From the NCBI GenBank assembly GCA_029265615.1, contig JAJUIB010000001.1, positions 186,001 through 250,000 on the forward strand: a stretch of DNA of 64,000 nt, in the 5' to 3' direction. Origin of the DNA: Spirochaetota bacterium. Lineage in GTDB: Bacteria; Spirochaetota; Spirochaetia; Treponematales; Rectinemataceae. The notes beneath the pieces are model-generated. The model saw nothing but the letters and a program-made list of their open reading frames with translations. It made no database searches and was not told the origin of the DNA. A program made the position numbers and the translations under genes. This document shows positions 1 to 64,000 of this stretch, piece by piece. Numbering within the stretch: the stretch's first letter is position 1; the number at the start of each line of letters is the position of its first letter.

Positions 1-28
1 TTTTAATCTTCTCGAACAGTTCGTCCAT
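1..28 (-). CDS. acpP: Acyl carrier protein, N-terminal fragment (cut by window edge)
   Basis: Only the first nine codons are inside the window, reading MDELFEKIK and leaving at base 1. A good ribosome binding site (AGGAG, minus strand, in 31-40) lies about 7 nt before the ATG. The start sequence and its place 12 nt downstream of rpmF fit acyl carrier protein, the phosphopantetheine-bearing carrier of fatty acid synthesis; rpmF-acpP is a common bacterial gene pair. With nine residues the call rests mainly on context. Confidence 0.6.
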
Positions 29-40
29 GGAAAGTCTCCT

Positions 41-229
41 TTAGGCGTTCGTATCGGGCGTGATAATCTGGCGCCCGCGATAGAAACCGCACTTCGGACA
101 AACCCGGTGCAGGAGGACGGGATTACCACAATTCCCGCAGGTGACGAGCGTCGGGGCGGTGAGCTTCATATTGATGGAGCGCCGCCTGCGCGTCCGGGCT
201 TTCGAAGTCTTGAATTTGGGTACAGCCAT
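41..229 (-). CDS. rpmF: 50S ribosomal protein L32
   Basis: 62-aa protein of the large ribosomal subunit, normal length for L32. It begins MAVPKFKTSKARTRRRR, the conserved basic L32 N-terminus, followed by a four-cysteine zinc ribbon (CGNCG and CPKCG). An in-frame upstream extension to base 280 was rejected because family homology starts at this ATG, which has GAGG about 9 nt upstream. It has its own promoter (283-311) and is followed by acpP after 12 nt, so the two are probably co-transcribed. Confidence 0.95.
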   Translation of the reverse strand: MAVPKFKTSKARTRRRRSINMKLTAPTLVTCGNCGNPVLLHRVCPKCGFYRGRQIITPDTNA

Positions 230-282
230 CGCTAAAACCTCATTCCCGTAAGAAAATTCCGTAAACGGTATGCCGATCACCT

Positions 283-311
283 ACACTAAACAAAGCGGCG
301 TAGATTGTCAA
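283..311 (-). promoter_or_regulatory. Promoter of rpmF-acpP
   Basis: On the minus strand TTGACA (311-306) and TAGTGT (288-283) are separated by 17 nt. The predicted transcript start lies near 276, giving a leader of roughly 45-50 nt with a Shine-Dalgarno sequence. This contrasts with several leaderless-looking promoters elsewhere in the window. Confidence 0.65.
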
Positions 312-373
312 GACCGGCGAATCCTGCCGACTTAAGGGCGGCTACGCCGCGGCGCGGCCTCGGAGGAACCGCC

Positions 374-856
374 CTAGGGGCGGGCGGCCTTACGCTTGAG
401 CGCCTCCGCCACATTCGGTGGCACCATGCTCGAAAGGTCTCCGCGATAAAAGGCCACTTCCTTGATTGCGCTTGATCTCAGAACGAAATACTTAGGATCG
501 GTTGGCATGAGGATGGTCTCGATGCCGGGATCGAGACCCTTGTTCATAATCGAGAGGTCGAACTCATAGGAAAAGTCCGGAACGCTTCGGACTCCCCGAA
601 CGAGAATGCGGCAGCCGTGTTCGCGGGCAAAATTGACGATGAGGCTGTCGCAGAGGTGAACGGAAACATTTTTATACGGAGCAAGCAATTCCTGAAGAAG
701 TGACAGACGCTCTTCTGGGCTGAAAAGGCCCGACTTTTCACGATTCACCGCGACGACAACATAGAGCTCTTCGAAAATACCTCGCGCGCGCTCGACAATA
801 TTGAGGTGGCCGTAAGTCGGCGGATCGAAGGACCCCGGGAAGACTGCCTTGACCAT
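374..856 (-). CDS. coaD: Phosphopantetheine adenylyltransferase
   Basis: 160-aa cytoplasmic enzyme that transfers AMP from ATP to 4'-phosphopantetheine to give dephospho-CoA, the penultimate step of CoA synthesis. The N-terminus [18 protein letters not shown] carries the nucleotidyltransferase T/HxGH motif (TYGH); [15 protein letters not shown] and the [12 protein letters not shown] region match the family. Length is typical. The start is the ATG at 856; an in-frame extension to 961 was rejected because it lacks homology and would cover the promoter. A -10 box ends 6 nt before this ATG with no Shine-Dalgarno sequence, so the mRNA may be leaderless. The gene lies upstream of rpmF on the same strand. 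Confidence 0.95.
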
Positions 857-862
857 TGCCGC

Positions 863-891
863 ATGGTAGCGGCAGGTGCAGCATCGGTCAA
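863..891 (-). promoter_or_regulatory. Promoter of coaD, leaderless type
   Basis: Minus strand: TTGACC (891-886), 17-nt spacer, TACCAT (868-863), then six bases GCGGCA and the coaD ATG. A start 6-7 nt after the -10 would put the mRNA 5' end at or next to the start codon. Confidence 0.6.
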
Positions 892-947
892 GGCCGGAAA
901 AAGCGGTGGATGAGGGCCGCCGTCTTTCAGCGCGCGTTATTTCAGGG

Positions 948-953
948 TACACT
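948..953 (+). promoter_or_regulatory. Putative -10 box of lnt
   Basis: TACACT ends 8 nt before the lnt ATG at 962. No good -35 is visible (TTTCAG at 925-930 is the best at 17 nt) and no Shine-Dalgarno sequence precedes the gene. This is the weakest of the leaderless candidates. Confidence 0.35.
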
Positions 954-961
954 GCGTACAC

Positions 962-2659
962 ATGAAAAGGCAGACTATCGTCATCCGCGCCTTCGTAGCC
1001 GCGGCACTTTTCGCGCTCGGGCTACCAAACGAGTTCTTCCACTACGGTTTCCCCGCTTTGGGCTATGTCGCGCTCGTTCCCCTTTACGGCGCACTGGGTG
1101 CGGCGCCTTCCTACGGCATGGCCGCACTCGCCGCAGGCCTGTACGGCGCCCTCCACCACGCACTTTCAAGCTACTGGCTTTATTTTTTCAAAGACTTCGC
1201 CCTATGGACGATCGGAGCTACGACGCTCGCCTATTTCATCGTCTATGCCGTACTCGGACTGTATCTTGCCTTTTTTTTGAAAAAGGCAGAAAGCGTACGC
1301 CCCTTCGCCTTTGCGCTACTCTGGGCAAGCTTCGAATACCTCAAGTCCTCAGGCTTCCTCGGCTACCCCTGGGGCCTCATTCCCTACACCCAGACAAGGG
1401 TCCTCGCTCTTCTGCAAATCGCCGACACGACGGGTGTGTACGGGTTGTCGTTCTTTCTCGCCTTGGTCAACGCGACACTTGCCGAACTCCTTGCCGACCA
1501 CACACGAAGGGGGCTCTGCGCCATATCGCTCCTTGAGTGCAGGCCCGACCGAGGAGAGGGCCAGGGCTCAGGCGGGACCCATCGGCCCCGCCTGAGCGCA
1601 AGGCACCGCCTGCGGGCAGCGCTCCTGCCTCCTAAAGCGTTTGCACCCGGACTGCAAAAAGCCTACATCCTTTTCACCGCCGTGCTCGCCCTACTTATAG
1701 TGGGCTATGGGGCCTACCGCCTCGCCATCCCTCCCCGCCCTGAGGCCGAACTCGACGCCCTCCTCGTCCAGCAGAATGTCGACCCGTGGATTGAAGGGGA
1801 AGAGGCTGCGCTTGAGGCGAACATCCTCCTTGCGCGCAGTGCGCTTACCGATACGCACAAGCCGCCAGAACTCATCGTATTCAGTGAATCGAGCCTCAAG
1901 CGGCCTTTTGCAGAATTCCGGCGTTGGTTTTCTGCAAAGCCGGAAAAGGCTCCTCTCATCCCCTTCATCAAGGAAACAGGTGCCTATCTTCTTACGGGGG
2001 CGCCGGTGGTCCTCGACTGGGAGAGCCTTGCGATGACCAACTCGGTGATTCTCATCGATCCCGAGGCGCACCTTGTCGCAGACTACGCAAAAACCCACCC
2101 CGTTCCCTTCGCGGAAGCCATCCCTTTTTGGGAGTACGAAGCCTTTCGCCGTTTTATGCAGGAAAAGGTAGGTCTCGATGCGGGCTGGACGATGGGAAGC
2201 GAGCATACGGTGTTTGAGCTCCCCACGCAAAACGGCACGCTCCGCTTCGGCTCACCCATTTGCTTTGAAGACGCCTTCCCCGATGTCTGCGCTGTATTTG
2301 TCAGGCGAGGCGCAGACCTCCTCATCAACCTGACCAACGACTCCTGGTCGCGCACAGTGAGCGCGGAGATTCAGCATTTCGCCGCGGCCCGCTTTCGGGC
2401 TATCGAATTCCGCCGAAGCCTCGTGCGCTCGACCAACGGCGGCCTCACCTGCGTCGTGGACGCACGCGGCGCGGTGATCGACGAGTTGCCGCTTTTCACC
2501 GGCGCGGCACTCCGTACGACCGTCCCCATTTACCGCGGAACGACAACCGTGTACCTGCGTTTTGGCGACTGGTTTGCCCTTCTCTGCCTGTTACTTTCGG
2601 GCTTAGGCGCGCTTATACTTATAGCAAAGGATCTGCGAGAAAGGAGGAGAGAACCATGA
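962..2659 (+). CDS. lnt: Apolipoprotein N-acyltransferase
   Basis: 565-aa inner-membrane enzyme that adds the third acyl chain to the N-terminal cysteine of lipoproteins. Several hydrophobic segments fill residues 1-245, followed by the nitrilase-type catalytic domain: Glu in LIVFSESSL, Lys in [12 protein letters not shown], Cys in [10 protein letters not shown] last membrane segment ([16 protein letters not shown]) is near the C-terminus. It is longer than the roughly 510 aa of E. coli Lnt, mainly because of a hydrophilic stretch at about residues 183-232 that contains an 11-bp inverted repeat in the DNA. A T8 run with flanking GCC/GGC lies inside the gene at 1271-1278. The next gene overlaps it by 4 bp. 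The window encodes several lipoproteins (thiB, 29031, 29687) that would be substrates. Confidence 0.92.
1566..1597. repeat. Inverted repeat inside lnt
   Basis: GCTCAGGCGGG (1566-1576) and CCCGCCTGAGC (1587-1597) are perfect 11-bp inverted arms around a 10-nt loop. They fall in the part of lnt that encodes the extra hydrophilic loop, and the reading frame stays open across it. Confidence 0.7.
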
Positions 2660-3039
2660 GCATCCGCGATTACCTCGAAGCCGAGCCGCTCTCCGAGCTC
2701 GTCAAGTACCGATCCGAGCCCCCTTCCGATGCGGTGCCTTTTGCAGGCACGCTCAGGAAGCATCCCTACGACGAGAAAAAATGCCTCCTCATTGCGGATC
2801 CGGCGGGGAAAGAGGCCTCGGTGCTGGAATTCCGCGTCGAGGATGTTTCTGCCATCGAGGAGCTTCCCTCACCCGTGGACGAGGCGGGCAAAAGCCGCCC
2901 ACTCGTAAAACTCTGGGTACGCCGCGGCGCCTTTGGCATCCGCTATGTGCCTTTCGAGGTCGACGAACCGCCCAAGGGCGTAGGCGAATCCCTGCGCCTC
3001 CGCGAGCGTCTCATGACGAGCGTGAAGACCTGGTCCTAA
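2656..3039 (+). CDS. Conserved-looking small protein of unknown function
   Basis: 127-aa soluble protein with no signal peptide or membrane segment. I do not recognise the family. It overlaps the lnt stop by 4 bp and ends three bases before amrS, so the three are almost certainly one transcript. AGGAGAG lies 4-11 nt before its ATG. It is rich in charged residues with alternating beta-like segments (KCLLIADP, KLWVRRGAFGIRYVPFEV) and may be a small beta-barrel or adaptor; that is only inference. Codon use matches its neighbours, which supports a real gene. Confidence 0.75.
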   Translation: MSIRDYLEAEPLSELVKYRSEPPSDAVPFAGTLRKHPYDEKKCLLIADPAGKEASVLEFRVEDVSAIEELPSPVDEAGKSRPLVKLWVRRGAFGIRYVPFEVDEPPKGVGESLRLRERLMTSVKTWS

Positions 3040-3042
3040 GCG

Positions 3043-4122
3043 ATGGCTCAGGCGGCGTTCTGGGAGCCCATAGGGGAGGGGAAGGTTCGCTGCAGACTCT
3101 GCCCCCACCGCTGCACGCTTACACGGGGCGGAACGGGGTTGTGCCGCGCACGGCACAATCTCGACGGCGAACTAAATCTTCCCCTCTATGGTCGCATCTC
3201 GGCCCTTGCGCTCGATCCAATTGAAAAAAAGCCACTCTATCATTTCCTTCCAGGAACGGAGGTCTTTTCCGTGGGCTTTTACGGATGCAATCTCCGTTGC
3301 CCCTTCTGCCAAAACTGGGAAATATCCCAGCGCGCCGATCCCTCTGCCCCTTTTTACTCCCCCCACGCACTCATCGACGCAGCACGTGCATCCGGAGCGC
3401 CACAGATCGCCTTCACCTACTCCGAGCCGCTCATTCATTTCGAATATCTTTGCGAAGCGGCGATGCTTGCCCGAAATGCCCACCTCGGCACAGTACTCGT
3501 GACCAACGGCTATATCGAGGAGGAGGCTGCCGAAGAACTCCTTCCCTTCATCGACGCCGTCAATGTCGACCTCAAGTGCTTTTCCGCCGAAGCCTATGCA
3601 CAAAAGCTCGGAGGCGACCTTGAGACCGTGTGCCACTTCATTTCCCGTGCCACGACAAGCTCCTTCGTCGAGGTGACGACGCTTGTCATCCCAGGGCTTT
3701 CCGACGATGTCGAAACAATAGTCGACATCGCGCGCTTTCTCGCCGGGATCGACGCAGACATTCCGCTTCACCTTTCCGCCTACCATCCCGCCTTTCAGTA
3801 CAAAATGCCGCCTACCGATGCGGCAGATCTCCTCTTCCTCGCAGAACATGCGGCCCGGCATCTTGCACATGTCTACACGGGCAATATCCCCACGCGGAGC
3901 GGACGCTTTTCCAACACGAACTGCGCAGCCTGCGGGGCCCTCCTCGTAAGCCGTCGCGGATACCGTATCGACGCATCGGGTCTCGCGGTGCAAGACATTG
4001 ATAAACCGATTGCCTACGAACCGTCACAAGATCGAAGCACCCCTTACGCCTATGCGCGCTGCGCCGCATGCGGAGCCCCCTCCCCCATCGTAATCCGCCG
4101 TTCTCCTCCGCAGGTCAGGTAG
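3043..4122 (+). CDS. amrS: AmmeMemoRadiSam system radical SAM enzyme
   Basis: 359-aa radical S-adenosylmethionine protein. An N-terminal CRLCPHRC cysteine motif is followed by the cluster-binding motif C-x3-C-x2-C in GFYGCNLRCPFCQNW (about residues 80-93). Two further CxxC pairs near the C-terminus (NCAACG, RCAACG) look like a zinc ribbon. This arrangement is that of the AmrS family (PflA-like). Its usual partners amrB and amrA are present but 13 kb away at 17.2-18.7 kb, not adjacent. It is the third gene of the lnt operon, starting 3 nt after the preceding stop. The substrate of the system is not established; MEMO1/AMMECR1 homologues are known in eukaryotes. Confidence 0.9.
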   Translation: MAQAAFWEPIGEGKVRCRLCPHRCTLTRGGTGLCRARHNLDGELNLPLYGRISALALDPIEKKPLYHFLPGTEVFSVGFYGCNLRCPFCQNWEISQRADPSAPFYSPHALIDAARASGAPQIAFTYSEPLIHFEYLCEAAMLARNAHLGTVLVTNGYIEEEAAEELLPFIDAVNVDLKCFSAEAYAQKLGGDLETVCHFISRATTSSFVEVTTLVIPGLSDDVETIVDIARFLAGIDADIPLHLSAYHPAFQYKMPPTDAADLLFLAEHAARHLAHVYTGNIPTRSGRFSNTNCAACGALLVSRRGYRIDASGLAVQDIDKPIAYEPSQDRSTPYAYARCAACGAPSPIVIRRSPPQVR

Positions 4123-4240
4123 CCTAATCTTTCCCCGCTACAGCGACGATATGCGCCGCTGCCGTAGCGTTTCCATGCCAACCGTCCCGCAAGAAGCCAT
4201 CTGCCAGAGGTATTTCTTGCGTTTTTCGCCGCGATGCCGC

Positions 4241-4269
4241 TTGACTCTTTCCGGCGTTTCCGGCATGCT
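4241..4269 (+). promoter_or_regulatory. Promoter of the tRNA-His/Arg/Lys/Gly unit
   Basis: TTGACT (4241-4246), 17-nt spacer, CATGCT (4264-4269); tRNA-His begins 17 nt later. The box and most of the spacer (CCGCTTGACTCTTTCCG) recur in front of the second tRNA-Lys at 4851, which supports a promoter function. Confidence 0.55.
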
Positions 4270-4286
4270 GGGCTCACCGATTGCGC

Positions 4287-4360
4287 GGTGGGTGTAGCTC
4301 AGGTGGTAGAGCGCCAGACTGTGGATCTGGCTGTCGTGGGTTCGAGTCCCATCACCCACC
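4287..4360 (+). tRNA. tRNA-His (GTG)
   Basis: Cloverleaf with acceptor GTGGGTG/CACCCAC plus the extra 5' G(-1) facing C73 that is typical of tRNA-His. Anticodon loop CTGTGGA, T-loop TTCGAGT. No CCA is encoded. Confidence 0.97.
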
Positions 4361-4429
4361 CTACGGCTGCACCTCGCAAGGGGTTCGGTCGACGGCCTTG
4401 CAAGGGCCGGGCGGCAATAGCCGCTACGC

Positions 4430-4503
4430 GCGCCCGTAGCTCAGCTGGATAGAGCGACGGACTTCGAATCCGTAGGTCGCAGGTTCGACTCCTGTCGAGC
4501 GCA
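4430..4503 (+). tRNA. tRNA-Arg (TCG)
   Basis: 74-nt cloverleaf; anticodon loop CTTCGAA reads CGA codons. The acceptor GCGCCCG/CGAGCGC has one C-A mismatch at pair 5-68. CCA is not encoded. Confidence 0.95.
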
Positions 4504-4524
4504 CGGCGTGATTGGTGTGTATAT

Positions 4525-4597
4525 GGGCCGCTAGCTCAGCTGGCAGAGCAGCAGACTCTTAATCTGCGGGTCGCAGGTTCGATGCCTGCGCGGCTCA
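4525..4597 (+). tRNA. tRNA-Lys (CTT), copy 1
   Basis: 73-nt cloverleaf, acceptor GGGCCGC/GCGGCTC with a G-T at pair 2-71, anticodon loop CTCTTAA. Identical in sequence to the copy at 4941. CCA is not encoded. Confidence 0.97.
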
Positions 4598-4631
4598 CAA
4601 AGCCTTATGCCCCAAAAGCATGGGCACCTTT

Positions 4632-4703
4632 GCGGGAATAGCTCAGTGGTAGAGCGCCACCTTGCCAAGGTGGATGTCGCGGGTCCGACTCCCGTTTCCC
4701 GCT
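4632..4703 (+). tRNA. tRNA-Gly (GCC), copy 1
   Basis: 72-nt cloverleaf, acceptor GCGGGAA/TTCCCGC, anticodon GCC in CTTGCCAA. Identical to the copy at 5257. It is followed directly by a terminator hairpin. Confidence 0.97.
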
Positions 4704-4711
4704 TTTAATGC

Positions 4712-4743
4712 AAAAAGGCCGCTCGCTGGCGAGCGGCCTTTTT
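4712..4743. terminator. Intrinsic terminator after the first tRNA unit
   Basis: Perfect 15-bp inverted repeat: AAAAAGGCCGCTCGC (4712-4726) and GCGAGCGGCCTTTTT (4729-4743) with a tiny loop. The A-tract and T-tract on both sides make it bidirectional. It ends the His-Arg-Lys-Gly transcript. Confidence 0.9.
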
Positions 4744-4853
4744 GCATATGCATATTTGCATATGCACCCCCTCCACCAGCGCCGACCCACAACGCTCGAG
4801 CTCTATCCGCAGCCCCTTCCGGCATTCGGCATGCAAAAACCGCGCAAAACCGC

Positions 4854-4882
4854 TTGACTCTTTCCGCCTTTTTCGGCAATCT
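4854..4882 (+). promoter_or_regulatory. Promoter of the second tRNA-Lys
   Basis: TTGACT (4854-4859), 17 nt, CAATCT (4877-4882), some 58 nt before the tRNA. It shares CCGCTTGACTCTTTCCG with the promoter at 4241. The rest of 4744-4940 shows no gene. Confidence 0.5.
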
Positions 4883-4940
4883 ACATTCACACCGAGGACA
4901 TAAACATTGCGCTCGCGCAATGCCAAAGTTCTGGGAGTAT

Positions 4941-5013
4941 GGGCCGCTAGCTCAGCTGGCAGAGCAGCAGACTCTTAATCTGCGGGTCGCAGGTTCGATG
5001 CCTGCGCGGCTCA
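4941..5013 (+). tRNA. tRNA-Lys (CTT), copy 2
   Basis: Sequence identical to the tRNA-Lys at 4525, including two flanking 5' bases, but with its own promoter after a terminator. Anticodon CTT. Confidence 0.97.
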
Positions 5014-5101
5014 GATGGCAATTGCCGCGAGGGCAAGCCCTCGCGGCGAAGCCTGCAAAAGGACGGCAAGGTTCTCCGATTAATGCGGAGGACGCGAGCC
5101 C

Positions 5102-5131
5102 TTGACAGCCGACGGGATGCAAGGCTACCAT
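5102..5131 (+). promoter_or_regulatory. Promoter of tRNA-Leu/tRNA-Gly
   Basis: TTGACA (5102-5107), 18 nt, TACCAT (5126-5131). tRNA-Leu begins 14 nt later. Confidence 0.6.
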
Positions 5132-5145
5132 AGTCCCCGCTTTAA

Positions 5146-5226
5146 GCGAGAGTGGTGGAATGGCAGACACGCCAGACTTAGGATCTGGTGCCGGAAGGCG
5201 TGAGGGTTCAAGTCCCTTCTCTCGCA
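5146..5226 (+). tRNA. tRNA-Leu (TAG)
   Basis: 81-nt type II tRNA with long variable arm, acceptor GCGAGAG/CTCTCGC, anticodon loop CTTAGGA reading CUA codons, T-loop TTCAAGT. CCA is not encoded. Confidence 0.97.
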
Positions 5227-5256
5227 TCCTCCGGGTGCGCGAGGAGCCTACAACGT

Positions 5257-5328
5257 GCGGGAATAGCTCAGTGGTAGAGCGCCACCTTGCCAAGGTGGAT
5301 GTCGCGGGTCCGACTCCCGTTTCCCGCT
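5257..5328 (+). tRNA. tRNA-Gly (GCC), copy 2
   Basis: 72 nt, identical to the tRNA-Gly at 4632. It lies 30 nt after tRNA-Leu and just before a strong terminator. Confidence 0.97.
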
Positions 5329-5338
5329 CTGCGCGTAC

Positions 5339-5376
5339 GAGGCGATTCGGGCAAAGCCGGATCGCCTCTTTTTTTT
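5339..5376 (+). terminator. Intrinsic terminator after tRNA-Gly copy 2
   Basis: Stem GAGGCGATTCGG (5339-5350) with CCGGATCGCCTC (5357-5368), then a run of eight T. It separates the tRNA cluster from the tig operon. Confidence 0.9.
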
Positions 5377-5508
5377 GAACGTGGGGACACTGGCGGATAA
5401 CGCGCGTGCCGCGTAGCCGCCCGCGGCCGTAGGGTCTGCGCTACGTCATACGGTCCTTCGGGCTCGCCACAGGGAAGCCCGATTCTATAGGACGAGAGAG
5501 GGTACTCC

Positions 5509-6867
5509 GTGGTAGCTACAAAGAACGTCGAAAAACTCGAGCGCTCCGCCGTGAAGCTCACCGTCACGGTCGGTCGCGAGGACGTCCGGAAAGAATACGC
5601 CGCCGTCATCGCCGACTACACGAAACACGCCCGCATCCCCGGCTTCCGTCCGGGACACGTGCCTGCCTCCGTCCTTGAGCGCAAGTTCGGCGAGGAGCTC
5701 AAACTCGACGCGATGGGCCGAGTCATGGAGAAAGCGGTCGAAGAAGCGGTGAAGGACATTGAGGAAAAGCCCCTTGCCTACTCCACGCCGGCGCTCGAGG
5801 GCGAGCCGAAATTTGACCTTGAGTCCGATTTCAGTTTCGCCGTTACCTATGATGTTTTCCCGACGGTTCCTATCGCCGACTACCAGGGCATCGAGATTGA
5901 GCTTCCCGTCGTTGAGATTACCAAAGAGGACGAGGAGCGCGAGCTCAACGAAATCCGCGAGCGCAACGCAATTGTTGTCGATCGGGAGGATGGCGCGGCC
6001 GCCGAGAAGGGCGACGTCGCTACGGTCGATTACAAGGAAATCGCCCCCGATGGGTCGCCCGTCGCGGGGAGCGAGCGTGCTGATTTTACCTTTGAAATAG
6101 GTTCGGGCTATAATCTCTTCAAATTCGACGACGACATCCTTGGCATGCGAAAAGGCGATGTCAAGCGCATCGAGAAGTCCTTCCCCGAGGATTACGAGTA
6201 CAAGGAGCTTGCTGGCCGCTCCGTGCAGATCGAAGTAAAGCTCTCGGGCCTCAAGGCAAAACAGCTACCCGCCCTCGACGACGAGCTTGCCCAGGACGTC
6301 TCCGAGCGTTTTAAGACCCTCGACGACCTCAAGGCGGACATTCGCAAGGGGCTTGAAAAGCGGCTTGAGCAAAAACTCCGTCAGATCAAGGAAAAGGCGA
6401 TCGTCGACGCGCTTCTTGCGCGAACCCCCGTCGAGCTTCCTGCGTCCATGGTCAATGCCGAACTTGCGATGCGCTGGGAAAACCTCAAGCAACAGATGGG
6501 CATCGACGCCGATGACAAGCTCGACCGCCTTCTCTCCTTCTCGGGCAAAACGCGGGCGGACCTTCTTGGCGAGTGGAGGCCGAACGCCGAGCGCGCCATC
6601 GCCACCCGCCTTATCATCGAGAAGCTCGTCGAAGTGGGTGCCTATGAATGCACGGAGGCAGATCTCGAGGCGGAGTACCGCCGCGTTGCCGAAGAGGCGA
6701 ACCTCTCGATTGACGAGGTGAAGGCCGAGTACGGAAAGCGCGGGAATCTTGAGTACCTCCGCGACCGCATCAAGGAAGACAAACTCATGGAGGCAATCGC
6801 CGCCGCCGGCAAAATCAAGAAGGGCAAGAAACTCGCCCTCGTGGACTTGTTCGCCGATAATGAGTAA
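5509..6867 (+). CDS. tig: Trigger factor (ribosome-associated chaperone)
   Basis: 452-aa peptidyl-prolyl isomerase and chaperone that binds nascent chains at the ribosome exit tunnel. Residues 1-120 form the ribosome-binding domain with the signature [12 protein letters not shown]. The FKBP-like domain lies around 155-240 ([22 protein letters not shown]), and the helical C-terminal arms fill 250-445. Length is typical. The start is GTG with GAGAGAGG about 6 nt upstream. It is first in the tig-clpP-clpX-lon proteostasis series. The 180 nt upstream hold the tRNA terminator and no other gene; no clear promoter was found. Confidence 0.95.
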
Positions 6868-6950
6868 GTTATCGATGTCCGCATCCCGCCTGTGCCGTGC
6901 TGCGGCGGGATGCGAACATCGAAACAGCGCGAAAGAGGGGCAGAACGCGT

Positions 6951-7571
6951 ATGGATGAGAGGATGCACAACCTGGTGCCGATTGTTATTGAACAGACCGG
7001 CATCGGCGAGCGCTCGTACGATATCTACTCCCGGCTCCTCAAGGACCGGATTGTATTTATCGACGGAGAGATTAACGATCTGACCGCGGATCTCACGGTC
7101 GCGCAGCTTCTCTTTCTGGAATCGCAGGATCCTGAAAAGGACATTTCGGTTTACATCAACTCGCCAGGCGGCTCAGTGACCGCGGGTCTTGCGATCTACG
7201 ACACGATCCAGCACATCAGGCCTGACGTCCAGACGATCTGCCTTGGACAAGCGGCCTCGATGGCCGCCCTCATCCTCGCCTCGGGCAGCGCCGGCAAACG
7301 ATTTGCCCTCCCCTCCTCGCGCGTCCTCATCCACCAGCCATGGGGCGGTGCCCAGGGCCAGGCCTCCGACATCAGCCTTCAGGCGCGCGAGATAGTCCGC
7401 CTCAAACGCCTTACCGTCGAGTATTTCGCCCGCCACTCCGGAAAATCGGTCGAAGCGGTGGCAAAGGACATGGAACGGGACTTTTTCATGTCCGCTGAAG
7501 AGGCCCTTGCGTACGGCCTTGTAGATCGGGTGCTCGAGCGGAGAAAGCATGGCAAAGACGAAGCAAAGTAA
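6951..7571 (+). CDS. clpP: ATP-dependent Clp protease proteolytic subunit
   Basis: 206-aa serine peptidase that forms the tetradecameric chamber fed by ClpX. The catalytic triad is Ser103 (GQAASMA), His128 (LIHQPWGG) and Asp177 (MERDFF). The start chosen is the ATG at 6951, with GAAAGAGGGG about 10 nt upstream; an in-frame extension to 6897 precedes that site and does not resemble ClpP. It overlaps clpX by 23 bp, so the two are translationally coupled. Confidence 0.97.
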
Positions 7572-8796
7572 CCCCGAGGAGCGCGTGTGCTCCTTCTGTG
7601 GCAAGAGCGCGCAATATGCGCGCAGGATCATCGCCGGTCCCGGCGTGTACATCTGCGATGAGTGCGTCCGCGTCTGTGAGCAGATTCTCGCAGAGGAAGA
7701 GCAGGACCTCTCTTCGGGGTTCACTGGCGAGGTACCGAAACCGCGGGAGATCAAAGAGTACCTCGACCAATACGTCGTGGGCCAGGACTATGCGAAAAAG
7801 GTCCTCTCGGTCGCGGTGTACAACCATTACAAGCGCATAACGCACCTCCAGTCCTCCGATAGCGGCGTCGAACTTGAGAAGTCGAACGTGCTCCTCATAG
7901 GCCCGACGGGCACGGGCAAGACCCTTCTTGCCCGCACGCTTGCAAAAAAGCTCAAGGTCCCCTTCGCGATGTCCGACGCCACGACCCTGACCGAGGCAGG
8001 CTACGTGGGCGAGGATGTCGAAAACATCCTTCTCAAACTCATCCAGAACGCGGGCGGCAACATCGCGGCAGCCGAGCGCGGCATCGTCTACATCGACGAG
8101 ATCGACAAGATCGCACGAAAGACCGAAAACGTCTCCATCACGCGCGACGTTTCTGGCGAAGGGGTTCAGCAGGCCCTCCTCAAAATCATCGAAGGCACGG
8201 TGGCTAATGTGCCGCCCCAGGGTGGGCGCAAGCACCCCCAGCAGGAATACCTCCGCATCGACACCACCAACATCCTCTTTATTTGCGGAGGGGCCTTCGT
8301 CGGCCTCGACAAGATCATCGAGGGGCGCGTCGCCAAGCATCCGCTCGGCTTCGGCGCCGACGTGAAGCCGCGCGCCGAAAAGGACTTCCGCGCCCTCTTC
8401 TCCCAGCTCCACCCGGATGACCTTGTGAAATTCGGCATGATTCCTGAGTTCATCGGCCGCCTTCCCATCCAGGTCGGCCTTGAGGATTTGAAGCGCGAAG
8501 ATCTCAAGCGCATCATCACCGAGCCCAAGAACGCCATTCTCCGCCAGTACCAGGAATCGATGCGCATCGACGACGTCGAGCTTGTGTTCGACGAGGGTGC
8601 GGTCGACGCCATTGCGGACAAGGCAATCGCGCGCAACACCGGCGCTCGGGGCCTCCGCGCCATCGTTGAAGCGCTCATGATGGACGTGATGTACGACATT
8701 CCCTCGATCGAGGGTTCAAAACGCGTCGTTGTCACCCGCGGCACTGTCGAGGGCACATCGCCCCCCGCCGTGGAGATACTCAAGAAGAGCGCATGA
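7549..8796 (+). CDS. clpX: ATP-dependent Clp protease ATP-binding subunit ClpX
   Basis: 415-aa AAA+ unfoldase. The N-terminal zinc-binding domain has Cys14/Cys17 (CSFC) and Cys36/Cys39 (CDEC). Walker A is GPTGTGKT and Walker B is [12 protein letters not shown] sensor/arginine-finger region and the GARGLRAI C-terminal small-domain motif follow. Full length for the family. It begins inside the end of clpP and its stop overlaps the lon start by 4 bp. Confidence 0.97.
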
Positions 8797-11243
8797 GCGT
8801 GTTCGGGGTCCTCGCGGGGACCGCGCAAATCGAGCTCCCCCTCGTGTATGTGCGGGACTCGGTCGTCTTTCCCAAGTCCGTCGTCCCGATAGCCGCCTCC
8901 ACAAAACTTGCCGTCGCCGGCGTCGAGGAGGCTATCCGCGGCGAAAAGCGCGTGGCCGTCTCGCTCCTTAAACCGCAGGGCGAGGAGAAAAAGGCGGAGA
9001 TCGAGGTCGAGGAGGTCGGATGCGTCGCACGCATCGTGCAGCATCTCAGACTCCCCGACGGATCGCTCAGGCTCCTCGTCGAGGGCGAACGACGAGTCCG
9101 CATCAAAAGGACAGCCTTTCGGAAAGACCATCTTGCGGCCTTCGTCGAGCCGCTTCCCACCGATGGCGCGGAGCCGAACCCCGACAGCCCCGAGGCAAAG
9201 GCCGAGCTCGATGCCGCAATGCGCCTCGTGCGCCGTTCCTTCGCGCAGTACGCCGAACTTGCGAAAAAACTCCCGCCTGAGTCCCTCGCCGCCGCAGAAA
9301 AAGCGCCGGGGCCCCATGAGCTCTGCGACATTGTGGCGGCCGTCCTTCCCCTCAAGGCCGAACGGAAGCAGACCCTCCTTGCGCCCGAAGCCGCGCTCGA
9401 GCGGCTCGAGGCCGTCGAAACCGCGCTCGAAAGCGAAATGGAGCTTCTCACCCTGCAACGCAAGATCAGCGCCAAGGTGAAAAACCGCATCGACCGCAAT
9501 CAGAAGGAGTACTTTCTCCAGGAACAGCTTAAAGAGATCAACAAGGAACTCGGAAGGGGCGACGAGGAGCCCGAAAGCAAGGAGCTTGAGCGGACGCTCC
9601 TTGCCAAGAATCCGCCTGAGGAAGTGCTTGAAAAGGCGCGCCGCGAGTTGAATCGTTTAGCAAAACTCCAACCCTTCTCTCCAGAGGCGGGCGTTTTGCG
9701 CGTCTATTGCGAGTGGCTTGCCGATCTTCCCTGGTCCACGCGGAGCCTCGATAACAAGGATATTGCCCGTGCGCGGCGCATCCTGGACGAGGACCACTAC
9801 GGCATGGAAAAACCCAAAGAGCGCATTCTTGAGTTCATCGCCGTGCGGCAACTCTCCGAACGGGCACGAGGCCCAATCCTCTGCCTGGTTGGGCCTCCCG
9901 GCACCGGCAAGACAAGCCTGGGACGGTCCATCGCACGAGCCCTGGACCGCGATTTTGTCCGTGTGAGTCTTGGAGGGGTGCGCGACGAGGCGGAAATACG
10001 CGGCCACCGGAAGACCTATGTTGGCGCCCTGCCCGGAAAAATCATTCAATCGATGAAGAAAGCCGGCACGACAAATCCCGTTTTTTTGCTCGACGAAATC
10101 GACAAAATGTCCTCCGACTTTCGGGGCGACCCTGCGAGCGCCCTCCTCGAGGTGCTTGATCCCGAACAAAATTCGAGTTTTGTCGACCACTATCTCGAGG
10201 TCCCCTTCGATCTCTCGAACGTGATGTTCATAACGACGGCCAACTCGCTACACGGGATCCCCCACCCCCTCCTTGATCGAATGGAGGTCATCGAGATACC
10301 CGGCTATAGCGAATACGAAAAACTCGAGATCGCGAAGAAGTTTATCATTCCGCGTCAACTTGAGGAAAATGGCCTTGCCAAGGCCACCGTGCGCTTCCGC
10401 GATGCGGCAATCCTCGAGATCGTACGGCATTATACGATGGAATCAGGGGTGCGAAATCTCGAGCGCGAGGTCGCTCGCGTCGTACGCAAGCTCGCCCAGG
10501 AAGCGGTCGAAAAAGGCTACGCCGCTGAACCGGAACGCCTTTGTGAGTGGTCGGTTCTGGTCACTGAAAAACGGGCCGCCGCCCTCCTCGGCAAGCGGAG
10601 GCGCGAAGACGAGGTGCTTATAGGCGATGCGAAACCCGGCGTCGCCTACGGCCTTGCGTGGACCGAAGCGGGGGGATCGCTCCTTCCCGTTGAATCCGCA
10701 GTCTTTGAGGGGGGCGAGGGCCTCATCCTTACCGGAAATCTGGGCGAGGTGATGAAGGAGAGTGCACGGGCTGCGCTGACCTTTATCCGCTCCCGTGCTG
10801 CTGATTTTGGCCTTTCAGAAGCCGACTTTCGCAACAAGGCCGTCCATGTGCATGTGCCGGAAGGCGCCATCCCAAAGGACGGCCCCTCTGCAGGTGTCAC
10901 CCTCGTCGCCAGCCTTGTCTCCGCCTTCACCGGCGTGGCTCTTCTCCCCGGCCGCGCAATGACTGGCGAGATCACGCTCACGGGGCGCGTTCTTCCTGTC
11001 GGCGGCGTCAAGGAAAAAATACTCGCCGCACACCGCAACAAAATCACGACGGTGCTTCTTCCGAAGCGCAACGAACGCGATCTTGACGAACTTCCGAAGG
11101 AGGTGCGTGATGCGCTTTCCTTCATCTTTGCCGAAACCGCGGCTGATGTCGTGGGCTCGCTTTTTCCTGTAAACGCCTTCAAAGCTACGCGCAATCCCGG
11201 CAGGCCGGCGTCGAAGTCCAAACGCCGTGCCGCTGGCCATTGA
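8793..11243 (+). CDS. lon: ATP-dependent protease La (LonA)
   Basis: 816-aa soluble LonA. The N-terminal substrate domain fills residues 1-200 ([19 protein letters not shown]), followed by a coiled-coil linker ([18 protein letters not shown]). The AAA+ domain has Walker [12 protein letters not shown] and Walker [11 protein letters not shown]. The C-terminal peptidase has the Ser of [10 protein letters not shown] and the Lys of [12 protein letters not shown]. Starting at the ATGA overlap with clpX, it is the last gene of the proteostasis operon. The thiamine promoter overlaps its stop codon. Confidence 0.96.
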
Positions 11244-11269
11244 CCTTCTCCGCCACAGAGGCCTATAGT
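11240..11269 (+). promoter_or_regulatory. Promoter of the thiBPQ operon
   Basis: TTGACC (11240-11245), 18 nt, TATAGT (11264-11269). It overlaps the lon stop. The predicted start near 11276 is just at the 5' edge of the TPP aptamer. Confidence 0.65.
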
Positions 11270-11275
11270 ACATCG

Positions 11276-11368
11276 CGAACCGGGGTGGCGCCCCTTCCCG
11301 TCGGGAAAGTGCGGCGTCTGAGATCATACCCGATGAACCTGATCCGGATAATGCCGGCGGAGGGAGTC
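11276..11368 (+). ncRNA. TPP riboswitch (THI element)
   Basis: The conserved thiamine pyrophosphate aptamer segments appear in order: GGGGTG (11282), CTGAGA (11318), ATACCC, GAACCTGATC (11335), GGATAATG and CGGCGGAGGGA (11356-11365). A small extra hairpin (TTCCCGTCGGGAA) sits in the variable P3 region. The ATG of thiB follows at 11369, so GGAGGG in the aptamer's conserved 3' strand also serves as the thiB Shine-Dalgarno sequence. There is no room for a separate expression platform or terminator. High TPP should therefore block translation of the thiamine importer. Confidence 0.93.
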
Positions 11369-12382
11369 ATGCGCAGATTCGCGCGCAGATTCGCGCACAC
11401 ACTCATCATCGTTCCTTTCATTGTCGCGACGCTCGCCTGCTCAAAGCCCGAAGAGCCCGAGCTTGTCGTGTACACCTATGATTCTTTTGTCTCCGAGTGG
11501 GGAGCCGCGCCGAAGATCGCGCCCCTTTTCGAGAAAGCCACTGGCATCAAGGTGCATTTTGTGCAAAAGGGTGACGGCGGGCAGCTCCTTGCTGCAGCTT
11601 TGCTCGAAAAAGACAAGCCGCAGGCGGACGTCATCCTCGGGCTCGACAACCATCTTGCCCCTAAGGCGCTTGGCGTCAATCTCTTCGAAGCCTATGCGGC
11701 GAAGGCGCTTGCGGACATCCCCGTCGACCTTCAGATCGACCCCGAACATCGCCTTGTCCCCTACGACTATGGTCATTTTGCGATCATTTGGGATTCAGAG
11801 AAGCTCGCACAGCCGCCCCTGAGCCTCGAGGATCTTACTAAGCCCGAGTTTGCGAAAAAGCTCATTCTCATGGATCCCCGCACCTCCACGCCTGGTCTCG
11901 GCTTCCTGGCCTGGACCAAGGCGGTCTACGGACAGGCATGGAAAGACTACTGGGCGCGGCTTAAGCCCAATGTGCTTGCGATGACGCCGGGCTGGGATAC
12001 AGGCTATGGGCTTTTCACCGCGGGCGAGGCGCCGCTTGTCCTCTCTTATGCCACAAGTCCCGCCTACCACAAGGAATACGACAAGACCGAGCGCTATCGC
12101 GCGCTGCCCTTCGCCGAGGGCCATGTGCGTCAGATTGAATGCGCAGGCATCGTCAAGGGCGCAAAGCACAGGAAGAATGCCGAAAGGTTTATCGAATTCC
12201 TCCTGTCTCCAGAATGCCAGGCCGAGCTTCCGCTCACGCAGTGGATGCTGCCCGCGAATCCCCGGACCGAGCTCCCCGCGAGCTTCTCACTTGCGCTCAA
12301 GCCCGAAAAGACACTTTCAAGCGCTGAAAACTCGCTTACGGACGACGCGGTCACCGCCGCGGCCATCCTGGCGGCGCAGTGA
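11369..12382 (+). CDS. thiB: Thiamine ABC transporter, substrate-binding lipoprotein
   Basis: 337 aa. A short basic N-terminus with a small repeat (RRFARRFA), a hydrophobic segment and the lipobox TLAC make it a lipid-anchored binding protein instead of a free periplasmic one. The mature part begins near ELVVYTYDSF, the ThiB/iron-type extracellular-solute-binding fold, with GLDNHLAP and DYGHFAIIWDSE as family motifs. The start is the ATG at 11369; an in-frame extension upstream would read through the riboswitch and is rejected. It overlaps thiP by 4 bp and is controlled by the preceding TPP riboswitch. Confidence 0.92.
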   Translation: MRRFARRFAHTLIIVPFIVATLACSKPEEPELVVYTYDSFVSEWGAAPKIAPLFEKATGIKVHFVQKGDGGQLLAAALLEKDKPQADVILGLDNHLAPKALGVNLFEAYAAKALADIPVDLQIDPEHRLVPYDYGHFAIIWDSEKLAQPPLSLEDLTKPEFAKKLILMDPRTSTPGLGFLAWTKAVYGQAWKDYWARLKPNVLAMTPGWDTGYGLFTAGEAPLVLSYATSPAYHKEYDKTERYRALPFAEGHVRQIECAGIVKGAKHRKNAERFIEFLLSPECQAELPLTQWMLPANPRTELPASFSLALKPEKTLSSAENSLTDDAVTAAAILAAQ

Positions 12383-14109
12383 GCCTCTTCGCCAAGGCGG
12401 GACGAGCGCCTGGCAGACAGCCCCGTCTCGCGTCGACCGCCGGAGTCTCAGCGGCGGAAGACCGCGGTGCGCGGGGCATGCGCCCATCCCTGGCGGGTAA
12501 GCTCGCTCTTTTTGTGCTCGCGGCCATGGCCGCGGCACCGCTAGGAGGCGCACTTATCCGCGCTGCGGGCGACGAGGGGGCCGCGGGACTTGCGCGGGCG
12601 CTTGGGAGATCGATTGCACATCCCACAACGCTACGTGCCCTTGCCTTTGGCCTCAAGGAGGCCGCGGCAAGCGCCCTCCTTGCCTTGCTCTTCGGAATCC
12701 CAGGCGCCTACCTCACTGCCCGCTACGAGTTCCCCGGACGGCGACTCCTCAAGGCGCTCGCCGCAGTTCCATTCTGTGTTCCGCCCATTCTCGTCGTCCT
12801 GGCCTTTGTGCTCTACTTCGGACGGAACGGTTACCTGAACCGTACGTTTATGACGCTTTTCGGCCTTTCAGAACCGCCCCTTCGCTTTCTCTATTCCTTT
12901 TGGGGGCTTGTCCTTGTCCACGGTTTTTACAACTTTCCTATCGTCCTTGCAGGGGTTGGCGAGGTGCTAGGAAGACTTCCGCGCGATCGCGCAGAGGCCG
13001 CGCGGACGCTTGGCGCGGGAAGGTTTCGCGCAGCGATGACCGGCCTGGTGCCGAGTCTCGCGCCGGCGATTGTCCAGTCCATGGTGCTTGTCTTTCTGTT
13101 TTCTTTTTTCAGCTTTGTCGTCGTTCTCGTTTTTGGCCCCCTCGGGGGGAGTACGCTCGAGGTTGAGGTCTACCGCGCGGCGCGCATGCTCGCCGACGAG
13201 CGGCAGGCGGCGGCGCTCGCCCTTATCGAAACGACGGCAGCCCTCTTCATCGTGCTTGTCCTTAGCGCCGCGGAACGGCGCAGTCTTGCGGCGGCTAGAA
13301 AGGGCGGTTCGGCCCTCCCCCGCCTGCCTCCGCGCGGCGGCGCTCTTATCGCCCTCATTGCCTACGGACTCTTCCTGCTCGTCTTTTTCGTTGGCCCTCT
13401 CGCGGCGCTCATCGCCGAGGCGTTTTCCGTCCGGCGTGGTATGGGCGGCAGTGCTGAGCTCGGCTTGGGAAATTTCGCCCGCCTCGTGGGAACGCTCCGG
13501 AGCCCGGGTCCGCTTATTCGGGCAATCCGCGACAGCCTCGCAAGCGCGCTCCCTGCGGCGCTACTCGCCACTGCTCTGGGCGGCGCCGTGGCGCTCCTCC
13601 TCCGCACACAGCGTTCGGCCCTTGCCGAGGCAGTATTGAGCCTGCCGCTTGCGGTATCGGGGGTAGTGCTCGCCCTCGGCTGGAGTTTTCTCGTTCCCTC
13701 GGCCGTCTTCCTCCGGATCGGACGCGGTCTTGTTATCCTCGTGGAAGCTCTGGCCGCCCTCCCCTTTGTCGAGCGCTCGGTCGCGGCGGCGCTTGCATCA
13801 GTTGACCGCTCCCCCAGTCTCGCGGCGCGTAGCCTTGGCGCAAGCCGCCTCCGCGCCGCGCTCGATGTCGACCTTGCCTCTGTCGCTCCCGCCTTGGGCT
13901 CCGCCGCCGCTTTTGCATTCTCCATGGCATCAGGTGACGCATCCACGCCGCTTCTCGTCGCCGCACCCGGATTTGAGCCGCTCCCCTTGCTCATTTTCCG
14001 TCTTGTGAGCGCCTATCGCTTTCCCGAAGCCTGCGCCGCCGGCTTAATTCTCGCCCTTATTGCGGGGCTTGTGTTCTTTCTCAAAGACCGGGAGGCACTG
14101 TGTGCTTAG
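12379..14109 (+). CDS. thiP: Thiamine ABC transporter, permease
   Basis: 576-aa inner-membrane protein with about twelve hydrophobic segments arranged as two homologous six-helix halves, as in ThiP and FbpB permeases. Each half has a cytoplasmic EAA loop (EAARTLGAGRFRAAM near residue 210, AARSLGASRLRAAL near 485) that contacts ThiQ. A GTG start overlaps the thiB stop. The first 35 residues (up to GMRPSLAGK) look extraneous, and the internal ATG at 12478 is a possible alternative start. Riboswitch context supports thiamine or TPP as substrate. Confidence 0.88.
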   Translation: MSLFAKAGRAPGRQPRLASTAGVSAAEDRGARGMRPSLAGKLALFVLAAMAAAPLGGALIRAAGDEGAAGLARALGRSIAHPTTLRALAFGLKEAAASALLALLFGIPGAYLTARYEFPGRRLLKALAAVPFCVPPILVVLAFVLYFGRNGYLNRTFMTLFGLSEPPLRFLYSFWGLVLVHGFYNFPIVLAGVGEVLGRLPRDRAEAARTLGAGRFRAAMTGLVPSLAPAIVQSMVLVFLFSFFSFVVVLVFGPLGGSTLEVEVYRAARMLADERQAAALALIETTAALFIVLVLSAAERRSLAAARKGGSALPRLPPRGGALIALIAYGLFLLVFFVGPLAALIAEAFSVRRGMGGSAELGLGNFARLVGTLRSPGPLIRAIRDSLASALPAALLATALGGAVALLLRTQRSALAEAVLSLPLAVSGVVLALGWSFLVPSAVFLRIGRGLVILVEALAALPFVERSVAAALASVDRSPSLAARSLGASRLRAALDVDLASVAPALGSAAAFAFSMASGDASTPLLVAAPGFEPLPLLIFRLVSAYRFPEACAAGLILALIAGLVFFLKDREALCA

Positions 14110-15181
14110 CATCAAAGGGCTCCGTTTCACACGAGCGAATTTTCGGCTCGAACTCGCACTAGAGCTTCCGCGCGGCGCGTACGGCGTCATCCTCGGTCCC
14201 TCCGGCTGCGGCAAATCCACCGCGCTCAGGCTGATCGCCGGCCTCTTGCGTGCCGAAGCGGGGAGCATCGAGCTCGCAGGTCGTAGGATAGAAGCCCTAC
14301 CGCCCGAACGCCGCCGGGTCGGAATGGTGTTCCAGGATTATGCGCTCTTCCCCCATCTCAGCGTCCGCCGCAACATCGAGTATGGCCCGAAGCTCTCAGG
14401 CGAAGCGGGGCCCGCGCGGCGCCGTCATGTCGAGGAGCTTGCCCACGCATTCCGGATCGACGCGCTTCTCGAACGCCGCCCAACGGAACTCTCAGGCGGC
14501 GAACAGCAACGCGTCGCGCTTGCCCGAAGTCTCGCCGCCCGTCCCGAGGTGCTTCTCCTCGACGAACCGCTTTCATCGCTTGATGCCTCGCTCCGTCGGG
14601 AACTCCGCGCCGATCTCCGCGCCCGCGTGCTCGAAGCGGGACTCTCGGCCCTGCACGTCACCCACGATCTTGAGGAAGCGCTTGCCATTGCGGATAGGCT
14701 TTATGTGATGGATGGCGGTCGGATAGTCGAATCAGGCCCGCCAGAGAAGCTCTACGCCCGTCCCCTGAGCGCCTTTACCGCAGGTTTTTTGGGACGAGGG
14801 CCCCTTCTTCCCGTCAGCGCACTTCTCGATGAGCCGGACTCCGACGCAGGCATGACTCAGGCACGAAAAATCTACCGTGTCGAGACCGCCTTCGGCCCCC
14901 TCTCCGCCGAAGGCCCGCTTCCGTCCGGCTCGGGGGAGCTTTTTCTTCACTTCAGTGCCCAGGATGTGCGCGTATCCCCTGGTGAAACGCGGCCTCACAT
15001 GAACCGACTTCGCGGACGGGTCGTCGAAACGACCTTTCTTGGACGTACGCAACGTCTTGCACTTGCTCCACCAGAGGGAGGCGAGACCATCGAGCTTGAG
15101 CTCGATCCCCTCATTCATCTTACAAGGGGCGAGCTTGTTGCCCTTGACCTCCCCATTGATCGCTGTATGCTACTCCGATGA
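14102..15181 (+). CDS. thiQ: Thiamine ABC transporter, ATP-binding protein (long form)
   Basis: 359 aa with all ABC ATPase motifs: Walker A GPSGCGKST, Q-loop FQDYALFPHL, signature LSGGEQQRVALARS, Walker B VLLLDEPLSSLD, and the switch His in HVTHD. Typical ThiQ is about 230 aa; here about 120 extra C-terminal residues resemble the TOBE regulatory domain of the PotA/FbpC class. The GTG start at 14102 has GGGAGG upstream and overlaps thiP by 8 bp. Position in a TPP-riboswitch operon makes thiamine the likely substrate; by sequence alone an iron or polyamine importer ATPase would be an alternative. Confidence 0.85.
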   Translation: MLSIKGLRFTRANFRLELALELPRGAYGVILGPSGCGKSTALRLIAGLLRAEAGSIELAGRRIEALPPERRRVGMVFQDYALFPHLSVRRNIEYGPKLSGEAGPARRRHVEELAHAFRIDALLERRPTELSGGEQQRVALARSLAARPEVLLLDEPLSSLDASLRRELRADLRARVLEAGLSALHVTHDLEEALAIADRLYVMDGGRIVESGPPEKLYARPLSAFTAGFLGRGPLLPVSALLDEPDSDAGMTQARKIYRVETAFGPLSAEGPLPSGSGELFLHFSAQDVRVSPGETRPHMNRLRGRVVETTFLGRTQRLALAPPEGGETIELELDPLIHLTRGELVALDLPIDRCMLLR

Positions 15182-15200
15182 GGGGCTAAGGGGGCGCGGA

Positions 15201-15800
15201 ATGATCGAGCGCATAAAGGAGCTCGCAGGCGGCCGTATTGTGGTCGCATCCGGCGATATCACCGAGTTTGACGGGGACGCCATCGTCAACGCGGCGAATT
15301 CGAGCCTGTTAGGCGGGGGCGGCGTGGATGGCGCCAACCACCGCGCCGCGGGGCCCGAACTCCTTGCAGCATGCAAGGAACTTCGCGCGACGCGCCTTTC
15401 TGGCGGCCTTGCGCCGGGAGAGGCCGTGCTCACCCCCGGCTTTCGCCTCCGCGCACGGGCCGTGATCCACACCGTCGGCCCCGTGTGGCGGGGCGGCGAG
15501 GCGGACGAGGAGGCTACCCTCGCCCGCGCCTACCAAAGCTCCCTCGCACTCGCCGCGCGCGAAGGCTTCCACTCGCTGGCTTTTCCTGCCATCTCGACCG
15601 GGGTCTATGGCTATCCGCCCTCGCGTGCGGCACCCGTCGCTTATCGCACGGTCCTTACATTTCTTGCAGGCTCCGCCCTTCCTGAAACGGTCTGGCTCGT
15701 GTTTTTCCGCGCGCAGGACGCAGGGGTCTTCCTCGAAGCACTAGGCTCTGTGCTTAATCCTCCGCCTCACGGCCGGGCACTTCGATCGCATACTCCTTGA
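15201..15800 (+). CDS. Macro domain protein (ADP-ribose or O-acetyl-ADP-ribose hydrolase family)
   Basis: 199 aa, a single macro domain. GDITEFDGDAIVNAANSS is the conserved ADP-ribose-binding start, followed by the glycine loop GGGGVDGANHRAAG and the second loop SFPAISTGVYGYP-like segment (FPAISTGVYGYP). Proteins of this type bind or hydrolyse ADP-ribose esters. The start is the ATG at 15201 with AAGGGGG upstream. It lies 19 nt after thiQ and may be co-transcribed. The last 47 bp overlap the 3' end of the convergent regulator gene. Confidence 0.88.
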   Translation: MIERIKELAGGRIVVASGDITEFDGDAIVNAANSSLLGGGGVDGANHRAAGPELLAACKELRATRLSGGLAPGEAVLTPGFRLRARAVIHTVGPVWRGGEADEEATLARAYQSSLALAAREGFHSLAFPAISTGVYGYPPSRAAPVAYRTVLTFLAGSALPETVWLVFFRAQDAGVFLEALGSVLNPPPHGRALRSHTP

Positions 15801-17172
15801 TTTTATTAAGAAGGGTGCGCCGCGTTATGCCAAGCTCCTCTGCGGTCTTTTCGCGGCGATAGCGGTTGCGTCGCAGTGCGGCAACAATAGCCTCCTTTTC
15901 AATTTCGGCGAGCGTCCGCGGCTGGGAAAAGCACTCGGCATCGGCAGGGGCCGCGGTAGCCGCGGCTCCAGAGTGGAAAGAAGCGCCCAGGGAGCTCCCC
16001 TTTGCGGCGGCGGGCATGAGCCCCGCGCCACCGAGCTGAAGGTCGCGCGCCTCGATCCGCGGCCCCTCCGCAAGGATAAGCGCGCGCTCGATGGCGTTTT
16101 CAAGCTCGCGGACGTTACCCGGAAAGGGATAGGCATCGAGAAGCGCAAGCGCCTCGGCGCTCATTCCCTCGACCTTGCGCCCGAGTTCTGCGGAAAGCTT
16201 GCCGAGAAAGTAGCCTGCGAGGAGCGCGATGTCGCCAGAGCGTTCTCGAAGGGGCGGAAGCCTGATTCTAATGACATTGAGCCTGTAATAGAGGTCCTCG
16301 CGGAAGCGACCTACGCGGACTTCGGCCTCGAGGTCGCGATTGGTCGCCGCCACAAGGCGGGCGTCGACTGGGATGGGCTTTGAAGCGCCAAGTCGCATGA
16401 TCTTCTTTTCCTGGATGGCGCGAAGCAGTTTGACCTGGAGGTGGAGGGGTAGCTCGCCGATTTCATCGAGAAAGATCGTGCCGCCTTGTGCGGTCTCAAA
16501 AAGGCCGGCTCGCCGCTGCTCCGCGCCGGTAAAGGCTCCCTTTTCATGACCGAAGAGTTCGCTTTCAAGAAGGTTCTCAGGTACGGCGCCGACATTGATC
16601 GGGACAAAGGGCCCTTCTCTTCCGGAGCGCTCGTGGATGAGGCGGGCGGCGACCTCCTTGCCCGTGCCGCTTTCGCCGGTAAGGAGAACATTCGCACCCG
16701 TCGGCGCAGAGCGCTCAATAAGGTTGAGCACGTCGCGCATCGCGGAACTTTCGCCGATAAGGCGGGCGCCCTCCTCATAGCTGCGGGAACCCGCGGAGAG
16801 CCTGCGTGCAAAGCGGCGCTCCGCAACCGCCTTGTTGAGACGGATGACGAGCTCCTCGGGATCAAAAGGCTTCACAAGATAGTCATAGGCGCCAAGCCGC
16901 ATCGCCGCGACGGCGTCGCGAACCTCGCCGTGCGCCGAAATAACCACGACAGGAACCTGGGGCCCCTCGTCACGGATCCACGATAAAAGTCCAAGTCCAT
17001 CGAGACGCGGCATCCGCAAATCCGTGACGAGCGCATCAAACGCCTCTTCGCCGAGCGCCGCCTTGGCCTCAAGACCGTCGGCGGCCGCCTTTCCTTCGAT
17101 GCCTTCAAGCGCAAGATAATGGATGAGCGACTCCGTCATGCGCTTTTCATCGTCGACAATGAGCACCCGCAC
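15754..17172 (-). CDS. Sigma-54-dependent response regulator (NtrC family)
   Basis: 472 aa. The receiver domain (1-120) has acidic DDE at 7-9, phospho-acceptor Asp51 (TDLRMP) and Lys in YLVKPFDPEE. The AAA+ sigma-54 activator domain (about 140-370) has Walker A TGESGTGKE, the sigma-54 loop GAFTGA and Walker B TIFLDEIGEL. The Fis-type helix-turn-helix at the end includes AEELGITRRTLLNKI. The start is GTG at 17172 with AGGAG 8 nt upstream; the in-frame extension to 17505 is unsupported. No histidine kinase is adjacent, so it is an orphan in this window and its regulon is unknown. Confidence 0.92.
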   Translation of the reverse strand: MRVLIVDDEKRMTESLIHYLALEGIEGKAAADGLEAKAALGEEAFDALVTDLRMPRLDGLGLLSWIRDEGPQVPVVVISAHGEVRDAVAAMRLGAYDYLVKPFDPEELVIRLNKAVAERRFARRLSAGSRSYEEGARLIGESSAMRDVLNLIERSAPTGANVLLTGESGTGKEVAARLIHERSGREGPFVPINVGAVPENLLESELFGHEKGAFTGAEQRRAGLFETAQGGTIFLDEIGELPLHLQVKLLRAIQEKKIMRLGASKPIPVDARLVAATNRDLEAEVRVGRFREDLYYRLNVIRIRLPPLRERSGDIALLAGYFLGKLSAELGRKVEGMSAEALALLDAYPFPGNVRELENAIERALILAEGPRIEARDLQLGGAGLMPAAAKGSSLGASFHSGAAATAAPADAECFSQPRTLAEIEKEAIVAALRRNRYRREKTAEELGITRRTLLNKIKEYAIEVPGREAED

Positions 17173-17203
17173 CGCATCCGCTCCTTCGAGCCTCCATGGC
17201 GCC

Positions 17204-17231
17204 TTGCACAGAGGGCCGCCTCGGCTATACT
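17204..17231 (+). promoter_or_regulatory. Promoter of amrB-amrA, leaderless type
   Basis: TTGCAC (17204-17209), 16 nt, TATACT (17226-17231). Only seven bases (TACGACT region) separate the -10 from the amrB ATG at 17239 and no Shine-Dalgarno sequence is present. Confidence 0.55.
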
Positions 17232-17238
17232 TACGACT

Positions 17239-18126
17239 ATGATCGAGAGTAGCGAAAAGCGGAAGCTCCGGGAAGCGACCGTCGCGGGAATTTTCTACCC
17301 GGAAGAGGCAGACGCACTTAACGCGGAGGTGGACCGTCTCCTTGCTCAGGCTGAACCGCTTTTCGCGGAGCGTCAGGTAAGGAGAGCCCGCGCGATCTTC
17401 TCCCCGCATGCGAGTCTCGGCTATTCGGGCGACCTTGCGGCGCTCGCGTGGAAGGCCGCGACAGGCGCCGCCCTGACCCAGATCGTCATTCTGTCCCCCT
17501 ATCATCGAGCAGAGACCTCGCTCGTTTACCTGCCCGAGGCCGAATACTTCGAAACCCCCCTAGGCGCGGTCCCCGTCGACCTCGGCTCGATCGAAGAACT
17601 GCTTGAGTGCGGCACGCTCTTTACGCGGACCGACATCCCGCATTTTGAAGAGCACGGCATCGAGATGCAGCTTCCCTTCATGCAAAAGCTGTTTCCTCGC
17701 GCCACCCTGGTGCCCATCCTCGTGGGAAAAACGACTAAGCCCCTCGTTCGTGCGCTTGCATCGGCGCTCGGCATTGTCTTTTCCGAGCGCGCGGAGGAAA
17801 CCCTCTTCGTCGTATCGAGTGACCTTGCGTCCTGCGGTCGCAGGGGAAGCGCGGAAACGCGCGCAGAGGCGGAAGAGCGTGCCGAGCGGATTCTCGAATG
17901 CATAGCACAGCGCGATTGGCGCGGCCTCCTTGCGGAACACGACCACGACGCGCTCTCCGCCTGCGGCGACGGCGCCATGGCCGCCTTACTCGCCTCGCCC
18001 CTTGGCGCGGAACTCGAGGGCCTTGTGCTCGGAAGACATGATTCGGCGGCATACCGGGAATCGGAGGAGGAGCGCCTTGTGTTTTATGCGGCGCTCGCCT
18101 TTGTGCCGCGGGGAGAAGGCCTGTGA
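17239..18126 (+). CDS. amrB: AmmeMemoRadiSam system protein B (MEMO1 family)
   Basis: 295-aa soluble protein of the MEMO/dioxygenase-like fold. Family blocks: ATVAGIFYP at the start, SPHASLGYSG, ILSPYHRAETS, FETPLGAVPVD, EEHGIEMQLPFMQ, FVVSSDLASCG and ALSACGDGAM. The His of PHAS, the His of PYHR and the Cys of SACG correspond to the metal ligands known for MEMO1. The usual SSD-x-x-H is here SSDLAS, so that active-site His is missing. It overlaps amrA by 4 bp. The start is the ATG at 17239; a longer frame from 17119 would run antisense into the regulator and through the promoter. Confidence 0.9.
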   Translation: MIESSEKRKLREATVAGIFYPEEADALNAEVDRLLAQAEPLFAERQVRRARAIFSPHASLGYSGDLAALAWKAATGAALTQIVILSPYHRAETSLVYLPEAEYFETPLGAVPVDLGSIEELLECGTLFTRTDIPHFEEHGIEMQLPFMQKLFPRATLVPILVGKTTKPLVRALASALGIVFSERAEETLFVVSSDLASCGRRGSAETRAEAEERAERILECIAQRDWRGLLAEHDHDALSACGDGAMAALLASPLGAELEGLVLGRHDSAAYRESEEERLVFYAALAFVPRGEGL

Positions 18127-18671
18127 ATTTCGATATCGACGAAGAGACGCGTAGGTGCGCACTGTCCTACGCCCGCGCGGTCATCGCTAGAACTTTTGGC
18201 GGCCCCGAGCCGCGCGAACCTTCAGGCGGCGCCCTCGACACCGTGGCGGGCGCCTTTGTGTCCCTCCACAAGCGCGGTGCGCTCCGTGGCTGCATCGGCA
18301 GGATGAGTGCCGATGTGCCGCTTGTCCGCACGATAGCCGACATGGCGCGTGCGGCAGCCTTTGAAGACCCCCGCTTCCCACCTCTCCGCCGCGAGGAACT
18401 CGACGAGCTTATAATCGAAATAACCGTGCTTTCTCCGCTTCACGCGATTAAAGACCCACAGGAGATCGAGATCGGACGCCATGGGGTGCAGCTCACGGTT
18501 GGTATGCGCTCCGCGGTGTTCCTTCCGCAGGTGGCCCCCGAACAGGGATGGGGCGTGCATGAACTCCTTGACAACCTTGCGCTCAAAGCAGGGCTACCCC
18601 CCTCGGCATGGCAGCGGCCGGATGCGCGGCTTGCGGTATTCGAGGGGGTTGTCTTTAGCGAAGCACGCTGA
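18123..18671 (+). CDS. amrA: AmmeMemoRadiSam system protein A (AMMECR1 domain)
   Basis: 182 aa, a single AMMECR1 domain. The hallmark RGCIGRMSADVPLVR is present, followed by AAFEDPRFPPLRREEL and a C-terminal VAPEQGWGVHELLDNLALKAG. The GTG start lies in the stop codon of amrB (TGTGA), so translation is coupled. Biochemical role is unknown; co-occurrence with AmrB and the radical SAM protein AmrS (3043-4122 here) defines the system. It converges on the FemAB-like gene with a 3-nt gap. Confidence 0.92.
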   Translation: MNFDIDEETRRCALSYARAVIARTFGGPEPREPSGGALDTVAGAFVSLHKRGALRGCIGRMSADVPLVRTIADMARAAAFEDPRFPPLRREELDELIIEITVLSPLHAIKDPQEIEIGRHGVQLTVGMRSAVFLPQVAPEQGWGVHELLDNLALKAGLPPSAWQRPDARLAVFEGVVFSEAR

Positions 18672-18674
18672 AGA

Positions 18675-19826
18675 TCACAGGCGCCTGCCACGTCGCTTGC
18701 GAAAGTCCTTGAAGTACCAGGCCCGCGCGGCCTCGGCGAAACGGAACAGCCGATAGGGAATGCGCTTAAGCGGGCGGTCCCACGAGCCTGCATAGTGCAC
18801 GACGGTGCCGCCGAATCCGGTCTTGAAGCGATAGAGTCCCGCCATGGGATGAGTGGGGTCGTCGACAGGCGGGATCCCGTAGAAGTCATACACCGAACAG
18901 CCTGAAGCCTTTGCCGCGCGGATCGCCGCCCACTGGAGCGCATAGGCGGGCATGAGGTTGCGCTTGGAATCGGAGGAGGCGCCGTAGAGGTAGACGGCCT
19001 CCCCGCCGCGAAAGAGGGTGACAATCGCGGCGAGCGCCTCACCCTCGTGGCGGGCAATCCAGAGCCGCAAATCCGGCACCGCCGTGCCATCCTGGGTCGC
19101 GCTTTCTGCCTGCGTAGCCGTATCAAAGAGCGCGGCATAGTAGGCCTCGGGGTGGAGCGCGATGCGATCGCGCGCCGCGGTCGCCTTATAAAGACGGTAG
19201 AACTCCGGGAGCGCCGACGCGGCCGCCGCACCTGATAGGCATTCGACAACAACGCCTTTTTTTTCCGCAAGGCGCGCGTTGTACCGCCACTTTGGCTTCA
19301 TAGCGGCGAAAATGGCCGCCTCGTCGCGCATAAGGTCGAGGAGCACGGTATCGGGAGGTTGCACATCCACCGAAGCACGGACGAGGGGCAGGCCGAGCTC
19401 TGGTCGCTTAGGTACAGGGGTGACGCCCTTCCCCCTGGCTTCAGACGCAGGCTCGTCGGCTTCGGGGCCACGCTCCTCGGCAAAAAACCAAGGCAGATCG
19501 AAGCGGACAAACATGCAGGTATGCGGCACATGAGGCTTCAAGGCCGCGCCGAGCGCATCAAGGACCGCGGCGCGGCACGAAGGGGGAAGCTCGAGTTCGG
19601 GTCCGCGTGGCACATAGGCAAAAGACAGGCCGGGGCCCATACGCCGCACAAGGACAAGGAGCGGCGTTGCGAACGGCCGGCCAAGGTCAGCCCCTTCGAC
19701 CGCGAGCGAGAAAGAGAGCGGCGTCCAGCCATAGCGAGATTTGAAGCGGGCCCAAAACCCCGACTGGAGAAAACCCCGCGCGCGATCGCAGTCGGCAAGG
19801 GGGGCGGGTTCAAGACGTATCGTCAT
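18675..19826 (-). CDS. FemAB-family aminoacyltransferase (peptidoglycan bridge formation type)
   Basis: 383-aa cytoplasmic protein of the FemABX/GNAT-like group. Typical segments are GFLQSGFWARFKSRYGW near the start, KPKWRYNARLAEKKGVVVE in the middle, and YLYGASSDSKRNLMPAYALQ then DFYGIPPVDDPTHPMAGLYRF near the end. Relatives use aminoacyl-tRNA to add amino acids to lipid II or act as peptidoglycan-bridge or phosphatidylglycerol-type transferases; the exact substrate cannot be read here. The start is the ATG at 19826, 61 nt after metG, and it may be transcribed from the metG promoter. Around residues 130-160 there is a variable Glu/Pro-rich insert. Confidence 0.85.
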   Translation of the reverse strand: MTIRLEPAPLADCDRARGFLQSGFWARFKSRYGWTPLSFSLAVEGADLGRPFATPLLVLVRRMGPGLSFAYVPRGPELELPPSCRAAVLDALGAALKPHVPHTCMFVRFDLPWFFAEERGPEADEPASEARGKGVTPVPKRPELGLPLVRASVDVQPPDTVLLDLMRDEAAIFAAMKPKWRYNARLAEKKGVVVECLSGAAAASALPEFYRLYKATAARDRIALHPEAYYAALFDTATQAESATQDGTAVPDLRLWIARHEGEALAAIVTLFRGGEAVYLYGASSDSKRNLMPAYALQWAAIRAAKASGCSVYDFYGIPPVDDPTHPMAGLYRFKTGFGGTVVHYAGSWDRPLKRIPYRLFRFAEAARAWYFKDFRKRRGRRL

Positions 19827-19887
19827 GATGTTCGAAGAGTGCGCACCTGCGCGAAGAGCTGCATACGCCCCTCGCGCAGGCTTTGCC

Positions 19888-22194
19888 TCAGCCGACCTCG
19901 CCCTCAGAAACCTTGGCCAGGGCGAAAGGCCGGCCGGCCGCAACGAGGCGCCGGGGACCAACAAACACGGCCCCCTTTTCCGCGCGTATGGGCACCGAAA
20001 AGAAGGTGTCAACGTCTATTTCCGCCTCTGCGGGAAGGGCGGGATCCTGCCCTTCGAGCACGACGCGGGTCCCAGGGGCAATATCGCCCGCATCGAGCAC
20101 CTCGACGGCCTCCTTGGCAAGGCCGCCTTCAGCCTCCACTTTGCGCGACGCGGCAAGGAGCATGCCGCGGCTCTCGATGCCGCGAAGCTTTGCGGGTTTG
20201 AGGTTGTTCACGAGGACGATGTGCTTACCGAGAAGCTCTTCCTCGCGGTAATAGGGGACAAGACCGGAAACAATGACCCGCTCGGCTCCCGACCCATCGT
20301 CGAGGGTCTCGATGTAGAGTTTGTCAGCCTTGGGATGACGCTCAATCTTGACGATTTTCGCGACACGGAGGTCGACAAGCCGCACAAAGCGCTCATCGAC
20401 AGGGAGGTCGGCATAGGGGGCGGGCCGAGCTTCGGGCGCGGCTTTTGCAGGCGGGACCACGGTAGCCTGAGACGCCGAGGTAGGAGCCACTACTCCGGCC
20501 GAGGTCGCGGATCGCTCGGCGCGCTCCTTCTGCGAACCTGAATACCGTTCGCGGAGCATTGCAACCACCTCATCTTCGAGCTTGGCAAACAACACCTCGG
20601 GCTGTCCGACACGCTCAAGCCCCGAAAGCTCGCCGAGGCTCGCCCAGGAAAGACCATCTTTCCCTACAGTCTTTCCGAAAAAGCCCGCAAGCCGTTCGGC
20701 GGCACGGGGCATGTAGGGATGGATGATCACCGCAAGATCGCGCAGGACATAGCAGAGGTCGCGGATGAGCGATGCCGCGGCAGCAGGGTCGCTTGTCCGT
20801 GTCTTCCAGGGCTCGCCGTCCTGGAAACGCTTGTTCGCAAGATCGGCAATTTCGAATGCCTGGCGGAAGGCGTCGCGGAGCTCTGCGCGCTCGAGCTTTT
20901 CGGCGATGCCAGCCTCAAGCTCGCGCACCCTGGCCCAAAACTCCTCGCTTGGACGGCCCTCGGGAATGACACCTCCATAGTAGCGCGCGACAAAGGTGAG
21001 GGTGCGGTTGGCCAGATTGCCGAGGTTGCCAATGAGCTCGCCGTTCACCTTCTCCTGAAAATCGCTCCAGGTGAAAGTGTAGTCGGCCTTTTCGGGGCGG
21101 TTCCAGAAGATGTAAAAGCGCCACACGTCCGCCGGAATGCCTGACTCGACAGCATCGGTGCCGAAAACGCCTATACCCTTTGATTTTGAGAACTTTCCCG
21201 CTTCGTAATTGAGATACTCGGTGGAAGACATGTGGTGGAGCATCGTCCAGGTTCCCCCTGTCCCGAGGAGACTCGAGGGGAAAATGACCGTATGGAAGGG
21301 TATGTTGTCCTTGCCGATGAATTGGAAGAGTTCGACCTCGTCCGGCTTTTTCCACCACTCACGCCAGTCAAAGCCCTTTTCGTCGCCCGCGCAGGCCGAG
21401 ATCGATATATAGCCGATCGGCGCGTCGAACCAGACGTAGAAAACCTTATCCTCGAAGCCGGGCTTGGGAACGGGGATACCCCACTTGAGGTCTCGGGTGA
21501 TAGCCCGGGGCTTAAGCCCGTCGCGAATCCAGGCCTGGGTCATTTGGATCGCGTTATTCGCCCAAAAGCCCCGCACCGAGGCTTCCTTCATCCAGGCCTC
21601 GAGCCGGGGGCGTATGGCGGGAAGATCGATATAGAGGTGCGTCGTCGCGCGCGGCCGCGGCGTCGCACCGCAGGTAGAACAATGAGGCTCCTTGAGCTCG
21701 GTCGGGTCGAGCAGTTTGCCGCAGTTTTCGCACTGGTCGCCGCGCGCGCCGTCGTAGCCGCACAGAGGGCAGGTGCCCTTCACATAGCGGTCGGCGAGAA
21801 AGCGGCCGCAGCTCTCGCAGTAAAGCTGTTCTATCGTCTCTTCCTTGATGAAACCCGCGGCATCGAGCTCCTTAAAGATGGACTGGACGACCTCCGTCTG
21901 ACGCGGCGTCGAGGTGCGTCCGAATTTGTCAAAGGCGATCCCGAACCAGGCATAGATGTCTTTGTGCACCGCGTGAAAACGGTCGCAGAGCTCGCGGGGC
22001 GATACGCCCTCCTCGAGCGCCTTTGTTTCGGTCGCGGTGCCGTACTCGTCGGTGCCGCAAACGTAGAGCGTATCGTAGCCGCGGAGGCGGCAAAAACGTG
22101 CAAAGACATCGGCGGACAAAACCTGGATAAGGTTGCCGAGATGGGGGACATTGTTGACGTAGGGAAGTGCAGAGGTTACGAGTCGGCGTTTCAT
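19888..22194 (-). CDS. metG: Methionyl-tRNA synthetase with C-terminal tRNA-binding domain
   Basis: 768 aa. Class I synthetase: HIGH-like HLGN in PYVNNVPHLGNLIQ, KMSKS-like KFSKSKG, and two zinc knuckles (CESCGRF...CPLC and CENCGK...CSTC). An Ala/Pro linker at 625-660 leads to a C-terminal EMAPII/Trbp111-like domain (VDLRVAKIVKIERHPKADKL), the dimeric long form of MetRS. The ATG lies only 8 nt after a -10 box with no Shine-Dalgarno sequence. Confidence 0.97.
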   Translation of the reverse strand: MKRRLVTSALPYVNNVPHLGNLIQVLSADVFARFCRLRGYDTLYVCGTDEYGTATETKALEEGVSPRELCDRFHAVHKDIYAWFGIAFDKFGRTSTPRQTEVVQSIFKELDAAGFIKEETIEQLYCESCGRFLADRYVKGTCPLCGYDGARGDQCENCGKLLDPTELKEPHCSTCGATPRPRATTHLYIDLPAIRPRLEAWMKEASVRGFWANNAIQMTQAWIRDGLKPRAITRDLKWGIPVPKPGFEDKVFYVWFDAPIGYISISACAGDEKGFDWREWWKKPDEVELFQFIGKDNIPFHTVIFPSSLLGTGGTWTMLHHMSSTEYLNYEAGKFSKSKGIGVFGTDAVESGIPADVWRFYIFWNRPEKADYTFTWSDFQEKVNGELIGNLGNLANRTLTFVARYYGGVIPEGRPSEEFWARVRELEAGIAEKLERAELRDAFRQAFEIADLANKRFQDGEPWKTRTSDPAAAASLIRDLCYVLRDLAVIIHPYMPRAAERLAGFFGKTVGKDGLSWASLGELSGLERVGQPEVLFAKLEDEVVAMLRERYSGSQKERAERSATSAGVVAPTSASQATVVPPAKAAPEARPAPYADLPVDERFVRLVDLRVAKIVKIERHPKADKLYIETLDDGSGAERVIVSGLVPYYREEELLGKHIVLVNNLKPAKLRGIESRGMLLAASRKVEAEGGLAKEAVEVLDAGDIAPGTRVVLEGQDPALPAEAEIDVDTFFSVPIRAEKGAVFVGPRRLVAAGRPFALAKVSEGEVG

Positions 22195-22202
22195 AAGTTG
22201 AG

Positions 22203-22232
22203 AGACTACCCGTCCCGTGGGAGCGCTGTCAA
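22203..22232 (-). promoter_or_regulatory. Promoter of metG, leaderless type
   Basis: Minus strand TTGACA (22232-22227), 18 nt, TAGTCT (22208-22203), then CTCAACTT and the ATG. The predicted RNA 5' end falls on the start codon. Confidence 0.6.
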
Positions 22233-22351
22233 GCTTGGCCTGCAGAGCGCGCAGAGCGGTTCAAAAGAAAGAAGCCTCGCGCAAAGGCGCATCACTCGCT
22301 ACGCATCCCCTGTATGCGGTTCGCCTTGTCACCCTTCCTTGTGCGCGTTCA

Positions 22352-23248
22352 CTATTCCGTTATGGTGAAGGAGAGGCTACTCACCGCGGTTTTCTCCCCG
22401 CTACCGCGGCGCACAAGGTAGTAATCGATCCGCCAATGGCCAAGCGCAGCGCCACTTGCCACGTTGAGGACCATGGCCGCAAAACCCGGTGCGTAAAAAT
22501 AGGAAGGTCCGAACTCCTGGACTGCGCCGTTCGGCGCGGTCAACGTAACGGCATAGAGCCAGCGAGGGTTCCCGCTCGCATCGGTGAAGGTCGCTATGGG
22601 CGGCCCCTTGATCCAGGTCCCGAAGGTCTTCGAGCGGTTAGCCAAATAGCCTTGCTCATACAGCCACTTCTGCGACCAGCGGGTCCCGCGTTCCAGAATG
22701 ACCAGCTCGGTATCGTAGTTCGTCTGATCGAAAAGGCCGACGCCGGCATCGAGGAGCTGCCACGAGTCGGCCTGCGGCCTTCCCCATGTCGTGGAGAACT
22801 CGACCGAGCCAACCGACCTAGCTTCATTGGTTTTTCTATTCCAGATGGTGAACTCGATTTTCCACTTCCCCTCGGTGTAGGAACCGGTCGATAGAGAAAC
22901 GGTTCCATGGCCGCCCCTATAAAAGCCGTACCGGCCAAAGGATGCCGTTTTGCCGTCGGGATAGGTGATGGTGTAGGCATAATCCCAAAGGGCTACATCC
23001 TGCACAGGGCCCTGAATCCAGGCGGCAAAGCGCTGGTTTCCCTTGTATTTACCCGCAAAGGCTCCCTTTTCATACAGCTCTTTTGCATCCCAGACCGCCC
23101 CTCGCTCGGCGATTTTGAGCACCGTATCGTATTCAGCATCCTCGATGACAAGGCCGACACCCATATCCTTGAGTTGCCAGGACTGGGCCTGAGCGAAAGC
23201 CTCAAACGCGACAAGAAACACAAGCGCCAAAGGGATTTTCCGCACCAT
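22352..23248 (-). CDS. Secreted protein made of two tandem repeats, unknown function
   Basis: 298 aa with a clear signal peptide (VRKIPLALVFLVAFEAFAQA). The mature protein consists of two homologous units of about 135 residues, one at about 23-157 and one at about 163-298. Each begins SWQL.D.GVGL and continues with YDT.L.I.ERG, a W....LYE.G motif, F..WI.GP, an aromatic Y..T.T.P.G segment and a beta-rich end. No enzyme motif is visible; each unit looks like a beta-sandwich, possibly periplasmic or surface binding. A TTG two codons upstream is a weaker start. It has its own strong promoter ending 7 nt before the ATG. Confidence 0.85.
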   Translation of the reverse strand: MVRKIPLALVFLVAFEAFAQAQSWQLKDMGVGLVIEDAEYDTVLKIAERGAVWDAKELYEKGAFAGKYKGNQRFAAWIQGPVQDVALWDYAYTITYPDGKTASFGRYGFYRGGHGTVSLSTGSYTEGKWKIEFTIWNRKTNEARSVGSVEFSTTWGRPQADSWQLLDAGVGLFDQTNYDTELVILERGTRWSQKWLYEQGYLANRSKTFGTWIKGPPIATFTDASGNPRWLYAVTLTAPNGAVQEFGPSYFYAPGFAAMVLNVASGAALGHWRIDYYLVRRGSGEKTAVSSLSFTITE

Positions 23249-23255
23249 TGTCAAA

Positions 23256-23284
23256 ATTATACGCTATACAACGCCATCTGCCAA
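23256..23284 (-). promoter_or_regulatory. Strong promoter, leaderless type
   Basis: Minus strand TTGGCA (23284-23279), 17 nt, perfect TATAAT (23261-23256), then TTTGACA and ATG. This is the clearest leaderless arrangement in the window. Confidence 0.8.
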
Positions 23285-23314
23285 GCGCCGGTTTTGCAAA
23301 GCCGGGCGCATACT

Positions 23315-26300
23315 TTAAAAACTCACAACAAGGCCGAGGCTTACAAGGAGGTCGAAGGTGAGCGTCCCCGTCTTGCCGTCATATTTTTGGCTACATGCGG
23401 CCTTGGCCTTCAGCGTCAGTTTCTGCGGTACGGTGAGTTTCCCCTCGGCGGATTCTTCAAGCGAAAAGCTCAATGGCGGCGCGGATGCATCGCTTTGCTT
23501 TGAGGATAGTTCGCCCGAAAAACCATAGGTGCTTCGCGCCTGAGGATGTTCATGCGCAAGGCTTTCAAGATAGTGCGAAAAAAGACTTTTTTTGCCACGG
23601 TCGCCTTCAGACTGCGGTGTCCCGTACGGCGCGCCTCCTGCAGATCCGGGCGCAAGACCGAGCGCGAGGCGATAGAGATCAAGAAGCCAGTGTCGCTCGC
23701 GGAGAAAGGAAAGGCTCGCCGAAAAGCGTTCAGACCACTCGCGGAGCGCCGGCTCCGAGGCAAGGGAGAAGCGATGCTCGATGCCAAGGCTGTCGCGATT
23801 GTCACGCGCATACAAGGTCGCAATTTGCTGATGGGTGAGCTTAGCCCGCAGAGCAGACTCGCCGTCCACCTGCGCGACTTTCCCCTGGAGCGCGCCGAAA
23901 TACTCGTCGCTCTCGAAAGGAAGCCCAAGTGGGCGAACACCAAAGGCACCAAAGAGGTTAAGCGCGGCGGTCTTAAGGCCCCACTCCCAGGTCAAACTCG
24001 AACTTAGGCTGTCGCCCGAGCGGACGAGCTCGCGACGCAGGGCGAGGGAGAACGAAGAGGGCAGAAAAAGGTCCCACACGAACGAACCGTAGTGCCGGGA
24101 GAGCGCAAGGCCGAGTTCGGGCGTGTATGATACTTCAGGCGCATCGAGCGCAGTGGCTGATGCCGCTGCGCTTTCGCGAAAAAGCTCGTAACTACGAGCA
24201 TCCCAGAGCTCAAGGAATGGATAACTCTCCCACAGGGGCCGCGCCGAAAAAAGATCTTTAAGCGCGGATTCGGCTCCGTAAAGGAGGTCAAGGCCCGCAC
24301 CGGCGCGCTTTTCTTTCCAGCGACGCTCATAGTAGGGAGTAAGGCCGAAGTCGCCTGGAAGGCGGAGCGGCAGGGCGAGCCTGAGCCGCGCCTCATCGCG
24401 GCGCAGGCCGTCCGAAGCGCCCGGCTCGCCGACGTAGCTTGCCTGCGCAAGAGCGAATTGACGATCGGCGCCCGCTGAGCATGAAAGTCCGAACGAGACC
24501 TCGCGCCGCGTCGCTTCGTCCTCGGCTACGGGGATAAGGAAGGGGAAAGCCGCGATCCAGGCGGCAAAGTAATCCTTAGGCAGAACGGGGGGAAGCGAAG
24601 GCCGTGCGCTCGTTGCGGCCTTGAGGGTGGCGACAACCGCGGAGCCCGCGGCGATGGTGCCATTCCAGTCCTGCCTGAGGAGTCCGGACTCCCCTTCGAC
24701 CGTCGAGGGCGTAAAGGTCGTGGTGCTCTTTGCTTCGAGCGAAAGAGCCGCGGGAAGACGTAGCCCGACTGCATCCTCCCGCCCAAAGGACCCTTCTTCG
24801 GGGTTGTAATCGAAGCGATCGGCAAGGCTCAAGGGGCCAAGCGGCAACTTGAGCTCATGACCGCCCTGAAGTGCGACTTCATTTTCGTTCGCACGACCCC
24901 GGGCGCGGGCAACGAGGTCGAGCATCCCGAGCCGCGTCCCGAACACAATGCCACACGCGGCGTACGGTGCGTCGTGGGAGGCCGCCGTCGCATCGGCCTT
25001 GAGGGCAAGCCCCGAGAGGAGGTGAATTTCGTCACGGCCGAGTTTGAGCGCCGGGCCAAGCGCCCATGCATCGCGCTCGTAGGAAAGGGTCCCTTGGCCA
25101 AGAAGGGCTGCGCGGCCGCTTGACTCCTCAAGGCTGATTTCGTCGATCCAGAGCTCGGAATTCGCATCGAGCCCCGCCGCGTCGAGGACGAGGCGCGAGG
25201 CAGACGTGCAAGAAAGATCGACCGTCGTTTCGGCGCCATCAATCTTTATAAGGGCGCCGCCTTCGGTTGCCTGATAGTACAGCGTACTGTCCCCTCGGCC
25301 GTAGCGGAGCACAAAGCGCCGCCAGGCCGAATTAAGCGCCTCACGCGGAACCTTCATAGACAAAGCAGAAGATCTCCCGCCATCATCGATCGTGAGGCTG
25401 AGGGAGGTAGGCGCGTTTCCTTTTACACGCGCATAGAACGAGACCTCCTTGAGTTTAACAAAGGGCGGCGCCTCGATGAGCTTGGCGAGCCGAAGGTCAC
25501 CCCCTTGAGTTACAGCGATTTTGAGCGCCTTTTGGACGCTTCCATCGCGGTGGGTTGCGTTCACAAGGCGGGGAAAGACGAGGGCGAGTGCGTCCTCCTC
25601 AAGCTCGGTAACCGAAGCCGTGGCCGGCTGGGCGAGCTCCGTAACAAGGCTGAACGAGGTCGCATAGCGCGAACCCGACTCCATGCCCTCGATCCTGTAG
25701 CGGCCCGAGGCCTCCTCGGTGGTCCAGCTCCCCGCAAGCGCAAGCGAGGAACGGAAGTCCCCCTCGGCGTCGCGCGCTCCTAGAGTGAGCGTGAGGGTGC
25801 CCGGATTGGCAAGGCCATCAGATGCATAACTTTGTCCGGGAAGGCTCCAGCGAAGGCCGAGGGCGGCCCATGCCGAACGGTCGGCGCCAAAATTGAACGA
25901 TCCACCAAGCCCTGCGGCAAGGCTCCCCGCGCGACGCTCGGCGCTCTCGCGCAGGTAGGAAACCCTGATCTCCTCCTGGAGGCCGGGCGGGTTTGCGAGC
26001 GTGAGAATCCCCGCGGTCTTGTCAACCGTGAAGGCATAGTCGGGAACACCATTCCGATACACCTCGACAGAGCCTTCGACGAGATTTTGATCGAGGGTGA
26101 TCTCTTTAGCCGCGCTCAAGCGCCGCACAACGATCTCGTGCGTAAGGAGGGGGGCCGGCCCTGTGGGATACTTTTCGGAAAAATCAGTCGTATAAAGCGT
26201 AGGCATGTCCTCGACAAAGGGCTGCCTCCCGCTCGTCGCGTCGTCATCGGTCTTTCGCACCTCGATAAAGCCCGCAGGATCAAAACGCGCCTCGTACCCT

Positions 26301-27340
26301 TCGTCGCGAAGGCCCGAGGCGCGATTTCGGACGAAGACCTCGTCGGCCGCGGTGAGGACGAGGGGATAGCGTGAAAGAAGTTCCGCTCCACTACCGAAAA
26401 CCTCGGGGTCGTAGAGGAGGCATGTGGCGCGCTCGCCGATTTGTTTCGTACCTTCGACGTTCTCATACCAGGCGTAGAGCTTCGTCTCTGCGGCGCGAGC
26501 AAGACCGATAAAGCCGGTAGCCACGCTATAAGCAAATTCACCCGCCTCGAGCCTGCGGTACTTCGTGTCTCCCGACACGAGCGTTCCCACAGGGCTTTCG
26601 GCATAGAGCTCGAGATTTTTAATGGTTGCTGAGAGCTTGAACCAACGCCCGCGCTGAAAGGAGTTCGCGGCGATGATGGTTTCCGTCACTTCGGCGCGGC
26701 CGACAAAACGCTTTTCGACCCGGTCGGCCTGGTCGTAACGTAACATCGCATGACCCGAGAAGGCGCCAGAGCCTGCCCGGGCGGCGATGCCGAAGGAGCG
26801 CGAACTACCCGGGCCCAAAGAAAGATAGGGATAGGAGGGAAAGGAGATGCCATCATTGCCAAGACGGACTTCTTCGAGCACCTCGCCTTGCGCACCGCGA
26901 TAGCCGAGCGCGTAGCGCGCTTCGGCTAAATTTTCGGTGACGCGCGCCTCGACAAAGAGCTTCTTAAAAAGGAGGAAAGAGAGAAAGAGGTCGGGGCGCT
27001 GGGTAAAGAGGAGGGGCTGCGCGCCGGAAAGGGCAAGGCCGCCTGAGGGGGAGATGACGACGCCGAGATTCCCCGTAGCGCTTGCCTCCCAGGCGCCTGA
27101 GACGATGAGCTCCGCCTCCTCGCCCTTTTTCGCTTCGTCGAGGTCGAGCGAAAAGAGGCTCTTGGGCGCCTCAGCCTCGAGGACCGAGACAGAGGTCCCG
27201 GCGGCGGGTGCGCGAAGGCTCTCGGCGCTGAGTCCCTCGCCGAGGAACGCGCATACAAGGCTTATGAGGCCGAAGGCGGGGTATATCCGTAGCCCTCGGC
27301 GAAGGGCCGCACGGCCAGGTCCCATACGTGTCTTTACCAT
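23315..27340 (-). CDS. Very large outer-membrane or surface protein, function unknown
   Basis: 1341 aa. A basic N-terminus and hydrophobic stretch lead to a likely signal-peptidase site after GEGLSA (about residue 39). The rest is beta-rich, with many alternating hydrophobic strands (YELFRESAAAS, WDLFLPSSFSLAL, TWEWGLKTAALNLFGAF) and a C-terminal phenylalanine (SLGLVVSF), the signature of beta-barrels inserted by BamA. The N-terminal part (EVLEEVRLGNDGISFPSY, then SRSFGIAARA) loosely resembles the SprA-type giant translocon proteins of Bacteroidetes; this is only a by-eye impression. Its start has no Shine-Dalgarno sequence; a TATAAT lies 20 nt upstream. It is divergent from the voltage-sensor gene. 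Confidence 0.8.
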   Translation of the reverse strand: MVKTRMGPGRAALRRGLRIYPAFGLISLVCAFLGEGLSAESLRAPAAGTSVSVLEAEAPKSLFSLDLDEAKKGEEAELIVSGAWEASATGNLGVVISPSGGLALSGAQPLLFTQRPDLFLSFLLFKKLFVEARVTENLAEARYALGYRGAQGEVLEEVRLGNDGISFPSYPYLSLGPGSSRSFGIAARAGSGAFSGHAMLRYDQADRVEKRFVGRAEVTETIIAANSFQRGRWFKLSATIKNLELYAESPVGTLVSGDTKYRRLEAGEFAYSVATGFIGLARAAETKLYAWYENVEGTKQIGERATCLLYDPEVFGSGAELLSRYPLVLTAADEVFVRNRASGLRDEGYEARFDPAGFIEVRKTDDDATSGRQPFVEDMPTLYTTDFSEKYPTGPAPLLTHEIVVRRLSAAKEITLDQNLVEGSVEVYRNGVPDYAFTVDKTAGILTLANPPGLQEEIRVSYLRESAERRAGSLAAGLGGSFNFGADRSAWAALGLRWSLPGQSYASDGLANPGTLTLTLGARDAEGDFRSSLALAGSWTTEEASGRYRIEGMESGSRYATSFSLVTELAQPATASVTELEEDALALVFPRLVNATHRDGSVQKALKIAVTQGGDLRLAKLIEAPPFVKLKEVSFYARVKGNAPTSLSLTIDDGGRSSALSMKVPREALNSAWRRFVLRYGRGDSTLYYQATEGGALIKIDGAETTVDLSCTSASRLVLDAAGLDANSELWIDEISLEESSGRAALLGQGTLSYERDAWALGPALKLGRDEIHLLSGLALKADATAASHDAPYAACGIVFGTRLGMLDLVARARGRANENEVALQGGHELKLPLGPLSLADRFDYNPEEGSFGREDAVGLRLPAALSLEAKSTTTFTPSTVEGESGLLRQDWNGTIAAGSAVVATLKAATSARPSLPPVLPKDYFAAWIAAFPFLIPVAEDEATRREVSFGLSCSAGADRQFALAQASYVGEPGASDGLRRDEARLRLALPLRLPGDFGLTPYYERRWKEKRAGAGLDLLYGAESALKDLFSARPLWESYPFLELWDARSYELFRESAAASATALDAPEVSYTPELGLALSRHYGSFVWDLFLPSSFSLALRRELVRSGDSLSSSLTWEWGLKTAALNLFGAFGVRPLGLPFESDEYFGALQGKVAQVDGESALRAKLTHQQIATLYARDNRDSLGIEHRFSLASEPALREWSERFSASLSFLRERHWLLDLYRLALGLAPGSAGGAPYGTPQSEGDRGKKSLFSHYLESLAHEHPQARSTYGFSGELSSKQSDASAPPLSFSLEESAEGKLTVPQKLTLKAKAACSQKYDGKTGTLTFDLLVSLGLVVSF

Positions 27341-27360
27341 GTGCGTCGGCCCGTGATAGT

Positions 27361-27368
27361 ATTATACT
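27361..27368. promoter_or_regulatory. Shared palindromic -10 region for divergent genes
   Basis: The near-palindrome AGTATTATACT gives TATAAT on the minus strand (27366-27361), facing the 1341-aa gene, and TATACT on the plus strand (27363-27368), facing the gene at 27402. Neither side has a convincing -35, so strength is uncertain; mutually exclusive use is possible. Confidence 0.4.
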
Positions 27369-27401
27369 TCAAGAATCCCGTAAACCGGCGCGGCAGACGA
27401 C

Positions 27402-28727
27402 ATGACGGAACCGAGACGCGAAACAAGCATTCGCCTCATGCGCATCGCGCTCGACATAGTCGTCGTCGCCGCGGTGCTCCTCGTCGTGATCGAGGAGGCG
27501 AGCGCCGCCTTTGGTGCGACCTGGGGTCTGCGACGCACTCTTTCGCTCGCAAGCGTTGTCTTTGACCTCGTTTTTTCGATCGAGTTCGCGCTGCGTTTCG
27601 CCCTCGCCGCCTATGAGAGCGACGCGCGGTACTACCTCATTGACCGCGGCGGATGGATCGATGGGCTGTCCTCACTCCCCCTCCTCATCTTTGTCTCGGG
27701 CCCCTTCCTCTTCGCCGCTTTAAGCGGCACCTTTCATCCCCTGGCCGCGACGGGCGCGCTCGGAACACTCCGCGTGCTCCGGAGTCTGCGCCTCCTTCGC
27801 TCGCTCCGCCTGCTTCGTTTCTTCCGTAGGCGGGAAGGTGCCGACCAAAGCGTCGCCGACCAAAGTGTCGCCCTTTCCCGCCATCTTTCCAAGGCCGCCG
27901 GGCTTGCCCTGGCCGCAAGTCTTGCGGTTGCCCTCGGCGTCGAGGCCGCCACTGCCCTGGGGCTCTGGCCTGACGCGCGCGCCGCGCTTGAAGGAAAGCG
28001 TCGCCAGACTATGCACAGCCTTCTTGCCGCGCGCGGCGCGGATGGCGCTGAGGCCGCAGCGCGCGTTGATGCAGACTTACTTCTCGTCCGCGACAACGGC
28101 CGGGTCGTCTACACGCGGCATTCGGCGGAGGAGTTCCGCCGCCGCTTCGGTCCCGACGACATCGGCTATCTTGCCGACGCGCGCGGCGTCGAAGCGTTTT
28201 TCTCGATCGCGGCCGAAAACCGCGCAGGTGCCGCCGCCGCGCTCGCCTCAGCCCTCGCCGCGCTCGCCGCCTTCCTCGCGGTGGTGCTCGGCTACGGCCC
28301 GTATTTCGCACAAGGCGTCGTGCGGCCCCTTCGGGCATCGCTCGACCTCGTGCACGGCGCACGTGAGAACCTCTGCCTTGTCCCTCCGCCCGGCAGCGAG
28401 GATGAGGAGCCCTACATCCTCGCCCTCGCCCTTGCCGAACGCCTTGCACCACCAGCGGAAAGGATGGCATTCGATGTGAATGGCGACGGCATCGCTATGC
28501 AGGTCGATTCGCTCGCCACAAACCCTTCCGCTCGCGTCCTTGCGGAAGATGTAGCGGAGCATCCGGCGGGTGCGTCAGCGGCATCGCCCGCGGACGCGCC
28601 AACGCCGCGGGGATCCCTCCTCAAAGCCGCACTACGCGCGCGTGGCGGCTTCGATGCCGCGGCGCCAACGGGGAGGGATGAGCTTGCCGGCCTCCTCGGC
28701 AGTACGCAGGAGCGTGGCCAGGGATGA
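27402..28727 (+). CDS. Voltage-sensor-like membrane protein with HAMP-like region and no pore
   Basis: 441 aa. Four N-terminal helices match an ion-channel voltage sensor: S1 about 14-31, S2 about 48-70 (VFSIEFALRF), S3 about 84-105 (WIDGLSSLP) and S4 about 120-144. In S4 Arg124, 127, 130, 133, 136, 139 and 142 lie at exact three-residue spacing. A fifth helix (165-188) is followed by about 85 extracytoplasmic residues and a last helix (276-303) leading to VVRPLRASLDLVHGAREN, which resembles a HAMP start. No potassium, sodium or calcium selectivity-filter sequence is visible. The cytoplasmic tail has DVNGDGIAMQVD, a calcium-loop-like motif (358-369). Family not recognised beyond the voltage sensor. 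It overlaps the next gene by 4 bp. Confidence 0.8.
   Translation: MTEPRRETSIRLMRIALDIVVVAAVLLVVIEEASAAFGATWGLRRTLSLASVVFDLVFSIEFALRFALAAYESDARYYLIDRGGWIDGLSSLPLLIFVSGPFLFAALSGTFHPLAATGALGTLRVLRSLRLLRSLRLLRFFRRREGADQSVADQSVALSRHLSKAAGLALAASLAVALGVEAATALGLWPDARAALEGKRRQTMHSLLAARGADGAEAAARVDADLLLVRDNGRVVYTRHSAEEFRRRFGPDDIGYLADARGVEAFFSIAAENRAGAAAALASALAALAAFLAVVLGYGPYFAQGVVRPLRASLDLVHGARENLCLVPPPGSEDEEPYILALALAERLAPPAERMAFDVNGDGIAMQVDSLATNPSARVLAEDVAEHPAGASAASPADAPTPRGSLLKAALRARGGFDAAAPTGRDELAGLLGSTQERGQG
27840..27869 (+). repeat. 15-bp in-frame duplication after S4
   Basis: GCCGACCAAAGCGTC (27840-27854) is repeated with one change at 27855-27869. It encodes ADQSV twice (residues 147-156) in the S4-S5 linker of the voltage-sensor gene. 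Confidence 0.8.
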
Positions 28728-29017
28728 TGGTCGTCTCGATGATCCAGATCGTCATCGAAATCCCGGAGGCCTCCTCGCTCAAGGACAAACGCCGGGTTGT
28801 CAGCATGACGAAGGAGCGGCTTAGGACGAAGTTCCGCCTTTCCTGCGCGGAAGTGGATCTTCTCGATTCGCTCCGCTTCGCGCATCTTGGCTGCGCCCTT
28901 GTGTCGAATTCGAAAGAATACGGGGAAACAGTCATGCAGAAAGCGCTTTCCTTCGTCGAGGACGGGCTCGCGCTCAAGGTCCACGACGCGCAGATACATT
29001 CCGAGCTCTATGATTGA
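28724..29017 (+). CDS. DUF503 family protein
   Basis: 97-aa protein matching the DUF503 pattern: a short beta strand, then IPEASSLKDKRRVVSMTKERL, then a FRLSCAEVDLLDS strand. A late GCALVSNSKEYGETVMQKALSFVED helix completes a ferredoxin-like fold. Members are widespread, often near rbfA or ribosome-maturation genes, with no settled function. The start overlaps the preceding stop (ATGA), so it belongs to the voltage-sensor operon. Confidence 0.85.
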   Translation: MMVVSMIQIVIEIPEASSLKDKRRVVSMTKERLRTKFRLSCAEVDLLDSLRFAHLGCALVSNSKEYGETVMQKALSFVEDGLALKVHDAQIHSELYD

Positions 29018-29030
29018 CGGAGGTTTGCTC

Positions 29031-29657
29031 ATGAAATCCCCGCGCCGGACCGCGAAAGGCGCCATTGCGGCCATCCTCGTCTCGATCCTCTTTGCCTCTT
29101 GCGTCGGCGTCGACGCGGAGGCCACCATTGCACGCGACGGCTCCGCGCGGCTTAAAATGCGTTATGCGCTTTCTAAAATGCTCGTGTCACTCGGTTCCCT
29201 TGAAGCGAACGATCGGCTCCTGCCCTTCCCCGTCTCCCGCGAGGATTTTGAGCGGACGGTGCGCGGGAATGCGGGCACAACCCTCATCTCCTATGCGCAG
29301 AAGGAAACCTCCGATGATCTCGTCGTCGAGGCGGAACTCTCGTTCGCCACCCTGTCCGCCCTTGCCGCCTTCCTCGACCCCAAGGGTGAACGAGCAATCT
29401 ACAGCGAATCAGGCGGCGAGCGTCGCCTTACGCTCACCCTCGCAGGCGGAGGCGCAAAGCTCGATCCAGAGCTTGAAAAAATCGTAAAGGCCGCCTTTGC
29501 CCCCTACACGGTGTCGCTGACCATCAAGCTACCGCAGGCGGCGAAGTCCGCGGGTATCGGCCTTGCAAGCCGCGGGGGGCTTGAACTGTCCTACTCGAAA
29601 CCCGTCACGGAGCTTGCGACGAGCGAGCGGCCCATCGTCTGGGACATCCGCTGGTAA
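29031..29657 (+). CDS. Lipoprotein of unknown function
   Basis: 208 aa. A KSPRRTAKG basic start, hydrophobic segment and lipobox FASC at about residue 23 predict a lipid-anchored protein. The mature sequence is alpha/beta with no recognised domain; it contains DAEATIARDGSARLKMRYALSK and LTLTLAGGGAKL. A strong GGAGG lies 8 nt before the ATG at 29031, so the longer frame from 28887 is rejected. It lies 13 nt after the DUF503 gene in the same operon. Confidence 0.82.
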   Translation: MKSPRRTAKGAIAAILVSILFASCVGVDAEATIARDGSARLKMRYALSKMLVSLGSLEANDRLLPFPVSREDFERTVRGNAGTTLISYAQKETSDDLVVEAELSFATLSALAAFLDPKGERAIYSESGGERRLTLTLAGGGAKLDPELEKIVKAAFAPYTVSLTIKLPQAAKSAGIGLASRGGLELSYSKPVTELATSERPIVWDIRW

Positions 29658-29686
29658 ACGCCACGCAAACGGCGAAAGGAGCGCGT

Positions 29687-30925
29687 ATGGGTCATAGGAA
29701 GGGCTTCCGCCCTCTTAGCATACGGACAAGTATCCTTGCGCTCGCCGCGGCGCTCCTTTCCGCCTGCGTAGGCGCCCCCGCGCCTACGGAAAAGGCAAGC
29801 GATGCACGCCCCTCGGACGCGGCAGTCGCCGTGTCGGCTGCCGTTGTGCCGACGACCTCCGCGGCACAGGGCACCGGCAGCCCTGCAGTGCCTAACTCCG
29901 CAAGCGCCGAAGCCGAGGCTGGGGCCTTTCTTGCAAAGGCGCGCGAGGCCGAGGATTCGCAACACCTTGCCGAAGCGATCCGTTCCTATGTCGCCGCCAT
30001 CGCCATTTTTGAGGAGAGTCCCTTGCCCGCCACGCGCGCGATCGCCGACAAGGCCGCAAGCGCGCTTCAGAAGATCGGCCAACGTCTTTCGATCGAGCCC
30101 GCAGGCGAGTGGCTCGACGCGCGAGGAAGCCAGATAAGTGCTTCCACGCGGAATCTCGGAAAAGGCAGAAGCCCCTTCCCTTCAGTCTACCTTTTCGAGA
30201 ATTTCGGCGCCGGCAAGTCGCCCGTCGCCGATGCGCCGATTTTTTTCGAATTTGTGAAAAACAGCGGCTCGCTCCTTCCGCTTGTCAGCACCGACGCCTA
30301 CGGCAAGTCGAACACGACCATCGCCCGCATCGATGAACCAGGGAAGGAGGCCGTGATCCGCGCCTATCCGCTCTTCCGCGTGCGAGGCAAGTCTTATGCG
30401 TTTCGAAGCGTCTTTCGGGACTTCTCGTATCTCCCGCCTGCGCCCGTCGCGCGAGTGTTCGCCCTTGAAACCACGCCTCTGGGCGCACGCGACAATCCCC
30501 AGTCCGTCGATGCCGTCGCTACGGCGCTCAAACCGCTTGGCCTTGCAATCCTGCCTTTCAACGGCAAGCTCGCGCCCGAGGCCTTCATGCGGGCCTTTGG
30601 CGGAGACACTTCGTCGCTCGCCACCCTCGGCGCAAGCATTGAGGCGCCCTACACCGCCTTCGTCCTCGTGGAAGCCCGCGAACCCAGACAGATGGAGCTC
30701 AACGGCGTGAAGTACAACATCTTCACGAGCGCCGTCGATGCGAGCTTCCGACTCGTCCGCGCGGAGGGAACGATCGTCTTCGCCCTGCCGCTTTCGGGTC
30801 TGAAAGGCCAGGGAGGCACGCCTGAGGCGGCTTTGCAGGATGGACTCAAGCGCGGACGGGAGGCGATCATCGCCGAACTGCAGAAAGAGCTTGGTGCGCT
30901 CAGGACCGCCATCGAAACGGAGTAG
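29687..30925 (+). CDS. Lipoprotein of unknown function
   Basis: 412 aa with a signal sequence ending in LLSAC, so lipid-anchored. A low-complexity Ala/Ser/Thr linker at 30-80 is followed by a helical segment resembling one TPR-like unit (AFLAKAREAEDSQHLAEAI). The remainder is a beta-rich region with an Ig-like middle part (APIFFEFVKNSGSLLPLVST) and a C-terminal alpha/beta part that ends in a coiled helix. GAAAGGAG precedes the ATG. It is the last gene of the operon and ends 15 nt before the convergent dinB stop. Confidence 0.82.
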   Translation: MGHRKGFRPLSIRTSILALAAALLSACVGAPAPTEKASDARPSDAAVAVSAAVVPTTSAAQGTGSPAVPNSASAEAEAGAFLAKAREAEDSQHLAEAIRSYVAAIAIFEESPLPATRAIADKAASALQKIGQRLSIEPAGEWLDARGSQISASTRNLGKGRSPFPSVYLFENFGAGKSPVADAPIFFEFVKNSGSLLPLVSTDAYGKSNTTIARIDEPGKEAVIRAYPLFRVRGKSYAFRSVFRDFSYLPPAPVARVFALETTPLGARDNPQSVDAVATALKPLGLAILPFNGKLAPEAFMRAFGGDTSSLATLGASIEAPYTAFVLVEAREPRQMELNGVKYNIFTSAVDASFRLVRAEGTIVFALPLSGLKGQGGTPEAALQDGLKRGREAIIAELQKELGALRTAIETE

Positions 30926-30940
30926 TACGAGAAAGGCGGG

Positions 30941-32170
30941 CTAGCCCCTCCTCCACCTGCCTTCCTCGCTTCCATCGGCGCCGTCGCTCCGCTCAGCGCC
31001 GTGTGCGCCGCCTCTGACAAGGCGGGCGCGCGTGAGCCTGCCGCGGCCGCGCCGAGCAATTTCGAACACCGCCTCCTCGGCGCGGCGCTTCCGCTCGTCG
31101 CCGTGCGCAAAAAGCTCGCCCTGCCGCGCGTTTAAAGCGCTTTCAAGACCGCCGAATCCGAGGCCGAGCAGTCGGACCGCAGGACGGCCGTCCCAGCTCG
31201 CCGCAAGAAGGCCGCAGGCGTCATGAAAGACCTCGGATGCACAGCGGTAGCACTCATCGCGCGAGAGCCGCCGCGTGATCGTCGTAAAGTCTTCAAAGCG
31301 TAGTTTTATGAACACGCACCGTGAGACGTAGCCCTCCTTCCACAGCCGGTAGCAGAGCTCGTCGGCGAGTTCAAGAAGAAGACTCTCGAGCGTTTCGCGC
31401 GACAGGACGTCGCGTTCAAAGGTGCGTTCCGCGCTCATGGAGCGGCTTTCCGCCTCGGCGCGAAAAATGCCCGGGTCGCGGCCATGGGAGGCCTCGTACA
31501 GAAAACGACCCCCCGCGCGTCCAAAAAGCGATGCAAGGCTTAGCTCGCTCATGTCGGCGAGGTCGGCCACCGACCGTATGCCGAGCTCGGCAAAGCGCTC
31601 CTGCGTTTTTCCGCCGGCGCCCCAGAGCTTGGAGAGCGGCAACGCGCGCATGAACTCAGCTTCCCTTCCCGGCTCGACGACGACGAGGCCATCGGGCTTT
31701 TTGAGGCCCGATGCGATTTTCGCGACATAGCGGTTCGTGGCGACGCCCACGGAGATGCCAAGGCCCGTGCGCGCGCGAACCGCGGCCTTGAGCGCGGCCG
31801 CCGCCTCGGCAGGGGGTCCGAAGAGCCGTTCGGTGCCGCTCATGTCGAGAAAGGCCTCGTCGATGGAGACCTGGCAGAGCTCGGGGGAGAATTCCGAAAA
31901 AATCGCCATAACCCGTTCGGACATCTCGGCATAACGGGACATGCGCACGGGAAGGAAAACCGCCTCGGGGCAGCGCCTGTATGCCTCGGCAATCGGCATC
32001 GCCGAGTGAATTCCATAGGCGCGCGCCTCGTAGGAACAGGTCGAGACGACGCCGCGCCGACCGGGGGCGGCGCCAACCACCACGGGCTGACCGCAAAGGC
32101 GCGGATTGTCAAGCTGCTCGACCGATGCAAAAAACGCGTCGAGGTCGACATGAAAAGCCACGCGACTCAT
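30941..32170 (-). CDS. dinB: DNA polymerase IV (Y family)
   Basis: 409-aa translesion polymerase. Metal-binding motifs are FHVDLDAFFASVEQ at the start and SIDEAFLDMSG in the palm. The steric-gate region FFASVEQ, the fingers STCSYEARAYGIHSAMP and a helix-hairpin-helix near LWGAGGKTQERFAELGI are typical. The little-finger domain fills about 240-350, ending in a Lys/Arg-rich tail. A canonical beta-clamp motif was not confidently seen. It starts in a 4-bp overlap with the upstream M28-like gene, so the pair forms one transcript. Confidence 0.95.
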   Translation of the reverse strand: MSRVAFHVDLDAFFASVEQLDNPRLCGQPVVVGAAPGRRGVVSTCSYEARAYGIHSAMPIAEAYRRCPEAVFLPVRMSRYAEMSERVMAIFSEFSPELCQVSIDEAFLDMSGTERLFGPPAEAAAALKAAVRARTGLGISVGVATNRYVAKIASGLKKPDGLVVVEPGREAEFMRALPLSKLWGAGGKTQERFAELGIRSVADLADMSELSLASLFGRAGGRFLYEASHGRDPGIFRAEAESRSMSAERTFERDVLSRETLESLLLELADELCYRLWKEGYVSRCVFIKLRFEDFTTITRRLSRDECYRCASEVFHDACGLLAASWDGRPAVRLLGLGFGGLESALNARQGELFAHGDERKRRAEEAVFEIARRGRGRLTRARLVRGGAHGAERSDGADGSEEGRWRRG

Positions 32171-34470
32171 CGCTTCGCTTCACCCGCCTGTACGCCGCCC
32201 CCGCGTAGCGGAGCCGAAGCGGCAAGCTCGTAGGTCCCGGGGAGGAGTTCGCCAGAGGGGGGTACTTCGAACGAGCCGAGCGGCTCAAGGTAGCGTGCGA
32301 CAAGGACTATACGTGCACTCGTCCCCTCGGGCGTGGCAAGTTCGACTTTAAGGGGATTGGGCGGGTTTTCGCCGACGAAAATTTCGACCGAGCGGCCGTC
32401 AAGTGCGGAGAGATACGGGAGCGAGCAGTCATGCACGTGGAGATCGCGCTCGCTCTCGAGCCGAATCGCAAGCGCCACAGCGGGCCGGGCGCAGGCGATG
32501 CGCACCGTGAAAAGCTCGCGTCCCAAAAAGGCGCGGCTCTTCGACGATATGTCCACAAAGCGCCGTGCTTCGGCGACCGACGCGTAGGCACGATCGGACC
32601 GAGCGCCGGGCGCAGGTGAAATTTTGAGCGGCACGCCGTTTCGCGTAAGCACAGGAGCATCTAGGCGATGGTTCGCCGCGACTTCGACAGAGGCCAGCCC
32701 TGCATCCTGATCAACGCGCTCGGAAAGGCGGAGCCGGGCCGTCTGGGCTTCGCCGAGGATGGCGGCGAAGCCGGCACCCAACGCAACCGCCTCGACGAGG
32801 GCCGCGGCGCAGAGGAAGAACAGCACTTCGACGCGACGCCCCCGGACGCTGTGCGGACGGAAAAAGAGTAGCGGACTTGCGGTGAAGGTATTGAAGGGAA
32901 GGACAGCGGCGGCGAGAAGAAACGCCTCGCCAGCACCTGGCGCGACAAGGCGCCGGAAAAAGCCAAGCGGGGGCCGCGCGACAAGATCGCCTGCGAGGAG
33001 GAACAGCGGCGCGTACATGAGGAGGCATGCGGCAAGACTCGCCCATGGCTTTCGCGCAAGCAGCGAAAACCCGCAGGCAAAAAAAGCCCAGACAAAGTAG
33101 AACGCAAAGGGTGGAGAAACCGCGCCAAACACAAACACATCGGCGCCGAGGCAGACCAATGCGGCGAACTCGTAAAAATAGGGGTTCGGGCTCAAGAGGC
33201 CAAAGCGCACGGCAAGGGAGATCGCCGCGAGCGTGAGAAAAAAAGCGCCTGAAAGCCGCGCCGCCGCAAAGGACCGCGGCGCAAGAAGCACGTAGTCGGC
33301 GGATCCGAAAGCCGCAGCCTCGAAGCGCGCAACAATGGCGCCGGCTAAGTAAACGAGGGCCGTCAGCACGAAGAGGGAGGCAAGTTGTGTAAGCGTCGCG
33401 GGGAGGCGCGCGTAAAACTTCCCTGCTGCCTCGGGCTTCACCGCGGCGAAGAGGATCACAAGGCCGCCAGTACAGGCGATCACGATGACGAGAAAGACGA
33501 TGTAGGGCTTTTCACGAAGGACAAACGACGCCCTTCCGAGCTGAAAGCTCAGGTAGTGGCGGTCCCAGGTATCGCGAAAGCCCTCCGCCTCCGATGCATA
33601 GAGTGCATCGGTAAACCGGAAAAATCCACGTTCGAACTCGGTCATGGTAGCGGGGGCCCGCCCCTCCCCCGCAAGCTCGACGGCGGGGATGCCCGCCTCG
33701 AGATAGGGGCGAATCGGACTCTCGGCCTCGGAAAAACCGAGCCGCGATATCTGCATGCGGTTAGCCGCAAGACGATACGGGAGGCCCGAGTCGGCGAGGG
33801 CCGAACGGACACGTTCGTAATGCCAATAGGGAGACAGGGTCGTACCGCCTGAGTTCCGTAGCGCGACACTCTCAGGTGGCGCGTCGAAGGAGAGGTACAC
33901 GACAGCGAGCGGCTCGCGGCCAGACGAGGCATCGATCCACGAAGCCGATCCGTACGCAAGGCCCGCATCCTCGGCGCTATGCGCGGCGTAACGTCCGCGC
34001 CGTTCCGCACCAAGAAAGACAAAGGACACCGTAACCGGAAGAGCTTCTCCGCACGCCGCGCGAGCGCCTAAGCGCTCCATCTCGGCAAGGGCGACCGCGA
34101 GGGCGGCGTCGCCCTCGTCATCGGGACCGTCGGCGTGCGCGCCAAGCGGAACCGTGAACACAAGGCGGTCCTCGCGCAGGCCCGGAAGCGTCGCCTCAAG
34201 GAGACTTGAATAGGCGTGCCCAATGCCGGATCGCGCAAGCGGGAGCGCGACGAGCGACAGGCCCGCACGTTTGGCTACATCCGTTACCAGTGCCGCCGCA
34301 GCGCGCTCTCCGTCCGAGTTTTCGACACGGCGGCCGAAAGAAGCAAGGCGCTCCCGGTACATAAGCGCGCGGGAGGCGGCCTGCGTCCCTTCCGCCGCGG
34401 CGGGGACGGCTAGCGCGAGCCCAAAGACGAGCGCAGCGAGAGAGAGGAGGAGGCGGGGCGCAGAATTCAC
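32167..34470 (-). CDS. Multi-pass membrane protein with M28-peptidase-like domain
   Basis: About 767 aa: signal peptide, an extracytoplasmic N-terminal domain (to about 300), then eight or nine hydrophobic helices (about 320-570) and a C-terminal beta-rich domain. The N-terminal domain has an M28-like layout (FTVPLGAHADGPDDEGDAALAVAL, then VSFVFLGAERRGRYAAHS). The expected D-N-A-S-G zinc loop and Glu-Glu pair are degenerate, so catalysis is doubtful. I choose the GTG at 34470, which lies 7 nt after a TATGCT -10 box; the ATG at 34482 sits inside that -10. Signal-peptide hydrophobicity starts at this GTG. dinB follows with a 4-bp overlap. Confidence 0.75.
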   Translation of the reverse strand: MNSAPRLLLSLAALVFGLALAVPAAAEGTQAASRALMYRERLASFGRRVENSDGERAAAALVTDVAKRAGLSLVALPLARSGIGHAYSSLLEATLPGLREDRLVFTVPLGAHADGPDDEGDAALAVALAEMERLGARAACGEALPVTVSFVFLGAERRGRYAAHSAEDAGLAYGSASWIDASSGREPLAVVYLSFDAPPESVALRNSGGTTLSPYWHYERVRSALADSGLPYRLAANRMQISRLGFSEAESPIRPYLEAGIPAVELAGEGRAPATMTEFERGFFRFTDALYASEAEGFRDTWDRHYLSFQLGRASFVLREKPYIVFLVIVIACTGGLVILFAAVKPEAAGKFYARLPATLTQLASLFVLTALVYLAGAIVARFEAAAFGSADYVLLAPRSFAAARLSGAFFLTLAAISLAVRFGLLSPNPYFYEFAALVCLGADVFVFGAVSPPFAFYFVWAFFACGFSLLARKPWASLAACLLMYAPLFLLAGDLVARPPLGFFRRLVAPGAGEAFLLAAAVLPFNTFTASPLLFFRPHSVRGRRVEVLFFLCAAALVEAVALGAGFAAILGEAQTARLRLSERVDQDAGLASVEVAANHRLDAPVLTRNGVPLKISPAPGARSDRAYASVAEARRFVDISSKSRAFLGRELFTVRIACARPAVALAIRLESERDLHVHDCSLPYLSALDGRSVEIFVGENPPNPLKVELATPEGTSARIVLVARYLEPLGSFEVPPSGELLPGTYELAASAPLRGGGVQAGEAKR

Positions 34471-34477
34471 GGGAAGG

Positions 34478-34507
34478 AGCATAGGGATGCGCGAAGGCTT
34501 CCGTCAA
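34478..34507 (-). promoter_or_regulatory. Promoter of the M28-like/dinB operon, leaderless type
   Basis: Minus strand TTGACG (34507-34502), 18 nt, TATGCT (34483-34478), then CCTTCCC and GTG. Its -35 lies back to back with the -35 of the divergent promoter at 34513, six bases apart. Confidence 0.5.
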
Positions 34508-34512
34508 TACTG

Positions 34513-34541
34513 TTTACCCGGCGCCGATAATGGGGTATACT
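34513..34541 (+). promoter_or_regulatory. Promoter of the GHKL-like gene
   Basis: TTTACC (34513-34518), 17 nt, TATACT (34536-34541). The predicted start near 34548 excludes the upstream ATG at 34530 as the coding start. Confidence 0.55.
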
Positions 34542-34574
34542 GACCTCCGCCGATTCGGGGGAACCAGGGCCGAG

Positions 34575-35735
34575 ATGCAGGAAAGAAAAAGCCTTCTTGA
34601 TTTACCCATCAAAGCCGTCCTCACCGAGGAGGGGACGACGTTCTTCATCCGCAAAGGGAAGAACCTCAAGAAATTCAAGCTCGCCGACAACGTCGAAGAG
34701 TATGGCATCATCCTCGACAGCTTCAGCCCCGCCTCGCTCCAAAGGATGATACTCGTCGACTACATCGCCAAGGTGGAGATATCGAAAGGCGAGTTCATGT
34801 CCTCCCGCCAGGAGATCATGGATCTCTCGAAGCTTATCGTCTATTCGATGCTCTACCGCCAGTACGATTCCTACATTTTCGCGCGGGTACTCGCAAGCGA
34901 CGTGATCAAAAAATGGAACCGCCTCAACCCAGCGAACATCATCGACGACAAAACCCGGATCAACGACGCATTTCTCCAGTCCGTCCTCAAGGACAAAGAG
35001 AAGGACCTCCGCGAGATTAAGGAACAGATACTTGCGCCGATGTGCGCCTACATAAGCAAAAACTCCTCGCTGCTCCCCGAGGAGAAAAACATCCAGCTCC
35101 TCCTTTCGGAAAAATTCCTCGGCAACTTACGGCCCTTCACCTGGTTCATCATTGCAAAATTCAGGGGCTCTGAAGGCTACGACCAGCTACTCAAGGACAT
35201 CCGCACCTCGCTCGCCGAGTACATGGAAAAATCGAAGATCGCCGAATACGTCTCGCTCATGATTATGGAGCTTGCGATGAACGCCGAGAACTCCAACCTC
35301 AAACGCGAGGCGAAGGCGATATTCAAGGGCGCGGTCGACATGAACGCCGTGCTCTTCGATCCCAATATCCGCAGGCAGGTGATCGACTCACTCGAGCGCC
35401 GCGGCGAGCTCGTCTACCTCTCGTGGAAGCTCGGCTCGCGGAGCGCCTCGATCGGCACGCAGGGGCGGCTTCAGATCACGCTTTACAACAAGGAATCCGA
35501 GTATCGCGACATGAAAGAGGCCTTTGACGACCGCAAAAACGCGGATCTCAAGAAGAAAAGCCTCCTCGACTTTTACAAGCAGCTCCCCGACGGCGAGGCG
35601 AACGCCGAACTAGGGCTTTACTACCTTTCATATCTTTCCGAAGCCTGCGAAAAGGTGAACGTAAAATTCGAATCCCTCGTCAACCAGCTCCCCGGCTCCG
35701 ATCTCACCGTGATCACCCTTGTGCTGAACCTCTAA
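34575..35735 (+). CDS. Unknown protein with a GHKL-ATPase-like C-terminus
   Basis: 386 aa from the ATG at 34575, soluble, no signal peptide. The C-terminal half carries weak features of the histidine-kinase/Hsp90 ATP-binding fold. MIMELAMNAENSNL (about 231-244) is placed like an N-box, and LGLYYLSYLSEACEKVNV followed by a strand TVITLVLNL at the end resembles the G2 box and last strand. A glycine-rich ATP lid is not evident, so nucleotide binding is uncertain. The N-terminal half has a short beta domain and a helical region resembling no kinase sensor I know. The ATG at 34530 lies upstream of the probable transcription start. Confidence 0.7.
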   Translation: MQERKSLLDLPIKAVLTEEGTTFFIRKGKNLKKFKLADNVEEYGIILDSFSPASLQRMILVDYIAKVEISKGEFMSSRQEIMDLSKLIVYSMLYRQYDSYIFARVLASDVIKKWNRLNPANIIDDKTRINDAFLQSVLKDKEKDLREIKEQILAPMCAYISKNSSLLPEEKNIQLLLSEKFLGNLRPFTWFIIAKFRGSEGYDQLLKDIRTSLAEYMEKSKIAEYVSLMIMELAMNAENSNLKREAKAIFKGAVDMNAVLFDPNIRRQVIDSLERRGELVYLSWKLGSRSASIGTQGRLQITLYNKESEYRDMKEAFDDRKNADLKKKSLLDFYKQLPDGEANAELGLYYLSYLSEACEKVNVKFESLVNQLPGSDLTVITLVLNL

Positions 35736-35808
35736 GTCCCCGCGCAGAGTGACACGTTGTGCGATTCATTCTGCCGCGGCGCGGCCGATCCGGGTTTGAC
35801 AGCATTCC

Positions 35809-35836
35809 TTGACACGGAAAAGCCTTTTCTATAGTT
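35809..35836 (+). promoter_or_regulatory. Strong promoter of ppdK
   Basis: TTGACA (35809-35814), 16 nt, TATAGT (35831-35836). A second TTGACA lies at 35796. The leader is about 35 nt and carries CGGAGGA 9-10 nt before the ppdK ATG. Confidence 0.75.
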
Positions 35837-35878
35837 TTATGCGGTATTCATACGTCCAGCACGGAGGAATCAGCACAG

Positions 35879-38836
35879 ATGGCCAAGACCAAGTTCGTCT
35901 ACGCCTTTGGCGGTGGCGTCGCGGAAGGCGCCGGAATCAGTAAGGACATTCTCGGCGGCAAGGGCGCCGGCCTCATGGAGATGACCGAGATCGGCCTCCC
36001 CGTCCCCGCCGGCTTTACGATCGGTATTCCCGCCTGCGAGGAATACTACAAGAACGGGAGGAAGCTCCCGAAGGCCATCGTCGACGAGGTGAAGGCCCAC
36101 GTCGCGAAGCTCGAAAAGACCGTCGGCAAAAAGCTCGGCGACCCGAAGGACCCCCTCCTCGTCTCCGTGCGTTCCGGCGCCGCCCGCTCCATGCCCGGTA
36201 TGCTCGAAACGATCCTCAACCTCGGCCTCAACGACAAATCGGTCGAGGGCCTTGCCGCCAAGACGAACAATCCGCGCTTCGCCTATGACTCCTACCGCCG
36301 CTTCATCCAGATGTATTCCACTACCGCCATGGGCCTCTCCAAGGAGCCGATGGAGGAGATGCTCGGCGAGATGAAGCGCAAGCTCGGCGTCAAGAACGAT
36401 ACCGACCTCAGCGCGGAGAACCTCAAGGCGCTCTGCGAGGAGTTCAAGGCCTTCTACAAGAAGCACAAAAAGGAAGAGTTCCCGCAGGATCCAATGCAGC
36501 AGCTCTGGGGCGCGATCGACGCGGTCTTCAACTCCTGGGAGGCCGAGAAGTCCGTAACCTACCGCCGCGTTGAGAAAATCACCGATCTTAAAGGCACCGC
36601 GGTCAACGTCGTCCAGATGGTGTTTGGCAACAAGGGCGACACCTCCGGCACGGGCGTCTGCTTCACCCGCGACCCGAACACGGGCGAGAACGTCTTCTAC
36701 GGCGACTGCCTTATCAACGCACAGGGCGAGGACGTCGTCGCCGGCATCCGCACGCCGATGAAACTCGCCGAGCTCGAAACCCGCCTACCCAAGGCCTACA
36801 AGCAGCTCTGCCAGGTCCGCAAGATTCTTGAGAAGAACTTTAAAGAGATGCAGGACCTCGAGTTCACCATCGAGGACGAGAAGCTCTACATGCTTCAGTG
36901 CCGCACCGGCAAGCGCCTTCCTGCGGCGGCCTTCAAGATCGCCGTCGACATGGTGAACGAAAAGCTCATCACGAAGGAAGAGGCGATCGCCCGCATTACC
37001 CCCGAGCAGATCGAAGGCGTGTTCTACCCTGTTATCGACGTGGCCGCCGTTGGCGCGGCGAAGCTCAAGGAGCTCAAGATCGCCACGGGTATCGATGCCG
37101 TCCCCGGAGCCGCTGCCGGTAAGCTTGTCTTCACCGCCGAGGAGGCCGAGCGCCGCGCCAATCTCGATGAAAAAGTGATCCTCATCCGCAAGGAGACAAG
37201 CCCCGAGGATGTCGGCGGCATGCACGCCGCCCAGGGCATCCTCACCGCGACCGGCGGCAAAACCTCCCATGCGGCGGTCGTCGCGCGCGGCTGGGGCAAG
37301 TGCTGCGTCGTCGGTTGCGAGGCGCTCGATATCGATGAAAAGTCGAAGACCGTCAAGGTTGGCGGCAAGGTGCTCAAAGAGGGCGACGAGGTGACCCTCA
37401 ACGGCACGACGGGCGAGGTTTACCTCACCGCGCTCCCCCTCAAAAAGCCCGAGCAGACCAAGGAATTCAAAACCCTCCTTTCCTGGTGCGACGAAATTCG
37501 CGCGCTCAAGGTCCGTACCAACGCCGATACCCCCTATGACGCCGCGAAGGCCGTCGAACTCGGCGCTGAGGGCATCGGCCTCTGCCGCACGGAGCACATG
37601 TTCTTCGACACCGAGGAGCGCCGCCTGGCCATCCAGGAGATGATCGTCGCCGACAGCCTCGAGGCGCGCAAAAAGGCGCTCGCCAAGCTTCTCCCCTTCC
37701 AGCAGGCCGACTTTGAGGGCATTTTCAAGGCGATGGACGGGAAGCCCGTCACCATCCGCCTCATCGACCCGCCGCTCCACGAGTTCACGCCCAAGGATGA
37801 TGCGGGTGTCCAAAAGCTTGCTAAGGTGACCGGGATGACGCCTGAGAAGATCAAGCTCCGTTGCGATCAGCTCCACGAGTCTAATCCGATGCTCGGACAC
37901 CGTGGCTGCCGCCTCTGCATTACCTACCCCGAGATTCTCGAGATGCAGGTGACCGCAATCATCCAGGCCGCCGTCAACATGGAGAAAAAGGGCATCAAGG
38001 TCCTCCCTGAGATCATGATCCCCCTCACGATCGATCGCAAGGAGCTCAAGATCCTCGTCGATCAGGGGCGCGCCATTGCGGATGCCATCATCAAAAAGGC
38101 TAATTCCAAGGTCGAGTACCTCATGGGCACGATGATCGAAATTCCGCGCGCCGCGCTCATGGCCGATGAGATCGCCGAAGTCGCCGAGTTCTTCTCCTGC
38201 GGCACGAACGATCTCACCCAGATGACACTTGGTCTCTCCCGCGACGATGCGGGCAGGTTCCTCCCCGATTACGTCAAGTCAGAAAAGGAAGGCGGCAAGG
38301 CCATTTTCGCCATCGACCCCTTTGTCAGCCTTGACCAGTCGGGCGTCGGTCAGCTTGTCAAAATGGCGATCGAAAAGGGTCGCGCCACGCGGAAGAACCT
38401 CAAGGTCGGCATCTGCGGTGAGCATGGCGGCGAAGCCAGGTCGGTCAAGTTCTGCCACGCTGTGGGCATGAATTACGTCTCCTGCTCGCCCTACCGCGTG
38501 CCCATAGCGCGCCTCGCCGCGGCCCAGGCGGTCATCGAGCAGAAGCAGGCCGCCAAGCAGGCAAAGGCCGCTCCTGCCACAAAGGCGAAGACGGCGACGA
38601 AAGCCGCTCCCGCCAAGGCCGCCGCAACCAAGACGCTCGAGAAAAAAGTCGCCGCCCCGAAGACAAAGGCCGCGACCAAAGTCGCTTCCACAAAGACCGC
38701 TCCCGCCAAGGCCGCCGCAACCAAGACGCTCGAGAAAAAAGTCGCCGCCTCGAAGGCGAAGGCCGTAGCCAAGACTCCCGCGGCCACGAAGCGGACGACA
38801 AAGGTAGCCAAGCCCGCCCCGAAGAAGGCGAAATAG
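35879..38836 (+). CDS. ppdK: Pyruvate, phosphate dikinase with lysine-rich C-terminal tail
   Basis: 985 aa. The enzyme interconverts pyruvate, ATP and phosphate with PEP, AMP and pyrophosphate. The N-terminal ATP-grasp part has GGKGAGLMEM. The phospho-histidine swivel domain has TGGKTSHAAVVARG (His near 464). The C-terminal TIM barrel has GTEGIGLCRTEHMF-like EGIGLCRTEHMFF and the active-site SCGTNDLTQ (Cys near 774). The catalytic part ends near residue 885, usual for the family. About 95 further residues are almost only Ala, Lys, Thr, Pro and Val, like histone H1-type tails, and include an internal 31-residue duplication. In spirochaetes this enzyme commonly serves pyrophosphate-linked glycolysis. 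Confidence 0.96.
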   Translation: MAKTKFVYAFGGGVAEGAGISKDILGGKGAGLMEMTEIGLPVPAGFTIGIPACEEYYKNGRKLPKAIVDEVKAHVAKLEKTVGKKLGDPKDPLLVSVRSGAARSMPGMLETILNLGLNDKSVEGLAAKTNNPRFAYDSYRRFIQMYSTTAMGLSKEPMEEMLGEMKRKLGVKNDTDLSAENLKALCEEFKAFYKKHKKEEFPQDPMQQLWGAIDAVFNSWEAEKSVTYRRVEKITDLKGTAVNVVQMVFGNKGDTSGTGVCFTRDPNTGENVFYGDCLINAQGEDVVAGIRTPMKLAELETRLPKAYKQLCQVRKILEKNFKEMQDLEFTIEDEKLYMLQCRTGKRLPAAAFKIAVDMVNEKLITKEEAIARITPEQIEGVFYPVIDVAAVGAAKLKELKIATGIDAVPGAAAGKLVFTAEEAERRANLDEKVILIRKETSPEDVGGMHAAQGILTATGGKTSHAAVVARGWGKCCVVGCEALDIDEKSKTVKVGGKVLKEGDEVTLNGTTGEVYLTALPLKKPEQTKEFKTLLSWCDEIRALKVRTNADTPYDAAKAVELGAEGIGLCRTEHMFFDTEERRLAIQEMIVADSLEARKKALAKLLPFQQADFEGIFKAMDGKPVTIRLIDPPLHEFTPKDDAGVQKLAKVTGMTPEKIKLRCDQLHESNPMLGHRGCRLCITYPEILEMQVTAIIQAAVNMEKKGIKVLPEIMIPLTIDRKELKILVDQGRAIADAIIKKANSKVEYLMGTMIEIPRAALMADEIAEVAEFFSCGTNDLTQMTLGLSRDDAGRFLPDYVKSEKEGGKAIFAIDPFVSLDQSGVGQLVKMAIEKGRATRKNLKVGICGEHGGEARSVKFCHAVGMNYVSCSPYRVPIARLAAAQAVIEQKQAAKQAKAAPATKAKTATKAAPAKAAATKTLEKKVAAPKTKAATKVASTKTAPAKAAATKTLEKKVAASKAKAVAKTPAATKRTTKVAKPAPKKAK
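38606..38749 (+). repeat. Duplicated 51-bp segment in the ppdK tail
   Basis: The same 51 bases occur at 38606-38656 and 38699-38749, offset by 93 bp (31 codons). They encode APAKAAATKTLEKKVAA in both copies. The identity at DNA level suggests recent in-frame expansion. Confidence 0.9.
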
Positions 38837-38855
38837 GCGCACGCCAGCTACTAAG

Positions 38856-38890
38856 GAGGCCGCCCTTGTTGGGGCGGCCTCTTCTTTTTT
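38856..38890 (+). terminator. Intrinsic terminator of ppdK
   Basis: Stem GAGGCCGCCC (38856-38865) with GGGCGGCCTC (38872-38881), loop TTGTTG, then TTCTTTTTT. It ends 64 nt or less after the ppdK stop. Confidence 0.9.
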
Positions 38891-38899
38891 GTGTGTACT

Positions 38900-39349
38900 T
38901 TAGAACTGGCGCTTTGAGTCGAGAAGAATGGTCACGGGACCAAGATTTGTATAGGAGACGCGCATCTCGGCCTGAAATTCACCCGTTTCGACACGGAGCC
39001 CTTCGCCGCGTAGGCACTCGACAAAACGCTCGTAAAGCGCCTTCGCAAGTTCGGGAGGCGCCGCATCGGAATAGGAGGGGCGCCGTCCTTTTCGCGCATC
39101 GGCATAGAGCGTGAACTGCGATATCACGAGCGCCGCGCCCCCCTCGTCGAGGACCGAGCGGTTCATTTTTCCCTCGGCATCCTCGAAGATGCGGAGGTTG
39201 GCCGCCTTTTCGGCGAGCCACGCTGCATCCGTAGCTTCGTCATCCCGACCAACGCCCAAATAGACAAGAATGCCGCGCGTAATCGCGCCAACGGACCTCC
39301 CCTCGACCGTCACGCGCGCGTCTTCGACGCGCTGCAGCACCATCCGCAT
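38900..39349 (-). CDS. dtd: D-aminoacyl-tRNA deacylase
   Basis: 149-aa cytoplasmic enzyme that hydrolyses D-amino acids (and Gly from tRNA-Ala) mischarged on tRNA. It begins [17 protein letters not shown] and carries both active-site motifs: [17 protein letters not shown] and the C-terminal N-x-GPVT (NLGPVTILL). Normal length. It is the last gene of a minus-strand series starting at 42540, beginning 3 nt after the TPR gene stop, and ends just behind the ppdK terminator. Confidence 0.95.
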
Positions 39350-39352
39350 ACC

Positions 39353-40450
39353 TTACTCCTCTGGAAGCTCATGCACGGCAAGCGCCTCGAGTGAAAAGCC
39401 CGATCCGTCGCCCGCTGCGCGAATCACAGCGAGGAGCTCGAAGGGGCGCTCGGGCGGCACCGCGACGGCAGGATCCGCGAAGCGGGACGGCACAACGCCC
39501 TCAAGCCGGGTCTTCTTCTCGTACCCGACCAAAAAATCGAACGAGGAGCCGCGTGCATCAACAATGAGGTTGGCCGCCCGGCCCTTCCATGCAACCGCGC
39601 ATCCTTCGTAGAGGCGCGGATCGCGGCGCACCTCAGCGTAGCTTGGCACATCGCGAAGGCGTTGCCAGTCGGGCACTTCGGCATAGGCGCGGAGAGAACG
39701 CGCTTTTTCCTTGATCGCAGCCTGCGCGTTCGAGCCTTCAAGGCGGTTAAGCTCGACGAGAGCGGCGTTGTCGCGGAATGCCTGGAAGAGCGCCTTGGCG
39801 CGGTCGAAGGCGGCAAGCGCCTCCTTTTCGGTGAGCACATAGCGACTTGTCCCGGCGGCCCCCACGGGGTCGGCACGCTCGCGCGCAGAGAGCTCGACCG
39901 CCGCCACACCGGGCCGGGGAACGCGAGAGGCAGAAAGCCGCGCATACGCGGCCCTGCCAAGCGGCAGGGCAAGCGCGACGGCAGCGAGAAGCGCCAGCAC
40001 GGCAAGAGCGCGGAACAGCGCGGGGCTGAGTCCCTTGGGGCGCGGGTAAAACCGCGTTATGCCCCCCGAATCTATAAGCTCGGCAAGCCGTTCAGCCGAA
40101 TACCCTCGTCGGATAAAATCGAGCCCCCGCCGCGCACAGCGGTCGCGCGGCCGTGATTCAAGAACCGCAAGGTAGAGCGCGACCGCCTTTTCCGTTTCGC
40201 CCCGCCTGAGCGAGAGGGACGCCAGGGCAAGCTTCACCTCGGGATCCGCGGGCTCAAGCTGTTCGGCGCGCTTAAGGTACGTGAAGGCGCCACTTCCATC
40301 GCCCGTCCAGAGACAGGAAAGCCCGAGAAGGCGGTAGAAGCGCGCCGAATCGCGATAAAGGGGGACTTGGGGTTCGAGGAGCGCGATGACCTCCGCAAAG
40401 CGGCGACGGGCCGCGAGGCGGCCTGCGCGGTCGAGAACGGATCCTGCCAT
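39353..40450 (-). CDS. TPR protein with one membrane segment
   Basis: 365 aa. The N-terminal 130 residues contain about three tetratricopeptide repeats (RFAEVIALLEPQVPLYRDSA, GSGAFTYLKRAEQLEPADPE, ETEKAVALYLAVLESRPRD). A single transmembrane helix lies at about 146-166 (ALAVLALLAAVALALPLG). The rest is probably periplasmic, with a short helical part and a C-terminal beta-rich domain (WKGRAANLIVDARGSSFDF). No enzyme motif; probably an envelope scaffold. It is separated from both neighbours by 3 nt, so co-transcription is near certain. Confidence 0.82.
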   Translation of the reverse strand: MAGSVLDRAGRLAARRRFAEVIALLEPQVPLYRDSARFYRLLGLSCLWTGDGSGAFTYLKRAEQLEPADPEVKLALASLSLRRGETEKAVALYLAVLESRPRDRCARRGLDFIRRGYSAERLAELIDSGGITRFYPRPKGLSPALFRALAVLALLAAVALALPLGRAAYARLSASRVPRPGVAAVELSARERADPVGAAGTSRYVLTEKEALAAFDRAKALFQAFRDNAALVELNRLEGSNAQAAIKEKARSLRAYAEVPDWQRLRDVPSYAEVRRDPRLYEGCAVAWKGRAANLIVDARGSSFDFLVGYEKKTRLEGVVPSRFADPAVAVPPERPFELLAVIRAAGDGSGFSLEALAVHELPEE

Positions 40451-40453
40451 CGG

Positions 40454-41506
40454 CTAGTAGCCCTTTTTGCGCTCCTCGAGTCGGTCGAGGATCTTTTGCC
40501 ATGCCGCGACTTCCTCGGCCGAGGGCGGAAGCCCCGAAGCGAGTACCCGGTCGATGCGCGAAAGGAGGTCGCGAACGGCGACAAGGTCGGCGGCGAGGAG
40601 ATCGGCCCTGCTCGCGCCGGGCGTTGCAAGAACCGTCTGGGCGAACAGCGCCTCGGTGGCCGCGCTGACACTCGGGCCTGAGCTTGGCTCAGGATAGCCC
40701 TTTTCATTGAAGGCGCCGAGGAGCGTTCTGATGACGCGGGTTGCGCCGCGCGGAACAAGGGCAGGCTCCCAATAAAGCGCAAGGGCCGAATCGTTCACCG
40801 AGTAAGGAAGTAGCGTAAAGTTACGCGCCGCATTCGCCTCGAAGGACCAGGGCTCGTCATTGAGCCGCTTCCAGTTGGCAAGAAGCGCGCGGTCGGGGCG
40901 ATCGAGTCCCTGACCCGACAGGAGCACCATGAGCTCGAGACGGGGGCCGGGAGTCGCTATCCAGACATCCTTGTCCGCCGACGTGATTGAAGTCTCCTGG
41001 ACAACCCGTGCACGCTGGTCGGTGCGAAAATGGACGCCAGACTTCTCGGCGAGCCAGGTGTCGAGAAGGAAGCGGAGCCCCATCGACGCGTCGCGCTGCG
41101 ACACGTTCTCAAGGGAAAACGTTATGCGAATGCCATCAGCGAGCGCCGCCCCCTCAGAACGGGCGAACTCGAGATCCTGGCGCACAACGCATGCAGCCGA
41201 CCGGAATTCGACGCGGACTCCCGATTCGGTCCGAGACGCAGCCACGCGGAATTCGGCTGAGTCGCCGAGTCTGTAGTTTTTGCCGTCGAGCGAAAGCGTC
41301 ACATAACTCGTCCTGGGATCGTCGGCGAACACGAAGGGCTCGTAACGGTCTTTGGCAACGTCGACGAGTCGGAAGAGCGACACGCGCCCCGTCGACTCGT
41401 CGGCGACAATCTTGACAAGCCCCGCTTTCGCTTCAAGCGCGAAAAGGCGAGCCGCGCACAGGGTGCAGGCGAGGAGTACGGCGAGGGAGGTGGCGTTTTT
41501 CCTCAT
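40454..41506 (-). CDS. Secreted protein of unknown function
   Basis: 350 aa with an N-terminal signal peptide (RKNATSLAVLLACTLCAARLFA). The mature part is a large beta-sandwich-like region (residues 25-270, many alternating strands such as RVSLFRLVDVAKDRYEPFVF, VRVEFRSAACVVRQDL) and a helical end with ALLDLLSRIDRVLASG-like segments. No catalytic motif recognised. Its start overlaps the stop of the upstream TPR gene by 4 bp and the next gene begins 3 nt after its stop, so the four genes 42540-38900 act as one envelope-related unit. Confidence 0.8.
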   Translation of the reverse strand: MRKNATSLAVLLACTLCAARLFALEAKAGLVKIVADESTGRVSLFRLVDVAKDRYEPFVFADDPRTSYVTLSLDGKNYRLGDSAEFRVAASRTESGVRVEFRSAACVVRQDLEFARSEGAALADGIRITFSLENVSQRDASMGLRFLLDTWLAEKSGVHFRTDQRARVVQETSITSADKDVWIATPGPRLELMVLLSGQGLDRPDRALLANWKRLNDEPWSFEANAARNFTLLPYSVNDSALALYWEPALVPRGATRVIRTLLGAFNEKGYPEPSSGPSVSAATEALFAQTVLATPGASRADLLAADLVAVRDLLSRIDRVLASGLPPSAEEVAAWQKILDRLEERKKGY

Positions 41507-42540
41507 TTGCTGGCCTCACGGGCAAGAGCTTCGAGATAGAAGGCAAGGAGGTCGAGCGCCCGGGCCTTTGCGGCAAGCGCGTCCGCGGCGGACGACACGG
41601 GTACGGCGGGAGCGGGCAAGGACGCGGGTACCGTCTCGCGCGCGGCCGCCTCTGGCGCGGCTTTGGCGGTCTCAAGAGCTAACTTCGTCGCAGCGAGTTC
41701 GGCTTCGGTCGATGCAAGACGCCGTGCAAGTTCCTCAAAGCGGGCTTTTAGCTCGGCGAGGGCCTTTTCCGATTCGCTTGCGACGCCGCGTTTTGCATCG
41801 GCGGCCTGCTTCTGATAGGCCGCGATTGCCTGCTCGTAGGAGCGCTCGCGACGGCGGAAGTCCTCGACAACGCGGAGCGACTCCTCATGGCTCCAGGTGA
41901 GGAGCTTGAGGAGCTCGCGTTCGCGGAATTCGAGGCGGATGAGTTCTCGACGGTAGTTCGCCGCCTCGACTTTCACGCTTGTGGGGTACTTCTCCGCGAC
42001 GGCGGCGAAGACGCGCTCAGCCTCCTCAAGCCGCCCGAGAGCATAGAGCGACTCACCGCCCCAGTACAGGGCGGAGGGCATAAGATCGTGGTTTGGCGCG
42101 GTTTCGATGAAGGCGGTGAAGGCGCGGAGCGCGGCGTCGTAATCGGCCTTGGCATAGAGAAGGCGCCCACGCTGATAGACGAGGTCGGGAACACGCGGGC
42201 TTGCGGGGAAGTCCTTGAGAAAGGCATCGAGCGCACGCTCGGCAGCGGCGCGGTCGCCTGAGGCGATAAGGCTCATCACCGACCAGTAGGCGGCCTCGGG
42301 CCGCTCGGCCGAGGCCTTGGGGTCGGAGAGAACGCGGCCAAAGGCTTCAAGCGCGTCGCGATAGCGCGCCTCGCCAAAGGCGGTAAGGCCCACGTCAAGC
42401 AAGGCCGCGGCGGCTGAAGTAGACGCCGCGGAAGAGGGTGCGGGAGGCAGGGCGGGAGCACTCGACGCAGGGCCCTCGGCCGCCGCAAGCCCAACGGCGC
42501 ATATCGCGAGGAGGGCGAAAGGCGCTTTTTTCCTATGCAT
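41503..42540 (-). CDS. Periplasmic TPR/coiled-coil protein (CpoB/YbgF-like layout)
   Basis: 345 aa. Signal peptide (KKAPFALLAICAVGLAAA), Ala/Pro/Ser-rich linker to residue 45, and then four or five TPR units typical of outer-membrane assembly helpers (GLTAFGEARYRDALEAFGRV, AAERALDAFLKDFPASPRVP, DYDAALRAFTAFIETAPNHD, RLEEAERVFAAVAEKYP). A coiled coil follows at about 215-295 (SEKALAELKARFEELARRL). E. coli CpoB has the coiled coil before the TPRs, so orthology is not claimed. The ATG has GGAGG 8 nt upstream; the gene leads the operon. Confidence 0.82.
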   Translation of the reverse strand: MHRKKAPFALLAICAVGLAAAEGPASSAPALPPAPSSAASTSAAAALLDVGLTAFGEARYRDALEAFGRVLSDPKASAERPEAAYWSVMSLIASGDRAAAERALDAFLKDFPASPRVPDLVYQRGRLLYAKADYDAALRAFTAFIETAPNHDLMPSALYWGGESLYALGRLEEAERVFAAVAEKYPTSVKVEAANYRRELIRLEFRERELLKLLTWSHEESLRVVEDFRRRERSYEQAIAAYQKQAADAKRGVASESEKALAELKARFEELARRLASTEAELAATKLALETAKAAPEAAARETVPASLPAPAVPVSSAADALAAKARALDLLAFYLEALAREASK

Positions 42541-42557
42541 CTACGGGCCTCCGGTTC

Positions 42558-42586
42558 ATTATCGGCCGTGCGGCCGCAAAACTCAA
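42558..42586 (-). promoter_or_regulatory. Promoter of the TPR/secreted/TPR/dtd operon
   Basis: Minus strand TTGAGT (42586-42581), 17 nt, GATAAT (42563-42558). It leaves a short leader with a Shine-Dalgarno GGAGG. Confidence 0.6.
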
Positions 42587-42655
42587 ACCCGCCGATCCTT
42601 TAAGGACATCCATAAAAAAGGCGATCCTCAAGGCGGCGCCCCGCCTGGCTCGCGG

Positions 42656-43321
42656 TCACCACGGGCGCAGGATGGCCTTGGCCGCGGCGACTTCGGCGGC
42701 GGGATCCGCGGCGCCAAAAAAGGCCGATCCCATCACGAGGACGTCGGCGCCCGTCGCGCAACATGCATCGAGAGTTGCGCGGTTCACGCCACCGTCGAGC
42801 GAGATGAGGAAGGGAAGACCGCGTTCCTTCCTGAGCGTCGCAAGACGCCGCGCCTTGTCAAGACAAGCGGGGATGAGCGACTGGCCGCCGAACCCGGGAT
42901 TCACGGTCATTATGAGCACGAGATCGACAAAGGGCAAAAGCTCCTCGAGCGCAGAAAGCGGCGTCGAGGGCACGATGGAGACGCCGGGGCGCGGCCCGAG
43001 GGCGCGAATACGCTCGGCGAGACGGTGGGCGTGCACGGTTGCCTCGAGGTGAAATGAGATCCAGTCGGCGCCGGCTTTCGCAAATGCTTCGATGAGCAAC
43101 TCAGGCTCGACAGTCATCAGGTGGACGTCGAGGGGGAGCCTGGTGCGCGCGCGCGCATCGGCGGCCATTTTGGGGCCGAAGGTGAGGTTTGGCACAAAGC
43201 GGCCGTCCATCACATCGAGGTGGGCCCAATCCGCCCCGGCCCGCTCCATGAGCTTGAGCGCCCCCGCGATGTCCGCAAAATCGGCCGAAAGAAGGGAGGG
43301 CGCGACGCGCAAAGTTTCCAT
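42656..43321 (-). CDS. rpe: Ribulose-phosphate 3-epimerase
   Basis: 221-aa TIM-barrel enzyme of the pentose phosphate pathway (D-ribulose 5-phosphate to D-xylulose 5-phosphate). Motifs: APSLLSADFA at the start, HLDVMDGRFVPNLTFGP (metal ligand His and Asp), LDVHLM, and MTVNPGFGGQ with a late SLDGGVN (second catalytic Asp). Length is typical. The ATG at 43321 was chosen because homology begins there; a longer frame to 43393 crosses the promoter. An extended -10 ends 8 nt before this ATG and there is no Shine-Dalgarno sequence. Confidence 0.96.
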   Translation of the reverse strand: METLRVAPSLLSADFADIAGALKLMERAGADWAHLDVMDGRFVPNLTFGPKMAADARARTRLPLDVHLMTVEPELLIEAFAKAGADWISFHLEATVHAHRLAERIRALGPRPGVSIVPSTPLSALEELLPFVDLVLIMTVNPGFGGQSLIPACLDKARRLATLRKERGLPFLISLDGGVNRATLDACCATGADVLVMGSAFFGAADPAAEVAAAKAILRPW

Positions 43322-43329
43322 GGCGGCGG

Positions 43330-43338
43330 ATGATACCA
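43330..43338 (-). promoter_or_regulatory. Extended -10 promoter of rpe, leaderless type
   Basis: Minus strand TGGTATCAT (43338-43330): a TGn-TATCAT extended -10, then CCGCCGCC and ATG. The -35 is poor. Confidence 0.5.
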
Positions 43339-43402
43339 CATCCCGCGCCAGCGCGCCAGCGCCTTGCCCCAACGGCAGATCATGTCGGCACAAGGCTTCC
43401 GA

Positions 43403-43432
43403 TTGACCAAGGGGGGGGCAATCGGGTAGTAT
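43403..43432 (+). promoter_or_regulatory. Promoter with G8 spacer upstream of the TPR-greA operon
   Basis: TTGACC (43403-43408) and TAGTAT (43427-43432) are 18 nt apart. The spacer contains eight consecutive G (43411-43418). Gain or loss of one G would change the spacing to 19 or 17 nt. Confidence 0.6.
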
Positions 43433-43477
43433 CGAACGGAGTATCCGACACTGAAAGCTGCATTACAGCGGAAGAGC

Positions 43478-44416
43478 ATGGCCGAGCAAGAAACCGTTGC
43501 CGTTCTACTATCGAACGCGTACGAAAGCCTCAGGAGCGTCGACCTCCCCGCGGCCTCGCGCTTCCTCGACCGGGCCCTTGCCGTCGACTTCGAGGATCCC
43601 GAGGTTCTTCACGCACTCAAATGCGCGAACTTCTGGTCCGAGCGCTTAAGCCGCATGGAATCGATGCCCAACCCCTTCGAACGCGGCGAATATGTGCTCG
43701 CCCAATGGAAGGGCTTTTCCTCCTTTGCCGCAAAGCTCGAGGGCGATTTCGAACGCTGTCGCTATGCATGGAAGCGCTTTGCTTTTTCACTCGCGCTCGC
43801 GCAATACCGCTCGCTTCCCCGGGAGGAGAAGGACTTTCACGAGGCGGAGCTCTCCCTCCGAATCGGCCGCTGCCACAAGGGGGCGGGGGACTTCGACGAG
43901 GCACTCCGCTGCCTGGAAGCCGCGACGCGCACGCGCCGCGACGATGCCGAGGTTCTCGCCGAACTCGCCGACACCTATGCGCTCAGCGGTGAAGCGCGCG
44001 CGGCTAAGGCGCTCTTCCGTGAGGCGTTTTACCTCGGGCCGCAGCGAATTGATCTCGAGCTCCTCGAGTCAGAGATGATCCGCCGCCTCGTCGAGCGGGT
44101 CGCCGCACTCGGCCATTTGGGTCCTGAGCTCGCCGAGTGGGTTCCGGTTTACGGGAACCTTTGGGGCGTTTTCAGTGTCAAGCGCGAACTCAAGGCCGTC
44201 GAAGTCGGAAAACTCCGCCAATCGATCTACCAGCTCGAAAACGAGCTCAAAGAAAACGCTAAGGATCGCCGCTTCATCGTACCGCGGCTTATCAATCGAT
44301 ATTTCTGGCTCGTCGACCACACGGTCGCCGCGCGGGAAGACCGGGCGAAGGTCGAGGAGATACTCCTCAAAATACGTCTCGTCGATCCTGCAATCCATAA
44401 ACAGTATACAGCCTAG
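43478..44416 (+). CDS. Cytoplasmic TPR protein
   Basis: 312 aa with no signal peptide. TPR-type helix pairs occur at about 12-45 (SVDLPAASRFLDRALAVDFED) and 125-190 (GRCHKGAGDFDEALRCLEAA, GEARAAKALFREAFYLGPQ). The C-terminal 100 residues are helical and charged with a VYGNLWGVFSVKREL segment. No enzyme motif. GGAAG precedes the ATG. It lies 12 nt before greA and shares its promoter, so it may assist transcription or be a companion of the GreA N-terminal domain, which is also helical-repeat-like; that link is inference. Confidence 0.82.
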   Translation: MAEQETVAVLLSNAYESLRSVDLPAASRFLDRALAVDFEDPEVLHALKCANFWSERLSRMESMPNPFERGEYVLAQWKGFSSFAAKLEGDFERCRYAWKRFAFSLALAQYRSLPREEKDFHEAELSLRIGRCHKGAGDFDEALRCLEAATRTRRDDAEVLAELADTYALSGEARAAKALFREAFYLGPQRIDLELLESEMIRRLVERVAALGHLGPELAEWVPVYGNLWGVFSVKRELKAVEVGKLRQSIYQLENELKENAKDRRFIVPRLINRYFWLVDHTVAAREDRAKVEEILLKIRLVDPAIHKQYTA

Positions 44417-44428
44417 GGAGGAGAAGAT

Positions 44429-47113
44429 ATGGCCGAATCGCCGCTCGCCGTGAAAGTCCAGGACATGCTTAACGAGGAGAAATGGACCCGCGCCGCCTTG
44501 GGCTCCTATTCGATCACGAGCCTTAAAGAGCTTGACGCCCTCCTCGAGGAGGCAAGCCGCGAGAAGGCCATCGACGAGATCAAGGCGCTCTGCGACGAAC
44601 ACCTTGGTCACACGAAGAACTCGGTGGTGGCACTCTACCTTTCCGGCGTCATCGCGCTCATGCGGCAGCAGATCGACGACTCGGCGATGGTCGGCCTCAT
44701 TGATCTGTTCGTCGACAACAAAAAGTGGAACGTGGTCGAATTCGTCTGCCAGCGGATGCTCGACTTCGGCGAGAATAAAACCGCGCTCCGCCGCCTCGCG
44801 GAATGCTACGAGGCCGACAGCCGCCCTGACGACATGTATGCCGTCTGGGAGCGGCTTGTCCGCGTCGACTACGACGAGGCGGACATTGTCAAGGCGCTCG
44901 CGGAGCGCCGCGAAAAAGAGGGCAAGACCGAAGAGGCAGTGGATTTCTATAAGAAGGCCCTCCACCGCTACATCAACAAAGGGCTTTTCACCAATGTCAA
45001 GGAGATATGGACCAAGCTCGTCGAGTCCTGTCCCGAGGACATCGACTTCTTCTTCCACGTTCAGCGCAAAATCGCGAAGCAGATCTCCGAGGACAAGGCC
45101 GCGAGCCTTCTCCTCGACCTCTACCGGCACTACAAGACGACCGCTGACTGGAACACTGCGCTCGATATCCTCCGCGTCGTCATCGACTATGACGACAAGA
45201 ACCCTGCACTCCGCAAGGAGGTAGTTGAATGCTACCGCGGTAAGTACGCAGGCCACTCTCACCTCGAGGACTACATTCGCCTTTCCAACATCGGCCAGTC
45301 CTACCGCTCGATGCACGAGGCGATGGCCGACTTCGAAAAGCACATCGCCTTCGACGCGGGCAATTTCGTTTACCATCGCACCTGGAACGTCGGACGCATC
45401 GCAAGCGTGAGCGGCGACGAGATTGTGATCGACTTCGCAAAGAGCCGCGGACATAAGATGACGCTCAAAATGGCCATCGACAGCCTTGTCACCCTGTCGA
45501 AGGACCACATCTGGGTCCTCAAGGCGATTTGGAGCAAGGAGAAGCTCCACGACAAGGTGAAAAACGACCCCGCATGGGCGCTTCGCATCCTCATAAAGAG
45601 CTTCGACAATCGTGCCGATCTCAAGCGGATCAAGGCGGAGCTCGTCCCCTCCGTGCTTACAGCGAGCGAATGGAATTCCTGGAGCGCGAAGGCGCGGGAC
45701 ATCCTCAAAACCGACTCAATGTTCGGTAACGCCACCGACGCCATCGGTACCTACATTGTCCGCGACCGTCCGCTCTCCTACGAGGAGAAAATCTACAACC
45801 AGTTCAAGGCCGAGAAGAATTTCTTCGCCCGCGTGCAGTGCCTTCGGGACTTCCTTGAGAACGGTGAGCCCGATTCCGATTTCTTCGCCGAAATGCTCGC
45901 GTTTTTCACCGGCTTTGTGCGGTCCTACCAAACAGCGAACGAGCAGGTCGTCGCGGCGTACCTCTTCCTCAAGGAACTCGCCGCGAAGTACAGCTTCCTC
46001 AAGGGCGCTGCCGCCCTCGGGTTCGCTGAGCTTTTCGAGGACATCGAAGATCCCGTCTCCGTCTACGAGGGCATCAAAGACGCCGAACTCAAGCGCTCTT
46101 TCCTGCAGCATGTACGCACCTTCATCCCCGACTGGGCGGATGTGTATGTGCGTATCTTCCCCTACTGCCTCAACGACTCGATGCTCGAGACGCTGAAAGC
46201 GGCGGGTCACGAGGACAAGCTCGTCCGCATGGTTCTCGATATCATCGAGAACTACCGTGACCATCGCGAAGCCTTCATCTGGGTCGTCCGCAATCTCCGG
46301 AACGAGGAATGGTTTAAGGCGATCGGTCTCTCCTACGAGAAAATACTCATTACCCTGGTGCACATCCTCGACATCTCCTTTAAGGAGATCGAAAACCACC
46401 GGGACACGACCGAGAACCGCAAGATCAACAAGCAGGTTCAGACGATTCTGTTCTCCGAGGGTGCCCTCGACGCGTTTGTCGAAGAATCGGACGCGGACAC
46501 GGTCGAGCGCGTCTACACCCTCGTCGCTGATGTGAAAGACCTGGATCCTGCTATCAAAATGCGGCTCCGCCGCAAGATCATGGACAAGTGGCCCGAATTC
46601 AAGGTCTCGGGCGAAGAGGAGAAAACCGTCGTCTCGCGGGGCCTCATGGTGACCGCGGAGAAATACGAAGAGAAGAACAAGCTTCTCGCGGAGATTCTGG
46701 AAGTCGAGGTTCCTGCGAACCAGAAGGAGATCGCCTACGCGCTCTCGCTCGGTGACCTCCGTGAAAACGCCGAATACAAGGCCGCGAAGGAAAAGCAGGA
46801 CGAACTCAACGCGAAGGTCGCGAAGCTCAAGAACGAGATTGAGCGGGCACAGATATTCGACAAGTCGACGCTCAACGCCTCGAAGATCGCCTTCGGCACG
46901 GTGGCGACCCTCCTTAACGAAACAACCGGCGAGACGGAGACCTACACAATCCTCGGCCCCTGGGAGTCAGATCCCGAGCGCAACATCATCTCCTATCTTT
47001 CGCCGCTCGGTAAAAAACTCCTCAACCACAAGCCGGGTGAGCGGCTCCAGTTCGTCATCCACGAACGCAAGTTCCAGTACCGAGTCGAGCGCATCGAAAC
47101 GGCGCAGTTCTAA
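44429..47113 (+). CDS. greA: Transcription elongation factor GreA with long N-terminal extension
   Basis: 894 aa. Only the last 160 residues or so (from VTAEKYEEKNKLL, about 740) are a complete GreA. The coiled-coil tip SLGDLRENAEYKAAKEKQ keeps the acidic Asp and Glu needed to stimulate RNA cleavage by RNA polymerase, followed by the C-terminal FKBP-like domain (GTVATLLN, SYLSPLGKKLLNHKPGE). The first 740 residues are helical repeats of TPR type (about 1-290) plus a small KOW/SH3-like segment (RTWNVGRIASVSGDEIVIDF). Long GreA proteins of this form are known in other spirochaetes. A strong GGGAGGAG precedes the ATG. Confidence 0.93.
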   Translation: MAESPLAVKVQDMLNEEKWTRAALGSYSITSLKELDALLEEASREKAIDEIKALCDEHLGHTKNSVVALYLSGVIALMRQQIDDSAMVGLIDLFVDNKKWNVVEFVCQRMLDFGENKTALRRLAECYEADSRPDDMYAVWERLVRVDYDEADIVKALAERREKEGKTEEAVDFYKKALHRYINKGLFTNVKEIWTKLVESCPEDIDFFFHVQRKIAKQISEDKAASLLLDLYRHYKTTADWNTALDILRVVIDYDDKNPALRKEVVECYRGKYAGHSHLEDYIRLSNIGQSYRSMHEAMADFEKHIAFDAGNFVYHRTWNVGRIASVSGDEIVIDFAKSRGHKMTLKMAIDSLVTLSKDHIWVLKAIWSKEKLHDKVKNDPAWALRILIKSFDNRADLKRIKAELVPSVLTASEWNSWSAKARDILKTDSMFGNATDAIGTYIVRDRPLSYEEKIYNQFKAEKNFFARVQCLRDFLENGEPDSDFFAEMLAFFTGFVRSYQTANEQVVAAYLFLKELAAKYSFLKGAAALGFAELFEDIEDPVSVYEGIKDAELKRSFLQHVRTFIPDWADVYVRIFPYCLNDSMLETLKAAGHEDKLVRMVLDIIENYRDHREAFIWVVRNLRNEEWFKAIGLSYEKILITLVHILDISFKEIENHRDTTENRKINKQVQTILFSEGALDAFVEESDADTVERVYTLVADVKDLDPAIKMRLRRKIMDKWPEFKVSGEEEKTVVSRGLMVTAEKYEEKNKLLAEILEVEVPANQKEIAYALSLGDLRENAEYKAAKEKQDELNAKVAKLKNEIERAQIFDKSTLNASKIAFGTVATLLNETTGETETYTILGPWESDPERNIISYLSPLGKKLLNHKPGERLQFVIHERKFQYRVERIETAQF

Positions 47114-47186
47114 AGGCACGCGCATCGCGGCCCCGATATGGCCCGCACTGTGGGCCTGCACCGGGGCCGCAACGAAGGGCACGACG

Positions 47187-49244
47187 ATGAAAAAGCACAT
47201 TGCGAAATGTCTGTGGGTCCTGGCGCTCGTCGCGGCCCTTTCCGCCTCTTTCGCCTTCGGTGCGGAGGGGGGCCAAGCGACGGGGGCTGCGGACGTCGTC
47301 GTCCTCCTCGACGTCTCCCAGAGTGTGCTTCCGTATTTCGAGGAGGCGGTCGACTACGTTGTCGCTTCGGTCGTGCGGGACTATCTGAGACTCGGCGACA
47401 CCTTTCACCTTCTTACGTTCGGGGAAACGACCCAAGTTGAAATCGCGCAACGCATTTCCGACGAGCGCGACGTTAAGTCGGCGCTCGGGCGGCTCTATCT
47501 CCTATATCCCCTGTCGCGCAACACCGATCTTGTCGCCGCCCTCGGCTACCTCTACCAGTACCTCGCCGACCTGCCGAATAGGCAGAAAATCGTCGTCGTG
47601 GTGACCGACGGAATCCAAAACCCTTCCGACAAGAGCCCCTCGCACGGAAAGAGCGAAAGCGAACTGCACGCCGAAATCGCCTCCCTTGCCGCGAAAATCC
47701 GCCGCGAAGGCTGGCCGGTCTACCTTATCAAACTGCCCTTCTCGCAGGAGCGCGGCGGCGCCGGGAAGAGCGACACCGAGCAGCGCACCGCCATAGCGGC
47801 AGGCACTGCGCAGCCGAGCTCAGGTGGCGCTCCAACCAGGCCCGCCGCCGCGGCTGCCCCTCCGTCCTCGAACGCGGGGGGAGAGACGGCGCAGGCAGGA
47901 AGCGCAGGCACTGACGGCGCAATGCCCGATGTTGTGTCCGAACTCGGCAAGGCGCTCGGGACACCCGTCACCGAATACAGGCCTGAGGACAAAGAGGAGC
48001 TTGCCAAGAGGAGCCTCGCGCTTCCCGAACTCAGATTCCCCGACCGACTCGGCAAACGCGGCTACACATTCTCGTTCGATCTCGGCGTGCGAAACCGCGC
48101 CGACACGGAACTCAGGCTTGAGCTTTCCCGCGTCATACTTGCCGATCGGAACGTCCTTGCGCAAAAGAGCTTTCTGTCACTCGGCCCCGGGAAGTCCGGA
48201 GTGCTGACCGTCGCCATCGCACTTCCGGAGACGCTCGAGCCGGGGCCGCAAGAACTGCCCGTAGAACTTTTTTTTGCCGACGGCGTGCGCGCGGTCCCCG
48301 CGAAGGGCATTCTTGCATTTACGCTTGCCCCCTCGCCGCTTGCAGGCATTCTGCGGACGGGCGCCAAGGCTCTCCTTTTCGCACTCTTGTGCTTCATCGG
48401 CATCGCCGCCGTCATCGTCGTGCTCCTACTCCTCCGAAAGACGCCAGCCAGGGCCGCAGCTCCCGTGGTGGCGGCGGTGCGCGCATCCGCGGCATCCAAG
48501 CCCGGCGCGACGGCATCCATAGCGATGCCCGCCCGAAACGCAGCGCCTACGGCAAAGGAGGCGCCCGCCGCCACACCGGCGCCTGTTCCTGCGGAACGCG
48601 TTGGCCCCAAGCCTGTCACGGCATCCGGCCAGGCCGCGACAGTCGGCCAAAGCCCGGCAACGCACGCGCATACCGGCGCAATTCTTCCTCCACAGCCGCG
48701 CCCCGCGGCTGTGTCAGCGCCCGCTCCCGTCCCGGCCGGGACGCAGGATTCCTCGCCGCTTTCCGGGCTCAGTCTTGCTCACAGCACGACACCTTCCCTC
48801 ACGAGGCCGCCTATTACAGCCGCACAGAAGGCGTCCTATGTCCCGCGCATCGCGCGACAGGGCTCACTCGAAGTCGAGCTCCGCGTTGTCGATCAGAATC
48901 CGCACATTGGAAGGCGCAACATCCATCTTCTCCATGCCGGCGCCTCCAAAACCGTCGGCGGCGGACGAAGCGACTACCTGGTGTTTCTCGTACCGGTTCC
49001 CGCCCACGCCGCCGAACTCCACTTCGATGGCGAAAGCTGTGTCTTTGTGCCGCTCAAGCCGGAGCTCTTCCCCGACCTTGAGGGGCCGGTCGCCGATTGT
49101 CTTGGAAGGGATATCCGGATGGTTTCACGCCGCGGCTACCCGCTCATCCTGCGCTTTACGAAATACGAGCGCCCCGAGGACAAGATCAACCGGCTTCTCC
49201 ACTGCATCGAGACCCCCGGATTGTTCTCGAACCTCGATCCTTAA
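47187..49244 (+). CDS. von Willebrand A-domain membrane protein with FHA-like C-terminus
   Basis: 685 aa. Signal peptide (KKHIAKCLWVLALVAALSASFAFG) and a vWA domain at about 30-185 with a MIDAS site: D-x-S-x-S in LLDVSQSV, Thr in SRNTDLVAAL, Asp in VVVTDGIQNP. A Ser/Ala/Gly linker, a beta-sandwich (about 275-380) and one transmembrane helix (about 388-412) follow. After an Ala/Pro linker (415-550), a cytoplasmic domain contains VGGGRSDYLVFLVPVPAHAAEL-like segments (GGGRSDYLVF), reminiscent of an FHA fold without clear phosphothreonine residues. GAAGGG precedes the ATG at 47187. It lies 73 nt after greA. Confidence 0.82.
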   Translation: MKKHIAKCLWVLALVAALSASFAFGAEGGQATGAADVVVLLDVSQSVLPYFEEAVDYVVASVVRDYLRLGDTFHLLTFGETTQVEIAQRISDERDVKSALGRLYLLYPLSRNTDLVAALGYLYQYLADLPNRQKIVVVVTDGIQNPSDKSPSHGKSESELHAEIASLAAKIRREGWPVYLIKLPFSQERGGAGKSDTEQRTAIAAGTAQPSSGGAPTRPAAAAAPPSSNAGGETAQAGSAGTDGAMPDVVSELGKALGTPVTEYRPEDKEELAKRSLALPELRFPDRLGKRGYTFSFDLGVRNRADTELRLELSRVILADRNVLAQKSFLSLGPGKSGVLTVAIALPETLEPGPQELPVELFFADGVRAVPAKGILAFTLAPSPLAGILRTGAKALLFALLCFIGIAAVIVVLLLLRKTPARAAAPVVAAVRASAASKPGATASIAMPARNAAPTAKEAPAATPAPVPAERVGPKPVTASGQAATVGQSPATHAHTGAILPPQPRPAAVSAPAPVPAGTQDSSPLSGLSLAHSTTPSLTRPPITAAQKASYVPRIARQGSLEVELRVVDQNPHIGRRNIHLLHAGASKTVGGGRSDYLVFLVPVPAHAAELHFDGESCVFVPLKPELFPDLEGPVADCLGRDIRMVSRRGYPLILRFTKYERPEDKINRLLHCIETPGLFSNLDP

Positions 49245-49326
49245 AACACGCAAGGGAAACGGCAGCGGCCTGTCTCGGCGCCAAGGCGGCGCGGCGGCGC
49301 AATTCCTGCAGTGTGCGGCAAGCTTT

Positions 49327-50703
49327 TTAGAAGCTTGCTAGTATTTCCGCCGCCCGTTTTCGCACCGTCTCCGAGGGATCGCTTTCAGCGAGGGCGGATA
49401 AATCGCCGCGGATGTCGGTCGATTTCGATTTGCGCGCCCACTCAAGCCCGCCGAGCCTGATCTCGAATTCCTTGTCACGCAAGAGAATGCGTACAAGCGG
49501 CTCGATACCCGCGGCCTCCGTTGCAGACGCTACTTCGCGTGCAAGCGCCTTGAAGAGCGACCTTTCCTTCTCCGCGCTCGCCGCAGTGAAGCGCTCCACA
49601 AGCCAGGCAAGCGATGCTCGGTCTTTTCGGACAAGTAACCCAAAAACGAGAGCGCGGAATTCGGTTTCTGATTTCGGCTCGTCGTAAAAACTCCGCATGA
49701 AGGCGAAGGGCTCAGCGAGGGCCAATTCGGATCCGATATCGGCAAGGGCCCGAAAGGCTTCTCGGCGTACGGCCTTGTCGGGATCCTTTGCCGCTTTGTA
49801 CTCGAGGACGGGCAGAGCGGAGGAAAGCCGCCGTTTTGCTGTCGCCTGACACGCTGCAATCCGCGCCTTGACGAAGGAATCACGAAACGCCTCAAGGAGC
49901 GCACGCTCCGCTTCCCTGGACTCGAAGGCACCAAGCGCCTCGATGGCCGCGGTACGGACGTTCGGATCATCGGCATTGGCCGCCTTGACGAGGGCTGTGA
50001 CGGCGCGTACGTCGCCGATTTTTCCGAGCGATCCTGCGGCATAGATCCGGTTCATCTTCGGCTCTTCCGCGCCCTCGACAATCTTCATAAGGGCCTCGAC
50101 ACTTTTGCGCGAACCAATTTCCCCGAGCGCGAGAATCGCTTCGAGCCTCAGCGCCTCGGTCGGCGCGTCTTTGGAAAGCCAGGAGAGGAGGAGCTCCTCC
50201 TCTGCGGGACCGCCTGCGCGGCCCAGCAACTTCACCACAGCGGGGAGGAGCTTTCTGTCATTCTCTTCGATGAGCTTTGGCGCAAAGCGGAGCGCCTTTT
50301 TTGATCGCAGGGCCGCGAGATAGGAAAGCGAGGCAGAGACAAGGCCCGCATCTTCAAGATCGCGCTCCTCGACGATGCGCACAGCCTCGTCCTCGGCAGA
50401 GGGCCATTCAAGGTTCCGGAAGAACTCGAGAATGGCGATACGGAGTTTGGAACTCCGCGAGGCGGAGAACAACGCAAGAAGGTCGTCGTTGTAGCGGCCT
50501 TCCTTTTCGCCTGAAAGCGTTGTAAGGAGATCCATGATCTCGGCGTCGATGCCGTAGCGGATTGTATCCTTGCGCTTTGCATCGCGCTCCGCCTCGGTGA
50601 CAGGCGGGGCTACCTCCTTGCCGCTTGCGGCTTGGGCATACGCCGCTCCCAGCGCGCCCAGGAGCAGTGTAACGGCGATCATGCGCCTCGTCGCCTTCCT
50701 CAT
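49327..50703 (-). CDS. Secreted HEAT-repeat protein
   Basis: 458 aa with a signal peptide (RKATRRMIAVTLLLGALGAAYAQA). From about 95 to the end it is built of HEAT/Armadillo-type helix pairs such as LRLEAILALGEIGSRKSVEALM, RIYAAGSLGKIGDVRAVTAL, VRTAAIEALGAFESREAERALL and VRREAFRALADIGSELAL. No cofactor motif is present, so it is probably a periplasmic scaffold. AAGGGGGA precedes the ATG. It is 12 nt downstream of the NlpC gene and ends the long minus-strand series from infB. Confidence 0.87.
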   Translation of the reverse strand: MRKATRRMIAVTLLLGALGAAYAQAASGKEVAPPVTEAERDAKRKDTIRYGIDAEIMDLLTTLSGEKEGRYNDDLLALFSASRSSKLRIAILEFFRNLEWPSAEDEAVRIVEERDLEDAGLVSASLSYLAALRSKKALRFAPKLIEENDRKLLPAVVKLLGRAGGPAEEELLLSWLSKDAPTEALRLEAILALGEIGSRKSVEALMKIVEGAEEPKMNRIYAAGSLGKIGDVRAVTALVKAANADDPNVRTAAIEALGAFESREAERALLEAFRDSFVKARIAACQATAKRRLSSALPVLEYKAAKDPDKAVRREAFRALADIGSELALAEPFAFMRSFYDEPKSETEFRALVFGLLVRKDRASLAWLVERFTAASAEKERSLFKALAREVASATEAAGIEPLVRILLRDKEFEIRLGGLEWARKSKSTDIRGDLSALAESDPSETVRKRAAEILASF

Positions 50704-50715
50704 TTTGCATCCCCC

Positions 50716-51213
50716 TTAAGGCCGGCGCGCGCCGACATAGGTCTTTTTCCAAAACGACTCGTCCAGATTCGATATGATGACACCGCGCACGGGGCCTTCC
50801 GAGGCGGCATGGATGAACGCATCTTTGGAAAGCGCGATACCGACGTGAAACACCGCATCATGCCGGGCAAAGAGGAGTATATCGCCCGGACGAAGCAAGC
50901 CGGCTACGCGCTCGCCATAGACCGCGAAATCCTCGCTTCGACGCGGAACGTCTTTTAGCCCCGCGGTCGCAAGCACCGCCTGCACAAAACCCGAACAGTC
51001 GACCCCTTCACGCGAAGCGCCGCCATAGGCGTAGGGGGTCCCGAGCCAGCCGAGCGCCTCGACGACAAGGAGCATGGTTTTTTCGCCTTCGGCATCGCAC
51101 GAAAATTCGTGAGGCGGTGGAATGAGCGGAAAGGCGCCCAAGTCTTTGACCGTGAGGATGGCGAAGGCCAGGAGGACTATCCGCCTCTTTCCGAATACCG
51201 CCCTACTCCACAC
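50716..51213 (-). CDS. NlpC/P60 peptidoglycan endopeptidase
   Basis: 165 aa. A short hydrophobic N-terminus (RRIVLLAFAILTV) suggests export or a membrane anchor. The NlpC/P60 papain-like domain has the catalytic Cys73 in GVDCSGFVQ, His123 in VFHVGIAL and a third polar residue His135 in FIHAAS. These enzymes cleave stem peptides. I take the GTG at 51213, which overlaps the tgt stop by 11 bp; an in-frame frame up to 51444 is antisense-free but lies inside tgt and has no homology. Start choice is moderately certain. Confidence 0.83.
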   Translation of the reverse strand: MWSRAVFGKRRIVLLAFAILTVKDLGAFPLIPPPHEFSCDAEGEKTMLLVVEALGWLGTPYAYGGASREGVDCSGFVQAVLATAGLKDVPRRSEDFAVYGERVAGLLRPGDILLFARHDAVFHVGIALSKDAFIHAASEGPVRGVIISNLDESFWKKTYVGARRP

Positions 51214-52342
51214 CGCCCTGATATGCCGTGATGAACGCGCGCTTATACTCGCGGAACGAACCATTCTCGATTGAATATCGGATGTTCCGCACGAGCTCGT
51301 TGAGAAAGAAGAGGTTATGGTATGTCGCGAGCATCGCATAGAGTATTTCCCCGTTACGGAACAGGTGGCGCAGATAGGCCCGAGAGTGATTTCTGCACAC
51401 CGTGCAGGAGCAACGGGGGTCAATGGGGCCAAAGTCGCGCTCATAGCGTGCTTTTTTTATGGTGAGAGGGCCCTGGGCGGTGAAAAGGAGGCCATTGCGC
51501 GCCGTTCTTGTCGGAAATACGCAGTCAAAAAGATCAACGCCGTTTTCCACCGCTTCAAGAATGTACTCGGGCGTGCCTATGCCCATGAGGTAACGCGGCT
51601 TATCCGCAGGGAGCAAGGAGGCCGTATGCGCAAGAAGCTCCGCGAACACATCGAAGGGTTCGCCCACCGAAAGTCCGCCGATCGCAATACCCGGCAGGTC
51701 GAAGGAGAGGATCTCTTCGGCGCTTTGCGTCCTGAGGGAAGGAAAGAAATTGCCTTGGACGATGCCGAAGAGCTCACCTCGGTAGCCTTCATCGCGCCGC
51801 ATAAGCCACTGAGCTTTCGCGCGACGCGCCCACTCGGTGGTGAGGCGGAGGGCGCGTTTTGCCTCGCGCTCGTCGATTCCATAAGGCGTGCACACGTCGA
51901 GCTGCATTTGCACATCGCTGTTGAGCGCGGTCTGCACATCGACGGCTATCTCGGGCGAGAGGAAGCGCAGCGAGCCGTCGATATGGGAGCGAAATTTTAC
52001 TCCCTCCTCAAGGATCTTGCGGAACGGCGCGAGGGAAAAAACCTGAAAACCGCCTGAGTCGGTGAGGAAATTCCTCCGCCAGCCTGAAAAACCATGGAGC
52101 CCCCCCGCCGCGCGGATGACATCCGGGCCAGGGCGCAGAAAGAGATGATAGGTGTTCGCGAGAATGATCGGAAAGCCTATTTCTTCGAGCGCCGCAGGCG
52201 CAATCGCCTTCACCGTCGCGTTTGTTCCGACCGGCATGAACGCGGGCGTAGGCACGCGCCCATGGGGGAGATCGACATAGCCCGTGCGCGCACGGCTCGT
52301 CGCATCATGCTGAAGTTCGGTGAAAATGACTCGTCGTTCCAT
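51203..52342 (-). CDS. tgt: Queuine tRNA-ribosyltransferase (bacterial TGT)
   Basis: 379 aa. Exchanges guanine-34 for preQ1 in tRNAs with GUN anticodons, including the tRNA-His found in this window. Motifs: LTDSGGFQVFSLAPF with active-site Asp, GLSVGEPFD, YLMGIGTPEYI, and the zinc site CSCTVCRNHSRAYLRHLF. Normal length. An AGGACAGGA segment precedes the ATG. Located between the second Lpt permease (26 nt upstream) and the NlpC gene. Confidence 0.96.
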   Translation of the reverse strand: MERRVIFTELQHDATSRARTGYVDLPHGRVPTPAFMPVGTNATVKAIAPAALEEIGFPIILANTYHLFLRPGPDVIRAAGGLHGFSGWRRNFLTDSGGFQVFSLAPFRKILEEGVKFRSHIDGSLRFLSPEIAVDVQTALNSDVQMQLDVCTPYGIDEREAKRALRLTTEWARRAKAQWLMRRDEGYRGELFGIVQGNFFPSLRTQSAEEILSFDLPGIAIGGLSVGEPFDVFAELLAHTASLLPADKPRYLMGIGTPEYILEAVENGVDLFDCVFPTRTARNGLLFTAQGPLTIKKARYERDFGPIDPRCSCTVCRNHSRAYLRHLFRNGEILYAMLATYHNLFFLNELVRNIRYSIENGSFREYKRAFITAYQGGVE

Positions 52343-52368
52343 ACTAGGTCCTGTCCTTTATACCAACG

Positions 52369-53559
52369 TCAGGTACGAGCATGGCGAAAGAGCGCCGCGC
52401 CCGCCACAGCGAAAATGCACAGCGGCGCCCATGCGCCAAGCGCGGCGGGGAGAAATCCCGTCTTCGCCATGAGCATGGTCACCATCTGGGTCACGTAATA
52501 GCCCGTCGCCGCCGCCAGGCTCGAAAGTAGACTCATGAGGAGCACGTTTTTGCGGAATCTTCCGCCCAGGGCCGAGGAGAGAAAGGCGACGACAAGAGGG
52601 GCGAAGGAGAATGCATACCGCTTGTGCCGCTCCGCCTCGACCTCTGCGCGGGGCAGGCCAGATCGCGCGAGAAACGATGCATAGACTGCAAGTTCGTCCA
52701 CGCTCATCTCCGCCACATCGTGGTTCTGGCTCCTGAAGGCCGCTGGCGGCTCGTCGATGGACGCCTCAGAATAACTTCCGTAACTCGCGCCGACCCAGAA
52801 CCCGTCGTCGCGACGCTCGAACCTGCGAACGCGCGACAACACCCATTTGGCGCCGTCCCAGCGGGCGCTCACCGCGTCGGTACGGGCGAGGGGCTCCCCC
52901 GAGCCACTCCGCTCTACAACCGTCAGCCCCGACAGCACCATAGACGCATCGTCGTAGTAGTCGGCGCGGTAAACGACACGCCCCTCGCGCGCGATGAGCG
53001 CCACATCGGCATTGCTCCTCGACTGACCTTGGCCGAGAAGCTCGCGGGAGTAGCGCGCCTTCTCGCGGAAGCTGGGAAGCGCGACGCGATCGGCGAAAAA
53101 AAACGAGGCGAGCGAAAGTAGAGCGGAGGCAAGCAAAAGAGGCGAAACGAAGGCGGCAAGGCTTGTGCCTGAGCCGAACACCGCAGCAAGCTCATTCCGG
53201 GAGTAGAGGCTACCGAGTGCATAGGCTGTCGCAAAGAGAAGAGCGGCGGGAAGCGCGTAAGAAATACAGGTGGGCAGGTACAAAAGCGATACCCGCGCGA
53301 TTGCAGATGCAGACACGTCGAGCGCAAGGTAGCGCCACAGGTTGGCAAAAAGGTCGATGAGCTCGAGGAGCAACACGAAAAACGCCATCGCGCCGAGGAA
53401 GACTGGCCCGAACGAGAAAAGCAGATAACGCGCGAAGATGAGGGAATATCTCCCCCGCCGGGGCCGCAATGGCCGCTTGAGCCGCGGATCACGAGAATGC
53501 GCGCCGCGTATCATCGCGCCGCGTATCATCGCGCCGCGTATCATCGCGCCGCGTATCAT
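52369..53559 (-). CDS. LptF/LptG-family LPS-type export permease, second copy
   Basis: 396 aa from the first ATG. Six hydrophobic helices: three near the N-terminus (SFGPVFLGAMAFFVLLLELI and two more to about 170) and three near the end, with a periplasmic beta-jellyroll of about 150 residues between, the layout of YjgP/YjgQ (LptF/LptG) proteins. The partner gene lies directly upstream. The N-terminus consists of MIRGA repeated by four copies of a 15-bp unit, each giving an in-frame ATG (53559, 53544, 53529, 53514), so the true start is ambiguous. Which of the two is F and which is G cannot be decided by eye. Confidence 0.87.
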   Translation of the reverse strand: MIRGAMIRGAMIRGAMIRGAHSRDPRLKRPLRPRRGRYSLIFARYLLFSFGPVFLGAMAFFVLLLELIDLFANLWRYLALDVSASAIARVSLLYLPTCISYALPAALLFATAYALGSLYSRNELAAVFGSGTSLAAFVSPLLLASALLSLASFFFADRVALPSFREKARYSRELLGQGQSRSNADVALIAREGRVVYRADYYDDASMVLSGLTVVERSGSGEPLARTDAVSARWDGAKWVLSRVRRFERRDDGFWVGASYGSYSEASIDEPPAAFRSQNHDVAEMSVDELAVYASFLARSGLPRAEVEAERHKRYAFSFAPLVVAFLSSALGGRFRKNVLLMSLLSSLAAATGYYVTQMVTMLMAKTGFLPAALGAWAPLCIFAVAGAALFRHART

Positions 53560-53567
53560 CGCGCCGC
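53501..53567. repeat. 15-bp tandem repeat at the Lpt gene junction
   Basis: GCGCCGCGTATCATC repeats four times exactly (53501-53560) plus 7 bases of a fifth unit. It spans the stop codon of the first permease and the start codons of the second. Confidence 0.95.
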
Positions 53568-54854
53568 TCCCCAGCCCCAAAACGCAGCACCTGCTAGGAG
53601 CACGAAGAAATTCGGCAGCCACATCGACCAAAACGGGGACCATCCAAGGCGCGTGCCAAGCGTCTGTCCTCCGAGGAGAAGAGCCCAATAGAGAACCGCG
53701 ATGAGGAGACCGAGGCCGAAGCCGACACCCTTGCCGGCGCGCCGCGCGCGGAGTCCGAGCGGGTAGGCGAGAAACACGAAACAGAGCGCACCGAGGGGGA
53801 TGGAGAACTTCTTATAGAACTCGAGCCGGTAAAGTTGCAGGCTCCTGTCGGCGGGAAGCGGCGTGACAAGAGAACGGACTGCGGCAAGAGGCCGCTCAAG
53901 ACCGCTTCGCGCATTGTCCCAGGAGAGGTTCGCGATCTGCGCCGCGGCGTAGGCATCGCGGAGCGCCTCGCGGGCCGATTCGGCCTCTCTTTCGCGCGCC
54001 TCGGTCCGTCGCGTGAAGACGCCCTCCTTTTCAACGATCGCACGCCACACGTCCTTCGAACTCATTTCGCGCGGCCCCACGGCGGTTCCCGCTTCCCCGC
54101 GCCCTTTAAGCTCGATGCGGTATTCCATCTCATCGGCCGAGCCATACTCAAAGCGTTCGGGCGACTCGAGGTTGGCGCGCTGCGTCCATACCCCTTCGAG
54201 CACGAGGGTGAGCGACATCCCCTCATCGTCCGCGGGCAGAAGTCGTGCGGAACGCGCCGCAATAACGCGCCCCGCACCGGAAGGATCCTTGTCGAAAATG
54301 AGGATGTCCCTCACCGTATCGCCCTCCACCGAGCCCGTCACAAGCGTTAGATCGCGATAGCGCCTGACGGCAAAGGCTTCAAGCTCCACCGCGGGCGATG
54401 AGACGAGAAGCTCGCGATACAGCTTGCCGAACTCTATGGTGCCGAGGGGAAGGAACACGTCGTTCATCACGAAGGATACGAGCGACACGACAAGCCCGAG
54501 CGCCGCAAAAGGCGCAAAAATGCGCCGAGACGGGATTCCGGATGCCTGGATGACAAGGAGCTCGTTCGAGGAGGCAAGCCGACCGGCGGCCATAAGCCCG
54601 CCAACAAGAGCGGCGAAAGGCGAGGCCATCGCGACCACCGAAGGGGTTGCATAGAGGAGAAGAAGGAGCACCGTGCCAAAGGGTGCGCGCTTAGCCAGGA
54701 TGTCCTCCGCCATAAGGAGGAGCTGGTTCACAAAAAAGACGACAAAAAAGAAAAGAAAGGCGACAAAAAAGGAAAAGCCGAACTCGCGGGCGGCGTAGGC
54801 ATATAAAATGCGTGGCCTTCCGCGCCCAGGGAAGGCCGCCCCCCTTGCTCCCAT
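53556..54854 (-). CDS. LptF/LptG-family LPS-type export permease, first copy
   Basis: 432 aa with the same fold as the downstream gene: N-terminal helices (EFGFSFFVAFLFFFVVFFVNQLL), SNELLVIQASGIPSRRIFAP loop typical of YjgP/YjgQ, periplasmic beta domain (about 150-350) and three C-terminal helices (FSIPLGALCFVFLAYPLGL). In E. coli LptF and LptG form the inner-membrane core of the LPS exporter with LptB. Some treponemes lack classical LPS, so the cargo may be another glycolipid. It starts 2 nt after the dut stop and its stop overlaps the second copy. Confidence 0.87.
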   Translation of the reverse strand: MGARGAAFPGRGRPRILYAYAAREFGFSFFVAFLFFFVVFFVNQLLLMAEDILAKRAPFGTVLLLLLYATPSVVAMASPFAALVGGLMAAGRLASSNELLVIQASGIPSRRIFAPFAALGLVVSLVSFVMNDVFLPLGTIEFGKLYRELLVSSPAVELEAFAVRRYRDLTLVTGSVEGDTVRDILIFDKDPSGAGRVIAARSARLLPADDEGMSLTLVLEGVWTQRANLESPERFEYGSADEMEYRIELKGRGEAGTAVGPREMSSKDVWRAIVEKEGVFTRRTEAREREAESAREALRDAYAAAQIANLSWDNARSGLERPLAAVRSLVTPLPADRSLQLYRLEFYKKFSIPLGALCFVFLAYPLGLRARRAGKGVGFGLGLLIAVLYWALLLGGQTLGTRLGWSPFWSMWLPNFFVLLAGAAFWGWGAAR

Positions 54855-54856
54855 CG

Positions 54857-55297
54857 CTAGACTCCGGTGGATCCGAAGCCGCCTGAGCCACGAACCGTCG
54901 CGGCAAGGCAGACAGCGGGCTCAAAACGTGCACGCGAGACTGGCGCCACGACAAGTTGCGCGATCCGGTCGCCCGGCAAAATCCTAACGGATTCGCGACC
55001 GAGGTTGATGAGAATCACCTTGAGCTCGCCGCGGTAGTCCGCGTCGATGGTGCCGGGCGAGTTGAGGCAGGTTATGCCTTTTTCGAGGGCAAGACCGGAT
55101 CTTGGCCGCACCTGGGCCTCGTAGCCCCGCGGAAGCTCGAGCCGCAAGCCCGTCGGAACCGCCATACGCGCTCCCGGCTCCAAGTCGATCGGCGCGGAAA
55201 GAAAAGCGCGAATGTCAGCGCCGGCGGCGCCATCACTCTTGTACTCGGGAAAGGGGGCGCCTTCTTCCGCAAGAATCAGCACAACAGGCTCATCCAC
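54857..55297 (-). CDS. dut: Deoxyuridine 5'-triphosphate nucleotidohydrolase
   Basis: 146-aa trimeric dUTPase that removes dUTP and supplies dUMP. Conserved motifs in order: GAAGADIRAF, RPRSGLALEKG, GTIDADYRGELKV (catalytic Asp), GDRIAQLVVAPV and the C-terminal GSGGFGSTG arm. The GTG start is preceded by AAAGGAG and overlaps the M16 gene stop by 8 bp. Confidence 0.96.
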   Translation of the reverse strand: MDEPVVLILAEEGAPFPEYKSDGAAGADIRAFLSAPIDLEPGARMAVPTGLRLELPRGYEAQVRPRSGLALEKGITCLNSPGTIDADYRGELKVILINLGRESVRILPGDRIAQLVVAPVSRARFEPAVCLAATVRGSGGFGSTGV

Positions 55298-56591
55298 CGC
55301 CTACTCCTTTCGCGCCGCCCTGTAGCAAGCGGCTACCCGCCTTGGTAGGCCGTCCGTAGGCGAACCGCGCGCGCACCTTTCCGGCGAAGAGACGTTCAGC
55401 CATAGCATTGACGTCGGCCGGGCGCACTGCGAGGATGCGTGCGCGCGTCTCCTCCACGTCGAGCACCTCGTCGAGGTACAGATACTGCCGTGCAAGCCGC
55501 CGCATGCCATACTCAGGATCGTCGAGCGACAGCTCGTAGCTCCCCTCGATTCGCGAAACGGATTCAGCGACCTCATCGGCAAAGAGGGCGTTTCCGCAAC
55601 TCCGAGCGATTTTGTCGAGCTCTTCATCAAGCGCCGCAAGGAGCCGGGGAAAGTCGCGCGGAGCGCAGCTTGCCGAGGCGAGCCACAGCCCTTCGCTGCG
55701 GCCAAGGGAAAAACCCGAGTAGACCGAGTAGCAGAGCCCGAGCCGCTCGCGAAGGCGCTGGAAAAGACGCGAGCTCATGGATTCCCCGATGGCGCCATTG
55801 AGCGTCGACAGGGTGTAGTAATCGCTCAGCGCGAAGGGCGGGTCGAGCTGGAGCGCCTCGTAGAGATAGACCTGGCTTGCCGAGGCCTCGAGAAATTCGT
55901 CAACCGCATGAAAAACGGGCGTCGTTTCAGGGACAGGAGGGGCCGCCGAAGCCGCTGGGAAAGACGGAAGGGCATCGAGGGAGCGTGCAAGCTCGTAAGC
56001 GACCTCGGCGGCAGAAAGGGGGCCCGCCACGCTTGCGACGAGGAGCTCGGGGCGAAGGCGCGCGCGGTAGAACGCGTATAAAGCCTCGCGGCTTATGGCA
56101 TCGATGTCCTCAGGTTCGCCCGCGATTGTGCGGCCAAGGGGGTGGCCACTCCATATCCGCTCGAGAAAGGCATCGTGCGAAGACTCCTCAGGATCATCGC
56201 GCGCGGCAAGGATCTCGCTCCTAATGACGCCCCGCTCCCTTTCGAATTCCTCCTCGGGGAAGGTGGCGCGGAACGTCATGTCGACGAGCAACTCGAGGGC
56301 GAGCCGCCAGTACGCCGCGGGAACCACACAGTGGACGCAAAGGCAATCACGCTCGGTGAAGGCGTTGAGCCAACCGCCGACGCGGTCAGCCGCCCGCGCG
56401 ATGTCGAGAGCGCTTCTCGTCTCGCTGCCTTTGAAAATCATGTGCTCGGTAAAATGCGCAAAGCCCCGCTCGTGCGGGGCCTCGTGGCGGGACCCGAGCC
56501 TGAACCAGAGCCCCGCGGCAAAGGACCGCGCCCCCTCCGCCGTTTCCGCGAGGAGGGCGGCGCCGCGGGGGAGCGCGATCGGTTCGATCAA
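55290..56591 (-). CDS. M16-family zinc metallopeptidase
   Basis: 433 aa. Inverted zinc motif HxxEH in FAHFTEHMIFKG plus a downstream Glu in RGVIRSEI; the paired inactive C-terminal M16 domain has the conserved YSVYSGFS / R-x-Y region. Such processing peptidases are usually cytoplasmic or periplasmic; no signal peptide is seen. The TTG start lies directly after the pnp stop, with GGAG 8 nt before it. The gene-after-pnp position is widely conserved in bacteria. Confidence 0.92.
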   Translation of the reverse strand: MIEPIALPRGAALLAETAEGARSFAAGLWFRLGSRHEAPHERGFAHFTEHMIFKGSETRSALDIARAADRVGGWLNAFTERDCLCVHCVVPAAYWRLALELLVDMTFRATFPEEEFERERGVIRSEILAARDDPEESSHDAFLERIWSGHPLGRTIAGEPEDIDAISREALYAFYRARLRPELLVASVAGPLSAAEVAYELARSLDALPSFPAASAAPPVPETTPVFHAVDEFLEASASQVYLYEALQLDPPFALSDYYTLSTLNGAIGESMSSRLFQRLRERLGLCYSVYSGFSLGRSEGLWLASASCAPRDFPRLLAALDEELDKIARSCGNALFADEVAESVSRIEGSYELSLDDPEYGMRRLARQYLYLDEVLDVEETRARILAVRPADVNAMAERLFAGKVRARFAYGRPTKAGSRLLQGGAKGVGGG

Positions 56592-58769
56592 TCAGTATCT
56601 CCGGGGGCCATCCCTGCGTTCGCCACGGCGCTCGCCGCGGTCCGGATCCCGTCCGCTCTCGCGCTGCTGGTCGGCGACAACCTGACCGTTCTCGTCGAGG
56701 GCGTCTACCAGAGCGAGGTTGAGGCGGCCGAGGCGATCGACCTCGAGGAGCTTGGCCTTCACCCTGTCGCCCTCATGGACGACGTCGGTCACGCGCTCCA
56801 CGCGCGTCTTCGAAAGCCGCGATATATGGCAAAGACCCTCTTTGCCGGGAAGAATTTCAATAAACGCGCCGAAGTCCATAATCCTCTTGACAACGCCTTC
56901 GTAGACACGTCCGACCTCGGGATCCTCCGCGATACCAAGCACCGCATCCTTGGCGTCGTAGGCGGCCTTCTGCGAACTACCATAGATCGTGACGGTTCCG
57001 TCGTCTTCGACGTTGATCTTGACGCCGTAGGTGTCACAGAGCGCCTTGATGTTCTTGCCACCCGGCCCGATCACCGCACCGATCTTGTCGACGTCGATGC
57101 GGAGATTCACCACCTTGGGCGCGTACGCGGAGATTTCGGCCGCAGGAGCCGGAAGCGCCTTCTCCATGATTCCGAGAATGTGGAGGCGGCCGCGCTTTGC
57201 CTGCTCGAGCGCCTGTTTAAGAATGGCCGTAGAGACGCCCGCGATTTTGATGTCCATCTGGAAACCGGTGATGCCGCGCGTCGTGCCCGCGACCTTGAAA
57301 TCCATGTCGCCGAGGTGGTCTTCATCGCCGAGTATGTCCGAAAGGACGGCAAAACGCTCGCCTTCGGTGATGAGCCCCATCGCGATACCCGCGACAGGCA
57401 TTTTGAGAGGAACGCCCGCCTGCATAAGCGAGAGCGTACCTCCGCAGACCGATGCCATGGACGAAGAACCATTTGACTCGAGTATTTCGGAAACAACGCG
57501 GATCGTATAGGGGAAGCGCTCCTTGGGCGGGAGAACCTTTTCAATCGACCGACGCGCAAGATTACCGTGGCCGATTTCGCGGCGGCCGGTGCCGAGACGG
57601 CCTGTCTCACCGACGGAGAAGGGCGGAAAGTTGTAGTGGAGCATGAAGCGCTCGCGCCGATCGCCCTCGATGTCGTCGAAAATCTGCTCGTCGAAGACGG
57701 TGCCGAGCGTGGTTACCGCGAGGGATTGGGTCTCGCCGCGCGTGAACAGGGCGGAGCCATGCGTTCGCGGCAGGACATTGACCTCGCAGGTGATGGGCCG
57801 TATGTCTTCAAGACCGCGGCCGTCGACCCGCCGCTTCTCATTAAGAATGCCCTTGCGGAGTATCTCGTACTGGAGCTCTTCCATGAGCGCGCCGAAGAGC
57901 TTTTTCTGGATGTCGTCGGTGAGGACCGATGCGAATTTCTCTTTCGCGTCGGCGATGGCGGCGGCGACAGCCGCCTGTCGTTCCTGCTTCACCTTCGTAA
58001 AGAGCGCCTTTTCGAGCAGGGGCCGGGCATAGGCCTCAATCTCGTCCTTGCGAGCAAGCTCGGCCTTAAGCGGAGCGAGCGGGAGCTTGTCCTTGCCCGC
58101 GAGCCTCCTGAGCTCTTCAATCGCGGCGCAAATTTCCGCGATCGGCTTTTTGGCCACTTCGATGGCACCGAGCATCTCGTCCTCGGAGGCCTCGTCCGCA
58201 TCACCCTCGACCATTGTGATGCCATCTTTTGTGCCCGCGACGACGATCTCGAGCTTGGCCTTGGCGATCTGGTCATAGGTCGGATTGATGACATAGGCGC
58301 CATCGATGAGACACACGCGCACGCCTGCGATTGGTCCCGCGAAGGGTATGTCGGAGATATGCACCGCCGCGCTCGCGGCGTTGATCGCAATGATGTCGGG
58401 CGGATTCACCGAATCAGTGGAGATGCAGGTGGGTACGACCTGGATTTCACGGCCGAAGGCCTTGTCGAAAAGCGGCCTCATGGGCCGGTCGATAAGCCGG
58501 GAGACCAGGATTTCGCGGTCCTTGGGGCGGGTCTCGCGCTTGATAAAGCCACCGGGTATCTTGCCCGCGGCGTAGTATTTTTCGTTGTACTCGACGGTGA
58601 GGGGAACGAAGTCGAGCCCCTCCTGAGCGGTCGAACCGCAACAGGCGGTGGCGATGATCGCTGAACCGCCCATCTGCGCGAACACCGAGCCGTTCGCCTG
58701 CTTGGCCATGCGTCCGGTTTCGAGAACGAGCTCCTCATTGCCCGCCTTGTACGATATCTTCTGTACCAT
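56592..58769 (-). CDS. pnp: Polyribonucleotide nucleotidyltransferase
   Basis: 725 aa. 3'-5' phosphorolytic exoribonuclease of the degradosome. Two RNase PH domains (1-230 and 310-540, with FTRGETQSLAVTTLGT and the active-site Asp of MGLITEG region), a KH domain (IGAVIGPGGKNIKALCDTYG) and an S1 domain (YEGVVKRIMDFGAFIEILPG). A short Arg/Gly/Asp-rich tail ends the protein. GAAGGAAG precedes the ATG. Confidence 0.97.
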   Translation of the reverse strand: MVQKISYKAGNEELVLETGRMAKQANGSVFAQMGGSAIIATACCGSTAQEGLDFVPLTVEYNEKYYAAGKIPGGFIKRETRPKDREILVSRLIDRPMRPLFDKAFGREIQVVPTCISTDSVNPPDIIAINAASAAVHISDIPFAGPIAGVRVCLIDGAYVINPTYDQIAKAKLEIVVAGTKDGITMVEGDADEASEDEMLGAIEVAKKPIAEICAAIEELRRLAGKDKLPLAPLKAELARKDEIEAYARPLLEKALFTKVKQERQAAVAAAIADAKEKFASVLTDDIQKKLFGALMEELQYEILRKGILNEKRRVDGRGLEDIRPITCEVNVLPRTHGSALFTRGETQSLAVTTLGTVFDEQIFDDIEGDRRERFMLHYNFPPFSVGETGRLGTGRREIGHGNLARRSIEKVLPPKERFPYTIRVVSEILESNGSSSMASVCGGTLSLMQAGVPLKMPVAGIAMGLITEGERFAVLSDILGDEDHLGDMDFKVAGTTRGITGFQMDIKIAGVSTAILKQALEQAKRGRLHILGIMEKALPAPAAEISAYAPKVVNLRIDVDKIGAVIGPGGKNIKALCDTYGVKINVEDDGTVTIYGSSQKAAYDAKDAVLGIAEDPEVGRVYEGVVKRIMDFGAFIEILPGKEGLCHISRLSKTRVERVTDVVHEGDRVKAKLLEVDRLGRLNLALVDALDENGQVVADQQRESGRDPDRGERRGERRDGPRRY

Positions 58770-58797
58770 TGCTTCCTTCTATTATGCCAACACGAAA

Positions 58798-58826
58798 GGC
58801 CCGAACTCGGGTGGCGAGTCCGGGCC
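58798..58826 (-). terminator. Hairpin between rpsO and pnp
   Basis: 12-bp stem with one G-T pair: 58815-58826 pairs with 58798-58809 around a 5-nt loop. The following T-run is short on the minus strand (TTTCG). It could be an attenuator or an RNase III processing site, as is known for the rpsO-pnp junction of other bacteria. Confidence 0.55.
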
Positions 58827-58907
58827 CCGGGTTTTTCCCGATCGTCCCGGATGGAACGGCTCCAGCGCGCGGCATACGGCGCACCTGGCCAACTCCGGGG
58901 GTGGGAA

Positions 58908-59177
58908 TTACTTGCGGATATTGAGCTTCTCGATGAGGGCGCGATAGCCCTCAAGGTCCCGACGCTGCAGGTACTTAAGGAGCTTGCGCCGCTGACCGAC
59001 GAGCATGAGAAGCCCGCGGCGGGAGTTTGTATCCTTTTTATTCACCTTGAAGTGCTCGGTAAGACCGTTGATACGCTCCGTAAGGAGGGCGATCTGAGTC
59101 TCCGTGGCCCCCGTGTTTTTTTCGCTCTTGCCGTACTCGAGTACGACGCGCGCCTTGTCCTCTTTGGTAAGAGCCAT
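58908..59177 (-). CDS. rpsO: 30S ribosomal protein S15
   Basis: 89 aa, typical length. Carries the S15 signature [22 protein letters not shown] and HxxDxxSRRGLL-like [22 protein letters not shown] for 16S rRNA binding. The start is the ATG at 59177 with AGGAG 8 nt upstream; an in-frame GTG three codons earlier is less likely. It lies between ribF and pnp in the classic order. Confidence 0.97.
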
Positions 59178-59191
59178 TTCTTTCACTCCTT

Positions 59192-59989
59192 CTATCGCTT
59201 CGTTTCTTTGGTAAGCCGCAGTAGCGACACCGCCTCGGGCAAGACACCTTTCGCGGTCTCGAACGAAATCCTCCCCTCCTCGAGACGGAGTATCGTCTCG
59301 TGCATCCCTCCCTCGGTCCGCACGCGCCCGACATAGAGCCCTTCAGGAGGCACCACACGACCTGAGGGGAAGGGGAAGACGAAAACATCATCGTCCACAT
59401 CGAGCGCCGTAAGAGCACGAAGGTCGAGCTCATAGGGACGCCCGAGCATCGCCGCCGCATCTTCAAGCCGTCCATCCATCACTGCGTGCCGTATGCGGCT
59501 CGAGGAGACCGGATGGCCGTTCCACTCGACAGGCTCAACAATATCCGCCTGCACACCCTGTGCCGATAAAAAAGCAGCGACAGCGCGCGCATCGGTGTCA
59601 AGCCTATGCCCGCAACGGAAATTCGATCCAACCGCAAGATAGGACAGACGACCTCGATCTTTAAGCAGGGAGAGGAAATCCCTTCCCGCCAGTTTACTGA
59701 AATTCCCAGAAAAGTCAATGAGGACGACAAGATCAAGGCCGAGCGCCTCGAAGCCCTCAAGCTTTTGCGCGAGGCTTGCAAGGTCGCCGTGATAGGTGGC
59801 AGGATACAAAAGACGCTTGGGGTTGTCCTTGAAGGTGACCGCCGCGGTGCGGTAAGCGGGATCAGAAGCGCGCACCTTGCCGATGAGATGGCGGTGTCCG
59901 GCGTGGAGGCCGTCAAAAACACCCACGGTCGCGGCGAGGGGGCGCTCGTTCGGAGAGGCGAGAAATGCCTCCCACTCGACAACGATCAC
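59192..59989 (-). CDS. ribF: FAD synthetase (RibF N-terminal domain, kinase part degenerate)
   Basis: 265 aa. The nucleotidyltransferase domain (1-185) has [24 protein letters not shown] and [13 protein letters not shown], as in FMN adenylyltransferase (FMN plus ATP to FAD). Bifunctional RibF is about 310 aa; here the C-terminal flavokinase part is short. The R-G-R-x-x-G-F-P-T-A-N motif that binds ATP and metal in riboflavin kinase is absent, leaving only a [10 protein letters not shown]-like strand. Flavokinase activity is therefore doubtful. It lies between truB and rpsO. Confidence 0.88.
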
Positions 59990-60892
59990 TCACGCCTCCC
60001 CGATGACAAGGCGGTACTCGAAAAACGGGCCGCATTCCGCCACAAGGCCTAAAAAATCGCCAGACGTGTCAAAGACGGCGGAAAGCTCAGAGATAGGCGC
60101 CTGATACGCCTGCATATCGGGAAGGTCGCCAAGCACACGCGTCTCGAGGCGTAGCCCGTTGCAAAACCCGCGTCGGTATCGCTCGGCAAGCATGCGTGGC
60201 CGGAAGCCTAAGGCGCAAGCCAGGCGGGGGTCAAGACACCGAAGGTCGCGCTCGGCTTCAAAGGACATCGGTGCGGATGCCGCAGAAAGTTCGAGCGGGC
60301 CGATCGCCCTGCGTTCCAAGGCGACAAGACTCGCCCGCGAACCGGCAGCCACGGCAAGATCGCGCGCGAGCGACCTGATGTAGGTACCCGACGAGCAGTG
60401 TACGAGGAGCTCGGCGTCTTGTCCGTCATACGAAACAAGCTCAAGCGCATAGATGGAAACTGGGCGTTTCGGCATGTCGAGGCGCTCGCCCGAGCGAACG
60501 CGCTCGTAGGCGCGCTTTCCGTCGAGGTGGATCGCCGAATACGCCGGGGGAGCCTGGAGGATCGAGCCCCGGAAAAGGGGTAGAACCGCCTCAAGAGCCG
60601 CACGCGAGGGCGGCGGCGCCTCCGCGATCACTTCGCCCTCCGGATCCAGCGTCGCAGTCTCCGCTCCAAAGCGCACACGGGCGGCGTAGTGCTTGTCCAA
60701 GGCGGTAAAATAGGGGGCAAGGCGCGAATAAGCGCCCGCCAGCACCACGAGAAGACCTGTGGCAAAACGATCGAGTGTCCCGGCGTGGCCAACCTTGCCG
60801 CTTCCAAGCCGGGCTTTGATCGGCCCGAGCGCCTGAAACGAGGTGATCCCCGCCGGCTTCGCAAGGAGGGCGAGGCCGGAAAGCCGCTTCAC
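59990..60892 (-). CDS. truB: tRNA pseudouridine-55 synthase
   Basis: 300 aa. Motifs: AKPAGITSFQAL, KVGHAGTLDRFATGLL with the catalytic Asp, YFTALDKHYAARVRFG, and a SCSSGTYIRSLARDLA-like VHCSSGTYIRSLARDL segment. Forms the universal T-loop pseudouridine (TTC in the tRNAs above). Its stop is adjacent to the ribF start, and its start overlaps rbfA by 4 bp. Confidence 0.96.
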   Translation of the reverse strand: MKRLSGLALLAKPAGITSFQALGPIKARLGSGKVGHAGTLDRFATGLLVVLAGAYSRLAPYFTALDKHYAARVRFGAETATLDPEGEVIAEAPPPSRAALEAVLPLFRGSILQAPPAYSAIHLDGKRAYERVRSGERLDMPKRPVSIYALELVSYDGQDAELLVHCSSGTYIRSLARDLAVAAGSRASLVALERRAIGPLELSAASAPMSFEAERDLRCLDPRLACALGFRPRMLAERYRRGFCNGLRLETRVLGDLPDMQAYQAPISELSAVFDTSGDFLGLVAECGPFFEYRLVIGEA

Positions 60893-61293
60893 GAAAGAAG
60901 TCCCTTGATCCTCTCGTTCATCTCGAAGCCCTCTTTGATGCCATGATCGGCGACAAAGGCAAGCTTGGGCGTAAGCCGCGTATGTAGTCGCTTGCCGATC
61001 TGGGCCTGAATGAATCCCGCCGCGTGCGACAAGCCCTCGACCGCACGATCAAGCCGCTCGGCCTCCGCAGCTTCGGCATCGCCTGAGTCGGAAGTCGAGC
61101 CGGTCTCCGCCCTGGCGGGCAGGCCAAAGGCGGAGATATAGACCTTGGCGTGCGACAAATCACGTGCGGCCTCGACCCGCGACACCGACACAAAGGGGCC
61201 AACGCGGGGATCCTTCACCTCGCCCGAGAGGACGAGGGCGGCGATTTCCTCGCGAAGTTGCTCCTCGAGCTTTCTACGCCTTATCTCGTCCAT
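60889..61293 (-). CDS. rbfA: Ribosome-binding factor A
   Basis: 134 aa. KH-type fold with EIRRRKLEEQLREEIAALV, DPRVGPFVSVSRVEAARDLSHAKVYIS and a C-terminal RTPKLAFVADHGIKEGF-like LRHTRLTPKLAFVADHG segment. Acts in late 30S maturation. It overlaps the infB stop by 20 bp and truB by 4 bp. Confidence 0.94.
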   Translation of the reverse strand: MDEIRRRKLEEQLREEIAALVLSGEVKDPRVGPFVSVSRVEAARDLSHAKVYISAFGLPARAETGSTSDSGDAEAAEAERLDRAVEGLSHAAGFIQAQIGKRLHTRLTPKLAFVADHGIKEGFEMNERIKGLLS

Positions 61294-64000
61294 CGCTGTT
61301 TCCGGCCGACTTCTCTGTCGAAGGCGAAGACAGGCTCCGCGCGATTTCGATCATCTCGTAGATCTCGAGGGTGTCACCCGGCTTCACATCCTGGAGCCCC
61401 TCGATGCCGATGCCGCACTCGTAGCCGGCGGCCACCTCTTTGACATCGTCCTTAAAGCGTTTGAGCGAGTTGATCTTGCCTTGGTGGATTTCGACGCCTT
61501 CGCGGATGACGCGAACCTGGCAGTTGCGCCGCACCACACCCTCGAGGACAAAGCATCCGGCGATGATGCCGACCTTCGGCACCTGGAAGGTCTCGCGCAC
61601 CTCCACCTGGCCGATCTCCTGCTCTTTGAGCTCGGGTGCGAGCATCCCCTCCATGGCCTTACGGATTTCCTCTTCCGCGCGGTAGATGATGTTGTACTTA
61701 CGGATATCGACCTTTTCGCGGTCGGCGAGCAGCTTTGCGGCGGGGCTCGGCCGGACATTGAAGGCGACAATGATCGCATCCGAAGCCGCAGCCATGTTGA
61801 CATCGTCTTCGGTGATCGTGCCGGCCGCAGCGCGAATGACGTTAAGCCTGACCTCGGGCGTCGAGAGCTTTTCGAGGAGGCCTTTGAGCGCCTCCACCGA
61901 GCCCTGCACGTCGCCCTTGATGAGTATCTTAAGCTCCTTAACGTCGCCCTGCTGAATCGTCGTGTAGAGGTTGTCGAGCGTCACTTTCTTGACGTTGCGC
62001 GCCTCTTCGTACTTTTTGAGCTCCTGACGCTTCATCGATATCTGGCGCGCGTACTTCTCGTCGTCGACGACCTCGAAGGGGTCGCCCGCATTCGGAAGAC
62101 CCTCAAAACCGATGACTTCCACCGGCATCGAGGGAGGCGCCTCCTCGACACGCTCGCCCCGGTCGTTGAAGAGTGCACGGACCTTGCCCGCATAGATGCC
62201 GGCGGCGAAGGAGTCGCCGACTCGGAGCGTGCCGCGCTCGACAATGACCGTCGCCACGATGCCGCGCCCCTGGTCGATGCGCGACTCGATGACCTTCGCC
62301 TCGGCGGCGCAGTCATAGTTCGCCGTAAGCTCAAGCACCTCGGCCTGGAGGAGGATGGCGTCGAGTAGCTCGGGAATACCCTTCTTTTGGAGGGCGGAGA
62401 TCTGGCAGTACATGGTCGTGCCGCCCCAGGCCTCGGGAATGAGCCCAAGCTCGGAGAGCTGTGTCATCACGCGGTCGGGATTGGCTTCGGGGAGATCGAT
62501 CTTGTTCACCGCGACGATGATGGGGAGGTTAGCGGCCTTGGCGTGATCAATGGCCTCGCGGGTCTGGGGCATCACGCCATCGTCGGCGGCGACAACGAGG
62601 ACGACGATGTCCGTCACCTGAGCACCGCGCGCGCGCATCTTGGAGAAGGCGGCATGACCGGGAGTATCGAGGAAGGTGATTTTTCCTTTCGGCGTCTCCA
62701 CCTGGTAAGCGCCAATATGCTGGGTGATGCCGCCAAACTCGCCCGCGACGACATCAGTCTTGCGGATCGCATCGAGGAGCTTGGTCTTGCCATGATCGAC
62801 ATGGCCCATGACCGTGACAACAGGAGGCCGAGGCTTGAGCTGCCCGGGTAGGTCTGCCACCTTTTCGATAACCGTCTCGTCGTAGAGCGAGACTATGTGC
62901 ACCTGGCAGTTGTATTCAGCCGCGAGGATCGTCGCCGTATCGGCGTCGATCTTCTGGTTGATCGTCGCCATCACACCGAGCTTCATGAGCTGGGCGATGA
63001 GGTCGGCTGGCTTGAGATTCATTTTTTTGGCGAGGTCGGACACGGAAATCGTCTCCATGATGTCGATTTCCTTGGGAACCGCCATCGCCTGGGCTTCCTG
63101 CTTTTTCTTGAGTCTGAGCGCCTTCTCGGCCTCTTCCTCCCGCTTGGTATAGACGGGCTTCTTGCCACGAACGGGTTTTTTGACCGCTGTCTTGCCGGTA
63201 CCGGCGATAGGCGCTCCGCCGGGGCCGCCGGGCCTGCCAGGTCCGCCGGGGCGGGCGCCATAGCCGCCAGGGCGAGCGGGACCTGCGGGGCGGGAGCCAT
63301 AGCCGCCCTGGCCATAGGGCCGAGAGCCAGCCCCACCCTGGCCGTAGCCGGGCCGCGGACCTGAGCCATAGCCACTCTGGCCTCCCTGTCCGTAGCCGGA
63401 CCGCGGGCCTGAGCCATAGCCGCCCTGGCCTCCCTGTCCGTAGCCGGACCGCGGGCCTGAGCCATAGCCGCCCTGCCCTCCCTGTCCGTAGCCGGACCGC
63501 GGGCCTGAGCCATAGCCGCCCTGCCCTCCCTGTCCGTAGCCGGGGCGCGGAGCAGGCGCAGGGCGCCCCTCGGATGCGCCGGTGCGAGGACCTGGCTGTC
63601 CTGAGCCCTCGCGCGGCGAAACGCTACCTTCACGCGCACCGGGGCGCGTCGCGGCCTGCGTCGCTCCAGAGCCGCCCGCGGCACCCGTGACGGCGGTGCC
63701 CGCAGATGGCAAACCTGCAGAAGTGGCAACAGCGCCCGCTGTAGCTTCAGTCGCCGCAGCGGACGACTCTGCGGGGCGGCTTTCAGCCTGCACGGCGACG
63801 GGCGCTTTTTCAGGCGTTTCCAGGGAGGGGGCCTTAGTCTCCTCCTCATGGTGCGCGACAACCCGCGCCTTTACGGGTGCAGCTGGAGCGGAAGCGGAAG
63901 AAGGTGGCGTAGCCTTTTTGACAACGACCTTCTTCTTGACGACGACTACCTTCTTTTTGTCGGCACCTGCTTCGTTCTCGGCACCTAGTGCCGCGGGACC
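61274..64000 (-). CDS. infB: Translation initiation factor IF-2, 5' end beyond the window
   Basis: At least 908 aa, open to the window edge. Reading from base 64000: a Lys/Val stretch (KKKVVVVKKKVVVKK), an Ala/Pro linker and then a Gly/Tyr/Gln repeat region (four 16-residue units) followed by Arg/Pro/Gly-rich sequence. IF2N (ISVSDLAKKMNLKPADLIAQ) and the GTPase with GHVDHGKTKLLD, DTPGHAAFSKMR and NKIDLPEA come next, then domains II-IV, ending FEIYEMIEIARSLSS-like. IF-2 places initiator tRNA on the 30S subunit. The N-terminal style is typical of treponemal IF-2. Confidence 0.96.
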   Translation of the reverse strand, partial: GPAALGAENEAGADKKKVVVVKKKVVVKKATPPSSASAPAAPVKARVVAHHEEETKAPSLETPEKAPVAVQAESRPAESSAAATEATAGAVATSAGLPSAGTAVTGAAGGSGATQAATRPGAREGSVSPREGSGQPGPRTGASEGRPAPAPRPGYGQGGQGGYGSGPRSGYGQGGQGGYGSGPRSGYGQGGQGGYGSGPRSGYGQGGQSGYGSGPRPGYGQGGAGSRPYGQGGYGSRPAGPARPGGYGARPGGPGRPGGPGGAPIAGTGKTAVKKPVRGKKPVYTKREEEAEKALRLKKKQEAQAMAVPKEIDIMETISVSDLAKKMNLKPADLIAQLMKLGVMATINQKIDADTATILAAEYNCQVHIVSLYDETVIEKVADLPGQLKPRPPVVTVMGHVDHGKTKLLDAIRKTDVVAGEFGGITQHIGAYQVETPKGKITFLDTPGHAAFSKMRARGAQVTDIVVLVVAADDGVMPQTREAIDHAKAANLPIIVAVNKIDLPEANPDRVMTQLSELGLIPEAWGGTTMYCQISALQKKGIPELLDAILLQAEVLELTANYDCAAEAKVIESRIDQGRGIVATVIVERGTLRVGDSFAAGIYAGKVRALFNDRGERVEEAPPSMPVEVIGFEGLPNAGDPFEVVDDEKYARQISMKRQELKKYEEARNVKKVTLDNLYTTIQQGDVKELKILIKGDVQGSVEALKGLLEKLSTPEVRLNVIRAAAGTITEDDVNMAAASDAIIVAFNVRPSPAAKLLADREKVDIRKYNIIYRAEEEIRKAMEGMLAPELKEQEIGQVEVRETFQVPKVGIIAGCFVLEGVVRRNCQVRVIREGVEIHQGKINSLKRFKDDVKEVAAGYECGIGIEGLQDVKPGDTLEIYEMIEIARSLSSPSTEKSAGNSDGRDKA
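63345..63552. repeat. 48-bp coding tandem repeats in infB
   Basis: Units beginning CTGAGCCATAGCC at 63361, 63409, 63457 and 63505 are spaced exactly 48 bp; the last is partly degenerate. On the coding strand each gives GYGQGGQGGYGSGPRS. Confidence 0.9.

Follow-up and report, generated by a model that had tools for sequence, protein, structure and literature searches.

A divergent member of a family of pore-less voltage-sensor proteins in Spirochaetota

The locus and the encoded protein

The window is a stretch of 64,000 nucleotides from a Spirochaetota bacterium of the family Rectinemataceae, and all positions below refer to it. On the forward strand, at 27402-28727, a single open reading frame represents a real gene for a protein of 441 amino acids, here called P0001, which is identified as a pore-less voltage-sensor protein by the frame itself, by the S1-S4 part of Pfam Ion_trans and by a family profile. 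Its stop codon is overlapped by a DUF503 gene (28724-29017, forward strand, assigned by Pfam), and divergently from it, on the reverse strand at 23315-27340, lies c2, a gene for a surface-type protein of 1341 amino acids without Pfam assignment. Both are conserved neighbours in the family, and c2 keeps its position across the class. The DUF503 protein of the window is 41-57% identical to those at the relatives' loci, and c2 matches the gene adjoining the relatives' c1-VSD genes (c1 is described below) with BLASTP E-values down to 8e-48. Since the same DUF503 and the same large gene flank P0001, which lies between them as in many members of the family, the locus is orthologous to the loci of the relatives.

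The voltage sensor of P0001 is canonical, as the preliminary description of this DNA had proposed. Pfam Ion_trans covers S1-S4 only (profile positions 32-114 of 241, 41.6 bits), and no Pfam domain was found beyond S1-S4. The AlphaFold2 model, based on 21 sequences in the alignment, has confident helices for S1 (residues 4-36, 27411-27509) with E31 and E32, S2 (residues 41-71, 27522-27614) with D55, F58, E61 and R65, S3 (residues 84-108, 27651-27725) with D87, and S4 (residues 124-147, 27771-27842), all on the forward strand. The charge-transfer centre is intact, with F58 and E61 in S2 and D87 in S3. The sequence of S4 is RVLRSLRLLRSLRLLRFFR, with arginine at positions 124, 127, 130, 133, 136, 139 and 142, that is, the seven residues at i+3 spacing that had been noted earlier, and with further basic residues at 143 and 144. 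Such a run was not obtained in any of 20,000 shuffles of P0001 (expectation 4e-5). Four transmembrane helices, S4 charges at i+3 and the charge-transfer centre place the protein in the voltage-sensor superfamily.

On the same strand, a long TM5 helix (residues 149-185, 27846-27956) leads to an extracytoplasmic alpha/beta domain at approximately residues 186-269 (27957-28208), which replaces the pore loop, and then to TM6 (about residues 270-301, 28209-28304), part of a predicted helix at 270-319. About 85 extracytoplasmic residues followed by a last helix were thus correctly described before. The domain is predicted to be folded with a pLDDT of about 90, and when modelled alone with 37 sequences it has a pLDDT of 88 and the order helix-helix-strand-strand-helix-strand-strand. 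It carries the conserved signature RxSaeEFrrRFGPdDigY, common to relatives and P0001 (RYSDAEFSRRFGPSDY in the relative L049 and RHSAEEFRRRFGPDDIGY in P0001). No K+ or Na+ selectivity-filter motif was found in P0001 and no pore helix is present between TM5 and TM6 in the predicted structures, in agreement with the earlier statement that the S5-S6 part has no filter. Foldseek searches against PDB, which had been proposed as a check, gave nothing significant for the whole model or for the extracytoplasmic domain (best E-values 0.36 and 0.95), and the PDB sequence search gave no match. Sensor domains of PhoQ and KinD are among the sub-threshold Foldseek matches of the domain and carry no weight as evidence.

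The genome of the window has one other Ion_trans-type match, on contig 22 (L067:1306-2598, forward strand). This protein consists of a pore domain, in which the filter reads TVGYGD, and a C-terminal part similar to TrkA/RCK domains, and is apparently a true K+ channel without a sensor of the P0001 type.

A family of relatives across Spirochaetota

Sequence comparisons assign P0001 with high confidence, both in architecture and in descent, to a previously undescribed family of pore-less voltage-sensor proteins spanning Spirochaetota, of which it is a divergent member. The first direct searches found orthologues in two taxonomic families of the order: L002/P0002 and L003 belong to the same family as P0001, L004 and L010-L020 to a second one. 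The larger set was reached by way of a HAMP-bearing relative, L021, and subsequent profile searches. Among 395 genomes drawn from the class, 146 have a match at E<=0.001; dozens of these matches are full-length, about 370-410 amino acids, and mostly there is one per genome. The common layout is S1-S4, TM5, the alpha/beta domain and TM6, followed by a HAMP-like domain, so that homologues with the suggested fusion of voltage sensor and HAMP-like domain do exist. A family profile built without P0001 gives it 142 bits over residues 15-310, and 37 bits on the part after S4 alone (residues 151-441). P0001 and its HAMP-less relatives form a clade of their own in the tree (100/99), on a long branch, and the node that unites this clade with the HAMP-bearing family has weak support (75/56). 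Viral contigs held no relative, and a scan of genome contigs found only three relatives, all already known from the other searches. A bacterial protein combining a voltage sensor with HAMP or HD-GYP was not found in the open-access literature searched.

Conservation was counted in 41 distinct aligned members. Position 31 in S1 is acidic in 41/41 and position 32 in 40/41; D55, F58, E61 and D87 are identical in all 41, and R65 in 40, with lysine in the remaining one. In S4, positions 124 and 127 are lysine or arginine in 41/41, and the arginines at 130, 133, 136 and 139 are identical in every member. A predicted pore helix and filter, or a lack of homologues with conserved S4 arginines, had been named as arguments against the preliminary description; neither refutes it, since the models show no pore helix or filter and such homologues exist. 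The invariant gating charges make it likely that the family senses voltage.

In the relatives TM6 is continued by a block of conserved sequence, SDPxxVMxRGxxExxYNLxVxIPxxYxxDEIxxLAxxYNxxYLPxKxR. The C-terminal part of the family profile also matched long frames in the genomes searched, and six of these (471-990 amino acids) were found on scanning to be histidine kinases or chemoreceptors with Pfam HAMP. The block is HAMP-like because it coincides with the Pfam HAMP of such proteins, an overlap that is stated for the inspected alignments: Pfam HAMP covers 309-359 in L118 against a family-profile match at 276-355, and 178-229 in L123, where the family match extends to 229. Relatives score 70-109 bits with a HAMP model made from the family.

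The gene c1 lies directly upstream (<50 bp or overlapping) in 37 of the 41 full-length family genes. Its product is an uncharacterised protein of about 307-343 amino acids without Pfam match. Examples are L082:5974-6909 on the reverse strand and L069:4322-5281 on the forward strand, and the C-terminal signature of c1 reads KxDRGAetpDKSWFsvARkn...DELYxIA. At many family loci the next gene downstream is DUF503, and upstream there is a large surface-type gene in divergent orientation. One distant relative, L055, joins Ion_trans (64 bits), a HAMP-like stretch (13.9 bits, which is below the cut-off) and an HD domain of the HD-GYP type (88 bits). This is a single case from a draft assembly, and the nine genomes of G462's class contained no further HD-GYP fusion. 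As its small class offers no other instance, L055 is an illustration, and not proof, that a sensor of this kind can drive an enzyme.

A second pore-less Ion_trans group (L032, L033, L035 and L039-L043), monophyletic in the tree, consists of a voltage sensor, an extracytoplasmic domain, a last helix, an 'FAKDMS...LIIDS' block and a tail, and a different gene of 306-316 amino acids is found upstream in L032, L033 and L035. A divergent member with some of the S4 charges gone (L126:1206-2249, reverse strand) comes from a genome of about 1.2 Mb that looks Borrelia-like; it adjoins a c1 relative and lies close to a CheY-type gene.

HAMP, c1 and the tail in the window lineage

P0001 is a derived member in which HAMP is undetectable and c1 is missing. 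A HAMP-like start after the last helix had been described, but neither Pfam (E<=10) nor the HAMP model built from the relatives, run at full sensitivity, finds a HAMP in P0001, and the latter finds nothing in L002 or L003 either. What is left of that claim is an AS1-like vestige: residues 302-320 (FAQGVVRPLRASLDLVHGA, 28305-28361, forward strand) align to helix 1 of the relatives' HAMP and to no other part of it. The c1 gene is absent from the whole genome of the window and from G003, G015, G030, G045 and G063, so that no genome tested in the HAMP-less branch contains it, and it is present in four genomes with the full-length form (G060, G610, G440 and G553). This shared loss of HAMP and c1 gives the strongest indication at hand that they act jointly; it is a correlation, and the losses possibly go back to a single event in the tree.

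The close orthologues show erosion of the sensor. Two or so S4 charges are lost in P0002 and L003, and S4 is down to about three arginines in the second family of the order. In the orthologues of the sister family (L004, L010, L011, L012, L013, L014, L016, L018 and L020) most of the S4 charges are gone, as is the S3 aspartate, but the fold, the locus and the C-terminal motif (G.EELaGiLGKR) are retained. Elsewhere in the family of the window, no orthologues upstream of DUF503 were found beyond P0001, L002 and L003, in a motif search that failed on many loci. P0001 may have entered the same course of decay, or it may be a retained sensor with changed output.

Most of the tail from residue 352 is disordered (pLDDT <50). 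It includes a single EF-loop-like string, DVNGDGIAMQVD (residues 358-369, 28473-28508, forward strand), which the preliminary description had read as a possible calcium input. The string itself is present, but its DVNGDG pattern is unique to P0001, being absent from all 41 members of the family in the alignment, it has a pLDDT of about 40, and it is one loop and not the paired, conserved loops of EF-hands. As the pattern is unique and lies in a disordered tail, a calcium input has no support and was rejected, and the string probably arose by chance.

The C-terminal motif GRDELAGLLG (residues 424-433, 28671-28700, forward strand) is the counterpart of the acidic and hydrophobic DLxLDD-hydrophobic-xDLL tail motif of the family (LxLDD-hydrophobic-xDLL in the relatives). 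The pattern, which was written post hoc from the tails, matches 31 of the 42 tails, where shuffled sequences would give 2.4. Because the motif is kept even without HAMP and c1, it probably serves something other than c1, or something additional to it. As a lead only, there is a resemblance between the family motif, of which LSLSDIEDLL in L062 is an example, and the N-terminus with which FliM binds CheY; in the window genome itself FliM begins MTEVLSQDEIDQLL.

Interpretation and comparison with known systems

A voltage sensor that drives a signalling output instead of a pore, as was first suggested for P0001, is an interpretation well supported at the level of the family by the HAMP-like domain, c1 and the HD-GYP case, whereas in P0001 itself HAMP is eroded and c1 is missing. 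In the family, S1-S4 would read the membrane potential and would be coupled, by way of TM5, the small extracytoplasmic sensor domain and TM6, to a HAMP-like switch in the cytoplasm, and not to an S5-S6 pore. This switch would most likely address the upstream c1 product, a binder of the C-terminal motif, or both. The sequences themselves establish the architecture, the conserved gating charges, the kinship of the relatives' block with HAMP, the linkage to c1 and the synteny; we infer a movement of S4 with voltage, its transfer to HAMP and c1 as the receiver, and signalling through HAMP and c1 is plausible. In the lineage of the window, c1 has been lost and HAMP has eroded, but the C-terminal motif and the voltage sensor persist, and the sensor may have been rewired to a HAMP-independent output or may be in early decay.

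It is probable that P0001 is a divergent orthologue within this family of pore-less voltage-sensor receptors, built on a sensor acting on a HAMP-like switch, with rewiring or early decay in the present lineage. Several findings stand against this: P0001 has no detectable HAMP or c1, the loss of S4 charges in close orthologues looks like decay, the long-branch clade of P0001 is weakly joined, and the HD-GYP case is single and distantly related. Whether P0001 itself still signals is uncertain. A more specific and more tentative reading, which we think has somewhat less than an even chance, is that the family constitutes a spirochaete membrane-potential receptor with c1 as partner and the C-terminal motif as docking site, and that P0001, uncoupled from HAMP and c1, signals otherwise.

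The lost HAMP and partner might instead mean that P0001 is a decaying remnant that no longer signals and whose S4 arginines are leftovers. A related branch loses HAMP and then S4 charges, the gene is absent altogether from most genomes of the window's family, and a scan of other genomes of that family, which failed at many loci, detected no such frame upstream of DUF503. However, neutral loss would strike the charges as readily as HAMP, yet all six family-conserved S4 positions together with R142, F58, E61 and D87 are intact, the extracytoplasmic domain still shares 66% identity with its counterpart in the nearest relative, the frame is intact and the C-terminal motif is kept. Decay of this kind is rather unlikely.

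Two further alternatives let ions pass. A pore-less S1-S4 protein whose S1 is acidic at its outer end could conduct protons, or cations, through the sensor in the manner of Hv1, the remainder being a regulatory appendage. The S4 of P0001 does not have the RxWRxxR signature of Hv1, and the HAMP-like domain, the partner gene and the receptor-type extracytoplasmic domain are foreign to Hv1, which makes this improbable. It is more improbable still that TM5 and TM6 line a tetrameric pore in which the alpha/beta domain replaces the filter. Pfam Ion_trans does reach TM5 and TM6 in some relatives (for example profile positions 3-221 of 241 in L049, with an insert), but the filter motif is absent, the place of the pore helix is taken by a folded domain, some 85 residues long and confidently predicted as alpha/beta, and the HAMP-like continuation is typical of dimeric receptors.

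Research on bacteria now treats the membrane potential as a signal, and a classical S1-S4 reader feeding a receptor-type output and not a pore was not found in the open-access literature covered here. If the interpretation of the family as a voltage receptor is true, this widespread, mostly single-copy family with invariant charges and a linked gene would offer a voltage receptor of bacteria that is open to direct tests, and the lineage of the window would be a natural experiment on the loss of HAMP and partner.

The voltage-gated cation channels of the Ion_trans type, such as NavAb, share S1-S4, the S2 phenylalanine and glutamate, the S3 aspartate and the S4 charges with P0001, which unlike them has a folded sensor-like domain between TM5 and TM6 and no pore helix or filter. 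Hv1 is likewise a voltage sensor without pore domain and has acidic S1 residues, but P0001 differs in S4 and in its additional TM5-sensor-TM6 module. The voltage-sensing phosphatases (Ci-VSP) resemble the family in that a pore-less S1-S4 controls something besides an ion pore. Ci-VSP has a PTEN-like enzyme and lacks TM5, TM6 and an extracytoplasmic domain, whereas the family has a receptor-type module with two transmembrane helices, HAMP in the relatives and no phosphatase; Pfam found no PTEN-like catalytic domain in P0001. HD-GYP phosphodiesterases are represented by L055, where the voltage-sensor/HAMP module is fused to HD-GYP, while P0001 has no enzymatic domain. The sensor modules of histidine kinases and chemoreceptors (transmembrane helix, extracytoplasmic sensor, transmembrane helix, HAMP) have the same layout as TM5-alpha/beta-TM6-HAMP in the relatives, whose profile cross-matches the HAMP of both. 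P0001 departs from such modules in having no detectable HAMP, and the family as a whole differs from kinases and chemoreceptors in that it has no kinase or methyl-accepting domain and carries a four-helix voltage sensor in front.
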